Positions 1 to 59,792 of a DNA stretch of 59,792 nt are shown here, piece after piece. The notes beneath the pieces are model-generated. The model worked only from the letters and a program-made list of their open reading frames with translations, had not been told where the DNA came from and did not search any database. The DNA comes from Bacilli bacterium (GTDB lineage: Bacteria; Bacillota_I; Bacilli_A; RF39; UBA660). The position numbers were made by a program, and so were the translations under genes. The stretch spans positions 1 through 59,792 of the forward strand of contig JAFRCD010000002.1 of NCBI GenBank assembly GCA_017404555.1, read 5' to 3'. Each line of letters opens with the position of its first letter. Within the stretch, counting starts at the first letter, position 1.

Positions 1-3000
1 ATACAATACCAAAAGTAGTAAGTATACTAAATATTAATAATAGTATATATGGTGTTAAGATTGTTACTGTACCAGTAGCAGGACTAATATTATAAGTATT
101 CTTATAAGTAATAGTCTCATCATCAGTAATAGTCTTAGTAATAGTTCTACTATTAGTATCATTTACAGTTGTTTCATATCCTGTTTCAGAATCTTGAGTA
201 ACTGTAATACTATAACCAACTGGTATAGATAGTACTTCAGACTCATCATTCTTTAGAGTGAATGTTGTTCCTAATTCAGGTACTACTACATCATTATTAT
301 CTCTTACAGTAACTGTATAACTAAATTCTTTATTAACACTTGCCATATTGCCATATACCTCATTTGTTACTGTTACATCAACATTTGTTAGTATACAACT
401 TCCTTTTACCACATTAGAAGTACTTGATTTAGTTGCTATTATAGCATCTATATTGGTTGTTTCTGTACAATTATATACTACTGTTATTTGAGAACCTGTA
501 TCTGTAGCAGAATCGGAGAACATTCCATAATAAGTGGTTGGATTACCTAATATTGGGAAAGTCCCTGACGCTTTAGGGCAATTAGAAAACATAATAGAAG
601 TATTAGTTACATTTGATGTATCCCAATTACTGGCACCATTAATATCTTCTAGCAACGTACATCCATTAAACATGTTACTCATATTTGTTACGCTTGAAGT
701 ATCCCAATCACTAGCACCATCTATGTTTTCTAAAGAACTACAACCAATAAACATACTACTCATGTTTGTTATATTTGAAGTATCCCAATCTGATAGGTCA
801 TCTATATCTGTTAGATTCCTACACAGAGCAAAGAAAGAATTAATATTTGTTACTTCTGAAGCATCAACATCTGCAAGACCACTTATATCTGTTAATGATC
901 TAAACCCATTGAACATATTTGAACAGTCTTCATTTAGATATAAAGTATCAGCTTCACTATAGTAATACATTGTTCCATCAGTACTATCAAAATAGATATA
1001 GATTGGTTTTTCTGATGTAGAACTTGATATTGTATTTTCAGCTGTTGGGGTAAATCCGTTTGGCAATGAACTAGCCTTCTTAATTGCTTGAATAGTTGTA
1101 TCAGTTGAACTCGGGGTCATTGAGCTTGAATTATTAGCTAGATTTTTCATCTTAACAGTCACATTATTTCCAGTATCAAAGGTTGCACTTGTAGTTATAC
1201 AACTTCCTTTTACTACGTTAGAATCGCTTGATTTTGTTGCTATTATAGCATCAATATTTGTTGTTTTAACACAATTATATATTACTGTTATTTGGGATCC
1301 CGATTCCCTAGAAGCGTATAAAAATGCATCATCATATGATGTTGGATTTCCTAATATTGGGAAAATTCCCGAAGCTTTTCTACAATCTCTAAATATTTTA
1401 GATATATTTATTACGTTTGACGTGTCCCAATTACTTGCTCCATCTATATCCTCTAATGAACTGCAACCATAAAACAAATTTTTCATTGTCGTTACTTTTG
1501 AGGTGTCCCAATTGCTGGCTCCATCTATATTCTCTAATGAACTGCAACCATTAAACATTCCTTCCATCGTCGTAACATTAGAAGTGTCCCATGAACTTGC
1601 TCCATCTATATTTAATAAACTTATGCAATCATAAAGTATATCACTCATGTCGGTTATACCAGAAATATCCCAATCACTGGCTCCATCTATATTTGTTAAA
1701 GCATGGCAGCTATAAAACATTCTTTCCATTTTTGTTACATTTGAGGTATCCCAATCACTGGCTCCATCTATATCTTCTAATGACCGACAAGTATCGAACA
1801 TTTTATCCATTCTTGTTACCCTTGAGGTGTCCCAATTGCTGGCTCCATCTATATTTTTCAATAATCTGCACGTATAAAACATACTATCCATTCTTGTTAC
1901 TTTTGAAGTGTCCCAATTGCTGGCTCCATCTATATTGGTTAGAGCGCTACACCCGTTAAACATACTACCCATGTTTGTTACTCTGGAAGTATCCCAAGAT
2001 GATGCACCATCTATATCCTCTAACAAGTCACAGTTATAAAACATATCGGCCATATTTGTTACTTTTGAGATGTCCCAATTACTTAAAGCATCTATATTAG
2101 TCATCTTGCAATCTCTAAACATGAACTCCGTGCTGGTTACATTAGATGTATCCCAATCTGATAAAGAGTCTATATTTGTTAAAGCACTACATCCATAAAA
2201 CATAGAACCAATATTTGTTACTTTTGATGTATCTACTTCGCTAAGTCCACTTATATCCTCCAAACCTTGGAAGTGTCCAAATAGGCGATACGAAAAACTA
2301 TTTAAATATACTATTTCAGCCTCACTATAATAATACATTGTTCCATCTGTATCATCAAAGAAGATGTAGATTGGGTATGGTGAATCGCTTGTTGATATGG
2401 TGTTTTCAGTTGATGAAGTAAAGCCAGTTGGTAACGAAGTTGCTCTTTTAACAGCTTTGATAACTGTATCAGGAGTACTATAAGACATTACTGTTGAATT
2501 GTTAGCTAAATTCTTCATTTTAGCATTTACTCTTTCTCCCCAATCAAAATCAGCAGTTGTACCCTGTCTATATACTACATCAATAGTATGATCAGTTGTT
2601 ACATTAGTAAATGTATATCTACTCTTGTAATCACTTGTACTTACTGCTATTCCATCTACTAATATACTATCTATTACATACCCACTATTAGGTTTATATT
2701 TAATTGTCTTATCAGTTCCAGATTCTACTCTAGAAGTTTCTGTTATGGTTCCATTAGTTACACTTGTTGTTATCTTAGGCATTTCTTCTATTACATATGG
2801 ATTGTTCATACTACCATTGCCAGTGGTATATTTGGTGCCAGGTTTTAGAGATATAACCGGGCGAACACCCTGAGAGTAGTTCGGCACACCATTAGAGAAC
2901 CCCCCCGCTGAAGATATTGAATAAAAACTGGTATAGTTATTAATGATATCAGGCGACAAAAGACAATAATCTTGTCCTGTTTTCCGAGTAATACTATTAT

Positions 3001-4834
3001 CAAGTAAAGCCATTTCTGATGCTGTAGCCAACCCCACTGGATATCTCAATGCTGCTTTCGCATTAGTTGTTGTAAATTGATCTGTTACATTATTACACTT
3101 CAATACCGGAGTGTCTAAAGAGTTAAAAGTCATGAATGTTGATGTGTTTCCACCATTGGGATTCCATCCGTTTGTTGAAGGATTATCCTCTGCTCTGTTA
3201 TTACAATAAATAACATCTTCTAAGTAATCCGTATAATTTACCATATTTTGATGATACCAAGCTTCTATATATCCTTTCATAGAAGAATTATACCTATTCA
3301 CACCATTATTATATAGCATTTCATTTTTTGCATCCTCTACACTTTTCCCTCCCGTTAAATCTATATAATTTGGTATTGTTCCATTTAGATAGTATATATA
3401 GGATAAGGTTGAACATTTCCCTGTTTCGTTCCAGCATGTATAGTGATGTGTGTTTAAACTTGTTTTATTTGTATCATTTAAATTCCAGAGAGTTACTGAA
3501 TCATTATTTAAAAAATATTTATATGTATTATCGTCGGGATCTAATCTATATTCAAACCCGTTTGCATATTTGTAATTATTTTGCCTAATGCTTGTATAAT
3601 CCATTCCTGTGCTATAAGTATACCCCGCATACCACAAGTCACTACATGTGTTATTAGTAGCATTCTTACATACATATTTGTTTTGTACATTTGAGTAATT
3701 ACTATACCAATCCTTTCTTTCTATTGTTGCTGGTTGAGTTTCATTCTGATTAGTAATAGTATAAGTACCATCTCCATTGTCACGATAGCTATCGCCATAA
3801 GTATAAGTGACGTTAAATCCTCCTAAACTATTATTTGTTGAATGGAATAACTGAATGTAATACATGCTTGAACCATTTACAGCTGCTATATAGTATACAT
3901 TTGTTCCTGTATAAGTTTGAGATGTATTTTTAAAAGTATATTTACCTACAAGACTTGGATAATCACTTGTTGATGATACTTGGTATGGATTATCTAAATT
4001 AAATTTATCTGCAGTAGGACTTCCCCATGTTACAGAATCTGCATACCAATATGATGTATTAAGTGAAGAAGAAGATAAAACTTGTTCTCTATTACTATTC
4101 TCTTTTCGGGGATAATAATTATTAAACATGTATCCTAGCATGGCAGGGGAATAACTGCTAGTATTAAATGCGCTTTTTCCAATCTGCGAATAATGAGTAT
4201 CTCCTATGGTATATGAAGCTGTATAGGCTGTAGTAGAGTTGTTATATGGCCCTACATAATATAAAGTTGTACATGTGCTACTACTATTGGCACAGGTATA
4301 TTTCCCTATTAGGTTTTGATATGTGGAGTCGCTCCAAGTAGCAGTTGTAGGATTAGTTAAAGTAAATATGCCTGTTGATTCATTATATGCATATGAATCA
4401 CCATATTGATATGATCCGTTTAAATTTTTAGTTGTACCAAATGTCCCTATTACTCCTTTATCAGTACTTCTTGAAACATCGCATTTATAAGTAGGGTGGT
4501 ATTTACCATTATAAATTAGTTTTACACCACCAGTATCTGTTGTTCTTAGCATTTGCCAACATGTATCTCCTAATTTTACATTGTTTTTGTTTAATACAAT
4601 TGACGCTGTCTGTTGAGTATTTTCACGCCAATAATATATTGGTTCATTTCCTGAATTATCTAACGTATCTTGATGCTCTCCAGTGTATTCTTGTGCATAT
4701 GTACCTTCAGTAGCAGCATCCTTCAATACGTCATATAGTTCATTACTTGTTTCATTCTCTGCACGTGAAAAAACCAGGAATGCTCCTGTTATTATTAAAA
4801 CTACTATTAGTACTGCTTTCCATCTTTTACTCAT
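1..4834 (-). CDS. Giant BspA-like (DUF285 repeat) surface protein, C-terminus cut by window edge
   Basis: About 1,611 codons are open from the ATG at 4834 to the window edge, with a GAGGA ribosome site just upstream. The N-terminus is a signal anchor (MSKRWKAVLIVVLIITGAFL). Residues about 470-670 resemble the DUF6273 type and end in GVRPVISLK. Residues about 835-1170 hold eleven 27-residue DUF285 repeats of the pattern DGASNWDTSKVTxMxxMF, and a second block of four lies at about 1291-1430. A pilin-like DUF7601 or Cna-B type domain follows, then SPATG (71-85) and a hydrophobic stretch reaching the edge. This reads as an exported surface protein, perhaps sortase-anchored; its ligand is unknown. 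No sortase gene is in the window. The DUF285 call is firm and the anchoring is inferred. Confidence 0.88.
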   Translation of the reverse strand, partial: MSKRWKAVLIVVLIITGAFLVFSRAENETSNELYDVLKDAATEGTYAQEYTGEHQDTLDNSGNEPIYYWRENTQQTASIVLNKNNVKLGDTCWQMLRTTDTGGVKLIYNGKYHPTYKCDVSRSTDKGVIGTFGTTKNLNGSYQYGDSYAYNESTGIFTLTNPTTATWSDSTYQNLIGKYTCANSSSTCTTLYYVGPYNNSTTAYTASYTIGDTHYSQIGKSAFNTSSYSPAMLGYMFNNYYPRKENSNREQVLSSSSLNTSYWYADSVTWGSPTADKFNLDNPYQVSSTSDYPSLVGKYTFKNTSQTYTGTNVYYIAAVNGSSMYYIQLFHSTNNSLGGFNVTYTYGDSYRDNGDGTYTITNQNETQPATIERKDWYSNYSNVQNKYVCKNATNNTCSDLWYAGYTYSTGMDYTSIRQNNYKYANGFEYRLDPDDNTYKYFLNNDSVTLWNLNDTNKTSLNTHHYTCWNETGKCSTLSYIYYLNGTIPNYIDLTGGKSVEDAKNEMLYNNGVNRYNSSMKGYIEAWYHQNMVNYTDYLEDVIYCNNRAEDNPSTNGWNPNGGNTSTFMTFNSLDTPVLKCNNVTDQFTTTNAKAALRYPVGLATASEMALLDNSITRKTGQDYCLLSPDIINNYTSFYSISSAGGFSNGVPNYSQGVRPVISLKPGTKYTTGNGSMNNPYVIEEMPKITTSVTNGTITETSRVESGTDKTIKYKPNSGYVIDSILVDGIAVSTSDYKSRYTFTNVTTDHTIDVVYRQGTTADFDWGERVNAKMKNLANNSTVMSYSTPDTVIKAVKRATSLPTGFTSSTENTISTSDSPYPIYIFFDDTDGTMYYYSEAEIVYLNSFSYRLFGHFQGLEDISGLSEVDTSKVTNIGSMFYGCSALTNIDSLSDWDTSNVTSTEFMFRDCKMTNIDALSNWDISKVTNMADMFYNCDLLEDIDGASSWDTSRVTNMGSMFNGCSALTNIDGASNWDTSKVTRMDSMFYTCRLLKNIDGASNWDTSRVTRMDKMFDTCRSLEDIDGASDWDTSNVTKMERMFYSCHALTNIDGASDWDISGITDMSDILYDCISLLNIDGASSWDTSNVTTMEGMFNGCSSLENIDGASNWDTSKVTTMKNLFYGCSSLEDIDGASNWDTSNVINISKIFRDCRKASGIFPILGNPTSYDDAFLYASRESGSQITVIYNCVKTTNIDAIIATKSSDSNVVKGSCITTSATFDTGNNVTVKMKNLANNSSSMTPSSTDTTIQAIKKASSLPNGFTPTAENTISSSTSEKPIYIYFDSTDGTMYYYSEADTLYLNEDCSNMFNGFRSLTDISGLADVDASEVTNINSFFALCRNLTDIDDLSDWDTSNITNMSSMFIGCSSLENIDGASDWDTSSVTNMSNMFNGCTLLEDINGASNWDTSNVTNTSIMFSNCPKASGTFPILGNPTTYYGMFSDSATDTGSQITVVYNCTETTNIDAIIATKSSTSNVVKGSCILTNVDVTVTNEVYGNMASVNKEFSYTVTVRDNNDVVVPELGTTFTLKNDESEVLSIPVGYSITVTQDSETGYETTVNDTNSRTITKTITDDETITYKNTYNISPATGTVTILTPYILLLIFSILTTFGIV
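540..2340 (-). repeat. Two arrays of 81-bp DUF285-coding repeats
   Basis: Tandem 81-bp units encode 27-residue DUF285 repeats: eleven copies at about 1320-2300 and four at about 540-960. Each array is preceded by a TDGTMYYYSEA segment and followed by a near-identical tail (KASG-FPILGNPT, then GSQITV-YNC and TNIDAIIATKSS). The whole module therefore looks duplicated inside the gene. Confidence 0.85.
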
Positions 4835-4851
4835 ATATCCTCACTATTTAT

Positions 4852-4880
4852 ATTATAAATAACATTTCTGGAAAAAGCAA
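4852..4880 (-). promoter_or_regulatory. Sigma-A-like promoter of the BspA-like gene
   Basis: On the minus strand TTGCTT (4875-4880) and TATAAT (4852-4857) are separated by 17 bases, just upstream of the ATG at 4834. Confidence 0.6.
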
Positions 4881-4889
4881 ATTATTATT

Positions 4890-4917
4890 AAATAAAAAAT
4901 GGAGTTTTCTCCATTTA
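4890..4917 (-). terminator. Intrinsic terminator of recO
   Basis: On the minus strand AAATGGAG-AAAA-CTCCATTT is followed by TTTATTT; it overlaps the recO stop codon. Confidence 0.8.
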
Positions 4918-5658
4918 ATTGTTTTCTAATTTATTAACTTGTTTAATGAAGTTCTTACTCTTTAAATATACTCCTGTATATCTATCATAATAGTCTTCTA
5001 AGAATTCATTAATGTCATTTTCTACACTATCTTTTACATCTAGTTTAGTTATTTTAGCAATATCCACATAATAATACATTCTAAGTAGTTTTACTGTTTT
5101 TTCTGATACTATTTTTTCATTAGTATGACAATTTCTACAGATATATCCTCCTCTTGAAGCATCAATTGTTACTATATCTTTTTTACTACCACATAATGCA
5201 CATTCATCTAAATTAGGCATTACTCCTAAATATTCTAAACATTTAAGTTCTAAGATATTAGTTATTACTAAAGGATTATATCCTTCATTTATTTTGTTTA
5301 AAGCATTTTCTGTTAAGGTAAATAGTCTATTATCATTATTTTCTTTAGATACTTGATTTACTAAATCTATTATTAGTGATGCATAAGATATATTAGTTAA
5401 AGATTTTAATATATTAGGATAGGAATTAATTAAATCAACACTTATTAGAGTTGATAAAGCTTTTTCTTTATAATAAATATTGAATTTACCATATACTAAT
5501 TTATTACTGACACTACGAAGTTTACTTTTGGGCTTTCTACACCCTTTAGCCATAATACCAATTACTCCATGTTCTTTAGTTAAAACATTTAAAATCTTAC
5601 TAGATTCACTATAATTGGTTGTGGTTAAAACAATTCCTTCTACTTCAATTATTTTCAA
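4915..5658 (-). CDS. recO: DNA repair protein RecO
   Basis: This 247-residue protein matches RecO, the mediator that helps load RecA on SSB-coated single-stranded DNA in the RecFOR pathway. The N-terminal OB-fold (VEGIVLTTTNYSESSKILNV) and a four-cysteine zinc site (CALC near residue 151 and CRNC near 172) are visible. The start is TTG, with AAGTGATAGG upstream. It is the last gene of the era-yqzL-recO run, the usual order in Bacilli, and ends in a strong terminator. Confidence 0.93.
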   Translation of the reverse strand: MKIIEVEGIVLTTTNYSESSKILNVLTKEHGVIGIMAKGCRKPKSKLRSVSNKLVYGKFNIYYKEKALSTLISVDLINSYPNILKSLTNISYASLIIDLVNQVSKENNDNRLFTLTENALNKINEGYNPLVITNILELKCLEYLGVMPNLDECALCGSKKDIVTIDASRGGYICRNCHTNEKIVSEKTVKLLRMYYYVDIAKITKLDVKDSVENDINEFLEDYYDRYTGVYLKSKNFIKQVNKLENN

Positions 5659-5664
5659 ATCCTA

Positions 5665-5751
5665 TCACTTCTTTTCTTTAAGTTTGTTATACATGATGTA
5701 ATACTTTATATCACCGGTTTCTTTAAATAGATTCCATAATATTTTATCCAT
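5665..5751 (-). CDS. yqzL: YqzL family micro-protein
   Basis: A 28-residue ORF (MDKILWNLFKETGDIKYYIM onward, ending KLKEKK) starts at 5751 behind GAGGTGATTTTATT. Length, the W-x-x-F-x-x-TG-x-I pattern and the slot between era and recO match YqzL of Bacillus, whose role is unknown. It ends six bases upstream of recO, so the two are probably co-transcribed. The TGA stop here is clear. Confidence 0.8.
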   Translation of the reverse strand: MDKILWNLFKETGDIKYYIMYNKLKEKK

Positions 5752-5796
5752 AAATAAAATCACCTCTATTAATATATTGATGATTTTATTTTGTTT

Positions 5797-6690
5797 TTAT
5801 TCCGCTTCGTTACTAATTCCTAATTCAATTAGATATTTTTCCCTGTCACGCCAATCTTTAATAGTTTTGACATGAGTTTTTAAATAGACCTTTTTACCTA
5901 AGAACTTTTCAATATCAAGTCTGGCTTTAGTACCTATTTCTTTAAGCATAGATCCATTTTTACCAATAATTATTTTCTTGATATTATCTCTATCTACTAC
6001 TATAACAACACCGATATTGACAATATCCTCTAACTCTTCATACTCCTCTGTATAACAAGTTATAGCATGTGGTATTTCTTTATCTGTTAACTCTAATACC
6101 TTTTCTCTTACTAATTCACTGACAATGAATTTAGTGGAAACATTAGTTAATTCTTCTTCATCATAGATCTTATCTTGTTCTGGTAAATATTCTTTAATTG
6201 TTTTAATTAATTCTTTTATATTATCTTCTTTTAGTGCTGAGATAGGGATAATTTCTTTAAAATCATATTGATCTTTAATATCATCAATTACCTTTAAAAG
6301 TTCTTCTTTTTTTATTTTATCTATTTTATTAAGTAATAAGAAGATTGGTACTTCTTCATTTTCCTTCTTAATCTTTTCAATTAAGAATTTATCTCCTTTA
6401 CCAATACCAGTAGATACATCTGTTAAAAAAAGAATTAAATCAACATTATCAGTTGAATTATAAGCTTTTTTATTTAAGACATTATTCATCTTATGAATAG
6501 GTTTAGCTACACCTGGAGTATCTACAAACACTATTTGACTATCATCATCATTATAAATACCATTAATAATGTTTCTTGTTGTTCCTACTTTATTCGAGGT
6601 AATAGCTAAATGTATTCCTAGGATGGAATTTAAAAGAGTACTTTTACCAACATTAGGACGTCCTACAATACTTACAAAACCGCACTTCAT
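5797..6690 (-). CDS. era: GTPase Era
   Basis: Era binds 16S rRNA and helps 30S assembly. The 297-residue protein has all GTPase motifs (G1 GRPNVGKST, G3 DTPG, G4 NKID) and a C-terminal KH domain with IIIGKNGSMLKEIG. Length is normal for the family. The ATG at 6690 overlaps the stop of the upstream mini-ORF as ATGA, so translation is probably coupled. recO and yqzL follow. Confidence 0.96.
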   Translation of the reverse strand: MKCGFVSIVGRPNVGKSTLLNSILGIHLAITSNKVGTTRNIINGIYNDDDSQIVFVDTPGVAKPIHKMNNVLNKKAYNSTDNVDLILFLTDVSTGIGKGDKFLIEKIKKENEEVPIFLLLNKIDKIKKEELLKVIDDIKDQYDFKEIIPISALKEDNIKELIKTIKEYLPEQDKIYDEEELTNVSTKFIVSELVREKVLELTDKEIPHAITCYTEEYEELEDIVNIGVVIVVDRDNIKKIIIGKNGSMLKEIGTKARLDIEKFLGKKVYLKTHVKTIKDWRDREKYLIELGISNEAE

Positions 6691-6764
6691 TTTAAATCCT
6701 CTTCTAAAAAAGATGAAATAGGTACATAACTATTTATTTGTAATTTTAATAATTTATCCTTCAT
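6687..6764 (-). CDS. 25-residue mini-ORF at the cdd position (possible cytidine deaminase remnant)
   Basis: A 25-codon ORF (MKDKLLKLQINSYVPISSFL, ending EEDLK) has a GGAGTG ribosome site and ends in an ATGA overlap with era. Bacillus carries cdd (cytidine deaminase) exactly here, between dgkA and era. The start recalls the Cdd N-terminus, and VPISSFLEEDLK recalls the family C-terminus (P-x-x-F-x-x-x-DL). It may be an internally deleted cdd kept for its coupled ribosome site. No Cdd zinc or catalytic residues remain. The deletion idea is inference. Confidence 0.45.
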   Translation of the reverse strand: MKDKLLKLQINSYVPISSFLEEDLK

Positions 6765-6772
6765 AAGCACTC

Positions 6773-7237
6773 CTATTTAAATAAGGTAATTAGCTTTGGT
6801 AAATAGATAATGGAAAAGTTAATAACAGTTACTAAAAACAAAGTAAACTCTGCTCCACTAGCAGTATCTTTAGATACTTTAGCTAAAGGATGTATTTCTG
6901 GTGATGCTTTATCAACAACAGCTTCAATAGAAGTATTAAGTAACTCTGCAACTATTAAAAGACCAAAATGTAGAATAACAAACATCCATTCAATCCGATC
7001 TAATTTAACAATAAAACCTAATGCCACCATCACAATAGTAGCTACAAAAATAATAGATAAACTTTGTTCATTAACATATGCATGAGCAATACCATGGAAA
7101 GAGTTAATAAAACTATTTTTAAATCTCTTTAGACCAAATTTTTTCTTTTTGACAAATACCTCGTTTTTTAAAATATCTTTTTCTTTCTCTAATTTTCTTT
7201 TACTTTCTTCTAGTTTTTTACTAACATCCTTTTTCAT
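6773..7237 (-). CDS. dgkA: Diacylglycerol/undecaprenol kinase family protein
   Basis: The 154-residue membrane protein carries the DgkA-type signature [18 protein letters not shown]. In Gram-positives this family phosphorylates undecaprenol, recycling the carrier lipid for wall synthesis. Three membrane helices follow a lysine-rich N-terminal extension of about 35 residues ([20 protein letters not shown]) that most relatives lack. The start has AGAGGTG upstream and overlaps the end of ybeY by 17 bases. Confidence 0.9.
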
Positions 7238-7664
7238 AATTATCTAACACCTCTTTCTGTTTCTTAAACATTTCTTTTTCTTCCTCTTTGGTCATATGAT
7301 CATATCCTAATAAATGATAAAAACCATGAATAGCTAAAAAAGTTAATTCTCTTTTTAGACTATGTCCATATTCTAAAGCTTGTTCTTTGGCTTTATCTAA
7401 AGAAATATAAATATCTCCTAGAATTCTCATCTTATCTGGAAGAATCATATCTTTTTCATCTTCTAAAGCAAAAGTTATAACATCCGTAGCCTTATCAATA
7501 TTGCGATAATCCCTATTAAGCTTATGAATATAAGAATTATCAACAATTATGACATTAAATACAGAATTCTCTATCTTTTCCTTCTTAAGCGCGAAATCTA
7601 AAGCCTTTCTAATGTCATCAATATTTTCTACTTCTTCATTTGTTTTATTTAATACTTCGTACAT
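7221..7664 (-). CDS. ybeY: Endoribonuclease YbeY
   Basis: YbeY is a zinc endoribonuclease for rRNA maturation and ribosome quality control. The 147-residue protein has the three-histidine zinc motif [11 protein letters not shown] near residues 114-124. The start is ATG behind GGAGGAGT. It precedes dgkA and era as in other Bacilli, but the usual upstream phoH is absent and a vanZ-like gene takes its place. Confidence 0.95.
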
Positions 7665-7671
7665 ACTCCTC

Positions 7672-8283
7672 CTATATATGGGTAAATAATAGTATTGTAA
7701 TAATTATAGTTAAGATAACACTTACAATATCTAAGAATATTTCACTTTTAAGAACACTTGGTAATTTACTAGCAAATTTATCTAATAAATAATAAATAAT
7801 ATATCCAAATACTCCCCCAATTACATTTAAAATAATATCGTCTATATCAAATACTCTACCAATATATAACTGTACTAATTCAATAGCTAAACTAGTAAAT
7901 AACGTCATAAAGAATACTAAATAGACTTTTTTAGGTTTCAAATAATAACTAACAAAGAAACCAAAAGGCATAAAGAGTAATAAATTACCTAAAACATTTT
8001 TAAAGAATAGATTTGTTCCTAATCGGTATCTAGTTATTTCTTTAAATGGAACAAAATTATTAGTTGACCATGATACCACATCTTGACCAGATACTATCTG
8101 GAATAAACAAAGAATATAGATGATAAAGATCAAAGAAAACAATTCTTTATAAAGGGTACAATGCATTCTATTCTTAATTAAATAGGCAACTCTTAAAGAT
8201 ACCGCTACCACAATAGAAATAATAACCATTGGCCAAGTAACATCTATAACATCTTGAATTGCATTAGCTATTGGGTTTAGCAT
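7672..8283 (-). CDS. VanZ-like family membrane protein
   Basis: About 203 residues with five or more membrane helices and the VanZ-like segment [20 protein letters not shown] followed by LLFMPFGFF, then [19 protein letters not shown]. The family name comes from the teicoplanin-resistance accessory VanZ; function in most genomes is unknown. I favour the ATG at 8283 behind GGTGAGGAAG over the GTG at 8292. It sits where phoH lies in Bacillus, between yqfD and ybeY, and overlaps the end of yqfD. Confidence 0.85.
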
Positions 8284-9424
8284 CTTCCTCACCTTCTTTT
8301 AATTGGACATTTTCAATTGATAAATAACCCGTAATATCTTTTTCAACTTTAAATAAAATATCCACTTCTATTTTACTATCTTTTTCATTTATTTTCAATG
8401 CTTGTTTTGTAAGTATTTTATCTTCTCTATTTAATTTATCGAGAAGCTTCTTCGTTGCAATATCAATAGAGTAATTAATAGCTCTATTCTTATTATACGC
8501 TCTTTTTATTATTTTTGTTTTGTCTTCAGTAATGTATTCCAAAGTAATTGGTAATAAGCTATCTTGCCAGATGGTTCTTTTCTTGATAATGAATGAAGTC
8601 TTATATTTCTTTAGATTTAAGTATTTATTGAAAAAATTAAATGATAATATATGATGAATCTTATTCAACTTTTTTTGTTTAAGATAGTATTTTGGTAATA
8701 TCACTTGAACTTGGTACCATACTTCTCCTTTAACCTTCCCATTACTTTTTACTTTAGCTACTTCTTTTTCTTTATTATGAATTATTCCACTAATTAAGAT
8801 ATCTCCTTTTTTAACATAATCATATTTCTTTTTGATAATCTCTCCTTCTTTAGCATCAATAGAAGTAATAAGAGCATCATCAGTAGCAATAATATGGCGA
8901 GGCCTGTCATCTTTCTTCTTACTTCTTTCTTTTCTTTCTTCTAATTCAATTATATATTTAGTACCTTTTCTTTTTATTTCTAAATAATCTATTCTTTTTC
9001 TTTCTTTAGCAAGGATTTTTTCTTTAATCTTCTCTTTCTTTTTAAAACTAACTTGAAAATGGTATTTACTTATACCATTTTCTTTTAAATCATTTCTAAT
9101 TACTTTTCTTAAATTCTGATTGGGATGATTAATCTCTATCTTAAATATCAACTTAGATAATAACAAAGGAATTAGAACAGCAATTATTATTCCTATTACC
9201 AAAATATAATTGTTTTGGATCATTCTTTTTATTTTTAATGGTCCATAATAATTAACTATTTTATGTTTAATACTTTTTAGCTTTGGATAATCTTCTTTAC
9301 TGATGATAATATAGATAGCTTTCTTTTCTATCTTAATTGCATATAAATTAATTCTTAGTGCCATAATTTTATTCAAATTATAATTTCTATTAATTCCATA
9401 GAGCATTATTTGATATCTATTCAT
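8264..9424 (-). CDS. yqfD: Sporulation protein YqfD
   Basis: About 386 residues with one membrane helix near residues 90-110 and a large lysine-rich external part. Length, the single anchor and the location directly after yqfC identify YqfD, a sporulation protein made in the mother cell and needed for efficient spore formation. I favour the ATG at 9424, 8 bases after GAGGT; it overlaps the end of yqfC, which suggests coupling. Confidence 0.85.
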   Translation of the reverse strand: MNRYQIMLYGINRNYNLNKIMALRINLYAIKIEKKAIYIIISKEDYPKLKSIKHKIVNYYGPLKIKRMIQNNYILVIGIIIAVLIPLLLSKLIFKIEINHPNQNLRKVIRNDLKENGISKYHFQVSFKKKEKIKEKILAKERKRIDYLEIKRKGTKYIIELEERKERSKKKDDRPRHIIATDDALITSIDAKEGEIIKKKYDYVKKGDILISGIIHNKEKEVAKVKSNGKVKGEVWYQVQVILPKYYLKQKKLNKIHHILSFNFFNKYLNLKKYKTSFIIKKRTIWQDSLLPITLEYITEDKTKIIKRAYNKNRAINYSIDIATKKLLDKLNREDKILTKQALKINEKDSKIEVDILFKVEKDITGYLSIENVQLKEGEEDAKPNS

Positions 9425-9659
9425 TATCAATAACCTCTAGTGTTTTTAAAGTACCACTTATTAGGAGTTCTTCATCAATCATTTTAATTAGTTTTAGTTT
9501 ATTACCTTTAATTATTATCTTTTTACCAGTAACTATTATTTCAATTTTATTATCTTCTAAAGTAATTATTTTTTGGTAATTAACTATATTAATTTTATCT
9601 TTTAAAATATTTATTCTATAGTCAGTATCGAACAAATATCTTTTCATCTCATTAAGCAT
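9417..9659 (-). CDS. yqfC: Sporulation protein YqfC
   Basis: An 80-residue YabP/YqfC-family protein, rich in beta strands (KIEIIVTGKKIIIKGNKLKL). YqfC and YqfD form a conserved pair in spore formers. GGTGATTAG precedes the ATG. The neighbour order yqfC-yqfD is intact. Confidence 0.85.
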   Translation of the reverse strand: MLNEMKRYLFDTDYRINILKDKINIVNYQKIITLEDNKIEIIVTGKKIIIKGNKLKLIKMIDEELLISGTLKTLEVIDNE

Positions 9660-9679
9660 CTAATCACCAGTAAATTATA

Positions 9680-9706
9680 TGAAAAAAAAGACTTATTTAG
9701 TCTTTT
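9680..9706 (-). terminator. Intrinsic terminator of yqeY
   Basis: AAAAGACT-AAAT-AAGTCTTTT followed by a T-run on the minus strand, overlapping the yqeY stop. Confidence 0.8.
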
Positions 9707-10148
9707 AGATATTGTTTAGTCTTTCTCTTATTTTATTACTTAATTCTTTCATATCAACGCTACCTTTAAGGGAAGAAGCTTTCTGCATTACTTTACCCAT
9801 GTCTTTAATACTTTCTGGTTTAACTTCTGCAAAAATCTCATCTAATTTAGCCTCTATTTCTTCCTCTGTTAATTGTTTAGGTAGATATTCTTTTAAGATT
9901 TCAATTTCTTTCTTATTCTTTTCTACTAAATCTTCTCTATTTCCTTTTTCAAATTCTAGTATTGCTTCATTACGTTGTTTTATTTCTCTAGATACACAAT
10001 CAATTAAAAGTTCATCATTAATTTCAACCTTTTTATCGATATGTTCCTTATCAATAGTACCTTTAGCCATTCTTAAAACAGTTAATTTTTCTTTATCATG
10101 TTCTTTCATAGCTGTGATGATATCAGCTTGTAATTTTTCTACTAACAT
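9705..10148 (-). CDS. yqeY: GatB/YqeY domain-containing protein
   Basis: The 147-residue helical protein matches YqeY, related to the tail of GatB, the tRNA-dependent amidotransferase subunit. Typical pieces are EKLTVLRMAKGTI and KEYLPKQLTEEEIE. It probably binds tRNA, but its exact role is not established. AAAGGAGGAAAAA precedes the ATG, and it follows rpsU by 32 bases, the common Bacilli pairing. Confidence 0.92.
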   Translation of the reverse strand: MLVEKLQADIITAMKEHDKEKLTVLRMAKGTIDKEHIDKKVEINDELLIDCVSREIKQRNEAILEFEKGNREDLVEKNKKEIEILKEYLPKQLTEEEIEAKLDEIFAEVKPESIKDMGKVMQKASSLKGSVDMKELSNKIRERLNNI

Positions 10149-10168
10149 TTTTTCCTCCTTTAATATAA

Positions 10169-10189
10169 AGAGACTATTAACTAGTCTCT
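10169..10189 (-). terminator. Hairpin between rpsU and yqeY (weak terminator or processing site)
   Basis: AGAGACTA-GTTAA-TAGTCTCT spans the rpsU stop. The T-run after it is poor, so it may only attenuate read-through into yqeY. Confidence 0.45.
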
Positions 10190-10381
10190 ATTCATCATTT
10201 TGTTTCTCTTTCTTGAATTTTTAATACCTTGCTTTTTAGCTTCTCTTCTTCTTACTCCGGGTTTATCGTAAGCTTCTCTTTTTCTACACTCAGAAGGGAC
10301 ACCATCTCTAGCTACTTTTTGTTTAAAACGTTTTAAAGCTACATCTAGATTTCCGTTTTTAACTGTAACTTGTGTTGACAC
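10181..10381 (-). CDS. rpsU: 30S ribosomal protein S21
   Basis: This 66-residue, highly basic protein is S21: FKQKVARDGVPSECRKREAY and a lysine/arginine tail ending KMMNRD. It binds the 30S platform near the anti-Shine-Dalgarno region. The start is GTG behind GGGAGGG. A promoter lies just upstream, so rpsU-yqeY can be expressed apart from the peptide operon. Confidence 0.96.
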   Translation of the reverse strand: MSTQVTVKNGNLDVALKRFKQKVARDGVPSECRKREAYDKPGVRRREAKKQGIKNSRKRNKMMNRD

Positions 10382-10416
10382 TTGAATTCCCTCCCTTCCG
10401 TTTTTAATTCACACCA

Positions 10417-10445
10417 ATTATAGCATAACTTTCTTATTAGAACAA
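10417..10445 (-). promoter_or_regulatory. Promoter of rpsU-yqeY
   Basis: TTGTTC (10440-10445), 17-base spacer, extended -10 TGCTATAAT with TATAAT at 10417-10422. Confidence 0.65.
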
Positions 10446-10460
10446 GAAAATTTGACAATT

Positions 10461-10607
10461 TTAGTCAATTAGGAGTTCTCTAATATTTTGACCAATGAAA
10501 TAAGAAAAGTGTAAAAGCAAAACTGTCATGATAATTCCCATTAATATAAGCATGATTATTGAAATAGTTTTATGTTCTTCATAAAAGTTATTTATTCTAG
10601 TGGACAA
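10461..10607 (-). CDS. 48-residue single-helix membrane peptide, candidate immunity protein
   Basis: A 48-codon ORF starts at TTG (10605-10607) with GGAGAAGG placed 6 bases upstream and overlaps the end of the second peptide gene by 16 bases. The product begins MSTRINNFYEEHKTIS, has one hydrophobic helix (IIMLILMGIIMTVLLLHF), and ends GQNIRELLID. Small membrane proteins directly downstream of two-peptide bacteriocin genes are often the immunity factor, so that role is proposed. The evidence is position, ribosome site and hydrophobicity only; I recognise no family. A restart at the internal ATG codon 19 is possible but lacks a ribosome site. Confidence 0.5.
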   Translation of the reverse strand: MSTRINNFYEEHKTISIIMLILMGIIMTVLLLHFSYFIGQNIRELLID

Positions 10608-10762
10608 GCTTTACCTTCTCCGAATCTTCTAAGAGCAGAACCTAGTCCCTTACCACTATCAATTAATACTTTAATAATATTTGTAAAAGCATTAATCATA
10701 CTAGAGGTAATAGCATTCCCTCCCTTAATCATTTTTAAATCGTTTTCTTCTATTCTTTTCAT
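10592..10762 (-). CDS. Double-glycine leader peptide 2 (bacteriocin-like precursor)
   Basis: A 56-codon gene encodes leader MKRIEENDLKMIKGG and a 41-residue core starting NAITSSMINAFTNI and ending FGEGKACPLE. The leader fits the GG-type pattern cut by C39 peptidases (hydrophobic residues before GG, acidic and lysine-rich start). The core is amphipathic, contains G-K-G-L-G (a GxxxG spacing typical of class IIb two-peptide bacteriocins) and one cysteine near the end. It overlaps peptide 1 by ATGA, so both are made in step. Antimicrobial or signalling activity is inferred. Confidence 0.82.
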   Translation of the reverse strand: MKRIEENDLKMIKGGNAITSSMINAFTNIIKVLIDSGKGLGSALRRFGEGKACPLE

Positions 10763-10899
10763 TCATTACACTTTTTAGGATGAGCTATGCCCTCAATAAT
10801 ACCTGAAATGAATATTATTGTTCCTGCTATAGCAACTCCAACCCAAAAAGAAACACCTCCTTTTACTTTTTTTAATTTTTCTTCATCTAGTTTTTTCAT
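10759..10899 (-). CDS. Double-glycine leader peptide 1 (bacteriocin-like precursor)
   Basis: A 46-codon gene encodes leader MKKLDEEKLKKVKGG and a 31-residue hydrophobic core, VSFWVGVAIAGTIIFISG then IIEGIAHPKKCNE. It has a GxxxG spacing (GIIEG) and a single cysteine four residues or fewer from the end, like its partner. AAGGAG lies upstream, and the start overlaps the stop of the accessory gene by ATGA. Together with peptide 2 it fits a class IIb two-peptide bacteriocin. No modification enzyme is nearby, so an unmodified peptide is most likely. Confidence 0.82.
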   Translation of the reverse strand: MKKLDEEKLKKVKGGVSFWVGVAIAGTIIFISGIIEGIAHPKKCNE

Positions 10900-11303
10900 C
10901 TTTTCTCCTTCCATATTTTCTTTAATAGTTCATAAACGTTCTCTTTCTTTACAAAAAAACTTATATTAACATAATCACTAGTTTTAATTCTTTTTGGTAG
11001 TTTAGTTTTAATAATTATTTCATGATAGTTATGCTTATCTTTTTTTAAGACATTCCTAGTTACTGATATTGGTTCGTATTTTTGTTTATGATCTTTTAGA
11101 TAAAGATATTTACTTTTGTTTAATAAAGCTAATTCATCATCGTTTACAATTAGTTTAAGCATATCTTCGTTATACATTGATCCGATTATTACTTTATAAT
11201 GATCATATTTAATTTTAGTAGCACTAAAAATTAAAATAGTGATAACTATAAAAACCAAAACAACAATGACAAATATAGTTTCATCTTGATACTTTTTCTT
11301 CAT
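10896..11303 (-). CDS. Small membrane accessory protein of the peptide exporter
   Basis: A 135-residue protein with one N-terminal helix (ETIFVIVVLVFIVITILIF) and a basic, strand-rich outer part. Exporters of this class usually work with a HlyD-type fusion protein of about 450 residues (LcnD/MesE type); this one is in the right place and has the same topology but is far shorter and lacks the coiled-coil hairpin. It may be a minimal adaptor or a dedicated chaperone. It overlaps the exporter gene by 23 bases and peptide 1 by 4. I do not recognise a named family. Confidence 0.65.
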   Translation of the reverse strand: MKKKYQDETIFVIVVLVFIVITILIFSATKIKYDHYKVIIGSMYNEDMLKLIVNDDELALLNKSKYLYLKDHKQKYEPISVTRNVLKKDKHNYHEIIIKTKLPKRIKTSDYVNISFFVKKENVYELLKKIWKEKR

Positions 11304-13362
11304 AAAGATGATGATTTTTTAAAAGTAATACACGATTAAAGAAATCATTATTTAGGCGATGGGAGACAACAATAACCGTTTTATCTTTTAAAAATTCAAA
11401 TATTCCTTTCATTATTTGTTCACATTTAACTTTATCAATTCCATTAAAAGTTTCATCAAAGATATAAATATCACTTTTTTTAAGAAGAGTTCGGGCGAGT
11501 ATAATTCGTTGTTTTTCACCAGTACTCATGTTATAGCCGTTTTCTTCAACGATTTGATTGAAACCGGCATTATCTTTTCTTACTATTTCATCAACTTTAG
11601 TTAATTTACATATTTTATTTATTTCTTCAGAATCATAATTCTTGTATAATTTTATATTTTCTAAAAGAGTATCGGTAAAAAGGTATTCATTATTAGATAC
11701 ATAGATAATACTATCTCTAATTGTATTTAAATGGTAATGATTAATATCAATACTATTAATGGTAATTTGACCATAGGGAACATCAATATACCGCATTAAA
11801 CTCTTCACAAAAGTGGATTTACCACTACCTGACGAACCCTTTAGTAAGATCTTATCCCCCTTTTTAATACTTAAATTAATATCTTTTAATAATTCCTGAT
11901 TATTATACGAATAAGAAAAATTTTTAAATTTTATTGTTCCTAGAAGTGAATAGTTTTGATAATAGATACTACCGTCAAATATTTCGTTTTTAATAGTATA
12001 TAGATCTTCTATCCTTTCTTTAGCAAGTTTATATGCTTTATAATCTGTATAAAGACCAACCAAATTATTAAAAGAATATAAAATATTATTAAGTAGACTC
12101 TGAAAGATAATAAATTCTCCTAGAGTTATTTCTTTTTCAATAACTAGTTTGGAACCAATTCCTAAAATAAGAATATTGAAAATACCATAGATAATATTTT
12201 TAACACTTTTTTCTTGTTCTTCTTTTTGATAAATACTATAGGCATCTGTTAAAAATTTCTGATACTTAATTTTAAATTTATCAATAATCAACTTTTCTAG
12301 ATGCATACTTTTAATCGCATTAGGTGACGAAATACTTTCTACTAAATTAGAATTAACTATTGCCAAATCTTTATAATATTTTTTAATACTAGGAGTTATG
12401 TAGTTACGAAAGAAAATAGTTGATATCGATATTAATCCTAAAGAGATAATAGTAATTACAGCTAGTTGATAGTTGATATTAAATAATAGTATTGTGAAGA
12501 CGACAATAAATAGTAAGTCACTGATTAAAAAAGAGATAGCTTTGGCAATAAACTCTTTAACAATACTAAGATCTTTAATTCTAGATAATATTTCACCTGA
12601 AGTCCTATTTTTATAATATAAATATGGAAGCAAAATTATTTGTTTAAATGTACTGTTCATTATTTCTTCATCTAGCATAGTAGAAAACTTTACTAAAATA
12701 TTGTTCTTTAAAAGAGAACAAGTTTCTTTGATAAGGTACATTATAAAAATAAAGGCACTGATAAATAAAATATTATTAGTCAAACTGTAGTTTATTGATT
12801 CTTCTTGAAGATATTTGAAATGGTAAGTTATAATTATGGTCATTATATTGATTAGAAATGTTAAACTAAGTAAAAATGGTAAATACTTTTTGTGTTTAGT
12901 TAAGAATGAAAAAAGGAGTGTCTTAACCTGATTTTCGGAATTTATATGAATAATGTTTTTAGCTGGTGTAAGGAGTATAAATACTCCACTACTCATCAGA
13001 TTGAAGGAAGCAAAAGAAAGAGTTTTCTTTCCTTTAGCTGGATCCATAATTAATAGTTTTTCTTTTTCATAATCAATATCATAAATAACTATGAAATGAT
13101 GATAAGTCTTATTTATGATGGTGTGCGCAATTACTGGAAATGTTTCTTCTTTTAAATCTTTGATACCTCCTTTAGCTCCATAAGCAGAAAAGCCAACCTT
13201 TTCAGCTGTTTCAACTAGTTTATAAGCACTAACACCTGTTTTATCTGTATTAGTCCACTGCCGTAAACGTTCTTTAGAAACATTGCCATGATAATGCTTA
13301 ATAATTGATAACAGACAACAAACACCACAATCTTTAATACCATCTTGGAGTACTATTTCCAC
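11281..13362 (-). CDS. Peptidase C39-containing ABC exporter (PCAT) for double-glycine peptides
   Basis: The 693-residue protein combines three domains. Residues 1-135 are a C39 cysteine protease: QDGIKDCGVCCLL holds the catalytic Cys, HHFIVIYD the His, MDPAKGK the Asp. Residues about 155-440 are six membrane helices of an ABC type I exporter. Residues about 460-690 are the ATPase with Walker A GSSGSGKST, signature MSTGEKQR, Walker B IYIFDETF and a switch His in VSHRL. Such proteins cut GG leaders and export the core peptide using ATP. The start is GTG behind GGAGGTGAT. The operon continues to the two GG peptides, its likely cargo. Confidence 0.93.
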   Translation of the reverse strand: MEIVLQDGIKDCGVCCLLSIIKHYHGNVSKERLRQWTNTDKTGVSAYKLVETAEKVGFSAYGAKGGIKDLKEETFPVIAHTIINKTYHHFIVIYDIDYEKEKLLIMDPAKGKKTLSFASFNLMSSGVFILLTPAKNIIHINSENQVKTLLFSFLTKHKKYLPFLLSLTFLINIMTIIITYHFKYLQEESINYSLTNNILFISAFIFIMYLIKETCSLLKNNILVKFSTMLDEEIMNSTFKQIILLPYLYYKNRTSGEILSRIKDLSIVKEFIAKAISFLISDLLFIVVFTILLFNINYQLAVITIISLGLISISTIFFRNYITPSIKKYYKDLAIVNSNLVESISSPNAIKSMHLEKLIIDKFKIKYQKFLTDAYSIYQKEEQEKSVKNIIYGIFNILILGIGSKLVIEKEITLGEFIIFQSLLNNILYSFNNLVGLYTDYKAYKLAKERIEDLYTIKNEIFDGSIYYQNYSLLGTIKFKNFSYSYNNQELLKDINLSIKKGDKILLKGSSGSGKSTFVKSLMRYIDVPYGQITINSIDINHYHLNTIRDSIIYVSNNEYLFTDTLLENIKLYKNYDSEEINKICKLTKVDEIVRKDNAGFNQIVEENGYNMSTGEKQRIILARTLLKKSDIYIFDETFNGIDKVKCEQIMKGIFEFLKDKTVIVVSHRLNNDFFNRVLLLKNHHLYEEKVSR

Positions 13363-13380
13363 AAATAATTATCACCTCCA

Positions 13381-13386
13381 ATTATA
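13381..13386 (-). promoter_or_regulatory. Candidate -10 element of the peptide-export operon
   Basis: TATAAT lies 18 bases upstream of the GTG start, but the position 17 bases further up is CTTTTT, not a good -35. This suggests a weak promoter or one needing an activator. Confidence 0.4.
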
Positions 13387-13392
13387 TTATTC

Positions 13393-13420
13393 GAAAAAAA
13401 AGAAAAAAGCAGTTAACTTT
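13393..13420 (-). terminator. Intrinsic terminator of spoVE
   Basis: GAAAAAAG-TTAACTG-CTTTTTTC then TTTTTTTT on the minus strand, overlapping the spoVE stop. Confidence 0.75.
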
Positions 13421-14516
13421 TTTCACTGGTTTTAGAAACATTTAAAACCATACCCATACTAATCATACTCATTAATAATGAGGATCCTCCATAGGATATG
13501 AATGGTAAAGTTACCCCTGTTACTGGGATTAGACCTACTACTACCGAAAGATTCATAACTGTTTGAAAGGCTAATTGAAAAGCAATACCAAAGACTAGAT
13601 ACTTGGCAAATAAATCATTTTGGTTTAGAGCTATTTTAAGTGATCTATAAAAAATTAAAGCAAAGAGACTAATAATAATTATTGCACCTCCAAAACCGAA
13701 TTCTTCAACAATAATTGAAAAGATAAAATCAGTTTGGGGTTCAGGTAAATAGAAATGTTTTTGAATAGAATTACCGAACCCTTTACCAAGTAATCCTCCA
13801 GGACCTATCGCATAAAGACTCTGAATTATCTGAAAACCTGTTCCCAGTGGATCTTTCCAAGGATTAATAAAAGAGATTATTCGATTTACTCGATATGGTG
13901 CTATAGCTATTAAACCTATTATTCCTGTTATACCAGTAATTGCTGTAATAAAAAAGAATTTCATACTAACTCCACTTATAAATAGTAGTGCTATAATAGT
14001 TAGTCCTAGAATTAGGGCTGTTCCTAGATCTGGTTCTAACATAATTAAGGCAAAATAAAGACCTGTTATCCCCAGAATTGGTAAAACCCCCTTGATAATA
14101 CTTTTTAAATACTTATTATTCTTTGATAAATATTTGGCTGTAAAGATAATTAATCCTAGTTTAGCGGCTTCACTAGGTTGAATACCAAGTGGTCCTAGTC
14201 CAAACCAACTTCTACTACCATTTCTAATACTTCCTAGTCCTGGAATAAGAACTAATACTAATAATAAAAGACAAATACCTAAGATTATATTTGCCTTTTT
14301 ATAATAAATATAGTAATTAGTTTTAGATATTACAAGCATTAGAACAATTCCTATTAATACAAATAGTGTTTGTTGCTTTAGATAGTGAAAGCTATCATTA
14401 AATTTATATTCTGCCCAGATATTAGACGATGAATAGATCATTATAATACCTATTATTACTAAAATTATAATGGCGATAAAAAGGTAAATATCAATTTTCT
14501 TTCTCGTACACATCAC
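13413..14516 (-). CDS. spoVE: SEDS glycosyltransferase SpoVE-like (FtsW/RodA family)
   Basis: A 367-residue, ten-helix SEDS protein that polymerises lipid II into glycan strands with a class B PBP. Motifs: GSRSWFGLGPLGIQPSEAAK, PDLGTALIL, LPEPQTDFIFSIIVEEFGF and PFISYGGSS. Length matches SpoVE (366 in B. subtilis) better than FtsW. The order spoVD-mraY-x-spoVE supports SpoVE, the spore-cortex SEDS enzyme; another SEDS gene lies at 32770-33909. The murD that usually precedes it is missing. Confidence 0.82.
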   Translation of the reverse strand: MMCTRKKIDIYLFIAIIILVIIGIIMIYSSSNIWAEYKFNDSFHYLKQQTLFVLIGIVLMLVISKTNYYIYYKKANIILGICLLLLVLVLIPGLGSIRNGSRSWFGLGPLGIQPSEAAKLGLIIFTAKYLSKNNKYLKSIIKGVLPILGITGLYFALIMLEPDLGTALILGLTIIALLFISGVSMKFFFITAITGITGIIGLIAIAPYRVNRIISFINPWKDPLGTGFQIIQSLYAIGPGGLLGKGFGNSIQKHFYLPEPQTDFIFSIIVEEFGFGGAIIIISLFALIFYRSLKIALNQNDLFAKYLVFGIAFQLAFQTVMNLSVVVGLIPVTGVTLPFISYGGSSLLMSMISMGMVLNVSKTSEKS

Positions 14517-14553
14517 CTATATAATTTTATAGTAATTACTTAAATATTATGTC

Positions 14554-14578
14554 ATAAAAAAAGAATTCTAGTAATTCT
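14554..14578 (-). terminator. Terminator after the 159-residue gene
   Basis: AGAATT-ACTAG-AATTCT followed by seven T on the minus strand; it overlaps the coding end. Confidence 0.65.
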
Positions 14579-15047
14579 CATTTATTTTAGCAAAAATTTT
14601 ATCTAAGAATTCTTTTACTTCATTATAGTTTCGTGGGCAATAAGCATACCCTCTAGCAGATATGTCTTTATCATCTTGAATTTTTATGAATAAGTTAAAA
14701 CTAAGTGCATCATAAATATTTTTATTTATTCTATTATAACCATTCCATCTTGATACTTTAAGCTTATTTAAGCCAGTAATTAATTCCTGCATTATGTCAT
14801 CATCAATCACAATTTCTTTTCTGTTAATACTCTTTTTAGGATCCCATTTATCAATACTGGCATAACATTTATCCTCACAAACTATTTCATAAGTAGCACT
14901 TGGTCCCCACCCTGGATGATGACCAAATTCCAGTTTTTTTATTTCTGTTATTTCGATATTTTTTCTACTATCTAAAACAAAGAATAGTAAAATACCTAGT
15001 ATTACTACTATACCAATTATTAACGCAATAAGGTATTTTTTCTTCAT
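14568..15047 (-). CDS. Membrane-anchored protein of unknown function at the murD position
   Basis: About 159 residues: an N-terminal helix (MKKKYLIALIIGIVVILGIL) and an outer domain with paired cysteines (VCEDKCY near residue 57) and one more near the end (AYCPRN). I recognise no family. The ATG at 15047 shares one base with the mraY stop (TAATG), with GGAG ten bases upstream, so translation is coupled to mraY. Coupling to wall precursor genes hints at an envelope role, but nothing shows the activity. Confidence 0.65.
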   Translation of the reverse strand: MKKKYLIALIIGIVVILGILLFFVLDSRKNIEITEIKKLEFGHHPGWGPSATYEIVCEDKCYASIDKWDPKKSINRKEIVIDDDIMQELITGLNKLKVSRWNGYNRINKNIYDALSFNLFIKIQDDKDISARGYAYCPRNYNEVKEFLDKIFAKINENY

Positions 15048-16042
15048 TATAACCATACTCCAAAAATTATTCCTGACATAGCTAGAATAAGGCCAGCAAT
15101 CCAGAATAATTTAACAATATCATTTTCTTTCCAACCTAATTTTTCAAAATGATGGTGTAACGGAGTCATTAAGAATACTTTTTTATGAAAGACCTGAACC
15201 CAGATTGATTGAATAATAACTGATAATGTTTCTATTACAAAGACAAAAGCTACTATTAAAAGAGTTAATTCCCTATGAGTTAGAATCGCTATTGCGGCCA
15301 TAACAGCACCTAAAGCAAGAGAACCTGTATCACCCATAAAGATCTTGGCTGGATGAGTATTAAAGACTAAGAAGCCTACTAAACAGCCTGTCAATAATAA
15401 TGAGAATAATCCTAATTCTTCAAAACCAACAACTAATGATATTAGAGCAAAGGCAACAAAGGCAATAGCTGAAAGTCCGCCAGCTAAACCATCTAGTCCA
15501 TCAGTTATATTAACAGCATTACTAGCACCTACTAAAACAAATAGGATAAACAAGCCATAAAGCCAACCCATTTCCATATCAATATGTAAGGTCCCTACTA
15601 CCCAAGATGTTTCGCCACCAGCTCGCATATAAATATAGAAAAACGCTACTGCGATTAATACTTGCATAAATAATTTCTGATAAGTCGTTAAACCTTCATT
15701 ATTACCTTTACGAATGGATAAAAAATCATCCAGAAAACCAATTAAGGCATAACCAATAAATACTAATAAAACAATTCCTAAATTAGATGAATAATCTAAT
15801 TTTCCTACTAATAATAATCCTAAAGTAATAAAAATAGTAGGAAGAATAAAGATAAGTCCTCCCATTGTCGGTGTTCCTTCTTTTTTACGATGAGATTCAC
15901 CAACAAAAACACTTATTTTTTGACCTACCCGCATTTTCTTTAAAAGGGGTACCGCTATTAAACCTAAAATACATGATGATAAGAATCCTACCATCATTAC
16001 TACAATTGCTTTTGTCAATAATAACATTGTTATCACATCCAT
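15047..16042 (-). CDS. mraY: Phospho-N-acetylmuramoyl-pentapeptide-transferase MraY
   Basis: MraY moves phospho-MurNAc-pentapeptide from UDP to undecaprenyl phosphate, making lipid I. The 331-residue, ten-helix protein shows GTPTMGGLIF, the catalytic DD in GFLDDFLSI, NITDGLDGLAGG, FMGDTGSLALG and MTPLHHHFE. A start at the internal ATG 16027 (MLLLTKAI) would align better with other MraY proteins. It lies between spoVD and the murD-position gene. Confidence 0.96.
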   Translation of the reverse strand: MDVITMLLLTKAIVVMMVGFLSSCILGLIAVPLLKKMRVGQKISVFVGESHRKKEGTPTMGGLIFILPTIFITLGLLLVGKLDYSSNLGIVLLVFIGYALIGFLDDFLSIRKGNNEGLTTYQKLFMQVLIAVAFFYIYMRAGGETSWVVGTLHIDMEMGWLYGLFILFVLVGASNAVNITDGLDGLAGGLSAIAFVAFALISLVVGFEELGLFSLLLTGCLVGFLVFNTHPAKIFMGDTGSLALGAVMAAIAILTHRELTLLIVAFVFVIETLSVIIQSIWVQVFHKKVFLMTPLHHHFEKLGWKENDIVKLFWIAGLILAMSGIIFGVWL

Positions 16043-16118
16043 TCCTAGACATAAATTAGTATATCATATAATTCACTTTAGAAGACTATTTAAACCAAAT
16101 ATAGACAAAACTTTACAC

Positions 16119-18026
16119 TTACTTAAGCATTAACCTAACTACTCCTTTTTCTTCTTGTTTTGTTCCTGGAAGTGGTGATTGGGAAATCACTTTTTTGCCT
16201 GTTCCGGAATATTTAACAGTGAAGTTTTTTAGTTTCTTAGTAGCTTTTTCGACACTTAGACCGATCACATTAGGGACTTTATATAGAGGTACATCATTCC
16301 ATTCTAGATCTTTAGTAAGTTCTTCTTTTTGTTTGGGAATTTTTAATATTTTAATAATATCTAGAAGGATTCTTCTAGCTATAGGAGTTGTTGTATAACT
16401 TGATAACATCGCGGTATGCTTAGGATTATCAATAGCTATATATAAAACTGCTTTTGGTTTATTAGCAGGTACAATTCCAACAAAGCTCATAATGTAATTA
16501 TTATCTAGGTAATGACCATCTTTAACCTTTTGGGCTGTTCCTGTTTTACCACCTATTCGGTAACCATCAATATAGGCTGCTTTACCTCCTCCTTTTGCTA
16601 CTACACTTTCTAGGGCATAACGCATAATACTGGATGTTTTTTTACTAATGGTTTTTCGCACTAACTTCTTTTTATTCTCTGTAATAATATTGTTAGAAGC
16701 ATCCTCTGATATACTTTTTAAAACATAGGGATGATAGAGATTTCCATCATTTAAAACCGATGATATTGCCGTTACTTGTTGAATAGGTGTTACTGATACT
16801 CCTTGGCCAAAAGCCGAAGTTGCTAGTTCAATATTACCTACTTGATTTAGATTAAAAATAATGCCCTTACCTTCACCATTTAAATCAATACCTGTTTTTT
16901 CTCCAAATCCAAATTTATCAATATAAGAGAATAGTTTCTTTTTTCCTAACATTTGTCCCATTTTAACAAAACCAGGGTTACAGGAATTCTGTAATACTTG
17001 AAGATATGTCTGCTCGCCATGACCACCTGCTTTCCAGCATTTAATAACGGCACTATCTACTCGCACTTTTCCAGAATCATAGAACTTGTCTTTAAATAGA
17101 TCGATTTTCTTTTCTTCAATAGCGGCACTAGTAGTAATTATCTTAAAAGTGCTCCCTGGTTCATATGTTGACCAAATAGGTAAATTACGAGAAGTGGTCT
17201 CTAAAGAATATTTCTTATAGTTATTGGGATCGTAATTAGGACGAGCACCCATTGCTAGTATTTCTCCATTATTAGGATCCATAACTAAGGCTAAAGCATT
17301 CTCTGGTTCGAACATACTCATAACATTATCTAGTTCTCTTTCAACTGCTTTTTGTATGTTATAATCAATCGTTAGATTAAGATTCATTCCTGTAGTTGGT
17401 TCAACATAAATATCTGATAATTCTAATTTATTACCCAACGTATCTGAAAAATACTTAATAGCGCCATTTTCTCCTGTAAGATAGGAATTGTACTGAAGTT
17501 CCAGTCCTGATAAACCTTGATTGTCAATACCAACATGACCTAAGACATGCGATAACATTTTACCATGGGGATAATATCTTTTTGCTTCTTTTACTAGGTA
17601 GACACCAGCTAATTTATAATTACTGATTTTATCAGCTTGTTCATAAGACAATCTCCTACCTTCAGGATGAACCCGTTCTATTGAGGTTTTTTTACTTAAA
17701 TGCTGAAGCATATTATCATAACCAGTATTTAGTATAGGCGCTAAAAGGTGTGCTGTTTTCTTCTTATTTTTAATTTGATTAGGAATAATAACTAAGCTAG
17801 TAGTTGTTAGATTATCAGCTAGTATTATCCCATTGCGGTCATATATCTTTCCCCTTGATGCTTCTAAAGGTAAATCTCTACTCCATAAATCTTCTGCTAA
17901 TTCAGATAGTTTTTTATAATCAAAAGTTTGAACATAGAATATTTTTAAAACAATTAAAACAAGTGCTGTCAAAAATACTAGTAATATTATTTTAATACGT
18001 TCATTTATTCTTTTAACGAACATCAT
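16119..18026 (-). CDS. spoVD: Class B penicillin-binding protein, SpoVD-like
   Basis: A 635-residue transpeptidase: N-terminal helix (residues 10-30), dimerisation domain with ASRGKIYDRNG, then the catalytic domain with SxxK in EPGSTFKII, SxN in NSCNPGF and KTG in IGGKTGTAQ. One PASTA domain (VPNVIGLSVEKATKKL) ends it. Length and single PASTA match SpoVD (645 residues), which cross-links spore cortex peptidoglycan with SpoVE. The neighbours mraY and spoVE agree. A division PBP with two PASTA repeats lies separately at 34812-36971. Confidence 0.85.
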   Translation of the reverse strand: MMFVKRINERIKIILLVFLTALVLIVLKIFYVQTFDYKKLSELAEDLWSRDLPLEASRGKIYDRNGIILADNLTTTSLVIIPNQIKNKKKTAHLLAPILNTGYDNMLQHLSKKTSIERVHPEGRRLSYEQADKISNYKLAGVYLVKEAKRYYPHGKMLSHVLGHVGIDNQGLSGLELQYNSYLTGENGAIKYFSDTLGNKLELSDIYVEPTTGMNLNLTIDYNIQKAVERELDNVMSMFEPENALALVMDPNNGEILAMGARPNYDPNNYKKYSLETTSRNLPIWSTYEPGSTFKIITTSAAIEEKKIDLFKDKFYDSGKVRVDSAVIKCWKAGGHGEQTYLQVLQNSCNPGFVKMGQMLGKKKLFSYIDKFGFGEKTGIDLNGEGKGIIFNLNQVGNIELATSAFGQGVSVTPIQQVTAISSVLNDGNLYHPYVLKSISEDASNNIITENKKKLVRKTISKKTSSIMRYALESVVAKGGGKAAYIDGYRIGGKTGTAQKVKDGHYLDNNYIMSFVGIVPANKPKAVLYIAIDNPKHTAMLSSYTTTPIARRILLDIIKILKIPKQKEELTKDLEWNDVPLYKVPNVIGLSVEKATKKLKNFTVKYSGTGKKVISQSPLPGTKQEEKGVVRLMLK

Positions 18027-18057
18027 ATCACCAATTAAAAATATGAGAACAAAATAA

Positions 18058-18083
18058 AAAAAAGAACTTTTTAAAGTTCTTTA
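18058..18083 (-). terminator. Terminator of the DnaJ-domain gene
   Basis: AAAGAACTTTAAAAAGTTCTTT with a following T-run on the minus strand, upstream of spoVD. Confidence 0.7.
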
Positions 18084-18775
18084 TAACCAACACTTTTCTT
18101 AAAGAGAAAAATATTTAATCTAGATAGTGCATTAGGAACATGTAATACTAGTATCCGGTAAATAAAATCTGGAGCAAAAATAAATATAAATGGGATTAAT
18201 ATCGCTATTACTGGTTTTATAAAGCTACCACTTTCACTCAATATTAAGTGACTACTTCTTGATATATCTAAAACTAGAAGAGCTATAACAATTCCTAAGG
18301 CCAAAGTAGCAACATAAGAGACTACTCCTCCTAATGAGTATATAATATATACCAATATATAATTAATTACTTGGAGGATACCACATACTAATGATTCTAA
18401 CATTACTAATATAAAAGCAATTATTTTTCTTAATTTTGGTGTCTTGTAATACTTTAAATACTCACGGAAATACTCCCATTTAGTGTACATTTTCCGATTA
18501 TTATCTTCATTATATTCAGGATTATCTCGATCAAATTTTTCATACTTAGGATTAGTATTACCCATTAAGGATAAATCATATTCTTTTCTTTTTTCTTCAT
18601 CAAGCAAAATATCTTTAGCTTCGTTTAACTGATTCATAATCTGAGCAGCATTGTCTTCTTTTGATACATCTGGATGCCATTTTTTAGCTTGAATACGATA
18701 AGCCTTATTTATTTCTTCAGTACTAGCATCTTTACTAACTCCTAAAAGTTCATAATAATTAATAATATCGTTCAT
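18071..18775 (-). CDS. DnaJ-domain membrane protein
   Basis: The first 70 residues are a J domain (YYELLGVSKDAST, HPD in KKWHPDVSK, ending DEEKRKEYD), which stimulates Hsp70 ATPase. A charged linker and three or four helices (from residue about 115) follow, so the J domain is tethered to the inner face of the membrane. It lacks the zinc and C-terminal parts of true DnaJ, so it is a specialised co-chaperone of unknown client. AGAGGTGAT precedes the ATG. Confidence 0.82.
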   Translation of the reverse strand: MNDIINYYELLGVSKDASTEEINKAYRIQAKKWHPDVSKEDNAAQIMNQLNEAKDILLDEEKRKEYDLSLMGNTNPKYEKFDRDNPEYNEDNNRKMYTKWEYFREYLKYYKTPKLRKIIAFILVMLESLVCGILQVINYILVYIIYSLGGVVSYVATLALGIVIALLVLDISRSSHLILSESGSFIKPVIAILIPFIFIFAPDFIYRILVLHVPNALSRLNIFLFKKSVGYKEL

Positions 18776-18805
18776 GTCATCACCTCTTTGTCATTGTGAC
18801 AAAAG

Positions 18806-18832
18806 AAAAAGAACAAAATGTTCTTATTTTGT
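18806..18832 (-). terminator. Terminator of the 529-residue gene
   Basis: AAGAACATTTTGTTCTT followed by TTTCTTTT on the minus strand. Confidence 0.65.
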
Positions 18833-20413
18833 TAGTTTCATCATAGAATTATTTAATTTTTCCATGAATTTGTTTTGATCTTCTTCTTTTAAATCTTTAC
18901 TCTTAATAGCATCTTTTACTGTTTCTTTGATTTCTGCTGTATTTTCCATAGTTGATTTAATATCTGAGGTTATTTTAAATAGTTGTTGTTTATCCTGTTT
19001 AATATCAGCAATCACTTTAGTATCTACAAAGTATTGAGTATCTTTAGCAATTTCTTTAATATTACTTTCAATACTAAAGCTTATTTTAGTACCCATGTAA
19101 TCAATATCGGCAATAAATGATTTCTTGCGTTTACCATTTGCAATAGCTATTGTACCAATTTCCTTGCTATTACCATCGTAAATGACAATGTCTCTATTCT
19201 CTTTATTATTAGTAATCTTTAATTTACCTTGTAATTTATCACCAGAATACAATTCTAAAGTACTTATTTTACCCTTTTCATAAGATAGTTTAGCTTCTTC
19301 AATAATTAATTCACTCTTATACTCTTTCATAGATATATAGTCAACATAAGAGTTATATTCTAAGCCTTTATCTAATAGTTTTACATCATCTTTTACAGTA
19401 AGTTCTTTAGCATTAATATCATTATCTTTTAGTATTTTAGTTGCCCTACTATCATTTTGAATATCTTTGATAACAGCATTAATTATTTTATGAGCAGCAT
19501 CATTATCTATTTTTAAGGTTATCTTTAATACTTTCTTATTCTTATCATTAATCTTTGTAGTAGCCATTTCTTTTGTAAAATACTTATTATCTAAGTGTGA
19601 AACAAAAGATTTAGTAACAAACTTATTTAAGTATTTAAGGTCTTCAAAAACTTCATTATCATCTTCACGTACTTTAAGACCTAATTTATCTTCATTTTCA
19701 ATGTATTTACTACTTAAGCCATCAAGATAATAGTATTCTTTTTCACCATCAATTAAGTATTTACCTGATAGTAAATTGTCTTTATCTAGATCAATTTTAA
19801 CTGTACTTAACATCTGATCTTTACTAGCATCTTTAATTATAGTTACATTACTCTTTAAATTCTTTAAATTCTTTAAAATATTATTAGTTTCAGCATCAAT
19901 ATCTTTTAAAGCCTCTTTATCAGTTTCAATATCAAAAGTAATATCATTAGATATTGTTGATTGTTCTCCAAGATCAATGTCACTACCTTTGATAGTTTTA
20001 TCTAATTTAGCTGAAACATCATTAATAGATGCTGAAATTAGTCTCTTAGGATTACTATAATAGAATAAGTAACCAGCTACTCCTAAACCAAGTAATAGTA
20101 GTAGACATATAATAGCAATAACTACACCTTTTTTACCTTTTTTCTTAGTCTTAGGAGTATTAATGTCTTCACTTTTTAGCTTTTCAGCTGCCTCATTCAT
20201 TTCTTCAGCAACAGCTCCCTTTTCACTGACAAAAGTCTCTTCAAAAGGATTTTTGTCATCTTCAACAGTCTCAACCTTTTCTAAAACAGGTTCTTCAACA
20301 GGAGTTACCTCTACTGTAGGACTTTCTTGGTTTTCAACGGGAGTTACTTCTACAGGAGTAGTTTGTTCTTCTTTAACATCTAATTGTTCAATATTATCAT
20401 TATTTTCTTTCAT
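18824..20413 (-). CDS. Large single-pass membrane protein of unknown function
   Basis: About 529 residues. Residues 1-95 are acidic and carry a repeated VEVTPVE motif; a basic patch (KTKKKGKKG) precedes one helix (VVIAIICLLLLLGLGVAGYL). The outer 410 residues are rich in Lys, Asp and Asn with alternating strand patterns. It resembles the DUF6583 type seen in gut Bacillota, but I am not certain. Upstream are divIVA-like and sepF, so an envelope role is possible. The ATG at 20413 follows GAGGTG. Confidence 0.65.
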   Translation of the reverse strand: MKENNDNIEQLDVKEEQTTPVEVTPVENQESPTVEVTPVEEPVLEKVETVEDDKNPFEETFVSEKGAVAEEMNEAAEKLKSEDINTPKTKKKGKKGVVIAIICLLLLLGLGVAGYLFYYSNPKRLISASINDVSAKLDKTIKGSDIDLGEQSTISNDITFDIETDKEALKDIDAETNNILKNLKNLKSNVTIIKDASKDQMLSTVKIDLDKDNLLSGKYLIDGEKEYYYLDGLSSKYIENEDKLGLKVREDDNEVFEDLKYLNKFVTKSFVSHLDNKYFTKEMATTKINDKNKKVLKITLKIDNDAAHKIINAVIKDIQNDSRATKILKDNDINAKELTVKDDVKLLDKGLEYNSYVDYISMKEYKSELIIEEAKLSYEKGKISTLELYSGDKLQGKLKITNNKENRDIVIYDGNSKEIGTIAIANGKRKKSFIADIDYMGTKISFSIESNIKEIAKDTQYFVDTKVIADIKQDKQQLFKITSDIKSTMENTAEIKETVKDAIKSKDLKEEDQNKFMEKLNNSMMKLTK

Positions 20414-20447
20414 TTTCACACCTCTTTATTTCCTTTTTAAAAAAGAA

Positions 20448-20885
20448 TTAGTTATTATCTAATTCTAATACTTCTATTTCTTCGACGATTTCTTGTTGTT
20501 GCTCCAGAATTAGCTTCAATCTTCTCTTTAAAATTTTAATATTGTTTTGCATTCGCTGTAAATCAACATTAACCCTCTCTGCTTTTAAAAGGGCTTCATT
20601 AACAATTCTAGAAGCATTGTTTTTAGCGTCAACGATGATTATCTTTGCCTCTTTCTCAGCATTAGCAGTAGCTCTTTCTTTTACGCTTTTAACATCTTCT
20701 AAAGCAACATTTAGTGATTTTTCAATCCGGCGATAATGTTCTAGTTCTAATTTTAATCTAGATACTTCAGTAGATTTTAATTTATAATTATTTACAATTT
20801 CTTCTGTCTGTTTGATTACATTATCAACAAAACGATTGACTTCTTCTTTATTATAACCATTGCTCTCTAGATTAAATTTGTCCAT
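20448..20885 (-). CDS. DivIVA-domain coiled-coil protein
   Basis: The N-terminus (MDKFNLESNGYNKEEVNRFV) is the DivIVA membrane-curvature binding segment; the rest of the 145 residues is coiled coil ending in LEQQQEIVEEIEVLEL. DivIVA/GpsB proteins mark poles or the septum. It lies right after sepF, as divIVA does in many Gram-positives, though the usual yggT and ylmH genes between them are missing. Confidence 0.87.
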   Translation of the reverse strand: MDKFNLESNGYNKEEVNRFVDNVIKQTEEIVNNYKLKSTEVSRLKLELEHYRRIEKSLNVALEDVKSVKERATANAEKEAKIIIVDAKNNASRIVNEALLKAERVNVDLQRMQNNIKILKRRLKLILEQQQEIVEEIEVLELDNN

Positions 20886-20914
20886 ATAATCACCTCTGGA
20901 TATAATTTAGTGTC

Positions 20915-21343
20915 TTACCAATTAAACTCGTCGTCTTCTTTATCTTTAGCTTTAGATTTAGCCTTTGATGTTGGCTCCTTATCATCAGAAATTTGTCCTT
21001 CAACATTGACATTGTTAGGAGTACATAGGAAAATTCCTCCACCTAACTTTTGAAGATCACCACCAATGGCATATAAAGTACCACTTAAAAAATCAACAAT
21101 TCTTTTAGCTTGATCAGGAGTTACTCTTTTTAAATTAACAACAACTGCATTTCTAGCTTTTAAGTAGTCCGCAATTTGTTGACTTTCTGAGTATGCTCTT
21201 GGTTCTAAAAGCATCATCTTTGAACCAGCTGGACCATTGTCCTCAGCAAACTCTTCTTTAGTAGATGAATAAAACTCTTCTTCTACTACTGTCTCCTCAT
21301 TATCATCATTTCCAAAAATATTCTTTAATTTATTTAAAGCCAT
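20915..21343 (-). CDS. sepF: Cell division protein SepF
   Basis: SepF anchors FtsZ to the membrane and shapes the septum. The 142-residue protein has the variable acidic linker (residues 10-40) and the conserved core: [40 protein letters not shown] and [20 protein letters not shown] good promoter lies upstream. It leads the sepF-divIVA-like unit. Confidence 0.95.
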
Positions 21344-21379
21344 TTTCTTTTCCCTCCATACTATCTTATTCTAATAATA

Positions 21380-21408
21380 ATTATATCATACTATTTATCT
21401 TATACCAA
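21380..21408 (-). promoter_or_regulatory. Promoter of sepF
   Basis: TTGGTA (21403-21408), 17-base spacer, extended -10 TGATATAAT with TATAAT at 21380-21385. Confidence 0.7.
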
Positions 21409-21431
21409 AAAAATTTACATAACTTTACATA

Positions 21432-21818
21432 TCAATAAATTTTACTAGTGATATATTTATACATTCCGTATATATCATCTAAAGTTATTGGTTTAGAAAA
21501 TTTCAGAGCTAGTTCATAAACATTGCTGGTATTAATATTTAGAATTACATCAGCATTTTCAATCTCTACAGAAGCAGTTACTATGTTTTTATATGGTATA
21601 GAAAGTATTTCTCGACGATTACCAATAATTAGTTTATAATTAACAATCAAAATTCTTCGATCAGTAACCACAAACATATCACGATTGCCTCTACTAATGA
21701 AGAAAAGTTCTTCATCTTCATAAAACATATCTAAAGTTTCATAGTCTAATTCGTCTTTTTTGATTAATGTATCAAAATTGACACGTGGTAACAGGGGTTT
21801 GAATTTTAAATATGCCAT
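21432..21818 (-). CDS. Small PH-like domain protein of unknown function
   Basis: 128 residues with the strand pattern of bacterial PH domains (EELFFISRGNRDMFVVTDRR, ILIVNYKLIIG, then IPYKNIVTASVE). No membrane helix or signal. Such domains often bind lipids or proteins at the membrane. GGAGGTAATTACT precedes the ATG. It follows lepB by 12 bases and is probably in its operon. Confidence 0.6.
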   Translation of the reverse strand: MAYLKFKPLLPRVNFDTLIKKDELDYETLDMFYEDEELFFISRGNRDMFVVTDRRILIVNYKLIIGNRREILSIPYKNIVTASVEIENADVILNINTSNVYELALKFSKPITLDDIYGMYKYITSKIY

Positions 21819-21830
21819 AGTAATTACCTC

Positions 21831-22340
21831 CTATAATATTTTTAGCTTTGTAATAGGCCAAATTCTAATTATTGATTTACCAACAATTTGTTTTTTACTG
21901 ATAAAGCCCAGTTCGCGGCTGTCAACCGAATTATTACGATTATCCCCCATTATAAAGTACATATTCTTTGGTACTTTTTCTATTACTTGAAAATCATCCG
22001 TCATTTTATTATCTACATAAACTTCATTTACACGAGTTCCATTTACATAAAGATTACTATCAATAACTTTTATTGAATCTCCAGGAATACCAATTACTCG
22101 TTTTACAATCCATTTATCATCTTGATAGACAGCTACTATATCTTTACGTTTAACATCTGTTATCCGATACCTTACTTTGTTAAGTACTAAGATATCACCA
22201 CTACTAAGTGTTTTTTCCATTGAACTACCAACAACTTGTTGAAGAGAAAAACCATAGGAAATAATTATAAAGATTATAATTATGATAATAATAGTTCGGA
22301 AGCTATCTTTAAAGAATTCTTTTATTTCTAAAATATCCAT
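21831..22340 (-). CDS. lepB: Type I signal peptidase
   Basis: About 169 residues, one N-terminal helix, serine in VVGSSMEKTL, lysine in VKRVIGIPGDS, and the box MGDNRNNSVDSRELGF. It cleaves signal peptides on the outer membrane face using a Ser-Lys dyad. The ATG at 22340 follows GGGGTGA. Length fits the short Gram-positive SipS type. It lies 12 bases after herA. Confidence 0.94.
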   Translation of the reverse strand: MDILEIKEFFKDSFRTIIIIIIIFIIISYGFSLQQVVGSSMEKTLSSGDILVLNKVRYRITDVKRKDIVAVYQDDKWIVKRVIGIPGDSIKVIDSNLYVNGTRVNEVYVDNKMTDDFQVIEKVPKNMYFIMGDNRNNSVDSRELGFISKKQIVGKSIIRIWPITKLKIL

Positions 22341-22351
22341 TAACTTCACCC

Positions 22352-24181
22352 CTATACAACTATTTCCTCAACGTTACTCTTAACGGTATTAGTATCAACT
22401 GGTTGATTTGTCTGTACTTCCTTTTGCCAAACAGATGACACATCAACATTACTACTAAGAGGAGCTGGATTTGGTTTTTCTACATATAGTGAAGTTGGTA
22501 CTCTAAAGGCGCTACCAAAAGCAACACAATTTCCTGGTTTTAAGTTTTTAGCTTGTTCCATAACTTCCTGTGAAATATTTGGTACCATATTCTTAATATA
22601 TTCAATATCTCTTGGATGTAATGTCCTAAAGATAATAAAGTTTGAACATTGAGAAATGGCTGTATCAGAAAGTTCTGATGGTCTTTGAGTAATTAAACCT
22701 AATAATACTCCATATTTACGTCCTTCTTTAGTAATACGATCAAAGATATTATAGCCAATAATATTAACGTCATTATCATTTTGAACATAACGATGGGCCT
22801 CTTCAATAACAATATGATATGGAACAGATCCTCTATCAGTATTATTAACTGCCTGATTGAATAAAAGCTTAGAAATTATCTTAGTAATTACTTTAGCCAA
22901 ACGATCATCGACATAGTTAATATTAAAATTAACTACTTGGGCATGAGTAAAATTCTTTTTATCATTGGTAAGATCGTAAATGTATTCACCTCTAGTAACA
23001 TACTTAGGATATGAGAAATACTCTTTAGATGCTGAATTAGCTAATGTATGAAGACGAACACTTAAGATATTAGCATAATCAAATACTTTTTCACTTTTTA
23101 AACTTCCCTCAGAAATAAGCGCAAATTCCATGGCTTCTTCTAAATCAGACAAGGTATATAGAATCTTATCATTAGGATCGTCCTTATACTCTAATTCGTC
23201 ATTAATAAAGCTCTTAATGAAGTCTACTACCAACTCCATTTCTTGCATCTTACCACTTTTATCAATAATTAAACATTGCTTAAAAGTTCTAACATAACCA
23301 GGTTGTACTATTTTACATTCTAAATTCAAGTCTTCAGTATTAAATTTAGTTAAAATAGCAATTACTTGGTCACGAATCTTAGTTGAATCAAGACCACTAA
23401 CTAAAATATCTAGAAGTGCTCTAGCAATAATATCATTTTTATGATCTTTAACTTCTTTTCTACTACCAGTTAAAATCTTTACTAATTTTAAAGTCTTTTC
23501 AATAATTGGTAATTGAGTTGGCGTAGTTGCATCTAAAAGTAAAGCTAAATCATCAACATCCAATAACCATAATGGTATTCTTAGAATATCAGTATCTTCA
23601 TAATTAGTATTAGTCGTATAAGTTTTATAACTTAGCTTTGGATTCATATTATGAAGATTATCAAAAACCTTAGTATATTCACCATAGGCATCAAAGATAA
23701 AAATATTAGAATTAATTGGTGGATTTGGTCCTTGAAATAATCTTTGGAACATACCGGCAACAGCATATGATTTACCACTACCACTATTCCCCAAAATAGC
23801 AAAATGATTAGAAAAGAAACTATTTATATCAACATTAATACGATAATTCTTATAAATATTACTTACTCCTAGATAAAACTCTGTTGATGAAGGTTTTTGT
23901 TTACCTAAGATTAGTTGCAATTCATCTAAAGTAATCAAACGTACTTTAGACTTAAAAGAAGGTTTAGTGGAAACTCCAGGATAAAAGAAGATATCTCTGA
24001 TTTCTCCAACAATATTAATTATTAACTTATCTAGAGTAGCGCTTACTATTTCGCCAACTATCTTTTTATCACCATCTTCAAAAACAGCATGAAGATTGAC
24101 TAAGTTGGCTTGATTGTTAATATCAATGGATAATTTAACATAAACGCTATTACCATCAATTTCATAAATATTACCCAGCAT
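22352..24181 (-). CDS. HerA-like hexameric ATPase (DUF87)
   Basis: A 609-residue FtsK/HerA-family ATPase: an N-terminal barrel (residues 1-90), Walker A GNSGSGKSYAV, Walker B in YHIVIEEAHRYV, and QRPSELSDTAISQCSNFIIF with an arginine-finger region in the helicase core. HerA pumps DNA, classically with nuclease NurA at DNA ends. No NurA is in the window, so its partner and target are unknown. It has its own promoter facing away from the DUF1015 gene. Confidence 0.85.
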   Translation of the reverse strand: MLGNIYEIDGNSVYVKLSIDINNQANLVNLHAVFEDGDKKIVGEIVSATLDKLIINIVGEIRDIFFYPGVSTKPSFKSKVRLITLDELQLILGKQKPSSTEFYLGVSNIYKNYRINVDINSFFSNHFAILGNSGSGKSYAVAGMFQRLFQGPNPPINSNIFIFDAYGEYTKVFDNLHNMNPKLSYKTYTTNTNYEDTDILRIPLWLLDVDDLALLLDATTPTQLPIIEKTLKLVKILTGSRKEVKDHKNDIIARALLDILVSGLDSTKIRDQVIAILTKFNTEDLNLECKIVQPGYVRTFKQCLIIDKSGKMQEMELVVDFIKSFINDELEYKDDPNDKILYTLSDLEEAMEFALISEGSLKSEKVFDYANILSVRLHTLANSASKEYFSYPKYVTRGEYIYDLTNDKKNFTHAQVVNFNINYVDDRLAKVITKIISKLLFNQAVNNTDRGSVPYHIVIEEAHRYVQNDNDVNIIGYNIFDRITKEGRKYGVLLGLITQRPSELSDTAISQCSNFIIFRTLHPRDIEYIKNMVPNISQEVMEQAKNLKPGNCVAFGSAFRVPTSLYVEKPNPAPLSSNVDVSSVWQKEVQTNQPVDTNTVKSNVEEIVV

Positions 24182-24206
24182 ATAAACACCTTCTTATTCT
24201 TATATA

Positions 24207-24234
24207 ATTATAACATGGTAAGTGAAAGTTTCAA
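24207..24234 (-). promoter_or_regulatory. Promoter of herA-lepB
   Basis: TTGAAA (24229-24234), 16-base spacer, extended -10 TGTTATAAT with TATAAT at 24207-24212. It lies back to back with the plus-strand promoter at 24254. Confidence 0.65.
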
Positions 24235-24253
24235 AGAAATATTTAAAATTTCT

Positions 24254-24282
24254 TTGGAAAAGTTTTATTTTTACGATATAAT
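24254..24282 (+). promoter_or_regulatory. Promoter of the DUF1015 gene
   Basis: TTGGAA (24254-24259), 17-base spacer, TATAAT (24277-24282). Its position shows that the ATG at 24215 cannot be the start used from this promoter. Confidence 0.7.
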
Positions 24283-24304
24283 TCTTTTGAAGGAGATGAT
24301 TATT

Positions 24305-25567
24305 TTGAAAGTACCTTTTAAGAAGGCCAATATTTTATTACCAAAGAATTGTGATATGACCAAATGGAGCGTTATTGCTTGTGATCAATACACATCTGAG
24401 AAAGAATACTGGGATAAAACTAAGGAAATCGTAGGAGATAGTCCTTCTACTCTAAATTTGGTTTTACCAGAAATATATTTGGAAGATAGTGATGTTGAAG
24501 AAAGAATCAATAGTATTAATAGTAACATGGAAAAACTATTAGCTGAAGATTTCTTCAAAGAATATCCAAATTCACTTATTTATACCGAAAGAACTCAAAA
24601 AGATGGTAAGATCAAAGAAGGATTAATGGGAATAATTGACTTAGAAGCTTATTCTTATGAAGTAGGATCTGACTCTATGATTAGAGCTACTGAAAAAACA
24701 GTTATTGAAAGAATTCCTCCAAGAGTAAAAGTTAGGGAGAATGCTTCTCTAGAACTTCCTCATATTATGATTCTAATTGATGATGAAGAGAAAGATATTA
24801 TTGAAAATATTAAGAATACTACTACCGAAGAAGACAAATTATATGATTTTGAACTAATGCAAGAAGGTGGTCATGTTAAAGGATATTTACTTAAAGATGA
24901 TGTGGCTGATGAAATCATTAATAAATTAGATAAGTTTACTGATATTGACTATTTCAATAATAAATATGGCGTTACTGAAAACAATCCTTTAGTATTTGCT
25001 ATGGGTGATGGAAACCATTCTTTAGCTACTGCTAAAACTTGTTATGAAAATTTAAAGAAGACTATGAGCGAAGAAGAATACTTGAATCACCCAGCTCGTT
25101 ATGCTTTAGTAGAACTTGTTAATCTACATAGTGATGCTTTAGAATTTGAAGCTATTCACCGAGTAGTATTTGATGTTGATGTTAATCATTTAATTGATGA
25201 ACTATCAAAATACTATGAAATTTCTTATGAAGAATGTGATGGTCAAAAGATGACAATGATTACTAAAGATGACGAAAAGGATATATATATTAAAAATCCT
25301 AAATCAAATATTGCTGTTGGATCTTTACAAATATTCTTAGATGATTATCTAAAAGACAATCCTGGTAAAGTTGACTATATTCATGGTGATGATGCTACTA
25401 GAAAACTAGCTCAAGGGGACAACAACATTGGCTTTATTCTACCTGCCATGAAAAAAACTGATTTATTTAAATCAGTAATTGTTGATGGGGCGTTACCACG
25501 TAAAACCTTCTCAATGGGTCATAGTGATGATAAAAGATTCTATTTAGAAGCACGTAAAATAAAATAA
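24305..25567 (+). CDS. DUF1015 family protein
   Basis: A 420-residue protein starting at TTG 24305 (MKVPFKKANILLPK) nine bases after AAGGAG; the earlier in-frame ATG at 24215 lies upstream of the promoter. The family signature is present: AMGDGNHSLATAKTCYE (residues about 235-251), and the C-terminal GDDATRKLAQ and LPRKTFSMGH. Some DUF1015 members are free-serine kinases (SerK), but most are untested. One of few plus-strand genes; it shares a terminator with its convergent neighbour. Confidence 0.85.
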   Translation: MKVPFKKANILLPKNCDMTKWSVIACDQYTSEKEYWDKTKEIVGDSPSTLNLVLPEIYLEDSDVEERINSINSNMEKLLAEDFFKEYPNSLIYTERTQKDGKIKEGLMGIIDLEAYSYEVGSDSMIRATEKTVIERIPPRVKVRENASLELPHIMILIDDEEKDIIENIKNTTTEEDKLYDFELMQEGGHVKGYLLKDDVADEIINKLDKFTDIDYFNNKYGVTENNPLVFAMGDGNHSLATAKTCYENLKKTMSEEEYLNHPARYALVELVNLHSDALEFEAIHRVVFDVDVNHLIDELSKYYEISYEECDGQKMTMITKDDEKDIYIKNPKSNIAVGSLQIFLDDYLKDNPGKVDYIHGDDATRKLAQGDNNIGFILPAMKKTDLFKSVIVDGALPRKTFSMGHSDDKRFYLEARKIK

Positions 25568-25590
25568 CCATTTGGTTATTTTATTTTTTT
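25561..25590. terminator. Bidirectional terminator between convergent genes
   Basis: AAAATAACCA-TT-TGGTTATTTT with T-rich tails, inside the ends of both the DUF1015 gene and the minus-strand gene at 25576. Confidence 0.75.
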
Positions 25591-26085
25591 AATCTTAATT
25601 AAAACTTCGGCACTTTTTCTAATTTCTTTTCTTTTTACTCTTTCCTCTTGTTCTGTTTTAGTAATAGTTGTGATCATATCCATATAATCATCTATTTGTT
25701 TTAGAGTTGCTTCTAATTCTTCACTTTGCGAGTATAACTCTTGTAGACGATTAAACTCTCTAATTCTTAGAGTCTTTAAAACACTTTCATACTTTTCTCT
25801 ATTTTCAACGCTTTCAGCATAACGAGCAATAATATCAGGATTAATATAAGTACCTAAATGTCCCCTACCATCTCGTACTTTTAATAAAGTACCGTTAGCT
25901 ATTAAATCTGGACATTTAGAACTTGTATCATTAGATACTCCTATAATAAGTGGACTTTCAAAAGATTTTAGACCTTTGTGATATAAATTACTACAATCAG
26001 CATTAATTCCCAAGTATTCATTAACAAAACGGGAAATACTAATTTCGTCTTTTTCTAAATTGATATTTTTTCTGAACGTTTTCAT
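25576..26085 (-). CDS. Unknown protein coupled to the RNB-like gene
   Basis: About 169 residues from the ATG at 26085 behind AGAGGTG. The first half has strands (SPLIIGVSNDTS, GTLLKVRDGRGHLGTYINPD); the second half is helical and lysine/glutamate-rich (EQEERVKRKEIRKSAEVLIK), possibly a coiled coil binding nucleic acid. It overlaps the RNB-like gene by 47 bases. RNase R normally carries an S1 domain after RNB, so this may be a split accessory, but I see no clear S1 fold. Confidence 0.6.
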   Translation of the reverse strand: MKTFRKNINLEKDEISISRFVNEYLGINADCSNLYHKGLKSFESPLIIGVSNDTSSKCPDLIANGTLLKVRDGRGHLGTYINPDIIARYAESVENREKYESVLKTLRIREFNRLQELYSQSEELEATLKQIDDYMDMITTITKTEQEERVKRKEIRKSAEVLIKIKKIK

Positions 26086-27898
26086 CAGGACACCTCTGCT
26101 TTCTTTTTTGATCGTTATTTCCTTTTGTATTACCATTCATATTATCAACTATTAAGTTTAATTTGTCATTGATATACATTTGGTCTTCAAAAGTTATTTC
26201 TTTCCTATCGATTAAGTAATTATCAATTAAAATTTGGTTTACCAAGGCATCTATGTTTCGAACAGGAGAAAAGACCTTTAAACTAACATTTTCATTTTCT
26301 TTCTTACTAGAAGTACTATTTAAATATCGCAAAGAAGTATCTCTTCTAATAATATCTTCAATTAAGAAATCTAAATTAGTTTTATTTTCTTTTAATTTAT
26401 TTACTTCTTCACCACAATCATAGTTATTTTCATAGAATAGTAAGCTTAAATCTTTTCTTTGAGCGTATTCTTTGATAACTTCTAAAGCAAAGCTATTGGT
26501 AATGTAATTAATAATATTGGCTGTTTGATAATTAATACCATCTTCTAATCTTAAATCATCAAATATTAAATATAGTAAATTATCAATAGTTTTCTTTAAT
26601 TCTTCATTAGCACTTTCTGGTAAATAAGCAAAGTCTCCGTAGTATATATTTTCATTAACATTAATAGTAGCTTTCTTGAAATCGAAGTATTCTAAATTAA
26701 AATCATTATCAATAATAAATTGGTAGGCAAAAACTGGCATATCTTTACCGGCATCTAATGATAACTCCTTATTCTTCATTTTATTCTTAAAAATTCTTTT
26801 ACTTCTACCCTCATTAAGGGCTTTTTTGTATGAATTTTTATAATAGTAATCATCACTATTTATAAAATGCAATACATCAGTAGTATAGATACTTAGTCGG
26901 TATTTATCATCATCTAACTCTTCCAGAGAAATAGCATTTTCCAATAACTTAGCTTCGTCGTTATCAATAGTAATCACAAAACGATTTCTTAAATCTAAAC
27001 GGTTTTCGTCATCAGTTTCAATAAAGGCACTTTCCTTAAACGGTAAATCTTCTTTACCTCTTTCAATAAAAGAGCGATGTTTAGCAATTAAGTAATTTAT
27101 TTTACTTTTTCTTAACTCATCGTCATTACTAGCAACGGTATCTAAAAACTTATCACTAGCAATTAAGAATAAATTATCGAGATAATCATCTTCACTTGTC
27201 TTTAAATATAATCCCACCACTTGATCAAAATAGTTTTCTAACTCTTGATCATTATGGTTTAATAAAACATTAAAATAATTACTTAAAACATCAGTAAAAA
27301 TAAGTCGATCATTATAATCTTTCAAATAAACTATTTCTTTAAAATTAGCAAATAACACTTTAACGTATTCAATATTTTTTAAATTGAAAATTATTTCTTT
27401 AGTAATGTTTTCCAAATCATCAGATAAAGCAGTATCTATTTTATAATCTTTAATAATTTTGTTTTCAATGTTTTTAATACTATCACTGATTCTCTCTTCG
27501 ATACTAGAGAAAAGAATCCGATTTTTAAGATTATTGTTAGTACCATTTGTCATTTCATTATCTCTGATTTTATCTTGGAGATTTATATCTAATTCTTTTA
27601 ATTTATGTAAAACTAAAAACAACGAATTATCATCTTTTTCTTTCAAATTATCTAGTTCAATTTTACCAAGACTATAATTATAATAACGAGTTAATTCTTT
27701 AAAATAGTCATTATTTTTAACATCAGCTTCAAAATTAATTTCTTCAATACTATTATTAAAGAAAGTAATCAAAAAGATCATTAAATCATAGTCGGTTTTC
27801 TTATTAAACATTTTCTTTAGTTTAGAAAAAGAATAACCTGTACGTTGTTTTAATATTTTTTTTAATTCTAATTCATTATCATTTGTGATATTTCCCAT
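26039..27898 (-). CDS. RNase II/R-like RNB-domain protein with a degenerate active site
   Basis: 619 residues. Residues about 300-590 follow the RNB domain: FVITIDNDEAKLLENAISL, LSIYTTDVLHFI, LSLDAGKDMPVFAYQF and FSPVRNIDALVNQ. In active RNB enzymes the first motif reads TIDxxDAKDxDDA; here the later three aspartates are replaced by L, E and N, and the conserved Arg of the SL-x-PG-x-R motif is Met. It is therefore probably not a working 3'-5' exoribonuclease, though it may still bind RNA. The helical first 290 residues match nothing I know. It follows dnaI by 8 bases. Confidence 0.72.
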   Translation of the reverse strand: MGNITNDNELELKKILKQRTGYSFSKLKKMFNKKTDYDLMIFLITFFNNSIEEINFEADVKNNDYFKELTRYYNYSLGKIELDNLKEKDDNSLFLVLHKLKELDINLQDKIRDNEMTNGTNNNLKNRILFSSIEERISDSIKNIENKIIKDYKIDTALSDDLENITKEIIFNLKNIEYVKVLFANFKEIVYLKDYNDRLIFTDVLSNYFNVLLNHNDQELENYFDQVVGLYLKTSEDDYLDNLFLIASDKFLDTVASNDDELRKSKINYLIAKHRSFIERGKEDLPFKESAFIETDDENRLDLRNRFVITIDNDEAKLLENAISLEELDDDKYRLSIYTTDVLHFINSDDYYYKNSYKKALNEGRSKRIFKNKMKNKELSLDAGKDMPVFAYQFIIDNDFNLEYFDFKKATINVNENIYYGDFAYLPESANEELKKTIDNLLYLIFDDLRLEDGINYQTANIINYITNSFALEVIKEYAQRKDLSLLFYENNYDCGEEVNKLKENKTNLDFLIEDIIRRDTSLRYLNSTSSKKENENVSLKVFSPVRNIDALVNQILIDNYLIDRKEITFEDQMYINDKLNLIVDNMNGNTKGNNDQKRKQRCPDENVQKKYQFRKRRN

Positions 27899-27906
27899 AA
27901 CCGAAC

Positions 27907-28809
27907 CTAATCCCTTCTGTTTTTACTAACTAGCTCTAAAACATCAGTAAGCTGTTTTATACGCTCAATAATCCTCCTCGCTTTAACCTTATCTACTCCG
28001 CTGGTAGTAATAGCTAAATTCTTTTCTAATTCACTTAAATTCAAATTGGAAGTGAAAAACGTTGGCAAATGTTCTTCCATTCGATATTGAAGAATGGGAC
28101 CAAGTATTTCATCACGATTCCAATTACTACAGTTTTCAGCACCAATATCATCTAAAAGCAAAAGATCTACTTTCTTAAGAGTGTTGAACCTTTCTTCAAA
28201 ATCTTCATTGAAAGATGCTTTTAGGCTTCGTAAAAACTCTGGATAATAACAGATAACACTTTTAATTCCTTTTTTAGCCATTTCATTGAATAAAGCAGCA
28301 ACGAGATAAGTCTTACCGCTACCAAAAGAACCATGTAGGTATAAACCCTTAACATCTTCCCTACCATATTTCTTGGTAAATTCCTGGAAATATTTTAGAA
28401 TAGGTATTCTCTTGGCATCTTTATAAATATCTTTTAAAGAAGCATCCATCATTTCTTTAGACATTTCAAATAGTTCAATATTTTTCTTATACGCATCCTT
28501 TTCCAATTTATCATTTAAGTATTTACAAGCATTATATGAAAAAGATATACTATCACCTTTTACTTCTGGAGTTAAAAGATAACCTTTTACACTATTCTTA
28601 CAATTAGTAAGACCTTTACAGTCTTTACAGTTTTTATATTCACAAGAGGCATCTTCTAAACTAGAAGTATAGTTAATAAGAACATCTTCTTTAGCTGGTA
28701 TAGTTTTAATAAAGTCTTTAAAATCTTTATTACTACAAGCATCCATAAAAGATTCTTTTAAGGCTTTATGATCAACTTTTTTATTTAATACTCGCTCTAT
28801 ACTTTTCAT
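27907..28809 (-). CDS. dnaI: Primosomal helicase loader DnaI
   Basis: DnaI loads the DnaC (DnaB-type) helicase during replication initiation. The 300-residue protein has the N-terminal cysteine cluster (CEYKNCKDCKGLTNC, residues 54-68), Walker A GSFGSGKTYLVAAL near residue 168, Walker B LLLLDDIGAEN and TSNLNLSELE. Length is normal. dnaB, the usual upstream partner, is not adjacent; a DUF1016 gene and a broken metal-binding gene lie upstream instead. Confidence 0.93.
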   Translation of the reverse strand: MKSIERVLNKKVDHKALKESFMDACSNKDFKDFIKTIPAKEDVLINYTSSLEDASCEYKNCKDCKGLTNCKNSVKGYLLTPEVKGDSISFSYNACKYLNDKLEKDAYKKNIELFEMSKEMMDASLKDIYKDAKRIPILKYFQEFTKKYGREDVKGLYLHGSFGSGKTYLVAALFNEMAKKGIKSVICYYPEFLRSLKASFNEDFEERFNTLKKVDLLLLDDIGAENCSNWNRDEILGPILQYRMEEHLPTFFTSNLNLSELEKNLAITTSGVDKVKARRIIERIKQLTDVLELVSKNRRD

Positions 28810-28825
28810 ACAACCACCTAGCTTT

Positions 28826-28854
28826 ATTGTACATTTTTATAAAGAAAAAGGCAA
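28826..28854 (-). promoter_or_regulatory. Promoter of dnaI
   Basis: TTGCCT (28849-28854), 17-base spacer, TACAAT (28826-28831). Confidence 0.6.
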
Positions 28855-28865
28855 CGTTTTTAAAG

Positions 28866-28890
28866 AAAAAAAGATTGCCTTTTGCAATCT
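28866..28890 (-). terminator. Terminator after the broken metal-binding gene
   Basis: AGATTGC-AAAA-GGCAATCT followed by TTTTTTTC on the minus strand. Confidence 0.85.
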
Positions 28891-28891
28891 A

Positions 28892-29091
28892 TTAATTATA
28901 TTTCTCTTTTATATATTTAATTAAATCTTCCTTATCATATTTTTCATCATATTCAATTAAGACTTCTGCCTTGTTAAATGGATTATTAAAATCAAAATCA
29001 GATTTAACTGCCTTTATTCTATCATTTTCAAATAAATGTCTAACTAAATCCATATAACAGTATTCACAATACCATCTAATTTAATTTCCAT
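28892..29091 (-). pseudogene. Frameshifted heavy-metal-associated (HMA-like) small protein
   Basis: The ATG at 29091 with GAGGCG upstream opens MEIKLDG, then the frame closes after 15 codons. One base over, the frame reads YCEYCYMDLVRHLFENDRIK, then KSDFDFNNPFNKAEVLIEYD and a lysine-rich end, about 60 residues. Joined across 29071-29073 with one extra base it gives a beta-alpha-beta protein with a CxxC site, like HMA or copper-chaperone domains. So one base is missing: a genuine mutation or a sequencing error in the source. The downstream part is clean, arguing for recent damage. Confidence 0.65.
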
Positions 29092-29120
29092 ATATAAAAT
29101 CGCCTCTTGAATCAATTATA

Positions 29121-30002
29121 TCATATTAGCTTATATTCTCTAGCAATTATTCTATTATCAGAGCAGTATTTAATTACATACTCATTATCTTGTTTACAAA
29201 TAATAATTCCCACTGTATTATTTTCTTCAATAGTCTTTATATGTTTATCTACATAATTCATATAAGTCATGATTTGACCTGTATGTTCTTTCTTAAGTCC
29301 AGTTGTTTTCAGTTCAACAACCACATAGCACTTATACTTAATATTATAAAGAAGCAAATCTATATAATTATATCTATTACCAAATTTAATTGGATATTCA
29401 TTATCTATAAATGTAAATCCATTCCCAAGTTCTTTCAAAAAAGACGCAATGTCCTCAAGTATTAATCTTTGCAATACTTTTTCTGATATATTTTCATAAT
29501 TATTACTGTTTTTAATTCTTACTGGATTAGGAATTAAATCATTTGGCCTAAGTATTTCATTTTTGTTTAATTTATTTCTTGTATTTTCTGGTAATCTCTC
29601 ATATTCATTAGATTTTATTCTTTCTCTTAACTGCCTAATTGATAAATTATTTAATTCAGTTATTTTGACATAATATTGAAATTTATTATCATCAAACCAA
29701 AGAATTTCACAATAATGACTCCAACTTAATTTGGCAGACAGTGTCTGCCATTTTTGAGACACTTTATAAAATTGCCTCATATTTCTTAAATTTCTTTGAC
29801 TATAACCCGAACCTAACTCTTCTGTTAACTTTAAAGAATACTCTTTAATAATGCTTTCTCCATATTGATTACCTGCATTTAGTAATAATTTTCCAACATT
29901 ATAATATGTATCTAAATCACTTTTGTTAATTGAATAGTTTTTTACTTTTCGATTTATCTCATTATTTATTAATTCATTTTTAATTTCATTATAATAATTC
30001 AT
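29121..30002 (-). CDS. DUF1016 (YhcG-type) PD-(D/E)XK nuclease family protein
   Basis: 293 residues: the N-terminal DUF1016 part (YYNVGKLLLNAGNQYGESII, GSGYSQRNLRNMRQFY, LSWSHYCEIL) and a C-terminal nuclease fold with YIDLLLYNIKYKCYVVVELK, supplying the D and E-x-K of the active site. YhcG-type proteins are often near restriction systems or mobile DNA; no such genes lie here. It interrupts the run between comEC and dnaI, so recent gain is plausible. AGGAGTAG precedes the ATG. Confidence 0.87.
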   Translation of the reverse strand: MNYYNEIKNELINNEINRKVKNYSINKSDLDTYYNVGKLLLNAGNQYGESIIKEYSLKLTEELGSGYSQRNLRNMRQFYKVSQKWQTLSAKLSWSHYCEILWFDDNKFQYYVKITELNNLSIRQLRERIKSNEYERLPENTRNKLNKNEILRPNDLIPNPVRIKNSNNYENISEKVLQRLILEDIASFLKELGNGFTFIDNEYPIKFGNRYNYIDLLLYNIKYKCYVVVELKTTGLKKEHTGQIMTYMNYVDKHIKTIEENNTVGIIICKQDNEYVIKYCSDNRIIAREYKLI

Positions 30003-30014
30003 ATCTACTCCTTT

Positions 30015-32096
30015 CTATGGACTACAAGTCCCTACTCTCAATTTATTATTTTTAATCTTAAACATAATACTTCCATCTATATCTGTTCTATATATTTTAG
30101 AATATTTTAAGTTTTCTAATACTTCTTTGTTTGGATGACCATAACGATTTTTCTTACCTACACTAATAATTGAATTCTTGGGTTTTATTGCATTTATAAA
30201 TTCTTTACTTGAGCTTGTATTAGAACCATGATGCCCTACTTTTAAAACATCAATATCTGGTAAATTATATTTAGAGAGTATTTCTTTTTCAGTAGTTACA
30301 CTCGCATCTCCCATAAGCATAAATTTATAACCATCGAGTTCTGTATATATAACATTTGAATTATCATTCTCATTGGAATAATCTTTTGTTTGTAAGAAGT
30401 AGAGTTTATTATTATCAACATTCAATTCTTTAATACAGGAATAATACTTTATCTTTTTTCTATTTAATACTTTTATTAATTCCTTTTCTAAATAGTTATA
30501 TCTTCCACAATTAAATATTACTTTTTCTATCTTTGTGTTATTAACTAGGTTTATTGCTTCTCCCATGTGATCCGCATCACCGTGAGTAAGAATAAGTGTC
30601 TCTATTTTGTTTTTACCTAAGGACTTTAAATAAGGAATGGTAATATTATTAGAGATGTTATGCTTATCATCAAATAGTTTTCCTCCTGTATCAATTAAGG
30701 TGACTTTATTGTTAAGGTATATTAGACTAGAATCTCCCTGACCAACATCAAGAAAAGTTACAAAGCTATTTTTGATTACTTTAGGATATGAATAGTGCAT
30801 GATTAATAAAATAATTAATGGTATAACTAACAGTTTCTTGTTTTTATATAGTCCATATAAACAAATTATTACCATGATTATATAGATAACATAGATGATA
30901 AATGGTCCTTTAAAAAACAATATTTTAGATAGTTCTATTGTATTTAAGTAGTATGCACTCTTCTCTAAAATATTTAAAAATATATAAAGTAAACCATCAA
31001 ATAGAGGAAAAATAAAAGTAATTAGTACTAAGGGAAAAACTATAAATGTAATTAGTGGTATATAAAAGATGTTGTAGATAATACTTAATAGATTAATTTG
31101 ATAAAAATAATATAAAGTAATAGGCAAACTGATTATAAAAGATATTAAGGAAGTATACATAATTAATAGTATTCTTTTTTTTATTGTTTTCATCTTATCA
31201 ATAAAAAGTAATAGTCCTAAACTAATAGAAAAAGAATATAAAAAAGCTTGATTAAAGATGGAATTAGGATCAACTAGTAAAGTAATTCCTAAAACAACTA
31301 TAAATAATTGATATGGTTTAATATATAAATAATATAGCTTATTAACTCCAAACAATATAAAAAACAATACTGCTCTAAAGATTGAATGTTTAAAACCAAC
31401 TATAAATAAAAAAAGAAGTAACGATCCACTACTAATTAAATATACTTTATTTTCTTCTAATCCTAATTGCTTTAAAAGATACATAATTATACCAGCTAAA
31501 ACACTGACATGCATCCCGGACAAAGCAAATAGATGAGAAATACCTATTTCCTGATAACTATTAACTACTTCTTTTTTTAAATAAGATTTGTCTCCCAACA
31601 GAAAAGTTTTTAGATATTTTGAAGAAAGAGAAATTCTTTCTATTCTTCTTGTTATAGCATTTTTTATTTTATAAAAAATACTGGTTTTTGTGCTTATTAC
31701 TTTAATTTTATTGATAGTAAAGGTATAAAAGATGTTTTGCCTTTCTAAATATTTCTTATAAGAAAATATATTCTTAGTGGTTGTCTCATCAATACTATTA
31801 ATCTTTCCTGTTATTCTTACTTTATAACCTGCTTCTATTTTACTTAACTTTGGATTGTCATAATAAGCTATTATCTTTTCTTTACCTTTGATAACCAAAG
31901 TTATTTTTTCTTGATCTTTTTTAATACTTTCTATTATACCGGTGATGGTCTTAGTATCTTTTTGATAGATACTTCTTTTGGGAATACTAATTCTTATGAT
32001 AGTAATTATGGTTACTACTACTAGAATAGCTAAATATAACTTATTAGATAGTAATGCTTTCCTTAATCTTAGCAAAGACTCCGTCCCCAATGCCAT
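30015..32096 (-). CDS. comEC: Competence DNA-uptake channel ComEC/Rec2
   Basis: A 693-residue membrane protein: N-terminal OB-like part (residues 50-130), the competence domain with SHLFALSGMHVSVLAGI, about ten helices, and a C-terminal metallo-beta-lactamase domain (FLDVGQGDSSLIY, THGDADHMGEA, VGHHGSNTSSS) that may degrade the non-transported strand. ComEC carries single-stranded DNA across the membrane. The start overlaps comEA by 53 bases; a TTG 27 bases inside, behind GGAG, is an alternative start. Confidence 0.93.
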   Translation of the reverse strand: MALGTESLLRLRKALLSNKLYLAILVVVTIITIIRISIPKRSIYQKDTKTITGIIESIKKDQEKITLVIKGKEKIIAYYDNPKLSKIEAGYKVRITGKINSIDETTTKNIFSYKKYLERQNIFYTFTINKIKVISTKTSIFYKIKNAITRRIERISLSSKYLKTFLLGDKSYLKKEVVNSYQEIGISHLFALSGMHVSVLAGIIMYLLKQLGLEENKVYLISSGSLLLFLFIVGFKHSIFRAVLFFILFGVNKLYYLYIKPYQLFIVVLGITLLVDPNSIFNQAFLYSFSISLGLLLFIDKMKTIKKRILLIMYTSLISFIISLPITLYYFYQINLLSIIYNIFYIPLITFIVFPLVLITFIFPLFDGLLYIFLNILEKSAYYLNTIELSKILFFKGPFIIYVIYIIMVIICLYGLYKNKKLLVIPLIILLIMHYSYPKVIKNSFVTFLDVGQGDSSLIYLNNKVTLIDTGGKLFDDKHNISNNITIPYLKSLGKNKIETLILTHGDADHMGEAINLVNNTKIEKVIFNCGRYNYLEKELIKVLNRKKIKYYSCIKELNVDNNKLYFLQTKDYSNENDNSNVIYTELDGYKFMLMGDASVTTEKEILSKYNLPDIDVLKVGHHGSNTSSSKEFINAIKPKNSIISVGKKNRYGHPNKEVLENLKYSKIYRTDIDGSIMFKIKNNKLRVGTCSP

Positions 32097-32724
32097 TTAC
32101 TTCTTTAATATCTTCTATTTTCTTGAAATTACCATGATCACTGCGATATTTGATAATACTTTCGGCTTTGGCTTCACCAATACCAGGAATCATCATTAAT
32201 TCTTCTTTGGTCGCAGTATTAATATTTATTTTACCAGTTACACTATTATCTTTTTTACTTTCTTCTTTCTTTTCGATACAAGCATCATTTTTTATTTCTT
32301 TTTCATTATCTGTGCATATCTTAAGGGTTTGTTCTTCTTTTTCTTTGGTTCTTTGATAATTTTGAACTTCTGCCACTGAATAAATAATAATGACCATTTC
32401 ATCAGTTACTTTTTTACTAAGGTTAATTACTGTTGTATCAGCAATCTGAGTTAATCCTCCTGCTTTTTCAATAACATCTATTACCCGATCACCTTCAGCC
32501 ATAGTATAAATACCAGGTTCGTTTATCTGGCCTTTAATATCTACTTTATAATACTTAAGTTCTTCTTTTTTTGAGGTAGTTTTCTTTTTTAGAATAACTG
32601 TTTTTTCTTTTTTAGGAGGTTTATTTAAACTCTTTATAACATAATTACTTAAGACAGCTACTAGTATTAATGCAATTATAGAAAAAGCAATTATTTGTTT
32701 TCGATACTTATACTTAAATGTCAA
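32044..32724 (-). CDS. comEA: Competence DNA receptor ComEA
   Basis: About 226 residues from TTG 32724 behind GAGGTGAT. One helix near the start (residues 8-28), an SLBB domain (GQINEPGIYTMAEGDRVIDV) and a C-terminal helix-hairpin-helix pair (GKININTATKEELMMIPGIG then RSDHGNFKKIEDIKEVNGIG). ComEA binds double-stranded DNA outside and hands it to ComEC, encoded next. It follows ftsW by 45 bases. Pilus genes are not in the window, so active competence cannot be judged. Confidence 0.92.
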   Translation of the reverse strand: MTFKYKYRKQIIAFSIIALILVAVLSNYVIKSLNKPPKKEKTVILKKKTTSKKEELKYYKVDIKGQINEPGIYTMAEGDRVIDVIEKAGGLTQIADTTVINLSKKVTDEMVIIIYSVAEVQNYQRTKEKEEQTLKICTDNEKEIKNDACIEKKEESKKDNSVTGKININTATKEELMMIPGIGEAKAESIIKYRSDHGNFKKIEDIKEVNGIGDGVFAKIKESITI

Positions 32725-32754
32725 AATTATCACCTCAACTATATTATAGAAATA

Positions 32755-32785
32755 AAAAAAGAAAAACATTTAACTATTTTTCTTT
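32755..32785 (-). terminator. Weak terminator after ftsW
   Basis: GAAAAA-TAGTTAAATG-TTTTTC followed by TTTTTTT on the minus strand; the AT-only stem is weak. Confidence 0.45.
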
Positions 32786-33909
32786 TTTCGTGATAACTTT
32801 GTTTCTACTGCGACTCTTTCAACTATTACTAGTGAAACCATCAGACAAACTGTATAACTACCACCATAACTCATAAATGGTAATGGTACTCCTGTCATAG
32901 GCATTAATCCAAATAACCCCAGTAAATTAACCGCAATATGCATGAAGATATAAACAGCTATACCATAGCACATTAATCCATCTCTAAGGGTTGGAGCTTT
33001 CCTACCAATTGCTAGAATGCGATATAAGACAAACATATACATTAATAGAATAGCAATACCTACAATAGCCCCTAATTCCTCAACAATAACTGCGAATATG
33101 AAATCAGTATATGGTTCAGGTAAATACAAATATTTCTGAGTAGAATTACCAAGTCCTAAACCTGTTAGTCCACCATTATTAATAGCAATATACCCATTAC
33201 ATACTTGATTACCAGTAGTTAAAAGCTTATCACAAGGTCTTGTATAATCAAACCGCTCCAACTGTCTTTTTTGAATAACACTTTTACCACTAGCGAGTAG
33301 AAAAATCGCTAGTACCATCAGTAATCCTACAGCCGCAAAAATTATTTTCCCTTTTAATACTTTAGGAGTTGGTACTGCTAAGAAAATCATTCCCACAATA
33401 GTAATAAAAATAATAGCAGTTCCTAAATCTGGTTGTAACATAATCAAAAAGGCAATACCTAGTCCGACAAAGACTGGAAATAAGACCTTACTATAAGAGT
33501 CTAAGCCTTTTTTATTTAATTCATAAAAGCTAGCAGCCCAAACAATATATACTATTTTAATAAATTCACTGGGTTGAAAATTAATTGGTCCTAAATCAAA
33601 CCAACTGACAGCTTGGTTCTTGGCTTGTCCAATTGCGAGTAGTAGAACTAAAGAAGCTCCAATAAGCAACAATAAAAACCAGGAGGCAATACCATAGAAT
33701 TTAGTAGTACGACAAATAATAAATATTCCTAAAGCCAATCCAATAACTAAGAAACCAGCTTGTTTCAAGAAATAATTATAAGGACTTGCTGCTTGAGCCA
33801 TATAGGCTATAACATTTGATGATGAAAAGACCATTATTAGGCCAATCGCAAAGAGAATAGCTGAAACTATTAATAACGGATAATCAATGTTTTTAATGAC
33901 TTTTTTCAT
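32770..33909 (-). CDS. ftsW: SEDS peptidoglycan polymerase FtsW/RodA
   Basis: A 379-residue, ten-helix SEDS protein with AVSWFDLGPINFQPSEFIKI, MLQPDLGTAIIF, YLPEPYTDFIFAVIVEELG and LPFMSYGGS. It polymerises lipid II with a class B PBP. It is the second SEDS gene here; with spoVE assigned at 13413, this one is FtsW (division) or RodA (elongation). Nothing local separates the two, since pbpB and the mre genes are both elsewhere. It has an extended -10 promoter upstream. Confidence 0.85.
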   Translation of the reverse strand: MKKVIKNIDYPLLIVSAILFAIGLIMVFSSSNVIAYMAQAASPYNYFLKQAGFLVIGLALGIFIICRTTKFYGIASWFLLLLIGASLVLLLAIGQAKNQAVSWFDLGPINFQPSEFIKIVYIVWAASFYELNKKGLDSYSKVLFPVFVGLGIAFLIMLQPDLGTAIIFITIVGMIFLAVPTPKVLKGKIIFAAVGLLMVLAIFLLASGKSVIQKRQLERFDYTRPCDKLLTTGNQVCNGYIAINNGGLTGLGLGNSTQKYLYLPEPYTDFIFAVIVEELGAIVGIAILLMYMFVLYRILAIGRKAPTLRDGLMCYGIAVYIFMHIAVNLLGLFGLMPMTGVPLPFMSYGGSYTVCLMVSLVIVERVAVETKLSRKKKNS

Positions 33910-33935
33910 CCTATTCCCTCCTATATTCTATATAC

Positions 33936-33941
33936 ATTATA
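33936..33941 (-). promoter_or_regulatory. Extended -10 promoter of ftsW
   Basis: TGGTATAAT with no good -35 at the proper spacing. Confidence 0.5.
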
Positions 33942-33983
33942 CCATAATTTAGACATATTCATTAACACAATTTACCTACTTGT

Positions 33984-33992
33984 CATAATTTA
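33984..33992 (+). promoter_or_regulatory. Possible mother-cell sigma (E/K-type) -10 element
   Basis: CATAATTTA matches the CATAnnnTA -10 pattern of sigma-E/sigma-K promoters and lies about 30 bases upstream of the YjcZ-like gene. There is no clear -35, so this is only a suggestion. Confidence 0.3.
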
Positions 33993-34020
33993 TACTAGAA
34001 TAAGTAAAGGAGGAATATAT

Positions 34021-34176
34021 ATGTATTATTATGGTGGTGGATCTACTTGCTGTAATAGCGGTTATGGAATGCCCTATTATCCAACCTATAACAACAATTC
34101 TAACTTTGCCATTATTTTAGTATTGTTCATTTTATTAGTAATTGTCATTGGAACTCGTTTTACAGTAAGCAATTAA
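34021..34176 (+). CDS. YjcZ-like small sporulation-type membrane protein
   Basis: A 51-residue protein: a Tyr/Gly/Cys/Asn-rich head (MYYYGGGSTCCNSGYGMPYY) and one helix (FAIILVLFILLVIVIG). This is the layout of the YjcZ/YhcN-like micro-proteins of Bacillus sporulation. AAAGGAGGAATATAT precedes the ATG, a very strong ribosome site. A terminator follows at once, so it is a single-gene unit. Function is unknown in the family; it may insert in spore membranes. Confidence 0.75.
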   Translation: MYYYGGGSTCCNSGYGMPYYPTYNNNSNFAIILVLFILLVIVIGTRFTVSN

Positions 34177-34200
34177 AAGAAAGAAACCTTTCTTTTTTTT
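34177..34200 (+). terminator. Terminator of the YjcZ-like gene
   Basis: AGAAAG-AAAC-CTTTCT followed by eight T. Confidence 0.75.
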
Positions 34201-34236
34201 TAGTTTTATGTTAAAATAAAGCCGGTTGGTGATATT

Positions 34237-34785
34237 ATGCTTAAAACATGTGATATTCTAGACGAAAAGAATAAAGTTTTACGTGAAATAAGTAAAGATG
34301 TAGTTTTTCCTCTTACTAAGGAAGATAACAAACTAATTAAGACAATGATTGAATATCTTACTAATAGTCAAATTGAGGAAAAAGCTGAAAAATATGATCT
34401 TCGTCCAGGAATGGGAATGAGTGCTGTCCAATTAGGGGTATTAAAAAGAATATTTGTAGTAGTTCATGAATATGAGGAAGGAAAGTTTAAGAATTATATC
34501 TTGATAAATCCTAAGATTATCTCTAATTCAGCTGAAAAGATATATGTTGAAGAAGGAGAAGGATGTCTTTCTGTAAATCGTCCTGTAGAAGGAATAGTTC
34601 CTCGTTATGCCCGTGTTACTATGGAAGCTTTTGATGAAAAGGGAAATAAATTCCAAGTACGTGGTCGTGAAGAACTAGCAATTGCTTTTCAACATGAACT
34701 TGATCATTTAAATGGTATTTTATTCTTTGATCATATTGATAAAAAGAATCCTTTTAAAGATAAAGATCTTTATCGAGCAATATAA
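34237..34785 (+). CDS. def: Peptide deformylase
   Basis: Removes formyl from the first Met of new proteins. The 182-residue metalloenzyme has all three motifs: GMGMSAVQLG (GxGxAAxQ type with Ser for the first Ala), EGEGCLSV with the metal Cys, and HELDHLNG with the metal His pair. The length is that of Gram-positive class II Def. Start: ATG behind GGTGATATT. Confidence 0.95.
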   Translation: MLKTCDILDEKNKVLREISKDVVFPLTKEDNKLIKTMIEYLTNSQIEEKAEKYDLRPGMGMSAVQLGVLKRIFVVVHEYEEGKFKNYILINPKIISNSAEKIYVEEGEGCLSVNRPVEGIVPRYARVTMEAFDEKGNKFQVRGREELAIAFQHELDHLNGILFFDHIDKKNPFKDKDLYRAI

Positions 34786-34814
34786 AAGAAAGTATTACTA
34801 CTTTCTTTTTTTTA
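34785..34814. terminator. Bidirectional terminator between def and pbpB
   Basis: AAAGAAAGTA-TTAC-TACTTTCTTT with T-rich tails, lying between the two convergent genes. Confidence 0.75.
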
Positions 34815-36971
34815 TTTAAATCTTGGTGCTAAATCAATTGTTATTTCCATACCATTAGTTATTTGAGAATTAGGAGCAATTGATTGTTTAGTAACATAAC
34901 CATTACCATTTAATTTAACTTTCATTCCTAACATCTTTAAGATGCTTTTAGCTTCTTTAGAAGACATTCCAACTACATTAGGAACTGTTATATTAGAATC
35001 ATTAGTAATTAAGTAAATAGTATCATCACTACTAACTAATACTTTTTTACTAGGGTATTGATTAATGATTTTAGAACCAGTACCTATTACCTGATGGTTA
35101 GTAATACCATTTTGATTTAATAATTCAATGGTAGAATTTAAATCTTTATTCTTAAACGATGGTAATTTATACTCTTTTACTTTCTTTTCTTCTGCTTTAT
35201 CCTGGCCATAGTATTTAGATAAGTTATTTACTATACTCTTAACAGCATCAAAAACTGTACTTTGTTTACCACCACCAGGACGTGAGGCCGCAGCATAAAT
35301 AATTATTTTGGGATTACTCTTAGGATAAATACCTGTAAAAGAAGAAATAATATCTGCTTCTCCACCTAAATAACCGCCATGACGTTCATCAGCTATTTGA
35401 GCAGTACCAGTTTTACCAATTAATTCACCAGAATCAATTCTAAAGCCCATACCGGTATTACCCAAACCATTAACAGTATCATCCATTAATGATTTTATCT
35501 TAGTGACAGTTTCTGTTGAAGCTACTTTCTCTATTTCTGTTCTTTCACCTTTAAAAACTTCTTCTTTAGTAACAGGATCAACTATTTTATCAACGATATA
35601 TGGTTTTAATAACATACCGTCATTAGTAAGTGGTGTTAGGGCTTGAATCATTTGTAGAGGTGTAACCGTAATACCTTGACCAAACCCAGCATTATATATT
35701 TCTGTTTCATATTTAAAATTAATTTGACCTTTAGCTTCATTAGGTAGACTAATACCAGTTTTACTACCAAAACCAAGTTTCTTATAGTATTGTCTTAACA
35801 TAGTAGCGTTCATATGTCTGTGAATAAGATTAATAATACCAACATTACTTGATAAAGCATATCCTCTATCAAACGAGATAACACCCCAACCACTACGTTC
35901 ATGGTCACCTATTTCGGTACCATCAGAAGTAACAAAAACTCCTGATTTATAGGTTTCACTACCATTATAGACACCATTTTCCATAGCGCACATATATGTA
36001 AATGTTTTCATAGTAGAACCGGGTTCATAAGGATAAGAAGTTGTTACATTTAGGTAGTTTTCAATATCTTTTTTATTAGGATCAAATGATGGTGACTGAG
36101 AAATAGCTAAAATCTTACCTGTTTTGGCATCAGCTATAACAACAGTAAACCATTCAAAACCATAACCACTTTTAGCTTTAGCTAAAGCCTGTTCAACATA
36201 GAATTGAATACTACTATCAACCGTTAAATAAACGTCCTTACCCTCAATAGCTTCTTTTCTTAATTCCTTAGTATTGGCAATTTGATAACCACGTAAATCT
36301 TTCTGGAAAGTAACATATCCATCTTCACCAGATAAAATCTTATCGTAGTATTTTTCAAGTCCCATTTCCCCAACTATTTTTTCTTTTGTTTCCTTTTTTT
36401 CTTCATCAGTCTCTTCAGTAGTCTTGGCATAACCAAGAGTATATGACAAGAAATTACCTTTTGGATAATATCTCTTGTAATTCTCAACGAATGTTAGTCC
36501 TGGTAAATCTAATTTTTCAATTTTGTCTTTTGTAATTTCATTTAAATTCTTACCCTTAGTACCAAATTCAGTTTGATATAAGTCTTTATTAAGATACTTA
36601 AGTATTTCTTCTTTAGACATTCCCAGAATAGGTGCCAATTCAGTAGCAGTTTTCTCTTTATCAACAACATGTTGTGGTTTCTTTTTATTAGTAGTTCTTT
36701 TACTAGATAAATAAGCAATTAGTTTATAAGAGGTTACATTTTGAGCTAAAACTTCACCACGTGAATCATAAATTACTCCTCGTTGTGCTGGTAAAGTAGT
36801 TGTAGTCATTGTCCTCTTATCAGCTAATTTCTTTAAATTAGTTCCATCTATTTCCGTAGCAGTTGATAATTGTAATAATCTTAAAATCATTACAGCAAAC
36901 AAAAAAAGAGAAGCCATAATAAATAACTTGCTATAACGAACATTATTCTTTTTTCTCCTCTTCTTTTTCAA
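34812..36971 (-). CDS. pbpB: Division transpeptidase PBP2B (FtsI family) with two PASTA domains
   Basis: A 719-residue class B PBP that cross-links septal peptidoglycan. N-terminal helix (residues 13-30), AQRGVIYDSRGE, then SxxK in EPGSTMKTF, SxN in LSSNVGII, KTG in IGKTGTAQIA. Two C-terminal PASTA domains follow (from residue about 590; the second begins VPNVVGMSSKEAKS). Length matches B. subtilis PbpB (716). The start is TTG behind GGTGATATT. It follows ftsL in the mraZ-rsmH-ftsL-pbpB order. Confidence 0.93.
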   Translation of the reverse strand: MKKKRRKKNNVRYSKLFIMASLFLFAVMILRLLQLSTATEIDGTNLKKLADKRTMTTTTLPAQRGVIYDSRGEVLAQNVTSYKLIAYLSSKRTTNKKKPQHVVDKEKTATELAPILGMSKEEILKYLNKDLYQTEFGTKGKNLNEITKDKIEKLDLPGLTFVENYKRYYPKGNFLSYTLGYAKTTEETDEEKKETKEKIVGEMGLEKYYDKILSGEDGYVTFQKDLRGYQIANTKELRKEAIEGKDVYLTVDSSIQFYVEQALAKAKSGYGFEWFTVVIADAKTGKILAISQSPSFDPNKKDIENYLNVTTSYPYEPGSTMKTFTYMCAMENGVYNGSETYKSGVFVTSDGTEIGDHERSGWGVISFDRGYALSSNVGIINLIHRHMNATMLRQYYKKLGFGSKTGISLPNEAKGQINFKYETEIYNAGFGQGITVTPLQMIQALTPLTNDGMLLKPYIVDKIVDPVTKEEVFKGERTEIEKVASTETVTKIKSLMDDTVNGLGNTGMGFRIDSGELIGKTGTAQIADERHGGYLGGEADIISSFTGIYPKSNPKIIIYAAASRPGGGKQSTVFDAVKSIVNNLSKYYGQDKAEEKKVKEYKLPSFKNKDLNSTIELLNQNGITNHQVIGTGSKIINQYPSKKVLVSSDDTIYLITNDSNITVPNVVGMSSKEAKSILKMLGMKVKLNGNGYVTKQSIAPNSQITNGMEITIDLAPRFK

Positions 36972-36982
36972 AATATCACCAC

Positions 36983-37273
36983 TTATTCTACAGTTTTAAT
37001 GTTATTATTATTATAACTTAATCCTTGTGTTTTGGCAACTTCTTCAATTTTAGTAAGTGAAGCTAATTCATCAATAGCCATCGATAAACTTTCATTTGTT
37101 TTGGTCTGAGCAGCTATTTCTTTTTTCTGTTTTTCAACATCAAAATTAATCTTAGCTAATGTTGCTTTAGAAAAGACAATTGATATTGGAGCAATTAAAA
37201 CTAAAGTAATTGCTAATGTATACAATAACTTTTCAAATTTTGACATCTTTACTCTTCTTTTTACCTTTCTCAT
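36983..37273 (-). CDS. ftsL: Cell division protein FtsL
   Basis: 96 residues: basic cytoplasmic start, one helix (LLYTLAITLVLIAPISIVF) and an outer coiled coil (KINFDVEKQKKEIAAQTKTN). With its position between rsmH and pbpB this is FtsL, which with DivIC activates FtsW-PBP2B at the septum. Sequence in this family is poorly conserved, so position carries the call. Confidence 0.85.
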   Translation of the reverse strand: MRKVKRRVKMSKFEKLLYTLAITLVLIAPISIVFSKATLAKINFDVEKQKKEIAAQTKTNESLSMAIDELASLTKIEEVAKTQGLSYNNNNIKTVE

Positions 37274-37283
37274 ATTTCTAACC

Positions 37284-38207
37284 TCACTTTACTTTTTCGA
37301 TTGCTCTCACTATAGCGCTATGAGCTCGTTTATTTGTTTCTAATTCTTCTTTACTAGGTTTAATACCCTTTCTAGTTACCAGTTTAAAATCTGGTAGTAG
37401 TGAAGGATCAATATTAGGTAATCCTTTTACTTTTTCGTCTACTTGTGATAATTCTTTGAAGTAATTCTTGACGATTCTATCTTCTAAAGAGTGAAATGTA
37501 ATTACTACTATTCGACCATTGATATTTAGAAGATCCTTACTATCATGAAGAGCTTTTTCTAAACTACCTAGTTCATCATTAACCTCTATTCTGATAGCTT
37601 GAAATATCTGTTTAGCTGGATGTTTATTTATTCTAAATTTCATTGGTACAGCACTCTTTATTATCTCAACTAATTCCAAAGTTGTTTCAATTGGTTTTTC
37701 TGCCCTTTTTTCAACTATTTTTTTGGCTATATTAGAAGCAAATTGAGCTTCTCCATATTTCTTAAAGACTTTAGTTAATTCTTCTTTAGAATAGGTATTT
37801 ACAAGCTCATAAGCACTGAAAGATTGTTCTCTATTCATACGCATATCAAGTTTGGCATCTTGGTGATAACTAAATCCTCTTTCGGCTTCATCTAATTGAG
37901 GAGAAGAAACTCCTAAGTCAAATAGTATTTTATCAACTTTGGTAATACCTCTTTTATGTAATTCTTCCTTCATATTGGCAAAATTACTCTTAATGATAGT
38001 GAAGTTAGTACCAACGGTGTGGAGGTTGTTGGTACTAAACTCTATCGCTTCACTATCCTGGTCAAAGGCGAATAAAACCCCTCGTTTTATTCTTTTTAAT
38101 ATGTTTTTACTGTGTCCGCCATAACCTACTGTCGCATCTACTACGATATCAGTATCTTGTAAATGAAGTAGATCGATCGCTTCTTTTAAAAGTACACTTT
38201 TATGCAT
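37284..38207 (-). CDS. rsmH: 16S rRNA m4C1402 methyltransferase RsmH
   Basis: About 307 residues. SAM-binding VDATVGYGGHS, DLGVSSPQLDEAERGFSY, FRINKHPAKQIFQAIRIEVN and FHSLEDRIVKNYF are all present. It methylates N4 of C1402 in 16S rRNA. I prefer the ATG at 38207 (MHKSVLLKEAI), with AGGAAGTGA upstream, to the GTG three codons earlier. It follows mraZ by 12 bases. Confidence 0.95.
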   Translation of the reverse strand: MHKSVLLKEAIDLLHLQDTDIVVDATVGYGGHSKNILKRIKRGVLFAFDQDSEAIEFSTNNLHTVGTNFTIIKSNFANMKEELHKRGITKVDKILFDLGVSSPQLDEAERGFSYHQDAKLDMRMNREQSFSAYELVNTYSKEELTKVFKKYGEAQFASNIAKKIVEKRAEKPIETTLELVEIIKSAVPMKFRINKHPAKQIFQAIRIEVNDELGSLEKALHDSKDLLNINGRIVVITFHSLEDRIVKNYFKELSQVDEKVKGLPNIDPSLLPDFKLVTRKGIKPSKEELETNKRAHSAIVRAIEKVK

Positions 38208-38219
38208 AGTAGTCACTTC

Positions 38220-38657
38220 CTAAATATACGGTATGTCGTTAAATAGGTTTTCAGCTATGTCTGACATGCTGTCGTTGGCAGAATTAATAAACTTATTCCA
38301 AGAATCGTTTGACCATATCTCTATTCGTTCTCCTGCACCAATGATCACACAATCTTTAGTAATATCGGCATAAGAAACTAATGGGGAGGTAATATTAATA
38401 CGGCCTTGTTTATCAAACTCTACCACAGTGGCACCGGATAAAAAGAATCTCATAAATTCTCGAGCATCTTTCTTGGTGAAGGGAATTGTCTCTAATTTTT
38501 GGACGATGCGCTCAAAATCTTTTTCAGAATAAGCGAACAAGCATTTTTCAATACCACGCGTAACTATAAACTTATTGCCCAGTTCTTTCCGTAATTTTGC
38601 TGGTATTATAAGTCTGTTCTTTTCATCAATTGTATGATGATACTCTCCTAAAAACAT
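38220..38657 (-). CDS. mraZ: Transcriptional regulator MraZ
   Basis: About 145 residues from the ATG at 38657 (MFLGEYHHTIDEKNRL), with two SpoVT/AbrB-type domains, the second at GATVVEFDKQGRINI. MraZ binds repeats in front of the dcw cluster and controls it. A GGGGG ribosome site precedes this ATG. The promoter directly upstream and the GTGGTGAAAAGTGGGGG region are where its own operator would be expected. Confidence 0.92.
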   Translation of the reverse strand: MFLGEYHHTIDEKNRLIIPAKLRKELGNKFIVTRGIEKCLFAYSEKDFERIVQKLETIPFTKKDAREFMRFFLSGATVVEFDKQGRINITSPLVSYADITKDCVIIGAGERIEIWSNDSWNKFINSANDSMSDIAENLFNDIPYI

Positions 38658-38673
38658 TTCGCATCCCCCACTT

Positions 38674-38699
38674 TTCACCACAATTAACCACTGCTTGTA
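38674..38699 (-). promoter_or_regulatory. Possible MraZ operator region
   Basis: On the minus strand the leader between promoter and mraZ contains GTGGTTAATTGTGGTGAAAA, with G-rich TGG elements repeated every 10 to 11 bases, further ones being GTGGGGGA. MraZ sites are short TGGGN direct repeats, so this is suggestive only. Confidence 0.35.
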
Positions 38700-38702
38700 T
38701 TA

Positions 38703-38731
38703 AGTGTACCTTATATATGTTAATTTGTAAA
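38703..38731 (-). promoter_or_regulatory. Promoter of the mraZ-rsmH-ftsL-pbpB operon
   Basis: TTTACA (38726-38731), 17-base spacer, TACACT (38703-38708). Confidence 0.65.
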
Positions 38732-38734
38732 CAA

Positions 38735-38767
38735 AAAAAAGAGAAAAAAATGATTTTTTCTCTTTTG
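38735..38767 (-). terminator. Terminator of thrS
   Basis: AAAAGAGAAAAAATCATTTT then TTTCTCTTTTTTTT on the minus strand forms an A/T-rich hairpin with T-run, just after thrS. Confidence 0.7.
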
Positions 38768-38777
38768 AGTGTAAAGT

Positions 38778-40538
38778 TTACATTCTTGTTCTTTTCTTTA
38801 TTAAATCTTTAATGTATTTAAGGAACTCTTCCTGGGATAATGTAGTTGTTTCTTTAGTACCAAATAGACGATAACTAATAGTCTTGTTTTCTTTCTCTTG
38901 ATCACCCAAGATAATAGTGATTGGAATCTTTTTAATTTGTGATTCGCGTAAACGATAACCTAGTTTTTCATTGCGAGCATCTAGTTCTACACGAATATCC
39001 TCTTTTGCTAGAAGGTCGTTTACTTCCTTAGCATAATCAGCTTGATGTTCACTAGATACCGGCATTATTATAGCTTGAATTGGTGCTAACCAAACTGGTA
39101 GAACTCCCTTAGTCTCTTCTAAGTAATAAGCAATAAAACGATCAATAGAACCAAAGACAGCTCGATGTAAAACAACCGGTGTTTTCTTACTACCATCTCT
39201 GTCTACATATGTCAAATCAAAGCGCATTGGTAGACAGAAATCTAATTGGCATGTAGAAACAGTAATTTTATTACCAACAGCTGGTTTTAATTGTACATCT
39301 AACTTAGGTCCATAGAAAGCAGCTTCACCTATCATTTCTTTATAAGGGATACCAATATCATCTAAAACCTTCCTAATAACATTTTCAGCTTTATCCCACA
39401 TTTCATCATCAGGATAATACTTTTCAGTATCTTCTTTATCTCTTAGTGAAAGCTCAAATTCATAATCAGTTATTCCTAAATCCTTATAACAATCTAAGAT
39501 TAAATCAACTACTCTCTTAAACTCATCACCGATTTGTTCAGGAGTTACAAATAGATGAGCATCATTTTGACAGAAAGTACGAACTCTTTCTATACCTTTT
39601 AACGCCCCAGAGGCTTCAAAACGACAGTCCCGGGCAATTTCCCCAATTCTAATTGGTAAATCACGATATGAGTGAATACCATTAGCATAAATCATCATAT
39701 GATGAGGACAGTTCATTGGTCTTAAGACAAATTCTTCATCCTCAACCTTCATTGCTGGAAACATTGAATCTTTATAATGATCCCAATGTCCAGAAGTTTT
39801 ATATAATTCAACATTACCTAATGGTGGAGTTAAAACATGTTTATACCCTTGCTTTCTTTCTTTTTCTTTTATATAATTCTCTAACTCTTGCCAAACAATA
39901 TAACCATTTGGTAAATACATAGGTAATCCTTTACCTACCAAATCACTAGTCATAAAGATTTCTAACTCTTTACCCAATTTACGATGATCACGTAATTTAG
40001 CATCGGCTAATTCTTGAAGATGTTTTTCTAGATCTTCTTCATTGTCAAAACAAATACCATATATTCTCTGTAACATCTTGTTTTTAGCATCATTTTTCCA
40101 ATAAGCACCCGATACTTTAAGTAATTTAAAATGCTTTAATTCTTTAACAGTATCCACATGAGGACCACGGCAAAGGTCAGTAAAATCTCCTTGAGTATAC
40201 ATCGAAATAACAGTATCTTTTTCATCCATTCTACTGATTAAATCTATTTTATAAGGATCATCCTTAAATCTCTCTAAAGCTTCTTTTTTAGTAATTTCTT
40301 CTCTAACTATTCTTTTACCATCTTTAGAAATTTTCTTCATTTCTTTTTCAATAGCAGGTAAATCTTCTTCAGTAATTACTTTGTCCCCTAAATCGACATC
40401 ATAGTAGAAACCTTCTTCAATAACTGGTCCTACCCAAAACTTTGCTTCTGGATATAGATGTTTGATTGCTTGAGCCAATAAATGGGCACAAGAATGATTC
40501 ATAATACTTAGTTTTTCATTTTCTTTTATATTGATCAT
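38778..40538 (-). CDS. thrS: Threonyl-tRNA synthetase lacking the TGS domain
   Basis: 586 residues against about 640 in most bacteria; the N-terminal TGS domain (about 60 residues) is absent, and the protein starts at the editing domain (MNHSCAHLLAQAIKHLYPEA with HxxxH). Editing residues continue in DLCRGPHVD. The catalytic part has RPMNCPHHMMIY, RDCRFEASG, FCQNDAHLF and VLHRAVFGSIDRF, then the anticodon-binding domain. It is controlled by the T-box at 40723-40919. It overlaps the small upstream gene by 23 bases. Confidence 0.95.
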   Translation of the reverse strand: MINIKENEKLSIMNHSCAHLLAQAIKHLYPEAKFWVGPVIEEGFYYDVDLGDKVITEEDLPAIEKEMKKISKDGKRIVREEITKKEALERFKDDPYKIDLISRMDEKDTVISMYTQGDFTDLCRGPHVDTVKELKHFKLLKVSGAYWKNDAKNKMLQRIYGICFDNEEDLEKHLQELADAKLRDHRKLGKELEIFMTSDLVGKGLPMYLPNGYIVWQELENYIKEKERKQGYKHVLTPPLGNVELYKTSGHWDHYKDSMFPAMKVEDEEFVLRPMNCPHHMMIYANGIHSYRDLPIRIGEIARDCRFEASGALKGIERVRTFCQNDAHLFVTPEQIGDEFKRVVDLILDCYKDLGITDYEFELSLRDKEDTEKYYPDDEMWDKAENVIRKVLDDIGIPYKEMIGEAAFYGPKLDVQLKPAVGNKITVSTCQLDFCLPMRFDLTYVDRDGSKKTPVVLHRAVFGSIDRFIAYYLEETKGVLPVWLAPIQAIIMPVSSEHQADYAKEVNDLLAKEDIRVELDARNEKLGYRLRESQIKKIPITIILGDQEKENKTISYRLFGTKETTTLSQEEFLKYIKDLIKKRTRM

Positions 40539-40716
40539 TTTCTTTTTCCTCCTCTTTTAACATATCTTCTAATACAGATCTTCTATATTCTTCTTTTAGT
40601 TTTCTTCTTTCTTCCTTAAAGATATCATCTTTATCTACTTCTCTATTCTTCATTGTATCCATTTTTTCTTCTAAATATAGATCTGTTAATCTTTTTCGAA
40701 AATCTTCTTTTTTCAT
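40516..40716 (-). CDS. Small charged helical protein in the thrS leader
   Basis: 66 residues, nearly all charged or helical (MKKEDFRKRLTDLYLEEKMD; KENDQYKRK at the end). It lies between the T-box and thrS and overlaps thrS by 23 bases. Its ribosome site TTAGGAG is the 3' arm of the T-box terminator hairpin, so it is exposed only when the antiterminator forms. No known family. It may serve to couple ribosomes to thrS. Confidence 0.6.
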   Translation of the reverse strand: MKKEDFRKRLTDLYLEEKMDTMKNREVDKDDIFKEERRKLKEEYRRSVLEDMLKEEEKENDQYKRK

Positions 40717-40722
40717 ATAAAA

Positions 40723-40919
40723 ACTCCTAACATATTGTTAGGAGTGAATTACACGGTACCATCCTTGGTTTAACTTAATTAATGTAACGGCTTTTAACCG
40801 GATATCTCTTTCGAGTTCAACTGTTAAAGGTAGTAATAAATAACTCTTCAATCTGTTTGCACCAACCACAGACTCTCTAGTAAAGAGGCTTATTTATCAT
40901 GTCCTTCGTCTTCGTCTTT
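40723..40919 (-). promoter_or_regulatory. T-box riboswitch (threonine) of thrS
   Basis: The leader has the full T-box plan: an AGAGAG-containing stem I, GTGGTTGGTGCAAACAGA, a base stem GATAAATAA / TTATTTATT, the T-box element GGATGGTACCGTG (about 40752-40764) and a terminator hairpin ACTCCTAACA-ATA-TGTTAGGAGT followed by TTTTT. The likely specifier is ACT at 40832-40834 followed by ACC, both Thr codons. Uncharged tRNA-Thr would stabilise the antiterminator and turn thrS on. Confidence 0.93.
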
Positions 40920-40925
40920 ATGTAC

Positions 40926-40953
40926 ATTATATCACAATTCTAATAAAAATCAA
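40926..40953 (-). promoter_or_regulatory. Promoter of the thrS T-box leader
   Basis: TTGATT (40948-40953), 16-base spacer, TATAAT (40926-40931). Confidence 0.6.
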
Positions 40954-41633
40954 TTATTGTTTCTGCGACCATATACTAATACTAATCTAAACACTTGTAG
41001 TAAAGCAGTAACAACACTAGCTAAATAAGTTGAAGCAGCTGCTTTAAGCATTGTCTTAGCATTTTTTACTTCATCATCTACTAAAAAGCTTTCTTCTTTT
41101 ATTGCTTGCATTCCTCGTTTAGAAGCATTAATCTCTACTGGTAGAGTTATAACTTGAAAAGCAACTATAACAAGTTCTGCAATAATACCTATTCTAACTA
41201 GATTAAGTAATCCTAAAGCTGCACCTACTACAATAGCAATATAACCAGCATAGGAAGAAAAGTTTACTAAAGGCACTATTCTATTACGAAGTCTCATAGC
41301 TTTATAGCCCACTTTATCTTGAATAGCATGACCACATTCATGAGCTGCGACTGAGACAGAGGCAATAGTAGGATCTTCATAAATAGATTTAGATAAGCGT
41401 ACTACTTTTTTAGTTGGGTCATAGTGATCAGTTAAGTACCCTTCTACTTCTTCAACAGTTACATCTTTAAGTCCATTCTTATCTAATATTTTACGAGCTA
41501 CATCCTTTCCGGTTAACCCATTTCTGTTTTCTACTTTGGAATATTTACTATAAGAACCTGAGACAAAAGTCTGAGCAATAAAAGCAATTGCGGCTCCTAA
41601 AAATAATAATCCATATTCTACTAAATACATCAT
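40950..41633 (-). CDS. Neutral zinc metallopeptidase (YugP family)
   Basis: About 227 residues from ATG 41633 behind AGGAGTAG; the longer reading frame to 41726 has no ribosome site. The protein has an N-terminal helix, HECGHAIQDKVGY (HExxH zinc motif near residue 110) and three later helices. It is a membrane peptidase with unknown substrate, common in Bacillota. Its 3' end touches the thrS promoter. Confidence 0.88.
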   Translation of the reverse strand: MMYLVEYGLLFLGAAIAFIAQTFVSGSYSKYSKVENRNGLTGKDVARKILDKNGLKDVTVEEVEGYLTDHYDPTKKVVRLSKSIYEDPTIASVSVAAHECGHAIQDKVGYKAMRLRNRIVPLVNFSSYAGYIAIVVGAALGLLNLVRIGIIAELVIVAFQVITLPVEINASKRGMQAIKEESFLVDDEVKNAKTMLKAAASTYLASVVTALLQVFRLVLVYGRRNNN

Positions 41634-41697
41634 AACTACTCCTTTTATCTGAATATTATCACTTATAGTAGAAAGTGTCAATTCCCAAAAAAATAAA

Positions 41698-41720
41698 AAC
41701 GTTGATTTATCAACGTTTAA
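41698..41720 (-). terminator. Terminator of the 12-tRNA array
   Basis: AACGTTGATAAATCAACGTT followed by TTTAT on the minus strand, right after tRNA-Pro. Confidence 0.85.
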
Positions 41721-41727
41721 ATACAAA

Positions 41728-41805
41728 TGGTCGGGAAGACAGGATTTGAACCTGCAACCTCATGGTCCCAAACCACGTGCTCTACCAAGTTGAGCCACTT
41801 CCCGA
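41728..41805 (-). tRNA. tRNA-Pro(TGG)
   Basis: Cloverleaf with acceptor TCGGGAAG / CTTCCCGA, T arm GGTTCAAATCC, loop TTTGGGA giving anticodon TGG, and encoded CCA. Last tRNA of the array. Confidence 0.95.
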
Positions 41806-41808
41806 AAC

Positions 41809-41885
41809 TGGCGCGCCCGAAGGGATTCGAACCCCTGACCTTTTGGTTCGTAGCCAAACACTCTATCCAGCTGAGCTACGGGCGC
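41809..41885 (-). tRNA. tRNA-Arg(ACG)
   Basis: Acceptor GCGCCCG / CGGGCGC, loop CTACGAA giving ACG (A34 would be deaminated to inosine by TadA), encoded CCA. Confidence 0.95.
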
Positions 41886-41938
41886 ATTAACCCAACGGCT
41901 ACTGGGCATATTTATGTAAAAATAAATTATTAACAAAC

Positions 41939-42014
41939 TGGTGGCTCCAGCGGGAATCGAACCAGCGACACAGGGATTTTCAGTCCCTTGCTCTACCAAC
42001 TGAGCTATGAAGCC
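41939..42014 (-). tRNA. tRNA-Phe(GAA)
   Basis: Acceptor GGCTTCA / TGGAGCC, loop CTGAAAA giving GAA, encoded CCA. A 53-base spacer separates it from tRNA-Arg, the widest in the array. Confidence 0.95.
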
Positions 42015-42020
42015 ACTAAA

Positions 42021-42097
42021 TGGCGGTTCCAACGGGACTCGAACCCGCGATCTTCTGCGTGACAGGCAGACGTGTTAACCAACTGCACCATGGAACC
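42021..42097 (-). tRNA. tRNA-Asp(GTC)
   Basis: Loop CTGTCAC giving GTC, T arm GGTTCGAGTCC, encoded CCA. Confidence 0.95.
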
Positions 42098-42101
42098 AAA
42101 T

Positions 42102-42178
42102 TGGTTGCGGGAAGAGGATTCGAACCTCTGACCTTCGGGTTATGAGCCCAACGAGCTACCAGACTGCTCCATCCCGCG
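42102..42178 (-). tRNA. Initiator tRNA-fMet(CAT)
   Basis: Starts CGCGGGATGGAGCAG with an unpaired 5' C and has the GGG/CCC anticodon stem around CTCATAA, both marks of the initiator. Encoded CCA. Confidence 0.93.
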
Positions 42179-42191
42179 ATGTAAATTTAAA

Positions 42192-42284
42192 TGGCGGAGG
42201 AAAAGGGATTCGAACCCCTGCGCCGATTGCTCGACCTCCCGGTTTTCAAGACCGGTCCCTTCAACCAGACTTGGGTATTCCTCC
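42192..42284 (-). tRNA. tRNA-Ser(TGA)
   Basis: Class II tRNA with a long variable arm; loop CTTGAAA giving TGA; encoded CCA. Confidence 0.95.
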
Positions 42285-42289
42285 ATAAG

Positions 42290-42380
42290 TGGTGCCTAAG
42301 GCCGGACTTGAACCGGCACGTGATTTGACTCACGCAGGATTTTAAGTCCTGTGCGTCTACCAATTCCGCCACTCAGGCAC
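42290..42380 (-). tRNA. tRNA-Leu(TAA)
   Basis: Class II tRNA with a long variable arm; loop CTTAAAA giving TAA; encoded CCA. Confidence 0.95.
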
Positions 42381-42381
42381 A

Positions 42382-42457
42382 TGGTGATCTGTATGAGATT
42401 CGAACTCATGACCCTTTGATTAAAAGTCAAATGCTCTACCGACTGAGCTAACAGATC
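42382..42457 (-). tRNA. tRNA-Lys(TTT)
   Basis: Loop CTTTTAA giving TTT, T arm AGTTCGAATCT, encoded CCA. Confidence 0.95.
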
Positions 42458-42469
42458 ATAACAAATAAA

Positions 42470-42544
42470 TGGCTGCCCTGGTTAGATTCGAACTAACGCA
42501 TGTCAGAGTCAAAGTCTGATGCCTTACCACTTGGCTACAGGGCA
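42470..42544 (-). tRNA. tRNA-Gln(TTG)
   Basis: Acceptor TGCCCTG / CAGGGCA, loop CTTTGAC giving TTG, encoded CCA. Confidence 0.95.
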
Positions 42545-42550
42545 ATAAAA

Positions 42551-42634
42551 TGGTGGAGAGAGATGGATTTGAACCATCGAACCCGAAGGAACAGATTTAC
42601 AGTCTGCCGCGTTTGACCACTTCGCTACCTCTCC
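42551..42634 (-). tRNA. tRNA-Tyr(GTA)
   Basis: Class II tRNA with a variable arm, loop CTGTAAA giving GTA, encoded CCA. Confidence 0.95.
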
Positions 42635-42641
42635 ATAAAAA

Positions 42642-42717
42642 TGGTGCCGAAAGTAGGACTTGAACCCACAACCTACTGATTACAAATCAGTTGCTCTACC
42701 AATTGAGCTATTTCGGC
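42642..42717 (-). tRNA. tRNA-Thr(TGT)
   Basis: Loop TTTGTAA giving TGT, acceptor GCCGAAA / TTTCGGC, encoded CCA. A tRNA-Thr of this kind is the sensor partner of the thrS T-box. Confidence 0.95.
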
Positions 42718-42721
42718 ACAA

Positions 42722-42798
42722 TGGTGGGCGATATAGGACTCGAACCTATGACCCCCTGCTTGTAAGGCAGGTGCTCTAACCAACTGAGCTAATCGCCC
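42722..42798 (-). tRNA. tRNA-Val(TAC)
   Basis: Loop CTTACAA giving TAC, acceptor GGGCGAT / ATCGCCC, encoded CCA. First tRNA of the array. Confidence 0.95.
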
Positions 42799-42830
42799 AA
42801 TTTAACCAATATTAAACTGTTGCATGTATA

Positions 42831-42859
42831 AATATATCAATTTATCGCCGTTTTGTCAA
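42831..42859 (-). promoter_or_regulatory. Promoter of the 12-tRNA array
   Basis: Consensus TTGACA (42854-42859), 17-base spacer, TATATT (42831-42836). Confidence 0.8.
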
Positions 42860-42886
42860 TATTGATAACCCCTTTTTGTAAAGTAT

Positions 42887-43246
42887 TTACATTTTCACTG
42901 ACATTTCTTCTAATTTATCATCAATCCATGAATCTAGTTTTTCACTTAAAGAATTAAATCCATTAGTAGTTTCATTTATTTTTAGTTTACGTTTTTTATT
43001 AAAACGATAATCCAAGTTTTTAATACTTAATTTTAAATGACATTCTTCACTATTAACTTCTAAAACTCTAACTTTAATTGTTTCCCCAATATGGACATAA
43101 TCATTAACATTCTTAACAAAATCATCAGATATTTCAGAAATATGAATTAAACCACTATAATAATTATCCAGACTAACAAATATGCCATAATTCTCTATTC
43201 CAGTTACGCAACCAGTAGTAATATCGCCTACTTTATAATTTTGCAT
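42887..43246 (-). CDS. S1-domain RNA-binding protein (YugI/GSP13 type)
   Basis: 119 residues: one S1 domain (residues 3-76: YKVGDITTGCVTGIENYGIF, then GLIHISEIS and LKLSIKNLDY) and a charged tail. Small S1 proteins of this type (general stress protein 13, CvfD) bind ribosomes or mRNA. The ATG follows GAGGTGGTGTT. An extended -10 TGGTATAAT lies at 43265-43270, back to back with the NifU-like gene. Confidence 0.85.
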   Translation of the reverse strand: MQNYKVGDITTGCVTGIENYGIFVSLDNYYSGLIHISEISDDFVKNVNDYVHIGETIKVRVLEVNSEECHLKLSIKNLDYRFNKKRKLKINETTNGFNSLSEKLDSWIDDKLEEMSVKM

Positions 43247-43295
43247 AACACCACCTCTTCTGTAATTATACCATAAAAAAGCTCTAAAACAAAGC

Positions 43296-43324
43296 TTTAC
43301 TACTAGCTAGTTTACTAGTATAAT
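43296..43324 (+). promoter_or_regulatory. Promoter of the NifU-like gene
   Basis: TTTACT (43296-43301), 17-base spacer, TATAAT (43319-43324). Confidence 0.55.
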
Positions 43325-43340
43325 TGTAGTGGTGATTGTT

Positions 43341-43589
43341 ATGGACCAAGAAACTGCTAAAATTATCAACATTATCGATAAAATAAGACCTTTCTTAGTT
43401 GATGATGGTGGTGATATTGAATTTGTTAAGTACGAAGATAATATTGTTTATGTAAAACTTCTAGGAGCTTGTGCTGGCTGTTCTTTAATTGATGTAACTC
43501 TAAAAGAAGGTATTGAACAGTTTATTATTAATGAAGTTCCTACTGTCAAAGAAGTAAGAAATATCAATTCCGAAGCCAATCAATACTAG
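43341..43589 (+). CDS. NifU-like C-terminal domain protein (Fe-S carrier)
   Basis: 82 residues from ATG 43341 behind GTGGTGAT. The NifU C-terminal fold is complete: IRPFLVDDGGDIEFV and GACAGCSLIDVTLKEGIE, the CxxC that binds an Fe-S cluster. It probably delivers clusters to target enzymes, as YutI/Nfu do. The neighbour on the other strand is yutH-like, the same partner as in Bacillus; the two ends overlap. Confidence 0.9.
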   Translation: MDQETAKIINIIDKIRPFLVDDGGDIEFVKYEDNIVYVKLLGACAGCSLIDVTLKEGIEQFIINEVPTVKEVRNINSEANQY

Positions 43590-44451
43590 GAATGTTGTTA
43601 TTTAATTGTATTTTACTATAAATATATTTTATAAAATCTAAATACCTATTAGTAAGAGAAATAATTTTTATTATTTCTTTTTCTTTGGCTTTATTACTGA
43701 CAATATTATCATACTTATCAAAATATATAGAAGGATATATAAGCCGAGCCATTAATAAAGTATATTCTGTATTTGTTAGAGAAATATTATCCATAATATA
43801 ATCACTTATTTCTTTATAATTATCTTCGGTTAAAAAGACCATTTTCAAGTATTCGGCTAGATCTCTACTTTTATAATCAATAATTAAATTTAGGGGATTA
43901 TAGTAATCATCAACATTATTAGTAATTCTAATATGAGAAAGATACTTAGGAGTATTCCCATTAATCCTATTATTTACAAGAAAAGCAATAGCAGTTTCAG
44001 CCATACCTATATAGTAATTAATACTACTATATAGAATATAATACTTATTCTTGATATGTTTTCTTTGATAGTCATAGTAATCATTCTTTCTACTCCACAA
44101 ATATACCCAATTACTATGATCAATACTGCCAATAAAATTATTGGGAATTGGTAATTGATTTTTAATAATTACTTCCTTTAAATTTCTGGGTAGATTACTA
44201 TTAACCTTTATTAAAACATATCTATCATTATCTACTATGGTAATAATACTTTTTTGAATATTGTAGATAAAACTGTAATACTTTCTAGCAAATAATTTTA
44301 AAATATCATTAATAATAACTATTTCTTCATTATCTCTTTCAATTTTAAAAAACAAATATTTATTACCGCGATAGAAAAAAAGATAATAATCTTTTTTTGC
44401 TTGAATAGTTATATTATTAATATTATAAAAGTAACTGAGAATATTTTCCAT
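43564..44451 (-). CDS. CotS/YutH-like spore coat-associated protein
   Basis: 295 residues. Parts such as DYKSRDLAEYLKMVFL, EYTLLMARLIYPSIYFDKYD and NNIPSIDWLRN fit the C-terminal half of the kinase-like CotS/YutH family of spore coat proteins, and the gene pairs with the NifU-like gene as yutH does with yutI. No kinase catalytic motif is seen, as expected for this family. Overall similarity is weak, so context carries much of the call. Confidence 0.55.
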   Translation of the reverse strand: MENILSYFYNINNITIQAKKDYYLFFYRGNKYLFFKIERDNEEIVIINDILKLFARKYYSFIYNIQKSIITIVDNDRYVLIKVNSNLPRNLKEVIIKNQLPIPNNFIGSIDHSNWVYLWSRKNDYYDYQRKHIKNKYYILYSSINYYIGMAETAIAFLVNNRINGNTPKYLSHIRITNNVDDYYNPLNLIIDYKSRDLAEYLKMVFLTEDNYKEISDYIMDNISLTNTEYTLLMARLIYPSIYFDKYDNIVSNKAKEKEIIKIISLTNRYLDFIKYIYSKIQLNNNIPSIDWLRN

Positions 44452-44480
44452 ATTATTTATCTCTCCTTTAAATAATATGA

Positions 44481-44508
44481 AAAAAAAAGAAAGTTATACT
44501 TTCTTTTA
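44481..44508 (-). terminator. Terminator of the coiled-coil gene
   Basis: AAAGAAAGTATAACTTTCTTT followed by TTTTT on the minus strand, overlapping the stop. Confidence 0.7.
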
Positions 44509-45837
44509 TCTTCTCATTGCTCCTCTTAAAGCTTCGATATCAGCATTAAGTTCAGATGCTTCTTCAGAATTACGAGCAATCCGATCTTGATACTCTTTCT
44601 TAGTAGCATTTTGAGCTTCAATTTCTTCTCTTTGAGCTGCTTGTGCTGCTAATAATTCATCTTTAAGAGCACTTAATTCTTGTTTTTGACTTTCAAGTTG
44701 TTCTTCACTTGATTTAGCCTCTTCTTCTAGATGTTCAAGATCACTATTATTATCCTTAATAGCACTATCTAATCTTGCTTGTTCTTCTAGTAATGCTTTA
44801 ACATCTAAAACGCTACTCTCATCAGCTACTTGAACAAAGCCAACACCTTCTGGCATTGAACCAACAGGACTATAACTACGAGGTTCTTCTTTTGCGGCAC
44901 GTCCTTCTAATTCTTTTCTCTTAGCTGTGAATTCATCATAGGTAATATGACCACTGATAAATTCTGTACGATAATGTTCAAGTTCATCTTCAAAATTATC
45001 AGCTTCTTTTTCTTCAACAGGTGCTTCTTGTTCAGGCATTTTATTAAAGTCAATATAATTAGGAATTGCTGGTGGTAAATAATCTTTCTCTTCATCATTT
45101 ACTTCTTTAGCTACTTCCTCTTTAATTGAACCAATTTCTTCTTCGCTCAATTCTTTTTCATCTTCTTTTTCTTCATTGATAAGTTGTTGTGCTTCAGCAA
45201 CCAATTGAGCTTCATCTGCTAATTTATCTTCTTCAGATACAAGATGGTTTTCTTCGATTTGTTGTCTTAATTTGGCAGCTATTTCATCAACATTGATTTC
45301 GTCTTCAGCATCTTCATTAACTGCTACTCTTGGTGCAGTAGCATTGATTTCATCTTCATAGACTTCATCAGGTGCCAATTCTTTTTCTTCTTTGTTGAAG
45401 TATTCTTCTTCAGCAAGTTCTTCGAAATCAAAATATAATTCTTCAGCTGCATCTACAATCTTCTCTGGTATTTTAATAGGATTAGAATATTTTTCATCTT
45501 CCGCATGAACTTCACTTGGTAATCTAACTGGTTTTAGAGCAGCAATTTTTTCATTATTCCATTCAATATATTCTTGATACTCTCTAATTAGTTTTTGATT
45601 TCTACCAAAGAAATTTCTAATTCTTTCTCTAATACTAGTAGGTTCTACTACTTCTCTTTGAAGACCGACAACTCTTTCCTCTATTACTTTGTTAGCTTCC
45701 TCTAATTTTTCAATACGGCGACGACTAACTTCAGATAGTTTAATTCTTTTACTATCTTCATCTTTAGCGCCAACACTTTGATCATAAAGGCCGCTACCAT
45801 GAATGTCCCTTAATTCAAAATCTTTTCCTCTTTCCAT
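44506..45837 (-). CDS. Acidic coiled-coil protein of unknown function
   Basis: 443 residues with no signal peptide or helix in the membrane. An N-terminal coiled coil (residues 30-100) and a C-terminal one (about 340-440, LEEQARLDSAIKDNNSDLEH) flank an acidic, Glu-rich middle (about 115-270). Residues about 285-315 (HYRTEFISGHITYDEFTAKR) resemble a short SHOCT-like helix. It looks like a scaffold or septum/cytoskeleton-type protein. AGGAGG precedes the ATG. I know no family for it. Confidence 0.65.
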   Translation of the reverse strand: MERGKDFELRDIHGSGLYDQSVGAKDEDSKRIKLSEVSRRRIEKLEEANKVIEERVVGLQREVVEPTSIRERIRNFFGRNQKLIREYQEYIEWNNEKIAALKPVRLPSEVHAEDEKYSNPIKIPEKIVDAAEELYFDFEELAEEEYFNKEEKELAPDEVYEDEINATAPRVAVNEDAEDEINVDEIAAKLRQQIEENHLVSEEDKLADEAQLVAEAQQLINEEKEDEKELSEEEIGSIKEEVAKEVNDEEKDYLPPAIPNYIDFNKMPEQEAPVEEKEADNFEDELEHYRTEFISGHITYDEFTAKRKELEGRAAKEEPRSYSPVGSMPEGVGFVQVADESSVLDVKALLEEQARLDSAIKDNNSDLEHLEEEAKSSEEQLESQKQELSALKDELLAAQAAQREEIEAQNATKKEYQDRIARNSEEASELNADIEALRGAMRR

Positions 45838-45855
45838 AATAAACCCTCCTAAGTA

Positions 45856-46128
45856 TTATTCAGCTTTAGACAATTCTCTTAATACATCCTTGATACGATT
45901 CCATTCGTTTTCGTCATCAACACCTCTAAGTCTTGGTTCTCCTGATGAGCGATCTACATTAGAAACATATACTGTTACATTACCATTAGCATCTTTTTCG
46001 TTTTTAGTATAAATAACGTACTCTTTCTTATTGTCTTTAAATTCAAACGCTAAGATCACTTCTACTTCATCAACAGAACCATCTTTGGCTACGATAGACA
46101 TCATTTTCTTTTCAACTTTATTATCCAT
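45856..46128 (-). CDS. DUF1292 family protein
   Basis: 90 residues of the DUF1292/YrzB type: FEFKDNKKEYVIYTKNEKDA, then VYVSNVDRSSGEPRLRGVDD and a helical end (WNRIKDVLRELSK). Function unknown. GGGAGG precedes the ATG, and it leads into the coiled-coil gene 18 bases on. In many Bacillota it is next to ruvX; here it is not. Confidence 0.85.
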   Translation of the reverse strand: MDNKVEKKMMSIVAKDGSVDEVEVILAFEFKDNKKEYVIYTKNEKDANGNVTVYVSNVDRSSGEPRLRGVDDENEWNRIKDVLRELSKAE

Positions 46129-46180
46129 TTTGTATCCTCCCTTTATTATTCATATATATTCATTTTAACATATTTAAAAT

Positions 46181-46471
46181 TTATTTCAAGGCTTTCTTCA
46201 CTTTTTTTAATAAAAAATATTTAGCTTTATAAGCACAGTATTTTTTTAAGTAATCATCTAAGGATTCTATCGAGTTTATCTTCTTATAATTCTTATTTTT
46301 CTTATCATTAAAACCTTTTAATCTTATTTTTCCATAAGACATATCTCCCATAATATAATCAAAGTCGTCAAAGTAGTCAGTAACTAAAGAAGATACTTCT
46401 TCATAGTCAAAAATATCATCTTTATCTTTAATTAATTCATATTCATTGTTATTAATCTTATATTTTTTCAT
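46181..46471 (-). CDS. Small lysine-rich protein of unknown function
   Basis: 96 residues, basic and tyrosine-rich (KKYKINNNEYELIKDKDDIF; AYKAKYFLLKKVKKALK at the end), no membrane helix. GGAGAG sits 5 bases before the ATG. Codon use is like that of its neighbours. Nothing shows a function. Confidence 0.6.
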   Translation of the reverse strand: MKKYKINNNEYELIKDKDDIFDYEEVSSLVTDYFDDFDYIMGDMSYGKIRLKGFNDKKNKNYKKINSIESLDDYLKKYCAYKAKYFLLKKVKKALK

Positions 46472-46525
46472 AATTCTCTCCTACATAAATTATACCTTTT
46501 ATTACTTGTTTGGTAAAGGGTAAAT

Positions 46526-47230
46526 TTATGTCCCTTTAAGATAATATGCTGGTATTTTTCCATTAACTATTTTGATTACTAAAGGGATTTTGTTCTTTAT
46601 TACTGTCTCTTTAGAAGTAGTAGGCATAACAATACGACCATGAAGTTTAATAATTAGATTAACTGCTATATAAGCATTATTAATACCATATTCTTTAATA
46701 TCAGTATCGATATAAGAATTTGCTTTACCAGAAAAAACTAATTTGATGGGAATATTGGTTCCTAAGTTAGATAAAATATCACTATCAAAAAGAATACCTA
46801 TGGGTATTTCACAAACAATTCCTTTAGATAAATGATGGTACTTCTCTCCCCGAAGAGTTGCTGGTAAAGCAATATTATCAATATTCCCCTCTTCAATAGC
46901 AATAACTTGTTTAGTTATTTGATCAGTTACTTCATTTAGTAAACTATTTACTTTTTTAGTATTAAAGTTTAATTCTTCTATTTCGTTAGATGCGTTTTTA
47001 TCCACAGTAAAAATATCTTCTAAATTCTTATTAGAAAGTATTTTTTTAGTTTGATAAGTAACAATATTATTAGTTAGACGACTTACTTCAATATTAGCAT
47101 AGCGATAAAGAGTGGGATTAATCTTTCTACTAGCCAGTTTAATTATAACAAGAGAAAAAAGCATACTGAGGCCAATAAAAAAAATAATTAGTTTATATCC
47201 CCTAATACTTTGTTTCCACCAAAATAACAT
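46526..47230 (-). CDS. yunB: Sporulation protein YunB
   Basis: About 234 residues with an N-terminal helix (LIIFFIGLSMLFSLVIIKLA) and the YunB body: NPTLYRYANIEVSRLTNNIV, KGIVCEIPIGILFDSDILSN, INIPIKLVFSG-type strand and LHGRIVMPTTSKET. YunB is a mother-cell sporulation protein of unknown mechanism. Its start overlaps ylmC by 29 bases, downstream of sigG. Start chosen: ATG 47230 behind AGGTGAAG. Confidence 0.88.
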   Translation of the reverse strand: MLFWWKQSIRGYKLIIFFIGLSMLFSLVIIKLASRKINPTLYRYANIEVSRLTNNIVTYQTKKILSNKNLEDIFTVDKNASNEIEELNFNTKKVNSLLNEVTDQITKQVIAIEEGNIDNIALPATLRGEKYHHLSKGIVCEIPIGILFDSDILSNLGTNIPIKLVFSGKANSYIDTDIKEYGINNAYIAVNLIIKLHGRIVMPTTSKETVIKNKIPLVIKIVNGKIPAYYLKGT

Positions 47231-47435
47231 CTTCACCTATTTTATTGATTTCCATCCAGCTTATTTTCTTCTCTTCTTCTTTACTAAAAACTCTGAAACC
47301 ACCCTTCAAAGGATCAACAACTAAATAATTAATATTCCCATTATCTCTATTAAAATCCACATCAATAATAGTTCCAATGTTTTTGCCATCTAACATACTA
47401 ACCACATTTTTACTTTGTAAATCTGATAATCTCAA
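47202..47435 (-). CDS. YlmC/YmxH family PRC-barrel sporulation protein
   Basis: 77 residues with the PRC-barrel pattern: MRLSDLQSKNVVSMLDGKNI, GTIIDVDFNR and NYLVVDP. The YlmC/YmxH family is linked to sporulation; in B. subtilis ylmC lies right after sigG, as here (30 bases). The start is TTG behind AGGTGATGATAC. Confidence 0.87.
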   Translation of the reverse strand: MRLSDLQSKNVVSMLDGKNIGTIIDVDFNRDNGNINYLVVDPLKGGFRVFSKEEEKKISWMEINKIGEDVILVETKY

Positions 47436-47464
47436 GTATCATCACCTAATAAAATATATGCCTC

Positions 47465-48241
47465 TTACTTTAATATTTTCTTTAATTTTTTGACAGCCGA
47501 TTTCTCTAATCTGGATACTTGAGCTTGGGAGATATTTAATTCCGAAGCTATTTCCATTTGTGTTTTACCAATGACAAATCTTTCATCCAAAATGAATTGC
47601 TCTCTTTCTTCTAGTCTTTCAATCGCATCTTGGAGTGAAAGATTGTTCTCAAATCTATGATTACTTATTTTGGTATCTTCAATTTGATCATACAAATAAA
47701 TAGTATCTCCCCCATCATTATAGATAGGTTCAAACATACTAATTGGTTCTTTTAATGATTCTAAAGCATTAACAATTTCGTAATAACTAACATTTAACTT
47801 CTGAGCTACTTTTTCTAAGTCCAATTCTTTTCCAGTTTCCATTAGATATTCTTCCTGATATTTTAGAGTTTTATAAGCAATATCCTTTAGTGATCTACTC
47901 ACCCTAATAGTATTATTATCACGTAAATATCTTCTTATTTCTCCTAGTATCATGGGAACTGCATAGGTAGAGAATTTAACATTATGATCAAGATCAAAAT
48001 TATCAATAGCTTTTAAAAGGCCTACACACCCTATTTGAAATAAATCATCTAAATTATCACATTTATTTTTAAAACGTCTAAGAATAGATAATACTAATTT
48101 CAAATTACCCTCTACTAGCAGATTACGGGCAATTTCATCTCCTTGTTGCATAGCTTTAAATAAATCTTCCATTTCTTTACTAGTTAAAACCTTTATCTCT
48201 GAAGTATCAAGTCCACATATTTCTACTTTGTGCTTAGCCAA
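47465..48241 (-). CDS. sigG: Late forespore sigma factor SigG
   Basis: 258 residues, sigma-70 type with regions 2, 3 and 4. The N-terminus KHKVEICGLDTSEIKVL is the SigG/SigF type; region 2 has NLDDLFQIGCVGLLKAID and FSTYAVPMILGEIRRYLRDN, region 4 has GKTQMEIASELNISQAQVSR. It is SigG rather than SigF because ylmC follows. It runs late transcription in the forespore. The start is TTG, nine bases from GGAGG, and the ribosome site lies in a large hairpin (see 48248-48286). Confidence 0.93.
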   Translation of the reverse strand: MAKHKVEICGLDTSEIKVLTSKEMEDLFKAMQQGDEIARNLLVEGNLKLVLSILRRFKNKCDNLDDLFQIGCVGLLKAIDNFDLDHNVKFSTYAVPMILGEIRRYLRDNNTIRVSRSLKDIAYKTLKYQEEYLMETGKELDLEKVAQKLNVSYYEIVNALESLKEPISMFEPIYNDGGDTIYLYDQIEDTKISNHRFENNLSLQDAIERLEEREQFILDERFVIGKTQMEIASELNISQAQVSRLEKSAVKKLKKILK

Positions 48242-48247
48242 AAGAAA

Positions 48248-48286
48248 AAACCTCCTTTAAATCAATATTGATTTAAAATGAGGTTT
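48248..48286 (-). promoter_or_regulatory. Hairpin covering the sigG ribosome site and acting as ttcA terminator
   Basis: On the minus strand AAACCTC pairs with GAGGTTT around the palindrome TAAATCAATATTGATTTA (48258-48275). The 3' arm contains the GGAGG ribosome site of sigG and is followed by TTTTTTC. It can therefore end ttcA transcription and block sigG translation. Confidence 0.75.
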
Positions 48287-48287
48287 A

Positions 48288-49112
48288 TTATTCATTATCT
48301 TGATATTTTTCTATAAAACTTACTTCCTTACCATTAGTTTTATATCCTAATAAAGTATCAATATTAGTATTAATTGTTGAAGCAAAAATATTAGAAGGAA
48401 TCAATGGATTATCTTTTTCCATCTTGGCAATTAATTTCTTGATCTCTAAACGCTTAGAATCTTTAAGAGTACTTTTAGAAGTAACAGTACAAGCACAATT
48501 AATAAATTCTAAATCATTACTTTTACTAAACTTAATAATATCTCTTTCTCTAACTAAGTAAAGAGGTCTAATTAATTCCATTCCTTTAAAGTTCGTACTT
48601 CTTAATTTAGGTGGCATACTTTTAAATTCTCCACCATATAAAATACTCATTAGGACGGTCTCAATAACATCATCAAAATGATGGCCCAAAGCAATTTTAT
48701 TACAACCCAATTCTTGGGCTTTTTTATATAAGACCCCTCTACGCATTCGGGCACATAAATAACAAGGAGCTTCCTTTGATACTTTTTCAGTTACCTTAAA
48801 AATATCTGAATCAAAAAGATGGATATCTAAATTCAATAATTTGGCATTCTTCTTTATAAGTTTAACTACTTCTTTAGTATAACCAGGATTCATCACTAGA
48901 TATACCAAATCAAACTTCTTATCACCATGTTTTTGAAGTTCTTCCATTAACTTAGCAAGAATAAAAGAATCTTTTCCTCCTGAAATACAGACCGCTATTT
49001 TATCGTTTTCTTCTACCAGTTCATATTCTTTAACTGCTTTAGAAAACTTACGCCAAATATCTTTACGGTATTTAGTAATCAAGTTCCTTTCTATTTCTTC
49101 GTGTTTTAACAT
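48288..49112 (-). CDS. TtcA-like PP-loop tRNA thiolation protein
   Basis: 274 residues. The ATP-pyrophosphatase motif CISGGKDSF (near residue 44), CYLCARMRRG and later CACT pair of cysteines, and GHHFDDVIETVLMSILYGG match the TtcA/TtuA group, which makes 2-thiocytidine or a related base in tRNA using an Fe-S cluster held by Cys. It overlaps the thioredoxin-like gene by 7 bases. The tRNA position modified in this organism is not known. Confidence 0.85.
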   Translation of the reverse strand: MLKHEEIERNLITKYRKDIWRKFSKAVKEYELVEENDKIAVCISGGKDSFILAKLMEELQKHGDKKFDLVYLVMNPGYTKEVVKLIKKNAKLLNLDIHLFDSDIFKVTEKVSKEAPCYLCARMRRGVLYKKAQELGCNKIALGHHFDDVIETVLMSILYGGEFKSMPPKLRSTNFKGMELIRPLYLVRERDIIKFSKSNDLEFINCACTVTSKSTLKDSKRLEIKKLIAKMEKDNPLIPSNIFASTINTNIDTLLGYKTNGKEVSFIEKYQDNE

Positions 49113-49792
49113 TTATTAACTCCCGTACAGACTTTTTCCTCAATCTTAGAAATATTTTCTTGGAATATTTTTTTAATCTTCTTTTTTTGTTTCGCAGTAA
49201 GTTTTTTATAAGGATCTTTATGTTCATCTAAAGTACCAATATGTACACCTTTAATTTCTCCATCAGAAACAAAGACTACTGTTGGGAAATAAAGCCTTTT
49301 AATACTAGGATCATTTAACCCTTCATACTCTCCTAAAAAGTCTCCTAAAAGCTCAACAATCTTTTTATATTCAGCTGTACTTTCTTTATCAACAACAATA
49401 TTACCATCTTCATCTAAATGTTTTTGATCTCTGATTGCAAGGGCATTATAATAGTAAAAATTAGGATAATCATTCTCCTCTATGCTTTCTAAAAGAATTG
49501 GTACTAAATTACGACACCAAGGACACTCTGGAAAACCAAAGAAGATAACAGCAGTATCTTTTTGTAAAGCAGAAATAATCTCTTTAGCACTTTTATACTG
49601 TACATTATTCTTTTTAGGTATATTAAGAGTTAAATACTCTTTTCCGTCTTTAGTTTTCTTATGATTAAACTTTTCATATTCTTTTTTAAATTCTTTTTCA
49701 TCATGAGAATAATTATTAGTACTTAATACAATAGCTGTGATAGCTCCAATTAAAATTATTATTCCTCCAATTATTAAACCAACTTTTTTCAT
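49106..49792 (-). CDS. Membrane-anchored thioredoxin-like protein (CPWC)
   Basis: About 228 residues: an N-terminal helix (LIIGGIIILIGAITAIVL) and an outer thioredoxin-like domain with CPWC in IFFGFPECPWCRNLVP, and a cis-Pro-like segment YFPTVVF. Two more Cys are at the very end (KVCTGVNKC). It probably acts in thiol-disulfide exchange outside the cell. The ATG at 49792 overlaps the HAD gene as ATGA, and it precedes ttcA. Confidence 0.82.
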   Translation of the reverse strand: MKKVGLIIGGIIILIGAITAIVLSTNNYSHDEKEFKKEYEKFNHKKTKDGKEYLTLNIPKKNNVQYKSAKEIISALQKDTAVIFFGFPECPWCRNLVPILLESIEENDYPNFYYYNALAIRDQKHLDEDGNIVVDKESTAEYKKIVELLGDFLGEYEGLNDPSIKRLYFPTVVFVSDGEIKGVHIGTLDEHKDPYKKLTAKQKKKIKKIFQENISKIEEKVCTGVNKC

Positions 49793-50607
49793 TTCTTCTC
49801 CTTTAAACATTTCTCTTCTAAGAACTTTTCTACCCCTTTATTATCATTAGAACTAGTGGTATAATCAGCCTTTTTCTTTATTTCAGTACAGGCATTTTGA
49901 ACAGCCACTCCATAGTAATTACTTTTCATAAGACCAAGGTCATTGTAACTATCACCAATAACAGCAATATCATTATTATTAATATTCAATAATTCCTGAA
50001 CTTTTTTAACACCAAGTAACTTATTAGCTTTTAATGATGTAACTTCAACAACAAAGTCTTTTTTAGTATGAATTTGGACTACTCCTTCAATACCTAAATC
50101 TAGTTTCTTTATTTCCTTACAGGCTTTAACAGCATCTTCTTTAGTAGAGAAATGAACTTCCATTTTATAAATATTATTTTTGTTGTCATTAATAAACTTC
50201 TCAGGATTAGTAATTATCTTTTGTAAATCATAAAGCCCTTTTTCTACTTTGATAATACCTGCATATATATTCCAAGCATCAGGAGTACAATAACAGAGGA
50301 TTCTATCATTAGCATATAACTTATTCAAAGCCCTAATAGCTTTTAAAGTAAGTCTTTGTTTAGCAAGAACTTTTTCTTTGTTAACATCATAAATATAGGC
50401 ACCATTTAAGGAAACAATATAATCAATAAAGTGGTAATCTTTAGTATATTCTAAAACTGATTTTAAGACTCTACCGGTAGCCACAGCGAAAAGGCCACCA
50501 TTACGGCGATATTGATCAATAGCCGCTACTGTAGTTACAGGGATACCATCATCACTATCAATTAATGTTCCATCAAAATCAGATACTACTAATTTAAACA
50601 TCTCCAT
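49789..50607 (-). CDS. HAD-superfamily Cof-type phosphatase
   Basis: About 272 residues with HAD motif I VVSDFDGTLIDSDD, motif II AVATGR, the Lys motif (KANKLLGVKKVQELL) and motif IV VIGDSYNDLGLM, plus a C2B cap. Cof-type enzymes dephosphorylate sugar phosphates or flavin-type substrates. The exact substrate cannot be told. Start 50607 (MEMFK) with AAGG 7 bases upstream. First gene of a HAD-thioredoxin-ttcA operon. Confidence 0.9.
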   Translation of the reverse strand: MEMFKLVVSDFDGTLIDSDDGIPVTTVAAIDQYRRNGGLFAVATGRVLKSVLEYTKDYHFIDYIVSLNGAYIYDVNKEKVLAKQRLTLKAIRALNKLYANDRILCYCTPDAWNIYAGIIKVEKGLYDLQKIITNPEKFINDNKNNIYKMEVHFSTKEDAVKACKEIKKLDLGIEGVVQIHTKKDFVVEVTSLKANKLLGVKKVQELLNINNNDIAVIGDSYNDLGLMKSNYYGVAVQNACTEIKKKADYTTSSNDNKGVEKFLEEKCLKEKK

Positions 50608-50655
50608 CAACTTGCCTTTCTTTTTATCATTATAGCACCATCTTAACAAAATAAA

Positions 50656-50680
50656 AAGAACCTTTGGTTCTTAATATTTT
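50656..50680 (-). terminator. Terminator of tRNA-Ser(GCT)
   Basis: AAGAACC-A-AAGGTTCTT followed by TTTATTTT on the minus strand. Confidence 0.75.
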
Positions 50681-50682
50681 AA

Positions 50683-50773
50683 TGGCGGAGCAGGAGAGAT
50701 TTGAACTCTCGCGCCAGTTACCCGACCTACACCCTTAGCAGGGGCGCCTCTTCAGCCTCTTGAGTACTGCTCC
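50683..50773 (-). tRNA. tRNA-Ser(GCT)
   Basis: Class II, long variable arm; loop CTGCTAA giving GCT; encoded CCA. It lies behind a hairpin that may limit its transcription. Confidence 0.93.
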
Positions 50774-50780
50774 ACTTATA

Positions 50781-50809
50781 TCAAAAAAACTCATATTTAG
50801 AGTTTTATT
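50781..50809 (-). terminator. Hairpin terminator inside the tRNA cluster
   Basis: AAAACTC-TAAATAT-GAGTTTT then TTT on the minus strand, between tRNA-Glu and tRNA-Ser. Confidence 0.6.
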
Positions 50810-50815
50810 CACAAC

Positions 50816-50892
50816 TGGTGACCTGTACGAGATTTGAACTCGTGAATGCTGCCGTGAAAGGGCAGTGTGTTAAACCACTTCACCAACAGGCC
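50816..50892 (-). tRNA. tRNA-Glu(TTC)
   Basis: Loop CTTTCAC giving TTC; acceptor GGCCTGT / ACAGGTC; encoded CCA. Confidence 0.94.
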
Positions 50893-50895
50893 ATC

Positions 50896-50972
50896 TGGCG
50901 CCTCAACTAGGACTTGAACCTAGGACCCCTTGATTAACAGTCAAGTGCTCTAACCAACTGAGCTATTGAGGC
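50896..50972 (-). tRNA. tRNA-Asn(GTT)
   Basis: Loop CTGTTAA giving GTT; acceptor GCCTCAA / TTGAGGC; encoded CCA. Confidence 0.95.
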
Positions 50973-50977
50973 ATTTA

Positions 50978-51054
<77 letters not shown>

Positions 51055-51075
51055 ATAAATAAACTTGTCTAATAT

Positions 51076-51104
51076 AGTTTACACTATATTTTTATTTTTG
51101 ACAA
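51076..51104 (-). promoter_or_regulatory. Promoter of the second tRNA cluster
   Basis: TTGTCA (51099-51104), 17-base spacer, TAAACT (51076-51081). Confidence 0.65.
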
Positions 51105-51130
51105 GATTATTTTAATAGATTTAATTCATT

Positions 51131-53422
51131 TTACATTTTTTCATCAATTACTTTAGTAACAACTTTTTCTAATAAAGCATAGATAAAATGTGATATACAT
51201 ATACAACAAATAATAATTAGAACCATGATGAAAGTAAGATTAGAGAAATTAAATACTTGTTGGAAACAGATGGCACCAACAACAAAGAAAGCAATCATTA
51301 ATCCAAATAGTGCTTTGCGCATTAAATTAAATGGTTGGCATATTTTATATAAAAGAACAAACGATGTATAACTAGTCATCATTACGGAAAGTGTTGATAT
51401 TTCAGCAACTGATAAATTCTTAAAATTAGCAATCGTAATAATAATTAGAATATTTAAAACAATCGTTAGAGCTGGTGGTACTGCCTTCTTTAAGATATTT
51501 TTCATAAAGCGACCCGATACTAATTCTTCATTTGGTTCTAAGGCTAAAACAAAAGATGGAATACCAATTGTAACTACGCTAGTTAAAGTAAGTTGAATTG
51601 GTATAAAAGGATATGCCCTTTGGATAAAGATAAAAATTAATGATAACAAAGTAGCATAAATAGTCTTTACTAAGAATAGAGATGCACTTCGTTCAATATT
51701 ATTAATAGTACGTCTTCCCTCTTTAATGACATTAGTCATAGCCTGGAAATTATTATCTAATAAAACTAATTGGCTAACATTCTTAGCGGCATCACTACCA
51801 GCAGCCATTGCTACTGAACAGTTAGATTCTTTTAGGGCTAAAACATCATTAACACCATCACCTGTCATAGCGACAGTATGACCAGCATTTTGTAGAGCAA
51901 TAACAAAATCTTTTTTCTGTTCGGGACTAACTCTACCAAAAACATCATATTTTTCAATAGCAGCAATAATATCTTTATCTGTTTTTAAAGTATGGGCATC
52001 AATGGCTAAGGCATCTTCTTTTAAACCTGCTCTTTTAGCGATCGATAAAACGGTATTAGGATTGTCCCCAGATATTATTTTTAAATCAACATTATTCTCT
52101 CTAAAATAGTTTAATGTGTCTTTTGCTTCTTTTCTAATTTGATCTTGGATTAGAATAAAAGCTAATAAGGTCTTTTTGGACCCGGTTTTCTTAACTACAG
52201 CTAAAACTCGATAATTATTACTGTACTCCTCTAATTCCTTGGTTAATCCTTTTAGACTATCTAATACGAACTCAGGAGCACCTATTAAATAAGTATCTTT
52301 ACCACAAGTAATACCAGAATATTTCTTTTTGGATGAAAAAGAAATCTTTTTATCTACTTTTAGTTTTTTTACAGGTACAAATTTCTTTTTTAAAGCAATC
52401 GCTGTTGGATTATTATCATCTAAAGCATAAACAACACTACCAACAATATCATTAACTTCTTGATCAGTCTTTAAAATAGTATCTACTACTTCCATCTCAC
52501 CAGTAGTAATAGTACCAGTTTTATCAATACATAAAGTATCAACCCTAGCTAATGTTTCTATACAATATAGATCCTGCACTAAAACTTTTCTTTGGGAAAG
52601 ACGAATAACACTAACTGCTAAAACCGTACTAGTTAAAAGTACTAGTCCTTCAGGAATCATACCAATTAAAGCTGCTACTGTATTAACTACTGCTTGAGTA
52701 AGATTATTACCTTCTAAGTATAATTGTCTAGAGAAAAGTAATATTCCTACTGGAACAATTAAAAAGGAAATAGTCTCAATAATTCTATTTAAACTCTGCA
52801 TTATCTCTGAAGATATTGGTTTAATATATTTAGTATCACTACCAATTTTGGCAGTATAATTATCTTTACCAACATGTTCAACTTTACAAATAGCTTTACC
52901 ACTTACTATAAAACTACCAGATAAAATAGAATCATTTTTCTCCTTGGCAATGGTTTCTGATTCACCTGTGATAAATGATTCATCAACTTCTACTTCACCA
53001 TCTAAAATAACAGAATCTACTACTACTTGATTACCATTACTAAATAAAACGATATCATCAAGAACAATTTCTTCAATACCTATTTTCTTTTCTACGCCAT
53101 CTCTTATTACGGTAACTTTTTGTTCGGCTAAAACTTGTAATTTATCTAAAGTCTTTTTACTTCTAGTCTCTTGGAAAATACTAATTAAAGTATTAACGAC
53201 AATAATTATAATAAAAGCTAAGTTCTTAAATGAACCAACTGCGATAATCGCAATAGCTAAGACAATATTAATAATATTGAACAATGTAAAAACATTACTA
53301 AGAACGATTTCTTTCATTGTCTTAGTATTGCTAGTAGTATCAACATTAACAAGTCCTTCTCTTTTTCTTTGTTCTACTTCTTTAGCAGAAAGACCTTTAA
53401 ATTTAGCTTTTTTCTCAGTCAT
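51131..53422 (-). CDS. Cation-translocating P-type ATPase
   Basis: 763 residues in the P-type ATPase layout: helices 1-2 from residue about 35, actuator with DESFITGESE, helices 3-4 with IGMIPEGLVLL, phosphorylation motif CIDKTGTITTGE, hinge MTGDGVNDVLALK, then six more helices. The PEGL motif in helix 4 is the Ca2+/Na+ (P2/CtpE-like) type, so calcium or another light cation is likely, not a heavy metal; there is no CPC motif or N-terminal metal domain. It has its own promoter. Confidence 0.88.
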   Translation of the reverse strand: MTEKKAKFKGLSAKEVEQRKREGLVNVDTTSNTKTMKEIVLSNVFTLFNIINIVLAIAIIAVGSFKNLAFIIIIVVNTLISIFQETRSKKTLDKLQVLAEQKVTVIRDGVEKKIGIEEIVLDDIVLFSNGNQVVVDSVILDGEVEVDESFITGESETIAKEKNDSILSGSFIVSGKAICKVEHVGKDNYTAKIGSDTKYIKPISSEIMQSLNRIIETISFLIVPVGILLFSRQLYLEGNNLTQAVVNTVAALIGMIPEGLVLLTSTVLAVSVIRLSQRKVLVQDLYCIETLARVDTLCIDKTGTITTGEMEVVDTILKTDQEVNDIVGSVVYALDDNNPTAIALKKKFVPVKKLKVDKKISFSSKKKYSGITCGKDTYLIGAPEFVLDSLKGLTKELEEYSNNYRVLAVVKKTGSKKTLLAFILIQDQIRKEAKDTLNYFRENNVDLKIISGDNPNTVLSIAKRAGLKEDALAIDAHTLKTDKDIIAAIEKYDVFGRVSPEQKKDFVIALQNAGHTVAMTGDGVNDVLALKESNCSVAMAAGSDAAKNVSQLVLLDNNFQAMTNVIKEGRRTINNIERSASLFLVKTIYATLLSLIFIFIQRAYPFIPIQLTLTSVVTIGIPSFVLALEPNEELVSGRFMKNILKKAVPPALTIVLNILIIITIANFKNLSVAEISTLSVMMTSYTSFVLLYKICQPFNLMRKALFGLMIAFFVVGAICFQQVFNFSNLTFIMVLIIICCICISHFIYALLEKVVTKVIDEKM

Positions 53423-53446
53423 ATTCTCACCTTATTTAACGATTAT

Positions 53447-53475
53447 AATATATCATAATTTAAATACTTTGTCTA
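53447..53475 (-). promoter_or_regulatory. Promoter of the P-type ATPase gene
   Basis: TAGACA (53470-53475), 17-base spacer, extended -10 TGATATATT with TATATT at 53447-53452. Confidence 0.6.
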
Positions 53476-53488
53476 TTGATGACGTTAA

Positions 53489-53515
53489 CAAAAAAACCGT
53501 TGTTAAACAACGGTT
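53489..53515 (-). terminator. Terminator of tRNA-Ala
   Basis: AACCGTTGTTTAACAACGGTT followed by a T-run on the minus strand. Confidence 0.85.
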
Positions 53516-53524
53516 ACTTTCTAA

Positions 53525-53600
53525 TGGTGGAGCATAGCAGGATCGAACTGCTGACCTTCACGGTGCAAACGTGACGCTCTCCCAGCTGAGCTAATGCCCC
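53525..53600 (-). tRNA. tRNA-Ala(TGC)
   Basis: Acceptor GGGGCAT / ATGCTCC, loop TTTGCAC giving TGC, encoded CCA. Single-gene unit with its own promoter and terminator. Confidence 0.95.
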
Positions 53601-53612
53601 AACACAAGATAG

Positions 53613-53642
53613 ATTATAGCATATTATTTCTAATAATGTCAA
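53613..53642 (-). promoter_or_regulatory. Promoter of tRNA-Ala
   Basis: TTGACA (53637-53642), 18-base spacer, extended -10 TGCTATAAT with TATAAT at 53613-53618. Confidence 0.75.
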
Positions 53643-53645
53643 CAA

Positions 53646-54398
53646 TTAATGAAAGCGTTTATTTAAATATTCTCTTTCACTATAATATCTATCTTGATGC
53701 CTTATGAGATGTCGATAGTCTCTTCTAAAACTTTTTTCATTAGAAACTATCTTTACTTTAGGAAATCTTATTCTATATAAATATCTTTCCAATAACATTT
53801 TATTAAAATAGACATTTTTATTATCCCTTGTTTCTTTTATTTTATACAGTAAGAAACTAAGCATAAATAAAATATTTAGATTAGTATTGATAATTATACT
53901 CGCTATAAATAAAACTATCACTATAATAACTGAAATCTTAATTGTTAAATCGATACTTTTTAAATAAGAGAACTTAAAGGCTAATAAGTTATTTAGAATT
54001 TTACCACCATCTAGAGGATAAATTGGTAAGAGATTAAAAATCAATAGACTAAAGTTGTAAGTAGTAAATAGATTTAATTCTAAATTGTTGCTAATGAAAG
54101 AACACAATAAAACATACCCTATTATTTGCATTAAAGGACCAGCTATTAAGATAGCTAATTCTTTTTTTAAAGAAATATTAATTCTAGAATCAACTTTACT
54201 GATACCACCAAATGGATAAATACAGATTTTATTAACTGGAATTCCCATTATCTTAGCACAAAGAAAATGACCAAGTTCATGAATAACTACAAGATAAGTT
54301 AATACAAAAAAAGGAAAAAAAGCTCCCATTAGAATAGCAATACCAGCAAAAATAGAAACAAAGGGAGAAATATAAAAATAATTAAATATATTTTTTAT
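53646..54398 (-). CDS. spoIVFB: Pro-sigma-K processing protease SpoIVFB-like (site-2 M50)
   Basis: An intramembrane metalloprotease: VVIHELGHFLCAKIMGIPV holds HExxH, and LLPIYPLDGGKIL the third metal ligand, then several helices. From the first ATG (54329) the protein has 227 residues, but in-frame sequence upstream encodes a hydrophobic start (FYISPFVSIFAGIAIL) that matches the first helix of SpoIVFB, so the true start is probably ATA 54398 or another rare codon. It follows spoIVFA, overlapping by 17 bases. It would cut pro-sigma-K in the mother cell. Confidence 0.82.
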   Translation of the reverse strand: MKNIFNYFYISPFVSIFAGIAILMGAFFPFFVLTYLVVIHELGHFLCAKIMGIPVNKICIYPFGGISKVDSRINISLKKELAILIAGPLMQIIGYVLLCSFISNNLELNLFTTYNFSLLIFNLLPIYPLDGGKILNNLLAFKFSYLKSIDLTIKISVIIVIVLFIASIIINTNLNILFMLSFLLYKIKETRDNKNVYFNKMLLERYLYRIRFPKVKIVSNEKSFRRDYRHLIRHQDRYYSEREYLNKRFH

Positions 54399-54960
54399 AG
54401 TCTAAAAACTTCCCTTCTTTTTGGAATACCAAGTAAAGCTTACTATTAATACTTTCTCCTAATAAAGTTCCTTTTTCTATATAATCATATAATTTAATAT
54501 TATTAGTATTTATATTACCATACCAAGTACTAATTCCATTGGTTTGTTCTATAACAATAGTTTTTCCATAATCTTTTTTATCACCTATAAAGACTACAAC
54601 TCCGCTTTCTAAAGTAGGAACCATATAGTTTTTACTGACTTTTAATTTAACTCCATCCTTGTAAGTACTACTATCACTATATTGTAATTTTTCGGCGAAA
54701 ACCTCTTTGGTCGTGGGACTTATTTTATCAATTGATAAGATGTTACCAAAATATTTTTCATAAGCCTTTTTAGTTTTATTGAACTTGAAAGAAGCTTCAT
54801 AAACATTCCTTCTAATTATAGTTTTAAACTTAGGGTTTTCTTTTACAATAATCATTCCTAGTAAAAAGATAATAGTAGTTAACATCAATTTACTTAAGAA
54901 CTTCTTAAATATTTTACTAATACTATTTCTAAAGCTATTACTTTTTATTTTACTATGCAT
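54382..54960 (-). CDS. spoIVFA: SpoIVFA-like M23-fold regulator of SpoIVFB
   Basis: 192 residues: one helix (LMLTTIIFLLGMIIV), then a C-terminal M23-like domain (ESGVVVFIGDKKDYGKTIVI, ISTWYGNINTNNIKLYDYIE) lacking the metal-binding His pairs, as in SpoIVFA. SpoIVFA holds SpoIVFB inactive until a forespore signal. Position between mreD and spoIVFB is canonical except that minC and minD are gone. Confidence 0.8.
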   Translation of the reverse strand: MHSKIKSNSFRNSISKIFKKFLSKLMLTTIIFLLGMIIVKENPKFKTIIRRNVYEASFKFNKTKKAYEKYFGNILSIDKISPTTKEVFAEKLQYSDSSTYKDGVKLKVSKNYMVPTLESGVVVFIGDKKDYGKTIVIEQTNGISTWYGNINTNNIKLYDYIEKGTLLGESINSKLYLVFQKEGKFLDYKKYI

Positions 54961-54993
54961 ATCTTCCCTCCAGTAAAGGTTATGAAGATAATG

Positions 54994-55035
54994 AAAAAAG
55001 TATACTAATTAATTTTTAATTTAGTATACTTTTTT
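54994..55035 (-). terminator. Long hairpin terminator at the end of mreD
   Basis: AAAAAAGTATACTAA pairs with TTAGTATACTTTTTT across the mreD stop on the minus strand, separating mreCD from spoIVFA-spoIVFB. Confidence 0.75.
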
Positions 55036-55511
55036 GGTATTAGTTTCATTATTAAATAAAGTACTTCTACATAGATAATATTTAATATAAGAGAATGTCC
55101 TATTTTATAGAGAATGTCAATTAAAGTTATTTTCTCTAACTGAACAATAATAAAAATTAAACTAGTTAGTACTTCATAACTAACTATAACTACTATAGTA
55201 TAAAGAATAATAGTTAAGAAATTAGTAGGAATATTCTTATATATAAAGATAATAAGAAGTCCCATTATAGCAAATATTACACCATTAAAAATAAGTAAAT
55301 TGGTATAGCACAAATCATAGACTATTCCTAAGACGAAAGCGCTTATTAAATACTTTTTTTTATCCTTTTGAAAAAAAGGATAAATAATAATTAGAGCTAC
55401 TAAAGTAAGCATGGGATAAAAAAGAGATAAATCCCCTTGCATATAAGAGGTAAAATTAGTTAAGATACCATCTAGTAGTAATGATAGTACCATTATTATA
55501 AGCGCTATCAT
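55005..55511 (-). CDS. mreD: Rod-shape protein MreD
   Basis: 168 residues, five or six helices, with SLLLDGILTNFTSYMQGDLS and FFQKDKKKYLISAFVLGIVY typical of MreD, a membrane part of the elongasome. Its start overlaps mreC by 4 bases. Confidence 0.9.
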   Translation of the reverse strand: MIALIIMVLSLLLDGILTNFTSYMQGDLSLFYPMLTLVALIIIYPFFQKDKKKYLISAFVLGIVYDLCYTNLLIFNGVIFAIMGLLIIFIYKNIPTNFLTIILYTIVVIVSYEVLTSLIFIIVQLEKITLIDILYKIGHSLILNIIYVEVLYLIMKLIPKKYTKLKIN

Positions 55512-56299
55512 TTTTTCTCCTTTAAGACTGTTACATAATGAATCTTATTAAAATCTTGGTTAGTTTTAACATATGCAGTCTTACTGATGTTATAACGATC
55601 ATTTTCTATCTTATCAACTTCACCAATAAATATACCCCGAGGGAATTTATTGCCTAAACCACTAGTTAAAACTTTATCCCCTTTTTTTAGATCAACTGTT
55701 TTATCAATACCGGTTATTTTAATACGATTTTTCTTCTTATCATAACCACTTAAAACAGCATAAGTATCACTATCTCCAATATTAATCATAATTGATACTT
55801 TATAAGTCAAATCATTACAAGTAATTAGTTTAACCTCACTATAGTTATGTCCAACTTTATTAATACTACCAATAAGTCCATCAGCTGTTACTACTGCCAT
55901 ATCTTTTTTTATACCATCTTTTTTACCTTTATCAATATTAAGAGTATTAAACCAGTAAGTTCTATTTCTTGATAAAATAGTAGCATTCTCAATACTATAT
56001 TCAGTTAAAGTAGAATTTAACGCTAGTGCTTTTTTTAATTCCTCAATTTCTTTTTCTAAAGACTCATTAACATTTTTTTGAATAAGGTAACTCTTAGATT
56101 GATCAATATTCTGTAACTCTTTTGAAGTGAAAGGTTCAATAAGTAATTTTTCAATATAAGTAATTCCTGATTTAAGAATGTTTTCCCCTTTAGTAGTCTT
56201 CCTATTTAAGACAAGAGAATAAATAAACAAGCTTAAAACTACTATACTAATAGTAGTAATAATAATTATTTTCTTTCTTTTTTGTTTCTTTTTATACAT
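55508..56299 (-). CDS. mreC: Rod-shape protein MreC
   Basis: About 263 residues: one helix (IIIITTISIVVLSLFIYSLV), a coiled coil (NESLEKEIEELKKALAL) and the double-barrel MreC domain (AVVTADGLIGSINKVGHNYS, DLKKGDKVLTSGLGNKFPRG). MreC organises the wall elongation complex outside the membrane. mreB, which should precede it, is absent here; radC lies directly upstream. Confidence 0.93.
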   Translation of the reverse strand: MYKKKQKRKKIIIITTISIVVLSLFIYSLVLNRKTTKGENILKSGITYIEKLLIEPFTSKELQNIDQSKSYLIQKNVNESLEKEIEELKKALALNSTLTEYSIENATILSRNRTYWFNTLNIDKGKKDGIKKDMAVVTADGLIGSINKVGHNYSEVKLITCNDLTYKVSIMINIGDSDTYAVLSGYDKKKNRIKITGIDKTVDLKKGDKVLTSGLGNKFPRGIFIGEVDKIENDRYNISKTAYVKTNQDFNKIHYVTVLKEKK

Positions 56300-56348
56300 C
56301 AAACCACCGCTTCTTTAATATTATAATATAGATACTTTTTTTAGACAA

Positions 56349-57032
56349 CTATTTGATTTTACCATTTTCATAAAAACTATAAAAACTATCATTACCAATA
56401 ATTATATGATCAATAATAAAGATTCCATGTATTTTACCAATAGTAACTAAATTATTAGTAAAATAAATATCTTCAGGACTAGGATTAGTATCACCACTAG
56501 GATGATTATGTATACATACAATAGAACTAGCACTATATAAATAAGCTTCTTTAAAGATTTCCCTAGGATGAACAACACTACGATTAATTGTACCCATAAA
56601 GAGTAATTTCTTATCTATTAATTCCTGTTTATTATTAAAATAAAGAGCATAAAAAAACTCTTGTTTTTTATTTAAGAAAAGATCTTTAATATAATAATAT
56701 ATTTCTTCAGCATTACTTAATCTGAAAGCATCAGTCTTCTCATTACTTAAAACTATTCTTTTACCAAGTTCAATAGTAGCGATTAATTCTAAGGCTTTAA
56801 CTTCACCAATTCCTTTAATACTAGTAAGTTTGGCTATAGTCGCATCTTTTAATTTAGAAATATCATCATAAGTCTTTAAAATATCTAGGGCTAGTTCTTT
56901 AACCGATTTATTATGAGTACCATTTTTTAGAATGATCGCTAAAAGTTCTTCATTAGATAAAGCACTACTCCCATATTTCTTTAATCTTTCTCTAGGTCTT
57001 TCCTTACTTGGAATATCTTTAATCATATACAT
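56349..57032 (-). CDS. radC: RadC (JAB1/MPN domain) protein
   Basis: 227 residues: an N-terminal helix-hairpin-helix part (IKDIPSKERPRERLKKYG, KLTSIKGIGEVKALEL) and the MPN domain with HNHPSGDTNPSPED (JAMM motif). Its role is unsettled in spite of the name. In Bacillus it lies just before mreB; here it is directly before mreC. Confidence 0.94.
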   Translation of the reverse strand: MYMIKDIPSKERPRERLKKYGSSALSNEELLAIILKNGTHNKSVKELALDILKTYDDISKLKDATIAKLTSIKGIGEVKALELIATIELGKRIVLSNEKTDAFRLSNAEEIYYYIKDLFLNKKQEFFYALYFNNKQELIDKKLLFMGTINRSVVHPREIFKEAYLYSASSIVCIHNHPSGDTNPSPEDIYFTNNLVTIGKIHGIFIIDHIIIGNDSFYSFYENGKIK

Positions 57033-57059
57033 AGTAATTCCTCCTATGTATATTATTCA

Positions 57060-57515
57060 TTAGTTTTTTAGTTTTTGTTGATAACTTGCTAAAACAAGTT
57101 CTTCCATCTTTAATATTTCTTCTGGATCATTAGTTTTTTTAATCATTTCATCAAACTGACTATTTATTCTGGCAAACTCCGCATTATTAAAATCTTCTTC
57201 CTTAGTATAAATAGTATATCCTTTATCTTTATAAATATTAAAGAGTTTCTCTAAAACCTTTTCATCTTTGGTAATACCAACATAAACATAATATTTGTTA
57301 TCCTTCTTAATTACTGCTTTTGGGGATAGGCCTTTAACATTTTCCCTTAATTGTTCTTCAGAATTATATACTCCTTCCTGCATAATATAAAAACTATTAC
57401 TATGGCTGATAACAGGAATCTTTTTACCATAATGAGTAGAGACAAAGTCCCCTACAAAAGCCCCAATTAATACTGCAATAAATAAAAAAAGCAAATCTCT
57501 CTTCAATCTTTTCAT
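57060..57515 (-). CDS. Single-pass membrane protein with a SPOR-like region (possible SpoIIB analogue)
   Basis: 151 residues: one helix (LLFLFIAVLIGAFVGDFV) and a region with the SPOR repeat pattern (SFYIMQEGVYNSEEQLREN and KYYVYVGITKDEKVLEKLF then GYTIYTKEE). SPOR domains bind denuded septal glycan. In B. subtilis spoIIB lies upstream of radC, so this may be its counterpart. No direct evidence for the sporulation role. Confidence 0.6.
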   Translation of the reverse strand: MKRLKRDLLFLFIAVLIGAFVGDFVSTHYGKKIPVISHSNSFYIMQEGVYNSEEQLRENVKGLSPKAVIKKDNKYYVYVGITKDEKVLEKLFNIYKDKGYTIYTKEEDFNNAEFARINSQFDEMIKKTNDPEEILKMEELVLASYQQKLKN

Positions 57516-57576
57516 ATATCCTCCTGAACATATTCTACTAGTTCAGAAATGAGAAGATTGTCGAAAAAGTTGCCCT

Positions 57577-58143
57577 TTATTTATGATAAAAATTAGATAC
57601 TAGTTTTGCAAATTCAAATAAAATAATATTACTCTTGTTAATAGCAAAACTTTTACCTAAAGCTTTACCACCGATTGTTAAAGCAGCTGTTACAGCTGAA
57701 AATAAGACGAGAGCGACAAAAAGATTAATATTAAGCACTCTAGAAAGAGATGTTGCTAAAACGACAGCTATACTTCCTGAGATAATTCCACAAACATCAC
57801 CAATAACATCGCAACAGAAATTAGATACTTTATTAGCATTTTTCTTAAATCTAACTGCTAACTTGGCTCCTTTTATCTTTCTGGAATTCATCGAATGAAA
57901 GATAGCTTCATTGGCACTAGTTACACTGACACCAACAATATCAAATAAAATTCCAATTAAAATAACTATTATATAAAGAATTATTCCTAAAGCTATTGGT
58001 AAATGCGTAAGAAATAGTTCAGATACAATCGAAAGTAATAAAGAGATAATAAAAGAAAGAATAATTACTTGGATAATCCATTTATTATCTGTTTTAATTT
58101 TTTTATTTTTTCGATTGAGTTCTTTTTTCAATTCTTTATCCAT
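57577..58143 (-). CDS. oapA: OLE-associated membrane protein OapA
   Basis: About 188 residues from ATG 58143 behind AGGTGATATT, with four helices and a basic start (KKELNRKNKKIKTDNKW). Between the second and third helices are GVSVTSANEAIFHSMNSRK and CCDVIGDVCGIIS, giving the DxxxD motif of OapA. OapA binds OLE RNA at the membrane and bears on Mg2+, cold and alcohol stress in Bacillus halodurans; it is related to CNNM/DUF21 type transporters. The structured RNA is right upstream, as expected. Confidence 0.75.
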   Translation of the reverse strand: MDKELKKELNRKNKKIKTDNKWIIQVIILSFIISLLLSIVSELFLTHLPIALGIILYIIVILIGILFDIVGVSVTSANEAIFHSMNSRKIKGAKLAVRFKKNANKVSNFCCDVIGDVCGIISGSIAVVLATSLSRVLNINLFVALVLFSAVTAALTIGGKALGKSFAINKSNIILFEFAKLVSNFYHK

Positions 58144-58174
58144 AATATCACCTAGAAAATATTTTAGCACACAA

Positions 58175-58761
58175 AAAAATAGTATTCAAATACTATTTAA
58201 TTACATTAATTAATGGTTATTAATATGGTTAATCTTAGGTCTTAGGTCAAGTAGGATTTCCCTAACTCTTACATATTCGTTACCAAATATGCCGTTCCCA
58301 TTTAAAAGAGTTATTGTATAGTCACCTGATACAAGACTTGATTGCCACTTAGTACCCACTACAATCCCATAGTAATATCACTCTAGGAGATTTCCTCACC
58401 AGTCTTTATTATTAGTTCTTTTTTGCAAAGGTAATTTCATAACAATGATCGTTAATTCCAAAGCCTCCACTCAAGACAAGCTACGCTGCACATAGCTTTC
58501 GCCACATTACAGGTTTAATCCTAATTCGTAAATGGTCCATCAGTTGGAACGTATAGGCCAATCACAAGATTAGGTCTCCACGATCTCTGGGTCGAAGCTC
58601 ACATGCCATTGCGAGTTGCCCAAAAACCTCATCTTCAGCATCCACCCCAAACTGGGCGTAAGAAGCAAACACCAAAGGTTTCATAGATATGCTCTTTAAT
58701 CGTATTTTACCCCGATCTTCATAATAAAGTAACTGACTAGAATAGTGTACCATCAATTACA
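58175..58761 (-). ncRNA. OLE RNA (ornate large extremophilic RNA)
   Basis: A 590-base stretch without a real gene has a consensus promoter, a clean terminator and higher GC than the rest, so it is a stable RNA. Many local inverted repeats can be seen, e.g. GCGAAAGCTATGTGCAGC and GTAGCTTG. Its length (OLE is about 600 bases) and place right before oapA fit OLE RNA. I could not align it against the OLE model. It lacks the tmRNA tag and the RNase P core, which excludes those. The 64-codon ORF inside (58562-58756) is not a gene. Confidence 0.72.
58176..58200 (-). terminator. Terminator of the OLE RNA
   Basis: AAATAGTATTTGAATACTATTT followed by TTTTT on the minus strand. It sits between the RNA and oapA. 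Confidence 0.8.
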
Positions 58762-58767
58762 TCTATA

Positions 58768-58796
58768 ATTATACCAGAAAATAAGCAAAATGTCAA
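58768..58796 (-). promoter_or_regulatory. Strong sigma-A promoter of the OLE RNA
   Basis: Perfect TTGACA (58791-58796), 17-base spacer ending TGG, perfect TATAAT (58768-58773); among the best promoters in the window. Confidence 0.85.
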
Positions 58797-58831
58797 GTTT
58801 ACACTATTATATGAAAAAGGTCTTGATTTTA

Positions 58832-59689
58832 TTAATCAAGACGATCTAAAGTTATTTTTCCTAGTCTGCCACTCTTTAAATCATTGATAATAGCAGTGGC
58901 AACTTTTTCATAATCAACAACTCCTCCGGAAGCCATTAACCCTCTTTTTTTACCAATTAATTCAAACTCTTCAACAAAGTCCTCAGTTAAATGATCAATA
59001 CCATACCTTTCCTTTAAATTATCAGGATAGTACTCATATAGTTTCTTCAAGATAAATACAGCCAAAGCGTTTTTATCTAGTATTTCCTCTCTAATTGAGG
59101 AAAAAGCTGCTAAAACATGAGCTCGTTCCTGATCAGAGAAATCAGGCCATAGAATACCTGGTGTATCTAAAAGTTCTAAATCCTTATTAATTCTAATCCA
59201 AGAAATGTTTTTAGTAACACCAGGTGTATTACCAACATTAACTGACTTTTTAGAAACAAGTCTATTGATTAAAGTACTCTTACCAGCATTAGGAACCCCA
59301 ATGACTAGAGCTCTAAGTGGTCTCTCTTTCATACCCTTAGCTTTTCTTTTTTCGTTTTCTTCTTTCATAATATCAGTACTTATATCAAGTATCTTTGCTA
59401 TTTTATCAGTAAGAAGATTAATACATACTACTTTATATCCTAAATCTTCATAATATTTAATAAACTTATCAGTTTCATTCTTATCACAAAGATCATATTT
59501 AGTCATAATGATTACACGAGGTTTTTCTTTAATAATGTCATCAATATCATCTATCTTACTAGATCTAGGCATTCTGGCATCAATAACTTCATAAACAACG
59601 TCAATTAAATTTATTCTTTATTTAATTTCCCTTTTAGTCTTAGCCATATGACCAGGATACCAATTTATATTAGTTTTATTTTCATTCAT
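58832..59689 (-). pseudogene. rbgA: Ribosome biogenesis GTPase RbgA with an in-frame TAA at codon 24
   Basis: The reading frame from ATG 59689 gives INWYPGHMAKTKREIK, then TAA (59618-59620), then RINLIDVVYEVIDARMPRSS and on, with no frame change. Total length (285) matches RbgA (282). The circularly permuted GTPase motifs are intact (TKYDL, GVPNAGKSTLINRL, NVGNTPGVT, LLDTPG). The stop replaces a Glu codon (GAA to TAA). RbgA is needed for late 50S assembly, so a loss would be costly: this may be a sequencing error, or the gene may restart at ATG 59572, which has no ribosome site. Confidence 0.85.
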
Positions 59690-59721
59690 AGAAATCACTT
59701 CCTTTTTATTTCTACTTATCT

Positions 59722-59727
59722 ATTATA
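59722..59727 (-). promoter_or_regulatory. Extended -10 promoter of rbgA
   Basis: TGATATAAT, 33 bases before the ATG; no clear -35. Confidence 0.5.
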
Positions 59728-59765
59728 TCATATTTTTTATTTCAAAGAATTCGATAATATCATAA

Positions 59766-59792
59766 ATTAAAAAAGAAGTATAATTATACTTC
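59766..59792 (-). terminator. Terminator of a gene beyond the right edge
   Basis: GAAGTATAATTATACTTC followed by TTTTTT on the minus strand. Confidence 0.75.

Follow-up and report, generated by a model that had tools for sequence, protein, structure and literature searches.

An operon on the minus strand of the window (the whole 59,792-nucleotide stretch of DNA analysed here) is best explained, with somewhat better than even confidence, as a vertically inherited, family-wide two-peptide secretion system of the class IIb kind, in which the paired peptides would permeabilise competitors and a third small product, ORF3, would protect the producer. All five head-to-tail overlapping ORFs of the original prediction were found, at 10461-13362. 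First in order is a C39-peptidase ABC exporter (11281..13362; 693 aa), which unites a peptidase, a membrane and an ATPase domain in a single chain and begins at a GTG closely preceded by a GGAGGTG ribosome site. It overlaps by 23 nt the gene of a 135-aa accessory, the predicted miniature adaptor (10896..11303). The two peptide precursors follow, PepA (10759..10914; 51 aa, or 46 aa from an inner ATG; core 10762-10854) and PepB (10592..10762; 56 aa; core 10595-10717), their genes joined by an ATGA overlap and each beginning with a leader of textbook GG type (MKKLDEEKLKKVKGG in PepA and MKRIEENDLKMIKGG in PepB). The TTG-started membrane peptide that had been proposed as the last member, here ORF3 (10461..10607; 48 aa), is leaderless and overlaps the end of PepB by 16 nt; rpsU (10181..10381, on the same strand; Pfam Ribosomal_S21) is the usual downstream neighbour and lies outside the system. 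Chance ORFs are ruled out by the recurrence of PepB in 223 of 243 genomes of the family, by pN/pS ratios mostly far below 1 and by conserved motifs in PepA, PepB and ORF3. No excess of promoter-like sites was detected, and no description of this operon was found in the literature.

The exporter passes the Pfam cut-offs for all three of its domains (Peptidase_C39, ABC_membrane and ABC_tran), in keeping with its original assignment, and its full length aligns with PCAT1 (E 1e-86) and ComA (E 2e-76) of the PDB; the substrates of these two homologues differ from its own. Its best NCBIfam match, again over the whole length, is TIGR01193 (peptide cleavage/export ABC transporter), at 357.4 bits and thus below the cut-off of 523.85, and it also falls below the cut-off for NF045998, the Mbov_0121 exporter (320.8 bits against 500). 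No C39 domain other than that of this exporter was detected in the 944-kb genome. The leaders, the C39 exporter and the occurrence of GxxxG in both cores together support the predicted class IIb-like operon of two GG-leader peptides served by a processing exporter of its own, which would cleave the leaders and secrete both cores.

The partner of ComA is ComB, a full-length adaptor, and full-length adaptors also serve class IIb systems. The accessory of the window is far smaller, and is predicted from its modelled structure to be a miniature HlyD-like adaptor consisting of one TM helix and a beta-barrel domain of the membrane fusion protein (MFP) type, consistent with the earlier proposal that a very small protein replaces the full HlyD-type adaptor. 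Its AlphaFold2 model, built with 64 relatives (pLDDT 94), comprises one TM helix, a beta-barrel and a short C-terminal helix. In VIA-align comparisons MFPs stood near the top for this model, tied with unrelated folds at Z about 7.4, and Foldseek returned no match at E <=0.001. A model of a longer relative (152 aa; pLDDT 90) resolved the tie for the MFPs: its best match was BesA (Z 9.4, rmsd 3.1 over 86 residues), with Spr0693 (Z 8.9, rmsd 2.9 over 86), ZneB (Z 8.3), MacA (8.2) and CusB (8.0) also scoring highly. Each of ranks 1-18 was taken by an MFP or a putative efflux adaptor, and unrelated chains began below these, at Z 7.2. The MFP targets were aligned to this relative over residues lying far apart (59-323 of Spr0693, for example), the pattern that excision of the lipoyl domain and hairpin from an MFP barrel would be expected to leave. 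The absence of the lipoyl domain and alpha-helical hairpin from both confident models argues that the accessory would work like an MFP, without being a full member of that class. By sequence, a profile of the accessory gave nothing convincing against the PDB, and the matches listed for members of the accessory family included none of the HlyD families of Pfam. It scores below the cut-off for NF045999, the MAG1140 family (26.9 bits against 35), which is also matched weakly (E up to 0.1) by 27 of the 64 relatives, suggesting a distant relationship to MAG1140 proteins; a literature search on MAG1140 yielded unrelated matches only. About 14 of 89 operons carry no accessory between exporter and PepA, and the protein is thus dispensable.

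Motifs in the peptides were counted in 89 distinct operons, PepA being counted in 86. With related genomes entered as separate cases, GxxxG is present in 89/89 PepBs and 85/86 PepAs, extending to relatives the spacing noted in both cores of the window, and a C-terminal Cys is present in every PepB (89/89; the sole Cys in 85) and every PepA (86/86; the sole Cys in 79). PepB has in addition an RR pair, its first Arg conserved in 84/89 and its second in 88/89. The window peptides conform to this pattern: PepB has GxxxG, RR and, close to its C-terminus, a single Cys (codon 10604-10606), and PepA has GxxxG and a single Cys near its C-terminus. The Cys codon of PepB doubles as the start of the overlapping ORF3, and retention of this Cys in the 36 operons that have no adjacent ORF3 argues for a constraint on the peptide itself. 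The gene order of the operon is maintained in nearly all of the 89 loci. Among library profiles, which for PF10439 and TIGR03949 cover only part of class IIb, PepA approaches the cut-offs of Bacteriocin_IIc (PF10439; 24.5 bits against 27.1) and TIGR03949 (18.0 against 21.5) without reaching them, and PepB has no Pfam match; weak Bacteriocin_IIc matches were obtained for nine of nine PepAs in one alignment of relatives (A4).

That PepA and PepB function as a pair is very probable; that they are membrane-active or antagonistic we hold with lesser confidence, a little above even. On the class IIb reading the GxxxG faces of the two would mediate pairing in a membrane, a disulfide joining their single cysteines would probably lock the pair, and the pair would permeabilise the membranes of close competitors. 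As a lone C-terminal Cys in each peptide precludes an intramolecular bridge, the simple assumption is that PepA is bridged to PepB, to which we give even chances; homodimers (A-A or B-B) or a bridge to some other thiol partner are possible alternatives. The genome encodes exported thioredoxin-like proteins with a CxxC motif, one of them in the window at 49106-49810, which could, speculatively, assist peptide oxidation; the window protein and another in L156 (about 1376-1935) have CxxC in the forms CPWC and CEYC and are weakly similar to the PedC family of bacteriocin accessory proteins. Another locus (L151:4878-5451) has four GG-leader peptides after the accessory in the order A-B-A-B, a tandem copy of the pair in which the second members are degenerate. 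Conservation of the cores in unrelated contexts, apart from the exporter, had been named as an observation that would speak against the original prediction; it was found in a minor sense, in that two loci (L108 and L112) contain PepB, and L108 also PepA, with no adjoining exporter, so that separation of the peptides from it can occur.

ORF3 recurs in 53 of the 89 operons (~60%) as a short, hydrophobic, leaderless ORF beginning at or just before the PepB stop codon. The motif [GSA]xxxGxx[hydrophobic]R is found in 44 of these 53 ORF3s, whereas 500 shuffles gave 0.31 on average and never more than 4; the copy in the window is a weakened form (SYFIGQNIR). A profile of ORF3 lacking the first residues aligned with the PepB core at an HH score of 29.2 (probability 87%), compared with 4.9 for the PepA core, a maximum of 11.7 for column-shuffled controls and 12.4 for the reversed profile. 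The motif and this match together suggest that ORF3 represents the PepB interaction segment placed on a membrane anchor. Among relatives, the small samples and partly saturated synonymous sites yield pN/pS values of 0.28-0.83 for ORF3 (0.28-0.45 in most pairs), below 1, indicating that it behaves as a gene.

A precedent for such an arrangement is gallocin A of Streptococcus gallolyticus, in which the third gene (GIP) encodes an immunity peptide whose modelled fold is like that of both bacteriocin peptides, GllA1 and GllA2, and which is thought to block their pairing (PMC10100652). By extension, the same job may be proposed for ORF3, which would stay in the producer membrane and replace PepB on PepA, thereby conferring self-protection. 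Gallocin A and the window operon both have a pair of GG-leader peptides, a C39 ABC exporter and, after the pair, a small peptide resembling them, an immunity peptide in gallocin A and a candidate one in the window; in gallocin A, too, cysteines matter, and a thioredoxin-like surface protein helps. Its peptides, however, have two Cys each, forming intramolecular bridges within hairpin folds, whereas those of the window have one conserved C-terminal Cys each; the mimicry of the window type can be read from the sequence and concerns PepB specifically; and gallocin A is BlpHR-regulated and strain-level, whereas no regulator was seen with the window operon, which is core to its family. Lactococcin G and plantaricin EF/JK, of class IIb, also have adjacent GG-leader peptides with GxxxG and a dedicated exporter, but are Cys-free (PMC10100652) and, unlike the operon with ORF3, have larger immunity proteins, the 4-TM LagC or members of the Abi family (PMC6957408, PMC8538875).

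Protection by ORF3 through mimicry of PepB is, on this comparative analysis, an evenly balanced proposition. The PepB motif, the shared transcript and the purifying selection on ORF3 would also suit a further member of the complex, either a membrane-retained third subunit or an intracellular chaperone of PepB, with no part in immunity. We regard this as rather unlikely, given that ORF3 is missing from 36 of the 89 operons and has no export leader, and that its position and resemblance to a peptide parallel those of GIP, which is sufficient for immunity in gallocin A. As an immunity gene with a TM segment, of the sort found in class IIb operons, ORF3 is a putative candidate in the 53 operons that have it; no common alternative candidate was found downstream in the other 36.

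An initial search with the 135-aa protein revealed the same operon in several other genera, and a profile built from nine PepBs then located PepB in 223/243 genomes and 142/148 genera of the window's family, usually as one copy; a few of the PepB-negative genomes of the family retain the exporter domain. Of 296 genomes sampled from the class and 295 from the phylum, those of the family alone gave full-length PepB matches. Searching with the window PepB for related loci brought up a single distant match, in a Bacilli MAG sampled from the omasum of roe deer, which together with the small genome and low GC points to a probable RF39/UBA660 affiliation. A tblastn query with the consensus-like PepB of L083 detected no copy on plasmids or phages. 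In 51 long loci, rpsU lies near the operon in 30 and yqeY in 26, while eleven extend to yqfD, ybeY and dgk and nine to era. Identities of the exporter track those of YqeY (Mantel r 0.65, p 0.001; 0.59 for PepA and 0.46 for PepB), which fits vertical descent. Judged by these sequence comparisons, the locus is ancestral and vertically inherited.

The original prediction had instead placed the operon as an insertion between spoVE and rpsU. The window does have an FtsW/SpoVE-like gene upstream and rpsU downstream, as a bacteriocin cassette recently acquired at that site would show, and the suggestion that relatives might have the operon near rpsU was borne out by the 30 of 51 loci; an ftsW/spoVE neighbour, however, recurs in 2 of the 51. 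Together with the presence of the system in 142 genera, the lack of plasmid or phage copies in the tblastn search, and the occurrence of a mycoplasma-type exporter and adaptor beside ybeY-cdd-era, this makes recent acquisition very improbable. Between ftsW/spoVE and mraY, the window also encodes a membrane-anchored protein of 162 aa (14568-15056) with no Pfam match and no notable NCBIfam match.

Selection on the peptides is strong. In the closest pairs, pN/pS, subject to the same limits of small samples and partial saturation of synonymous sites, is 0.04-0.2 for PepA and 0.05-0.2 for PepB, lower than for the accessory (0.27-0.5) and usually lower than for the exporter (0.21-0.35); distant pairs are higher, the full ranges being 0.04-0.73 (PepA) and 0.05-0.46 (PepB). 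Two-peptide systems of class IIb are usually patchy in distribution, and the fixation of one across a family of uncultured, small-genome gut-type bacteria is therefore unexpected. Core status and purifying selection fit an ordinary accessory bacteriocin poorly, and since both are unlike a bacteriocin arms race, we retain as a serious rival a core signalling or housekeeping pair, in which the exported peptides serve the producer, as a quorum-type signal or in an envelope or membrane function, and ORF3 is a membrane partner or regulator. This explanation, to which we assign appreciable but clearly less than even probability, accommodates the near-universal, vertical presence, the constraint on the peptides in close pairs, the retention of exporter and adaptor at a related locus in mycoplasma-type genomes, and the 36 operons in which no common immunity gene was found. 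It is weakened by the neighbourhoods listed, where no recurring kinase, regulator, sensor or receptor was seen; moreover, GxxxG in both peptides and their design as a pair typify the two-peptide bacteriocins that form pores, and a mimic of PepB is most easily explained as protection.

The class IIb reading, for its part, draws on the family-wide pair, conservation of motifs and gene order, the tandem copy in L151, the mimicry in ORF3, homology to PCAT1 and ComA, the predicted MFP-barrel fold, the Bacteriocin_IIc matches of PepA and the gallocin A precedent. Against it stand the near-universal, mostly single-copy and vertical presence under strong purifying selection, unusual for bacteriocins, as well as the operons without an adjacent ORF3 or other common immunity candidate and the weakened motif of the window ORF3. 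The operon offers several testable ideas: a disulfide heterodimer made from one invariant Cys each, self-protection by a leaderless copy of the partner interface, and a minimal adaptor that can be lost.

A further perspective comes from mycoplasma-type relatives. In five genomes (L143-L147), of a family reading through TGA, the genes immediately ahead of ybeY-cdd-era encode a C39 ABC exporter and its MAG1140-type partner; ybeY-cdd-era is part of the wider neighbourhood of the window operon, and no PepA or PepB lies beside this exporter pair. The Mycoplasma Mbov_0121 exporter (NF045998) and MAG1140 (NF045999) likewise resemble the window in two-gene order, small accessory and chromosomal neighbourhood, but the window proteins score below both curated cut-offs and the mycoplasma pair has no adjoining PepA or PepB. 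On the basis of synteny rather than a tree, the exporter and adaptor pair probably predates the split from the mycoplasma-type lineage.

No apparent GG-leader substrate has been reported for mycoplasma C39 proteins, including that of gene 0401 in JCVI-syn3A (PMC6609329). On this point a set of mycoplasma-type GG-leader proteins bears, as candidate substrates of the C39 exporters: a profile of these proteins detects them in 28/34 mycoplasma-type genomes, and a C39 domain is present in 33/34. More tentative, and in our view doubtful, is the broader proposition that the window operon represents a single branch of a core system for peptide export, ancestral to the gut family and the mycoplasma lineage alike. 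In that case the exporter and mini-adaptor would have resided in the era/ybeY neighbourhood of the common ancestor, the peptides would act for the producer and not in warfare, and the mycoplasma GG-leader proteins would be substrates of C39 exporters that otherwise look orphaned, among them the kind retained by the minimal cell JCVI-syn3A. The proteins concerned are about 80-130 aa long, often lie between rsmI and rplU, and were seen in L070, L071, L072, L163, L164, L165, L167, L168 and L170; they have a PepB-like start (SGALLNGI..II), the likeness to PepB being seen over the leader and the first part of the core.
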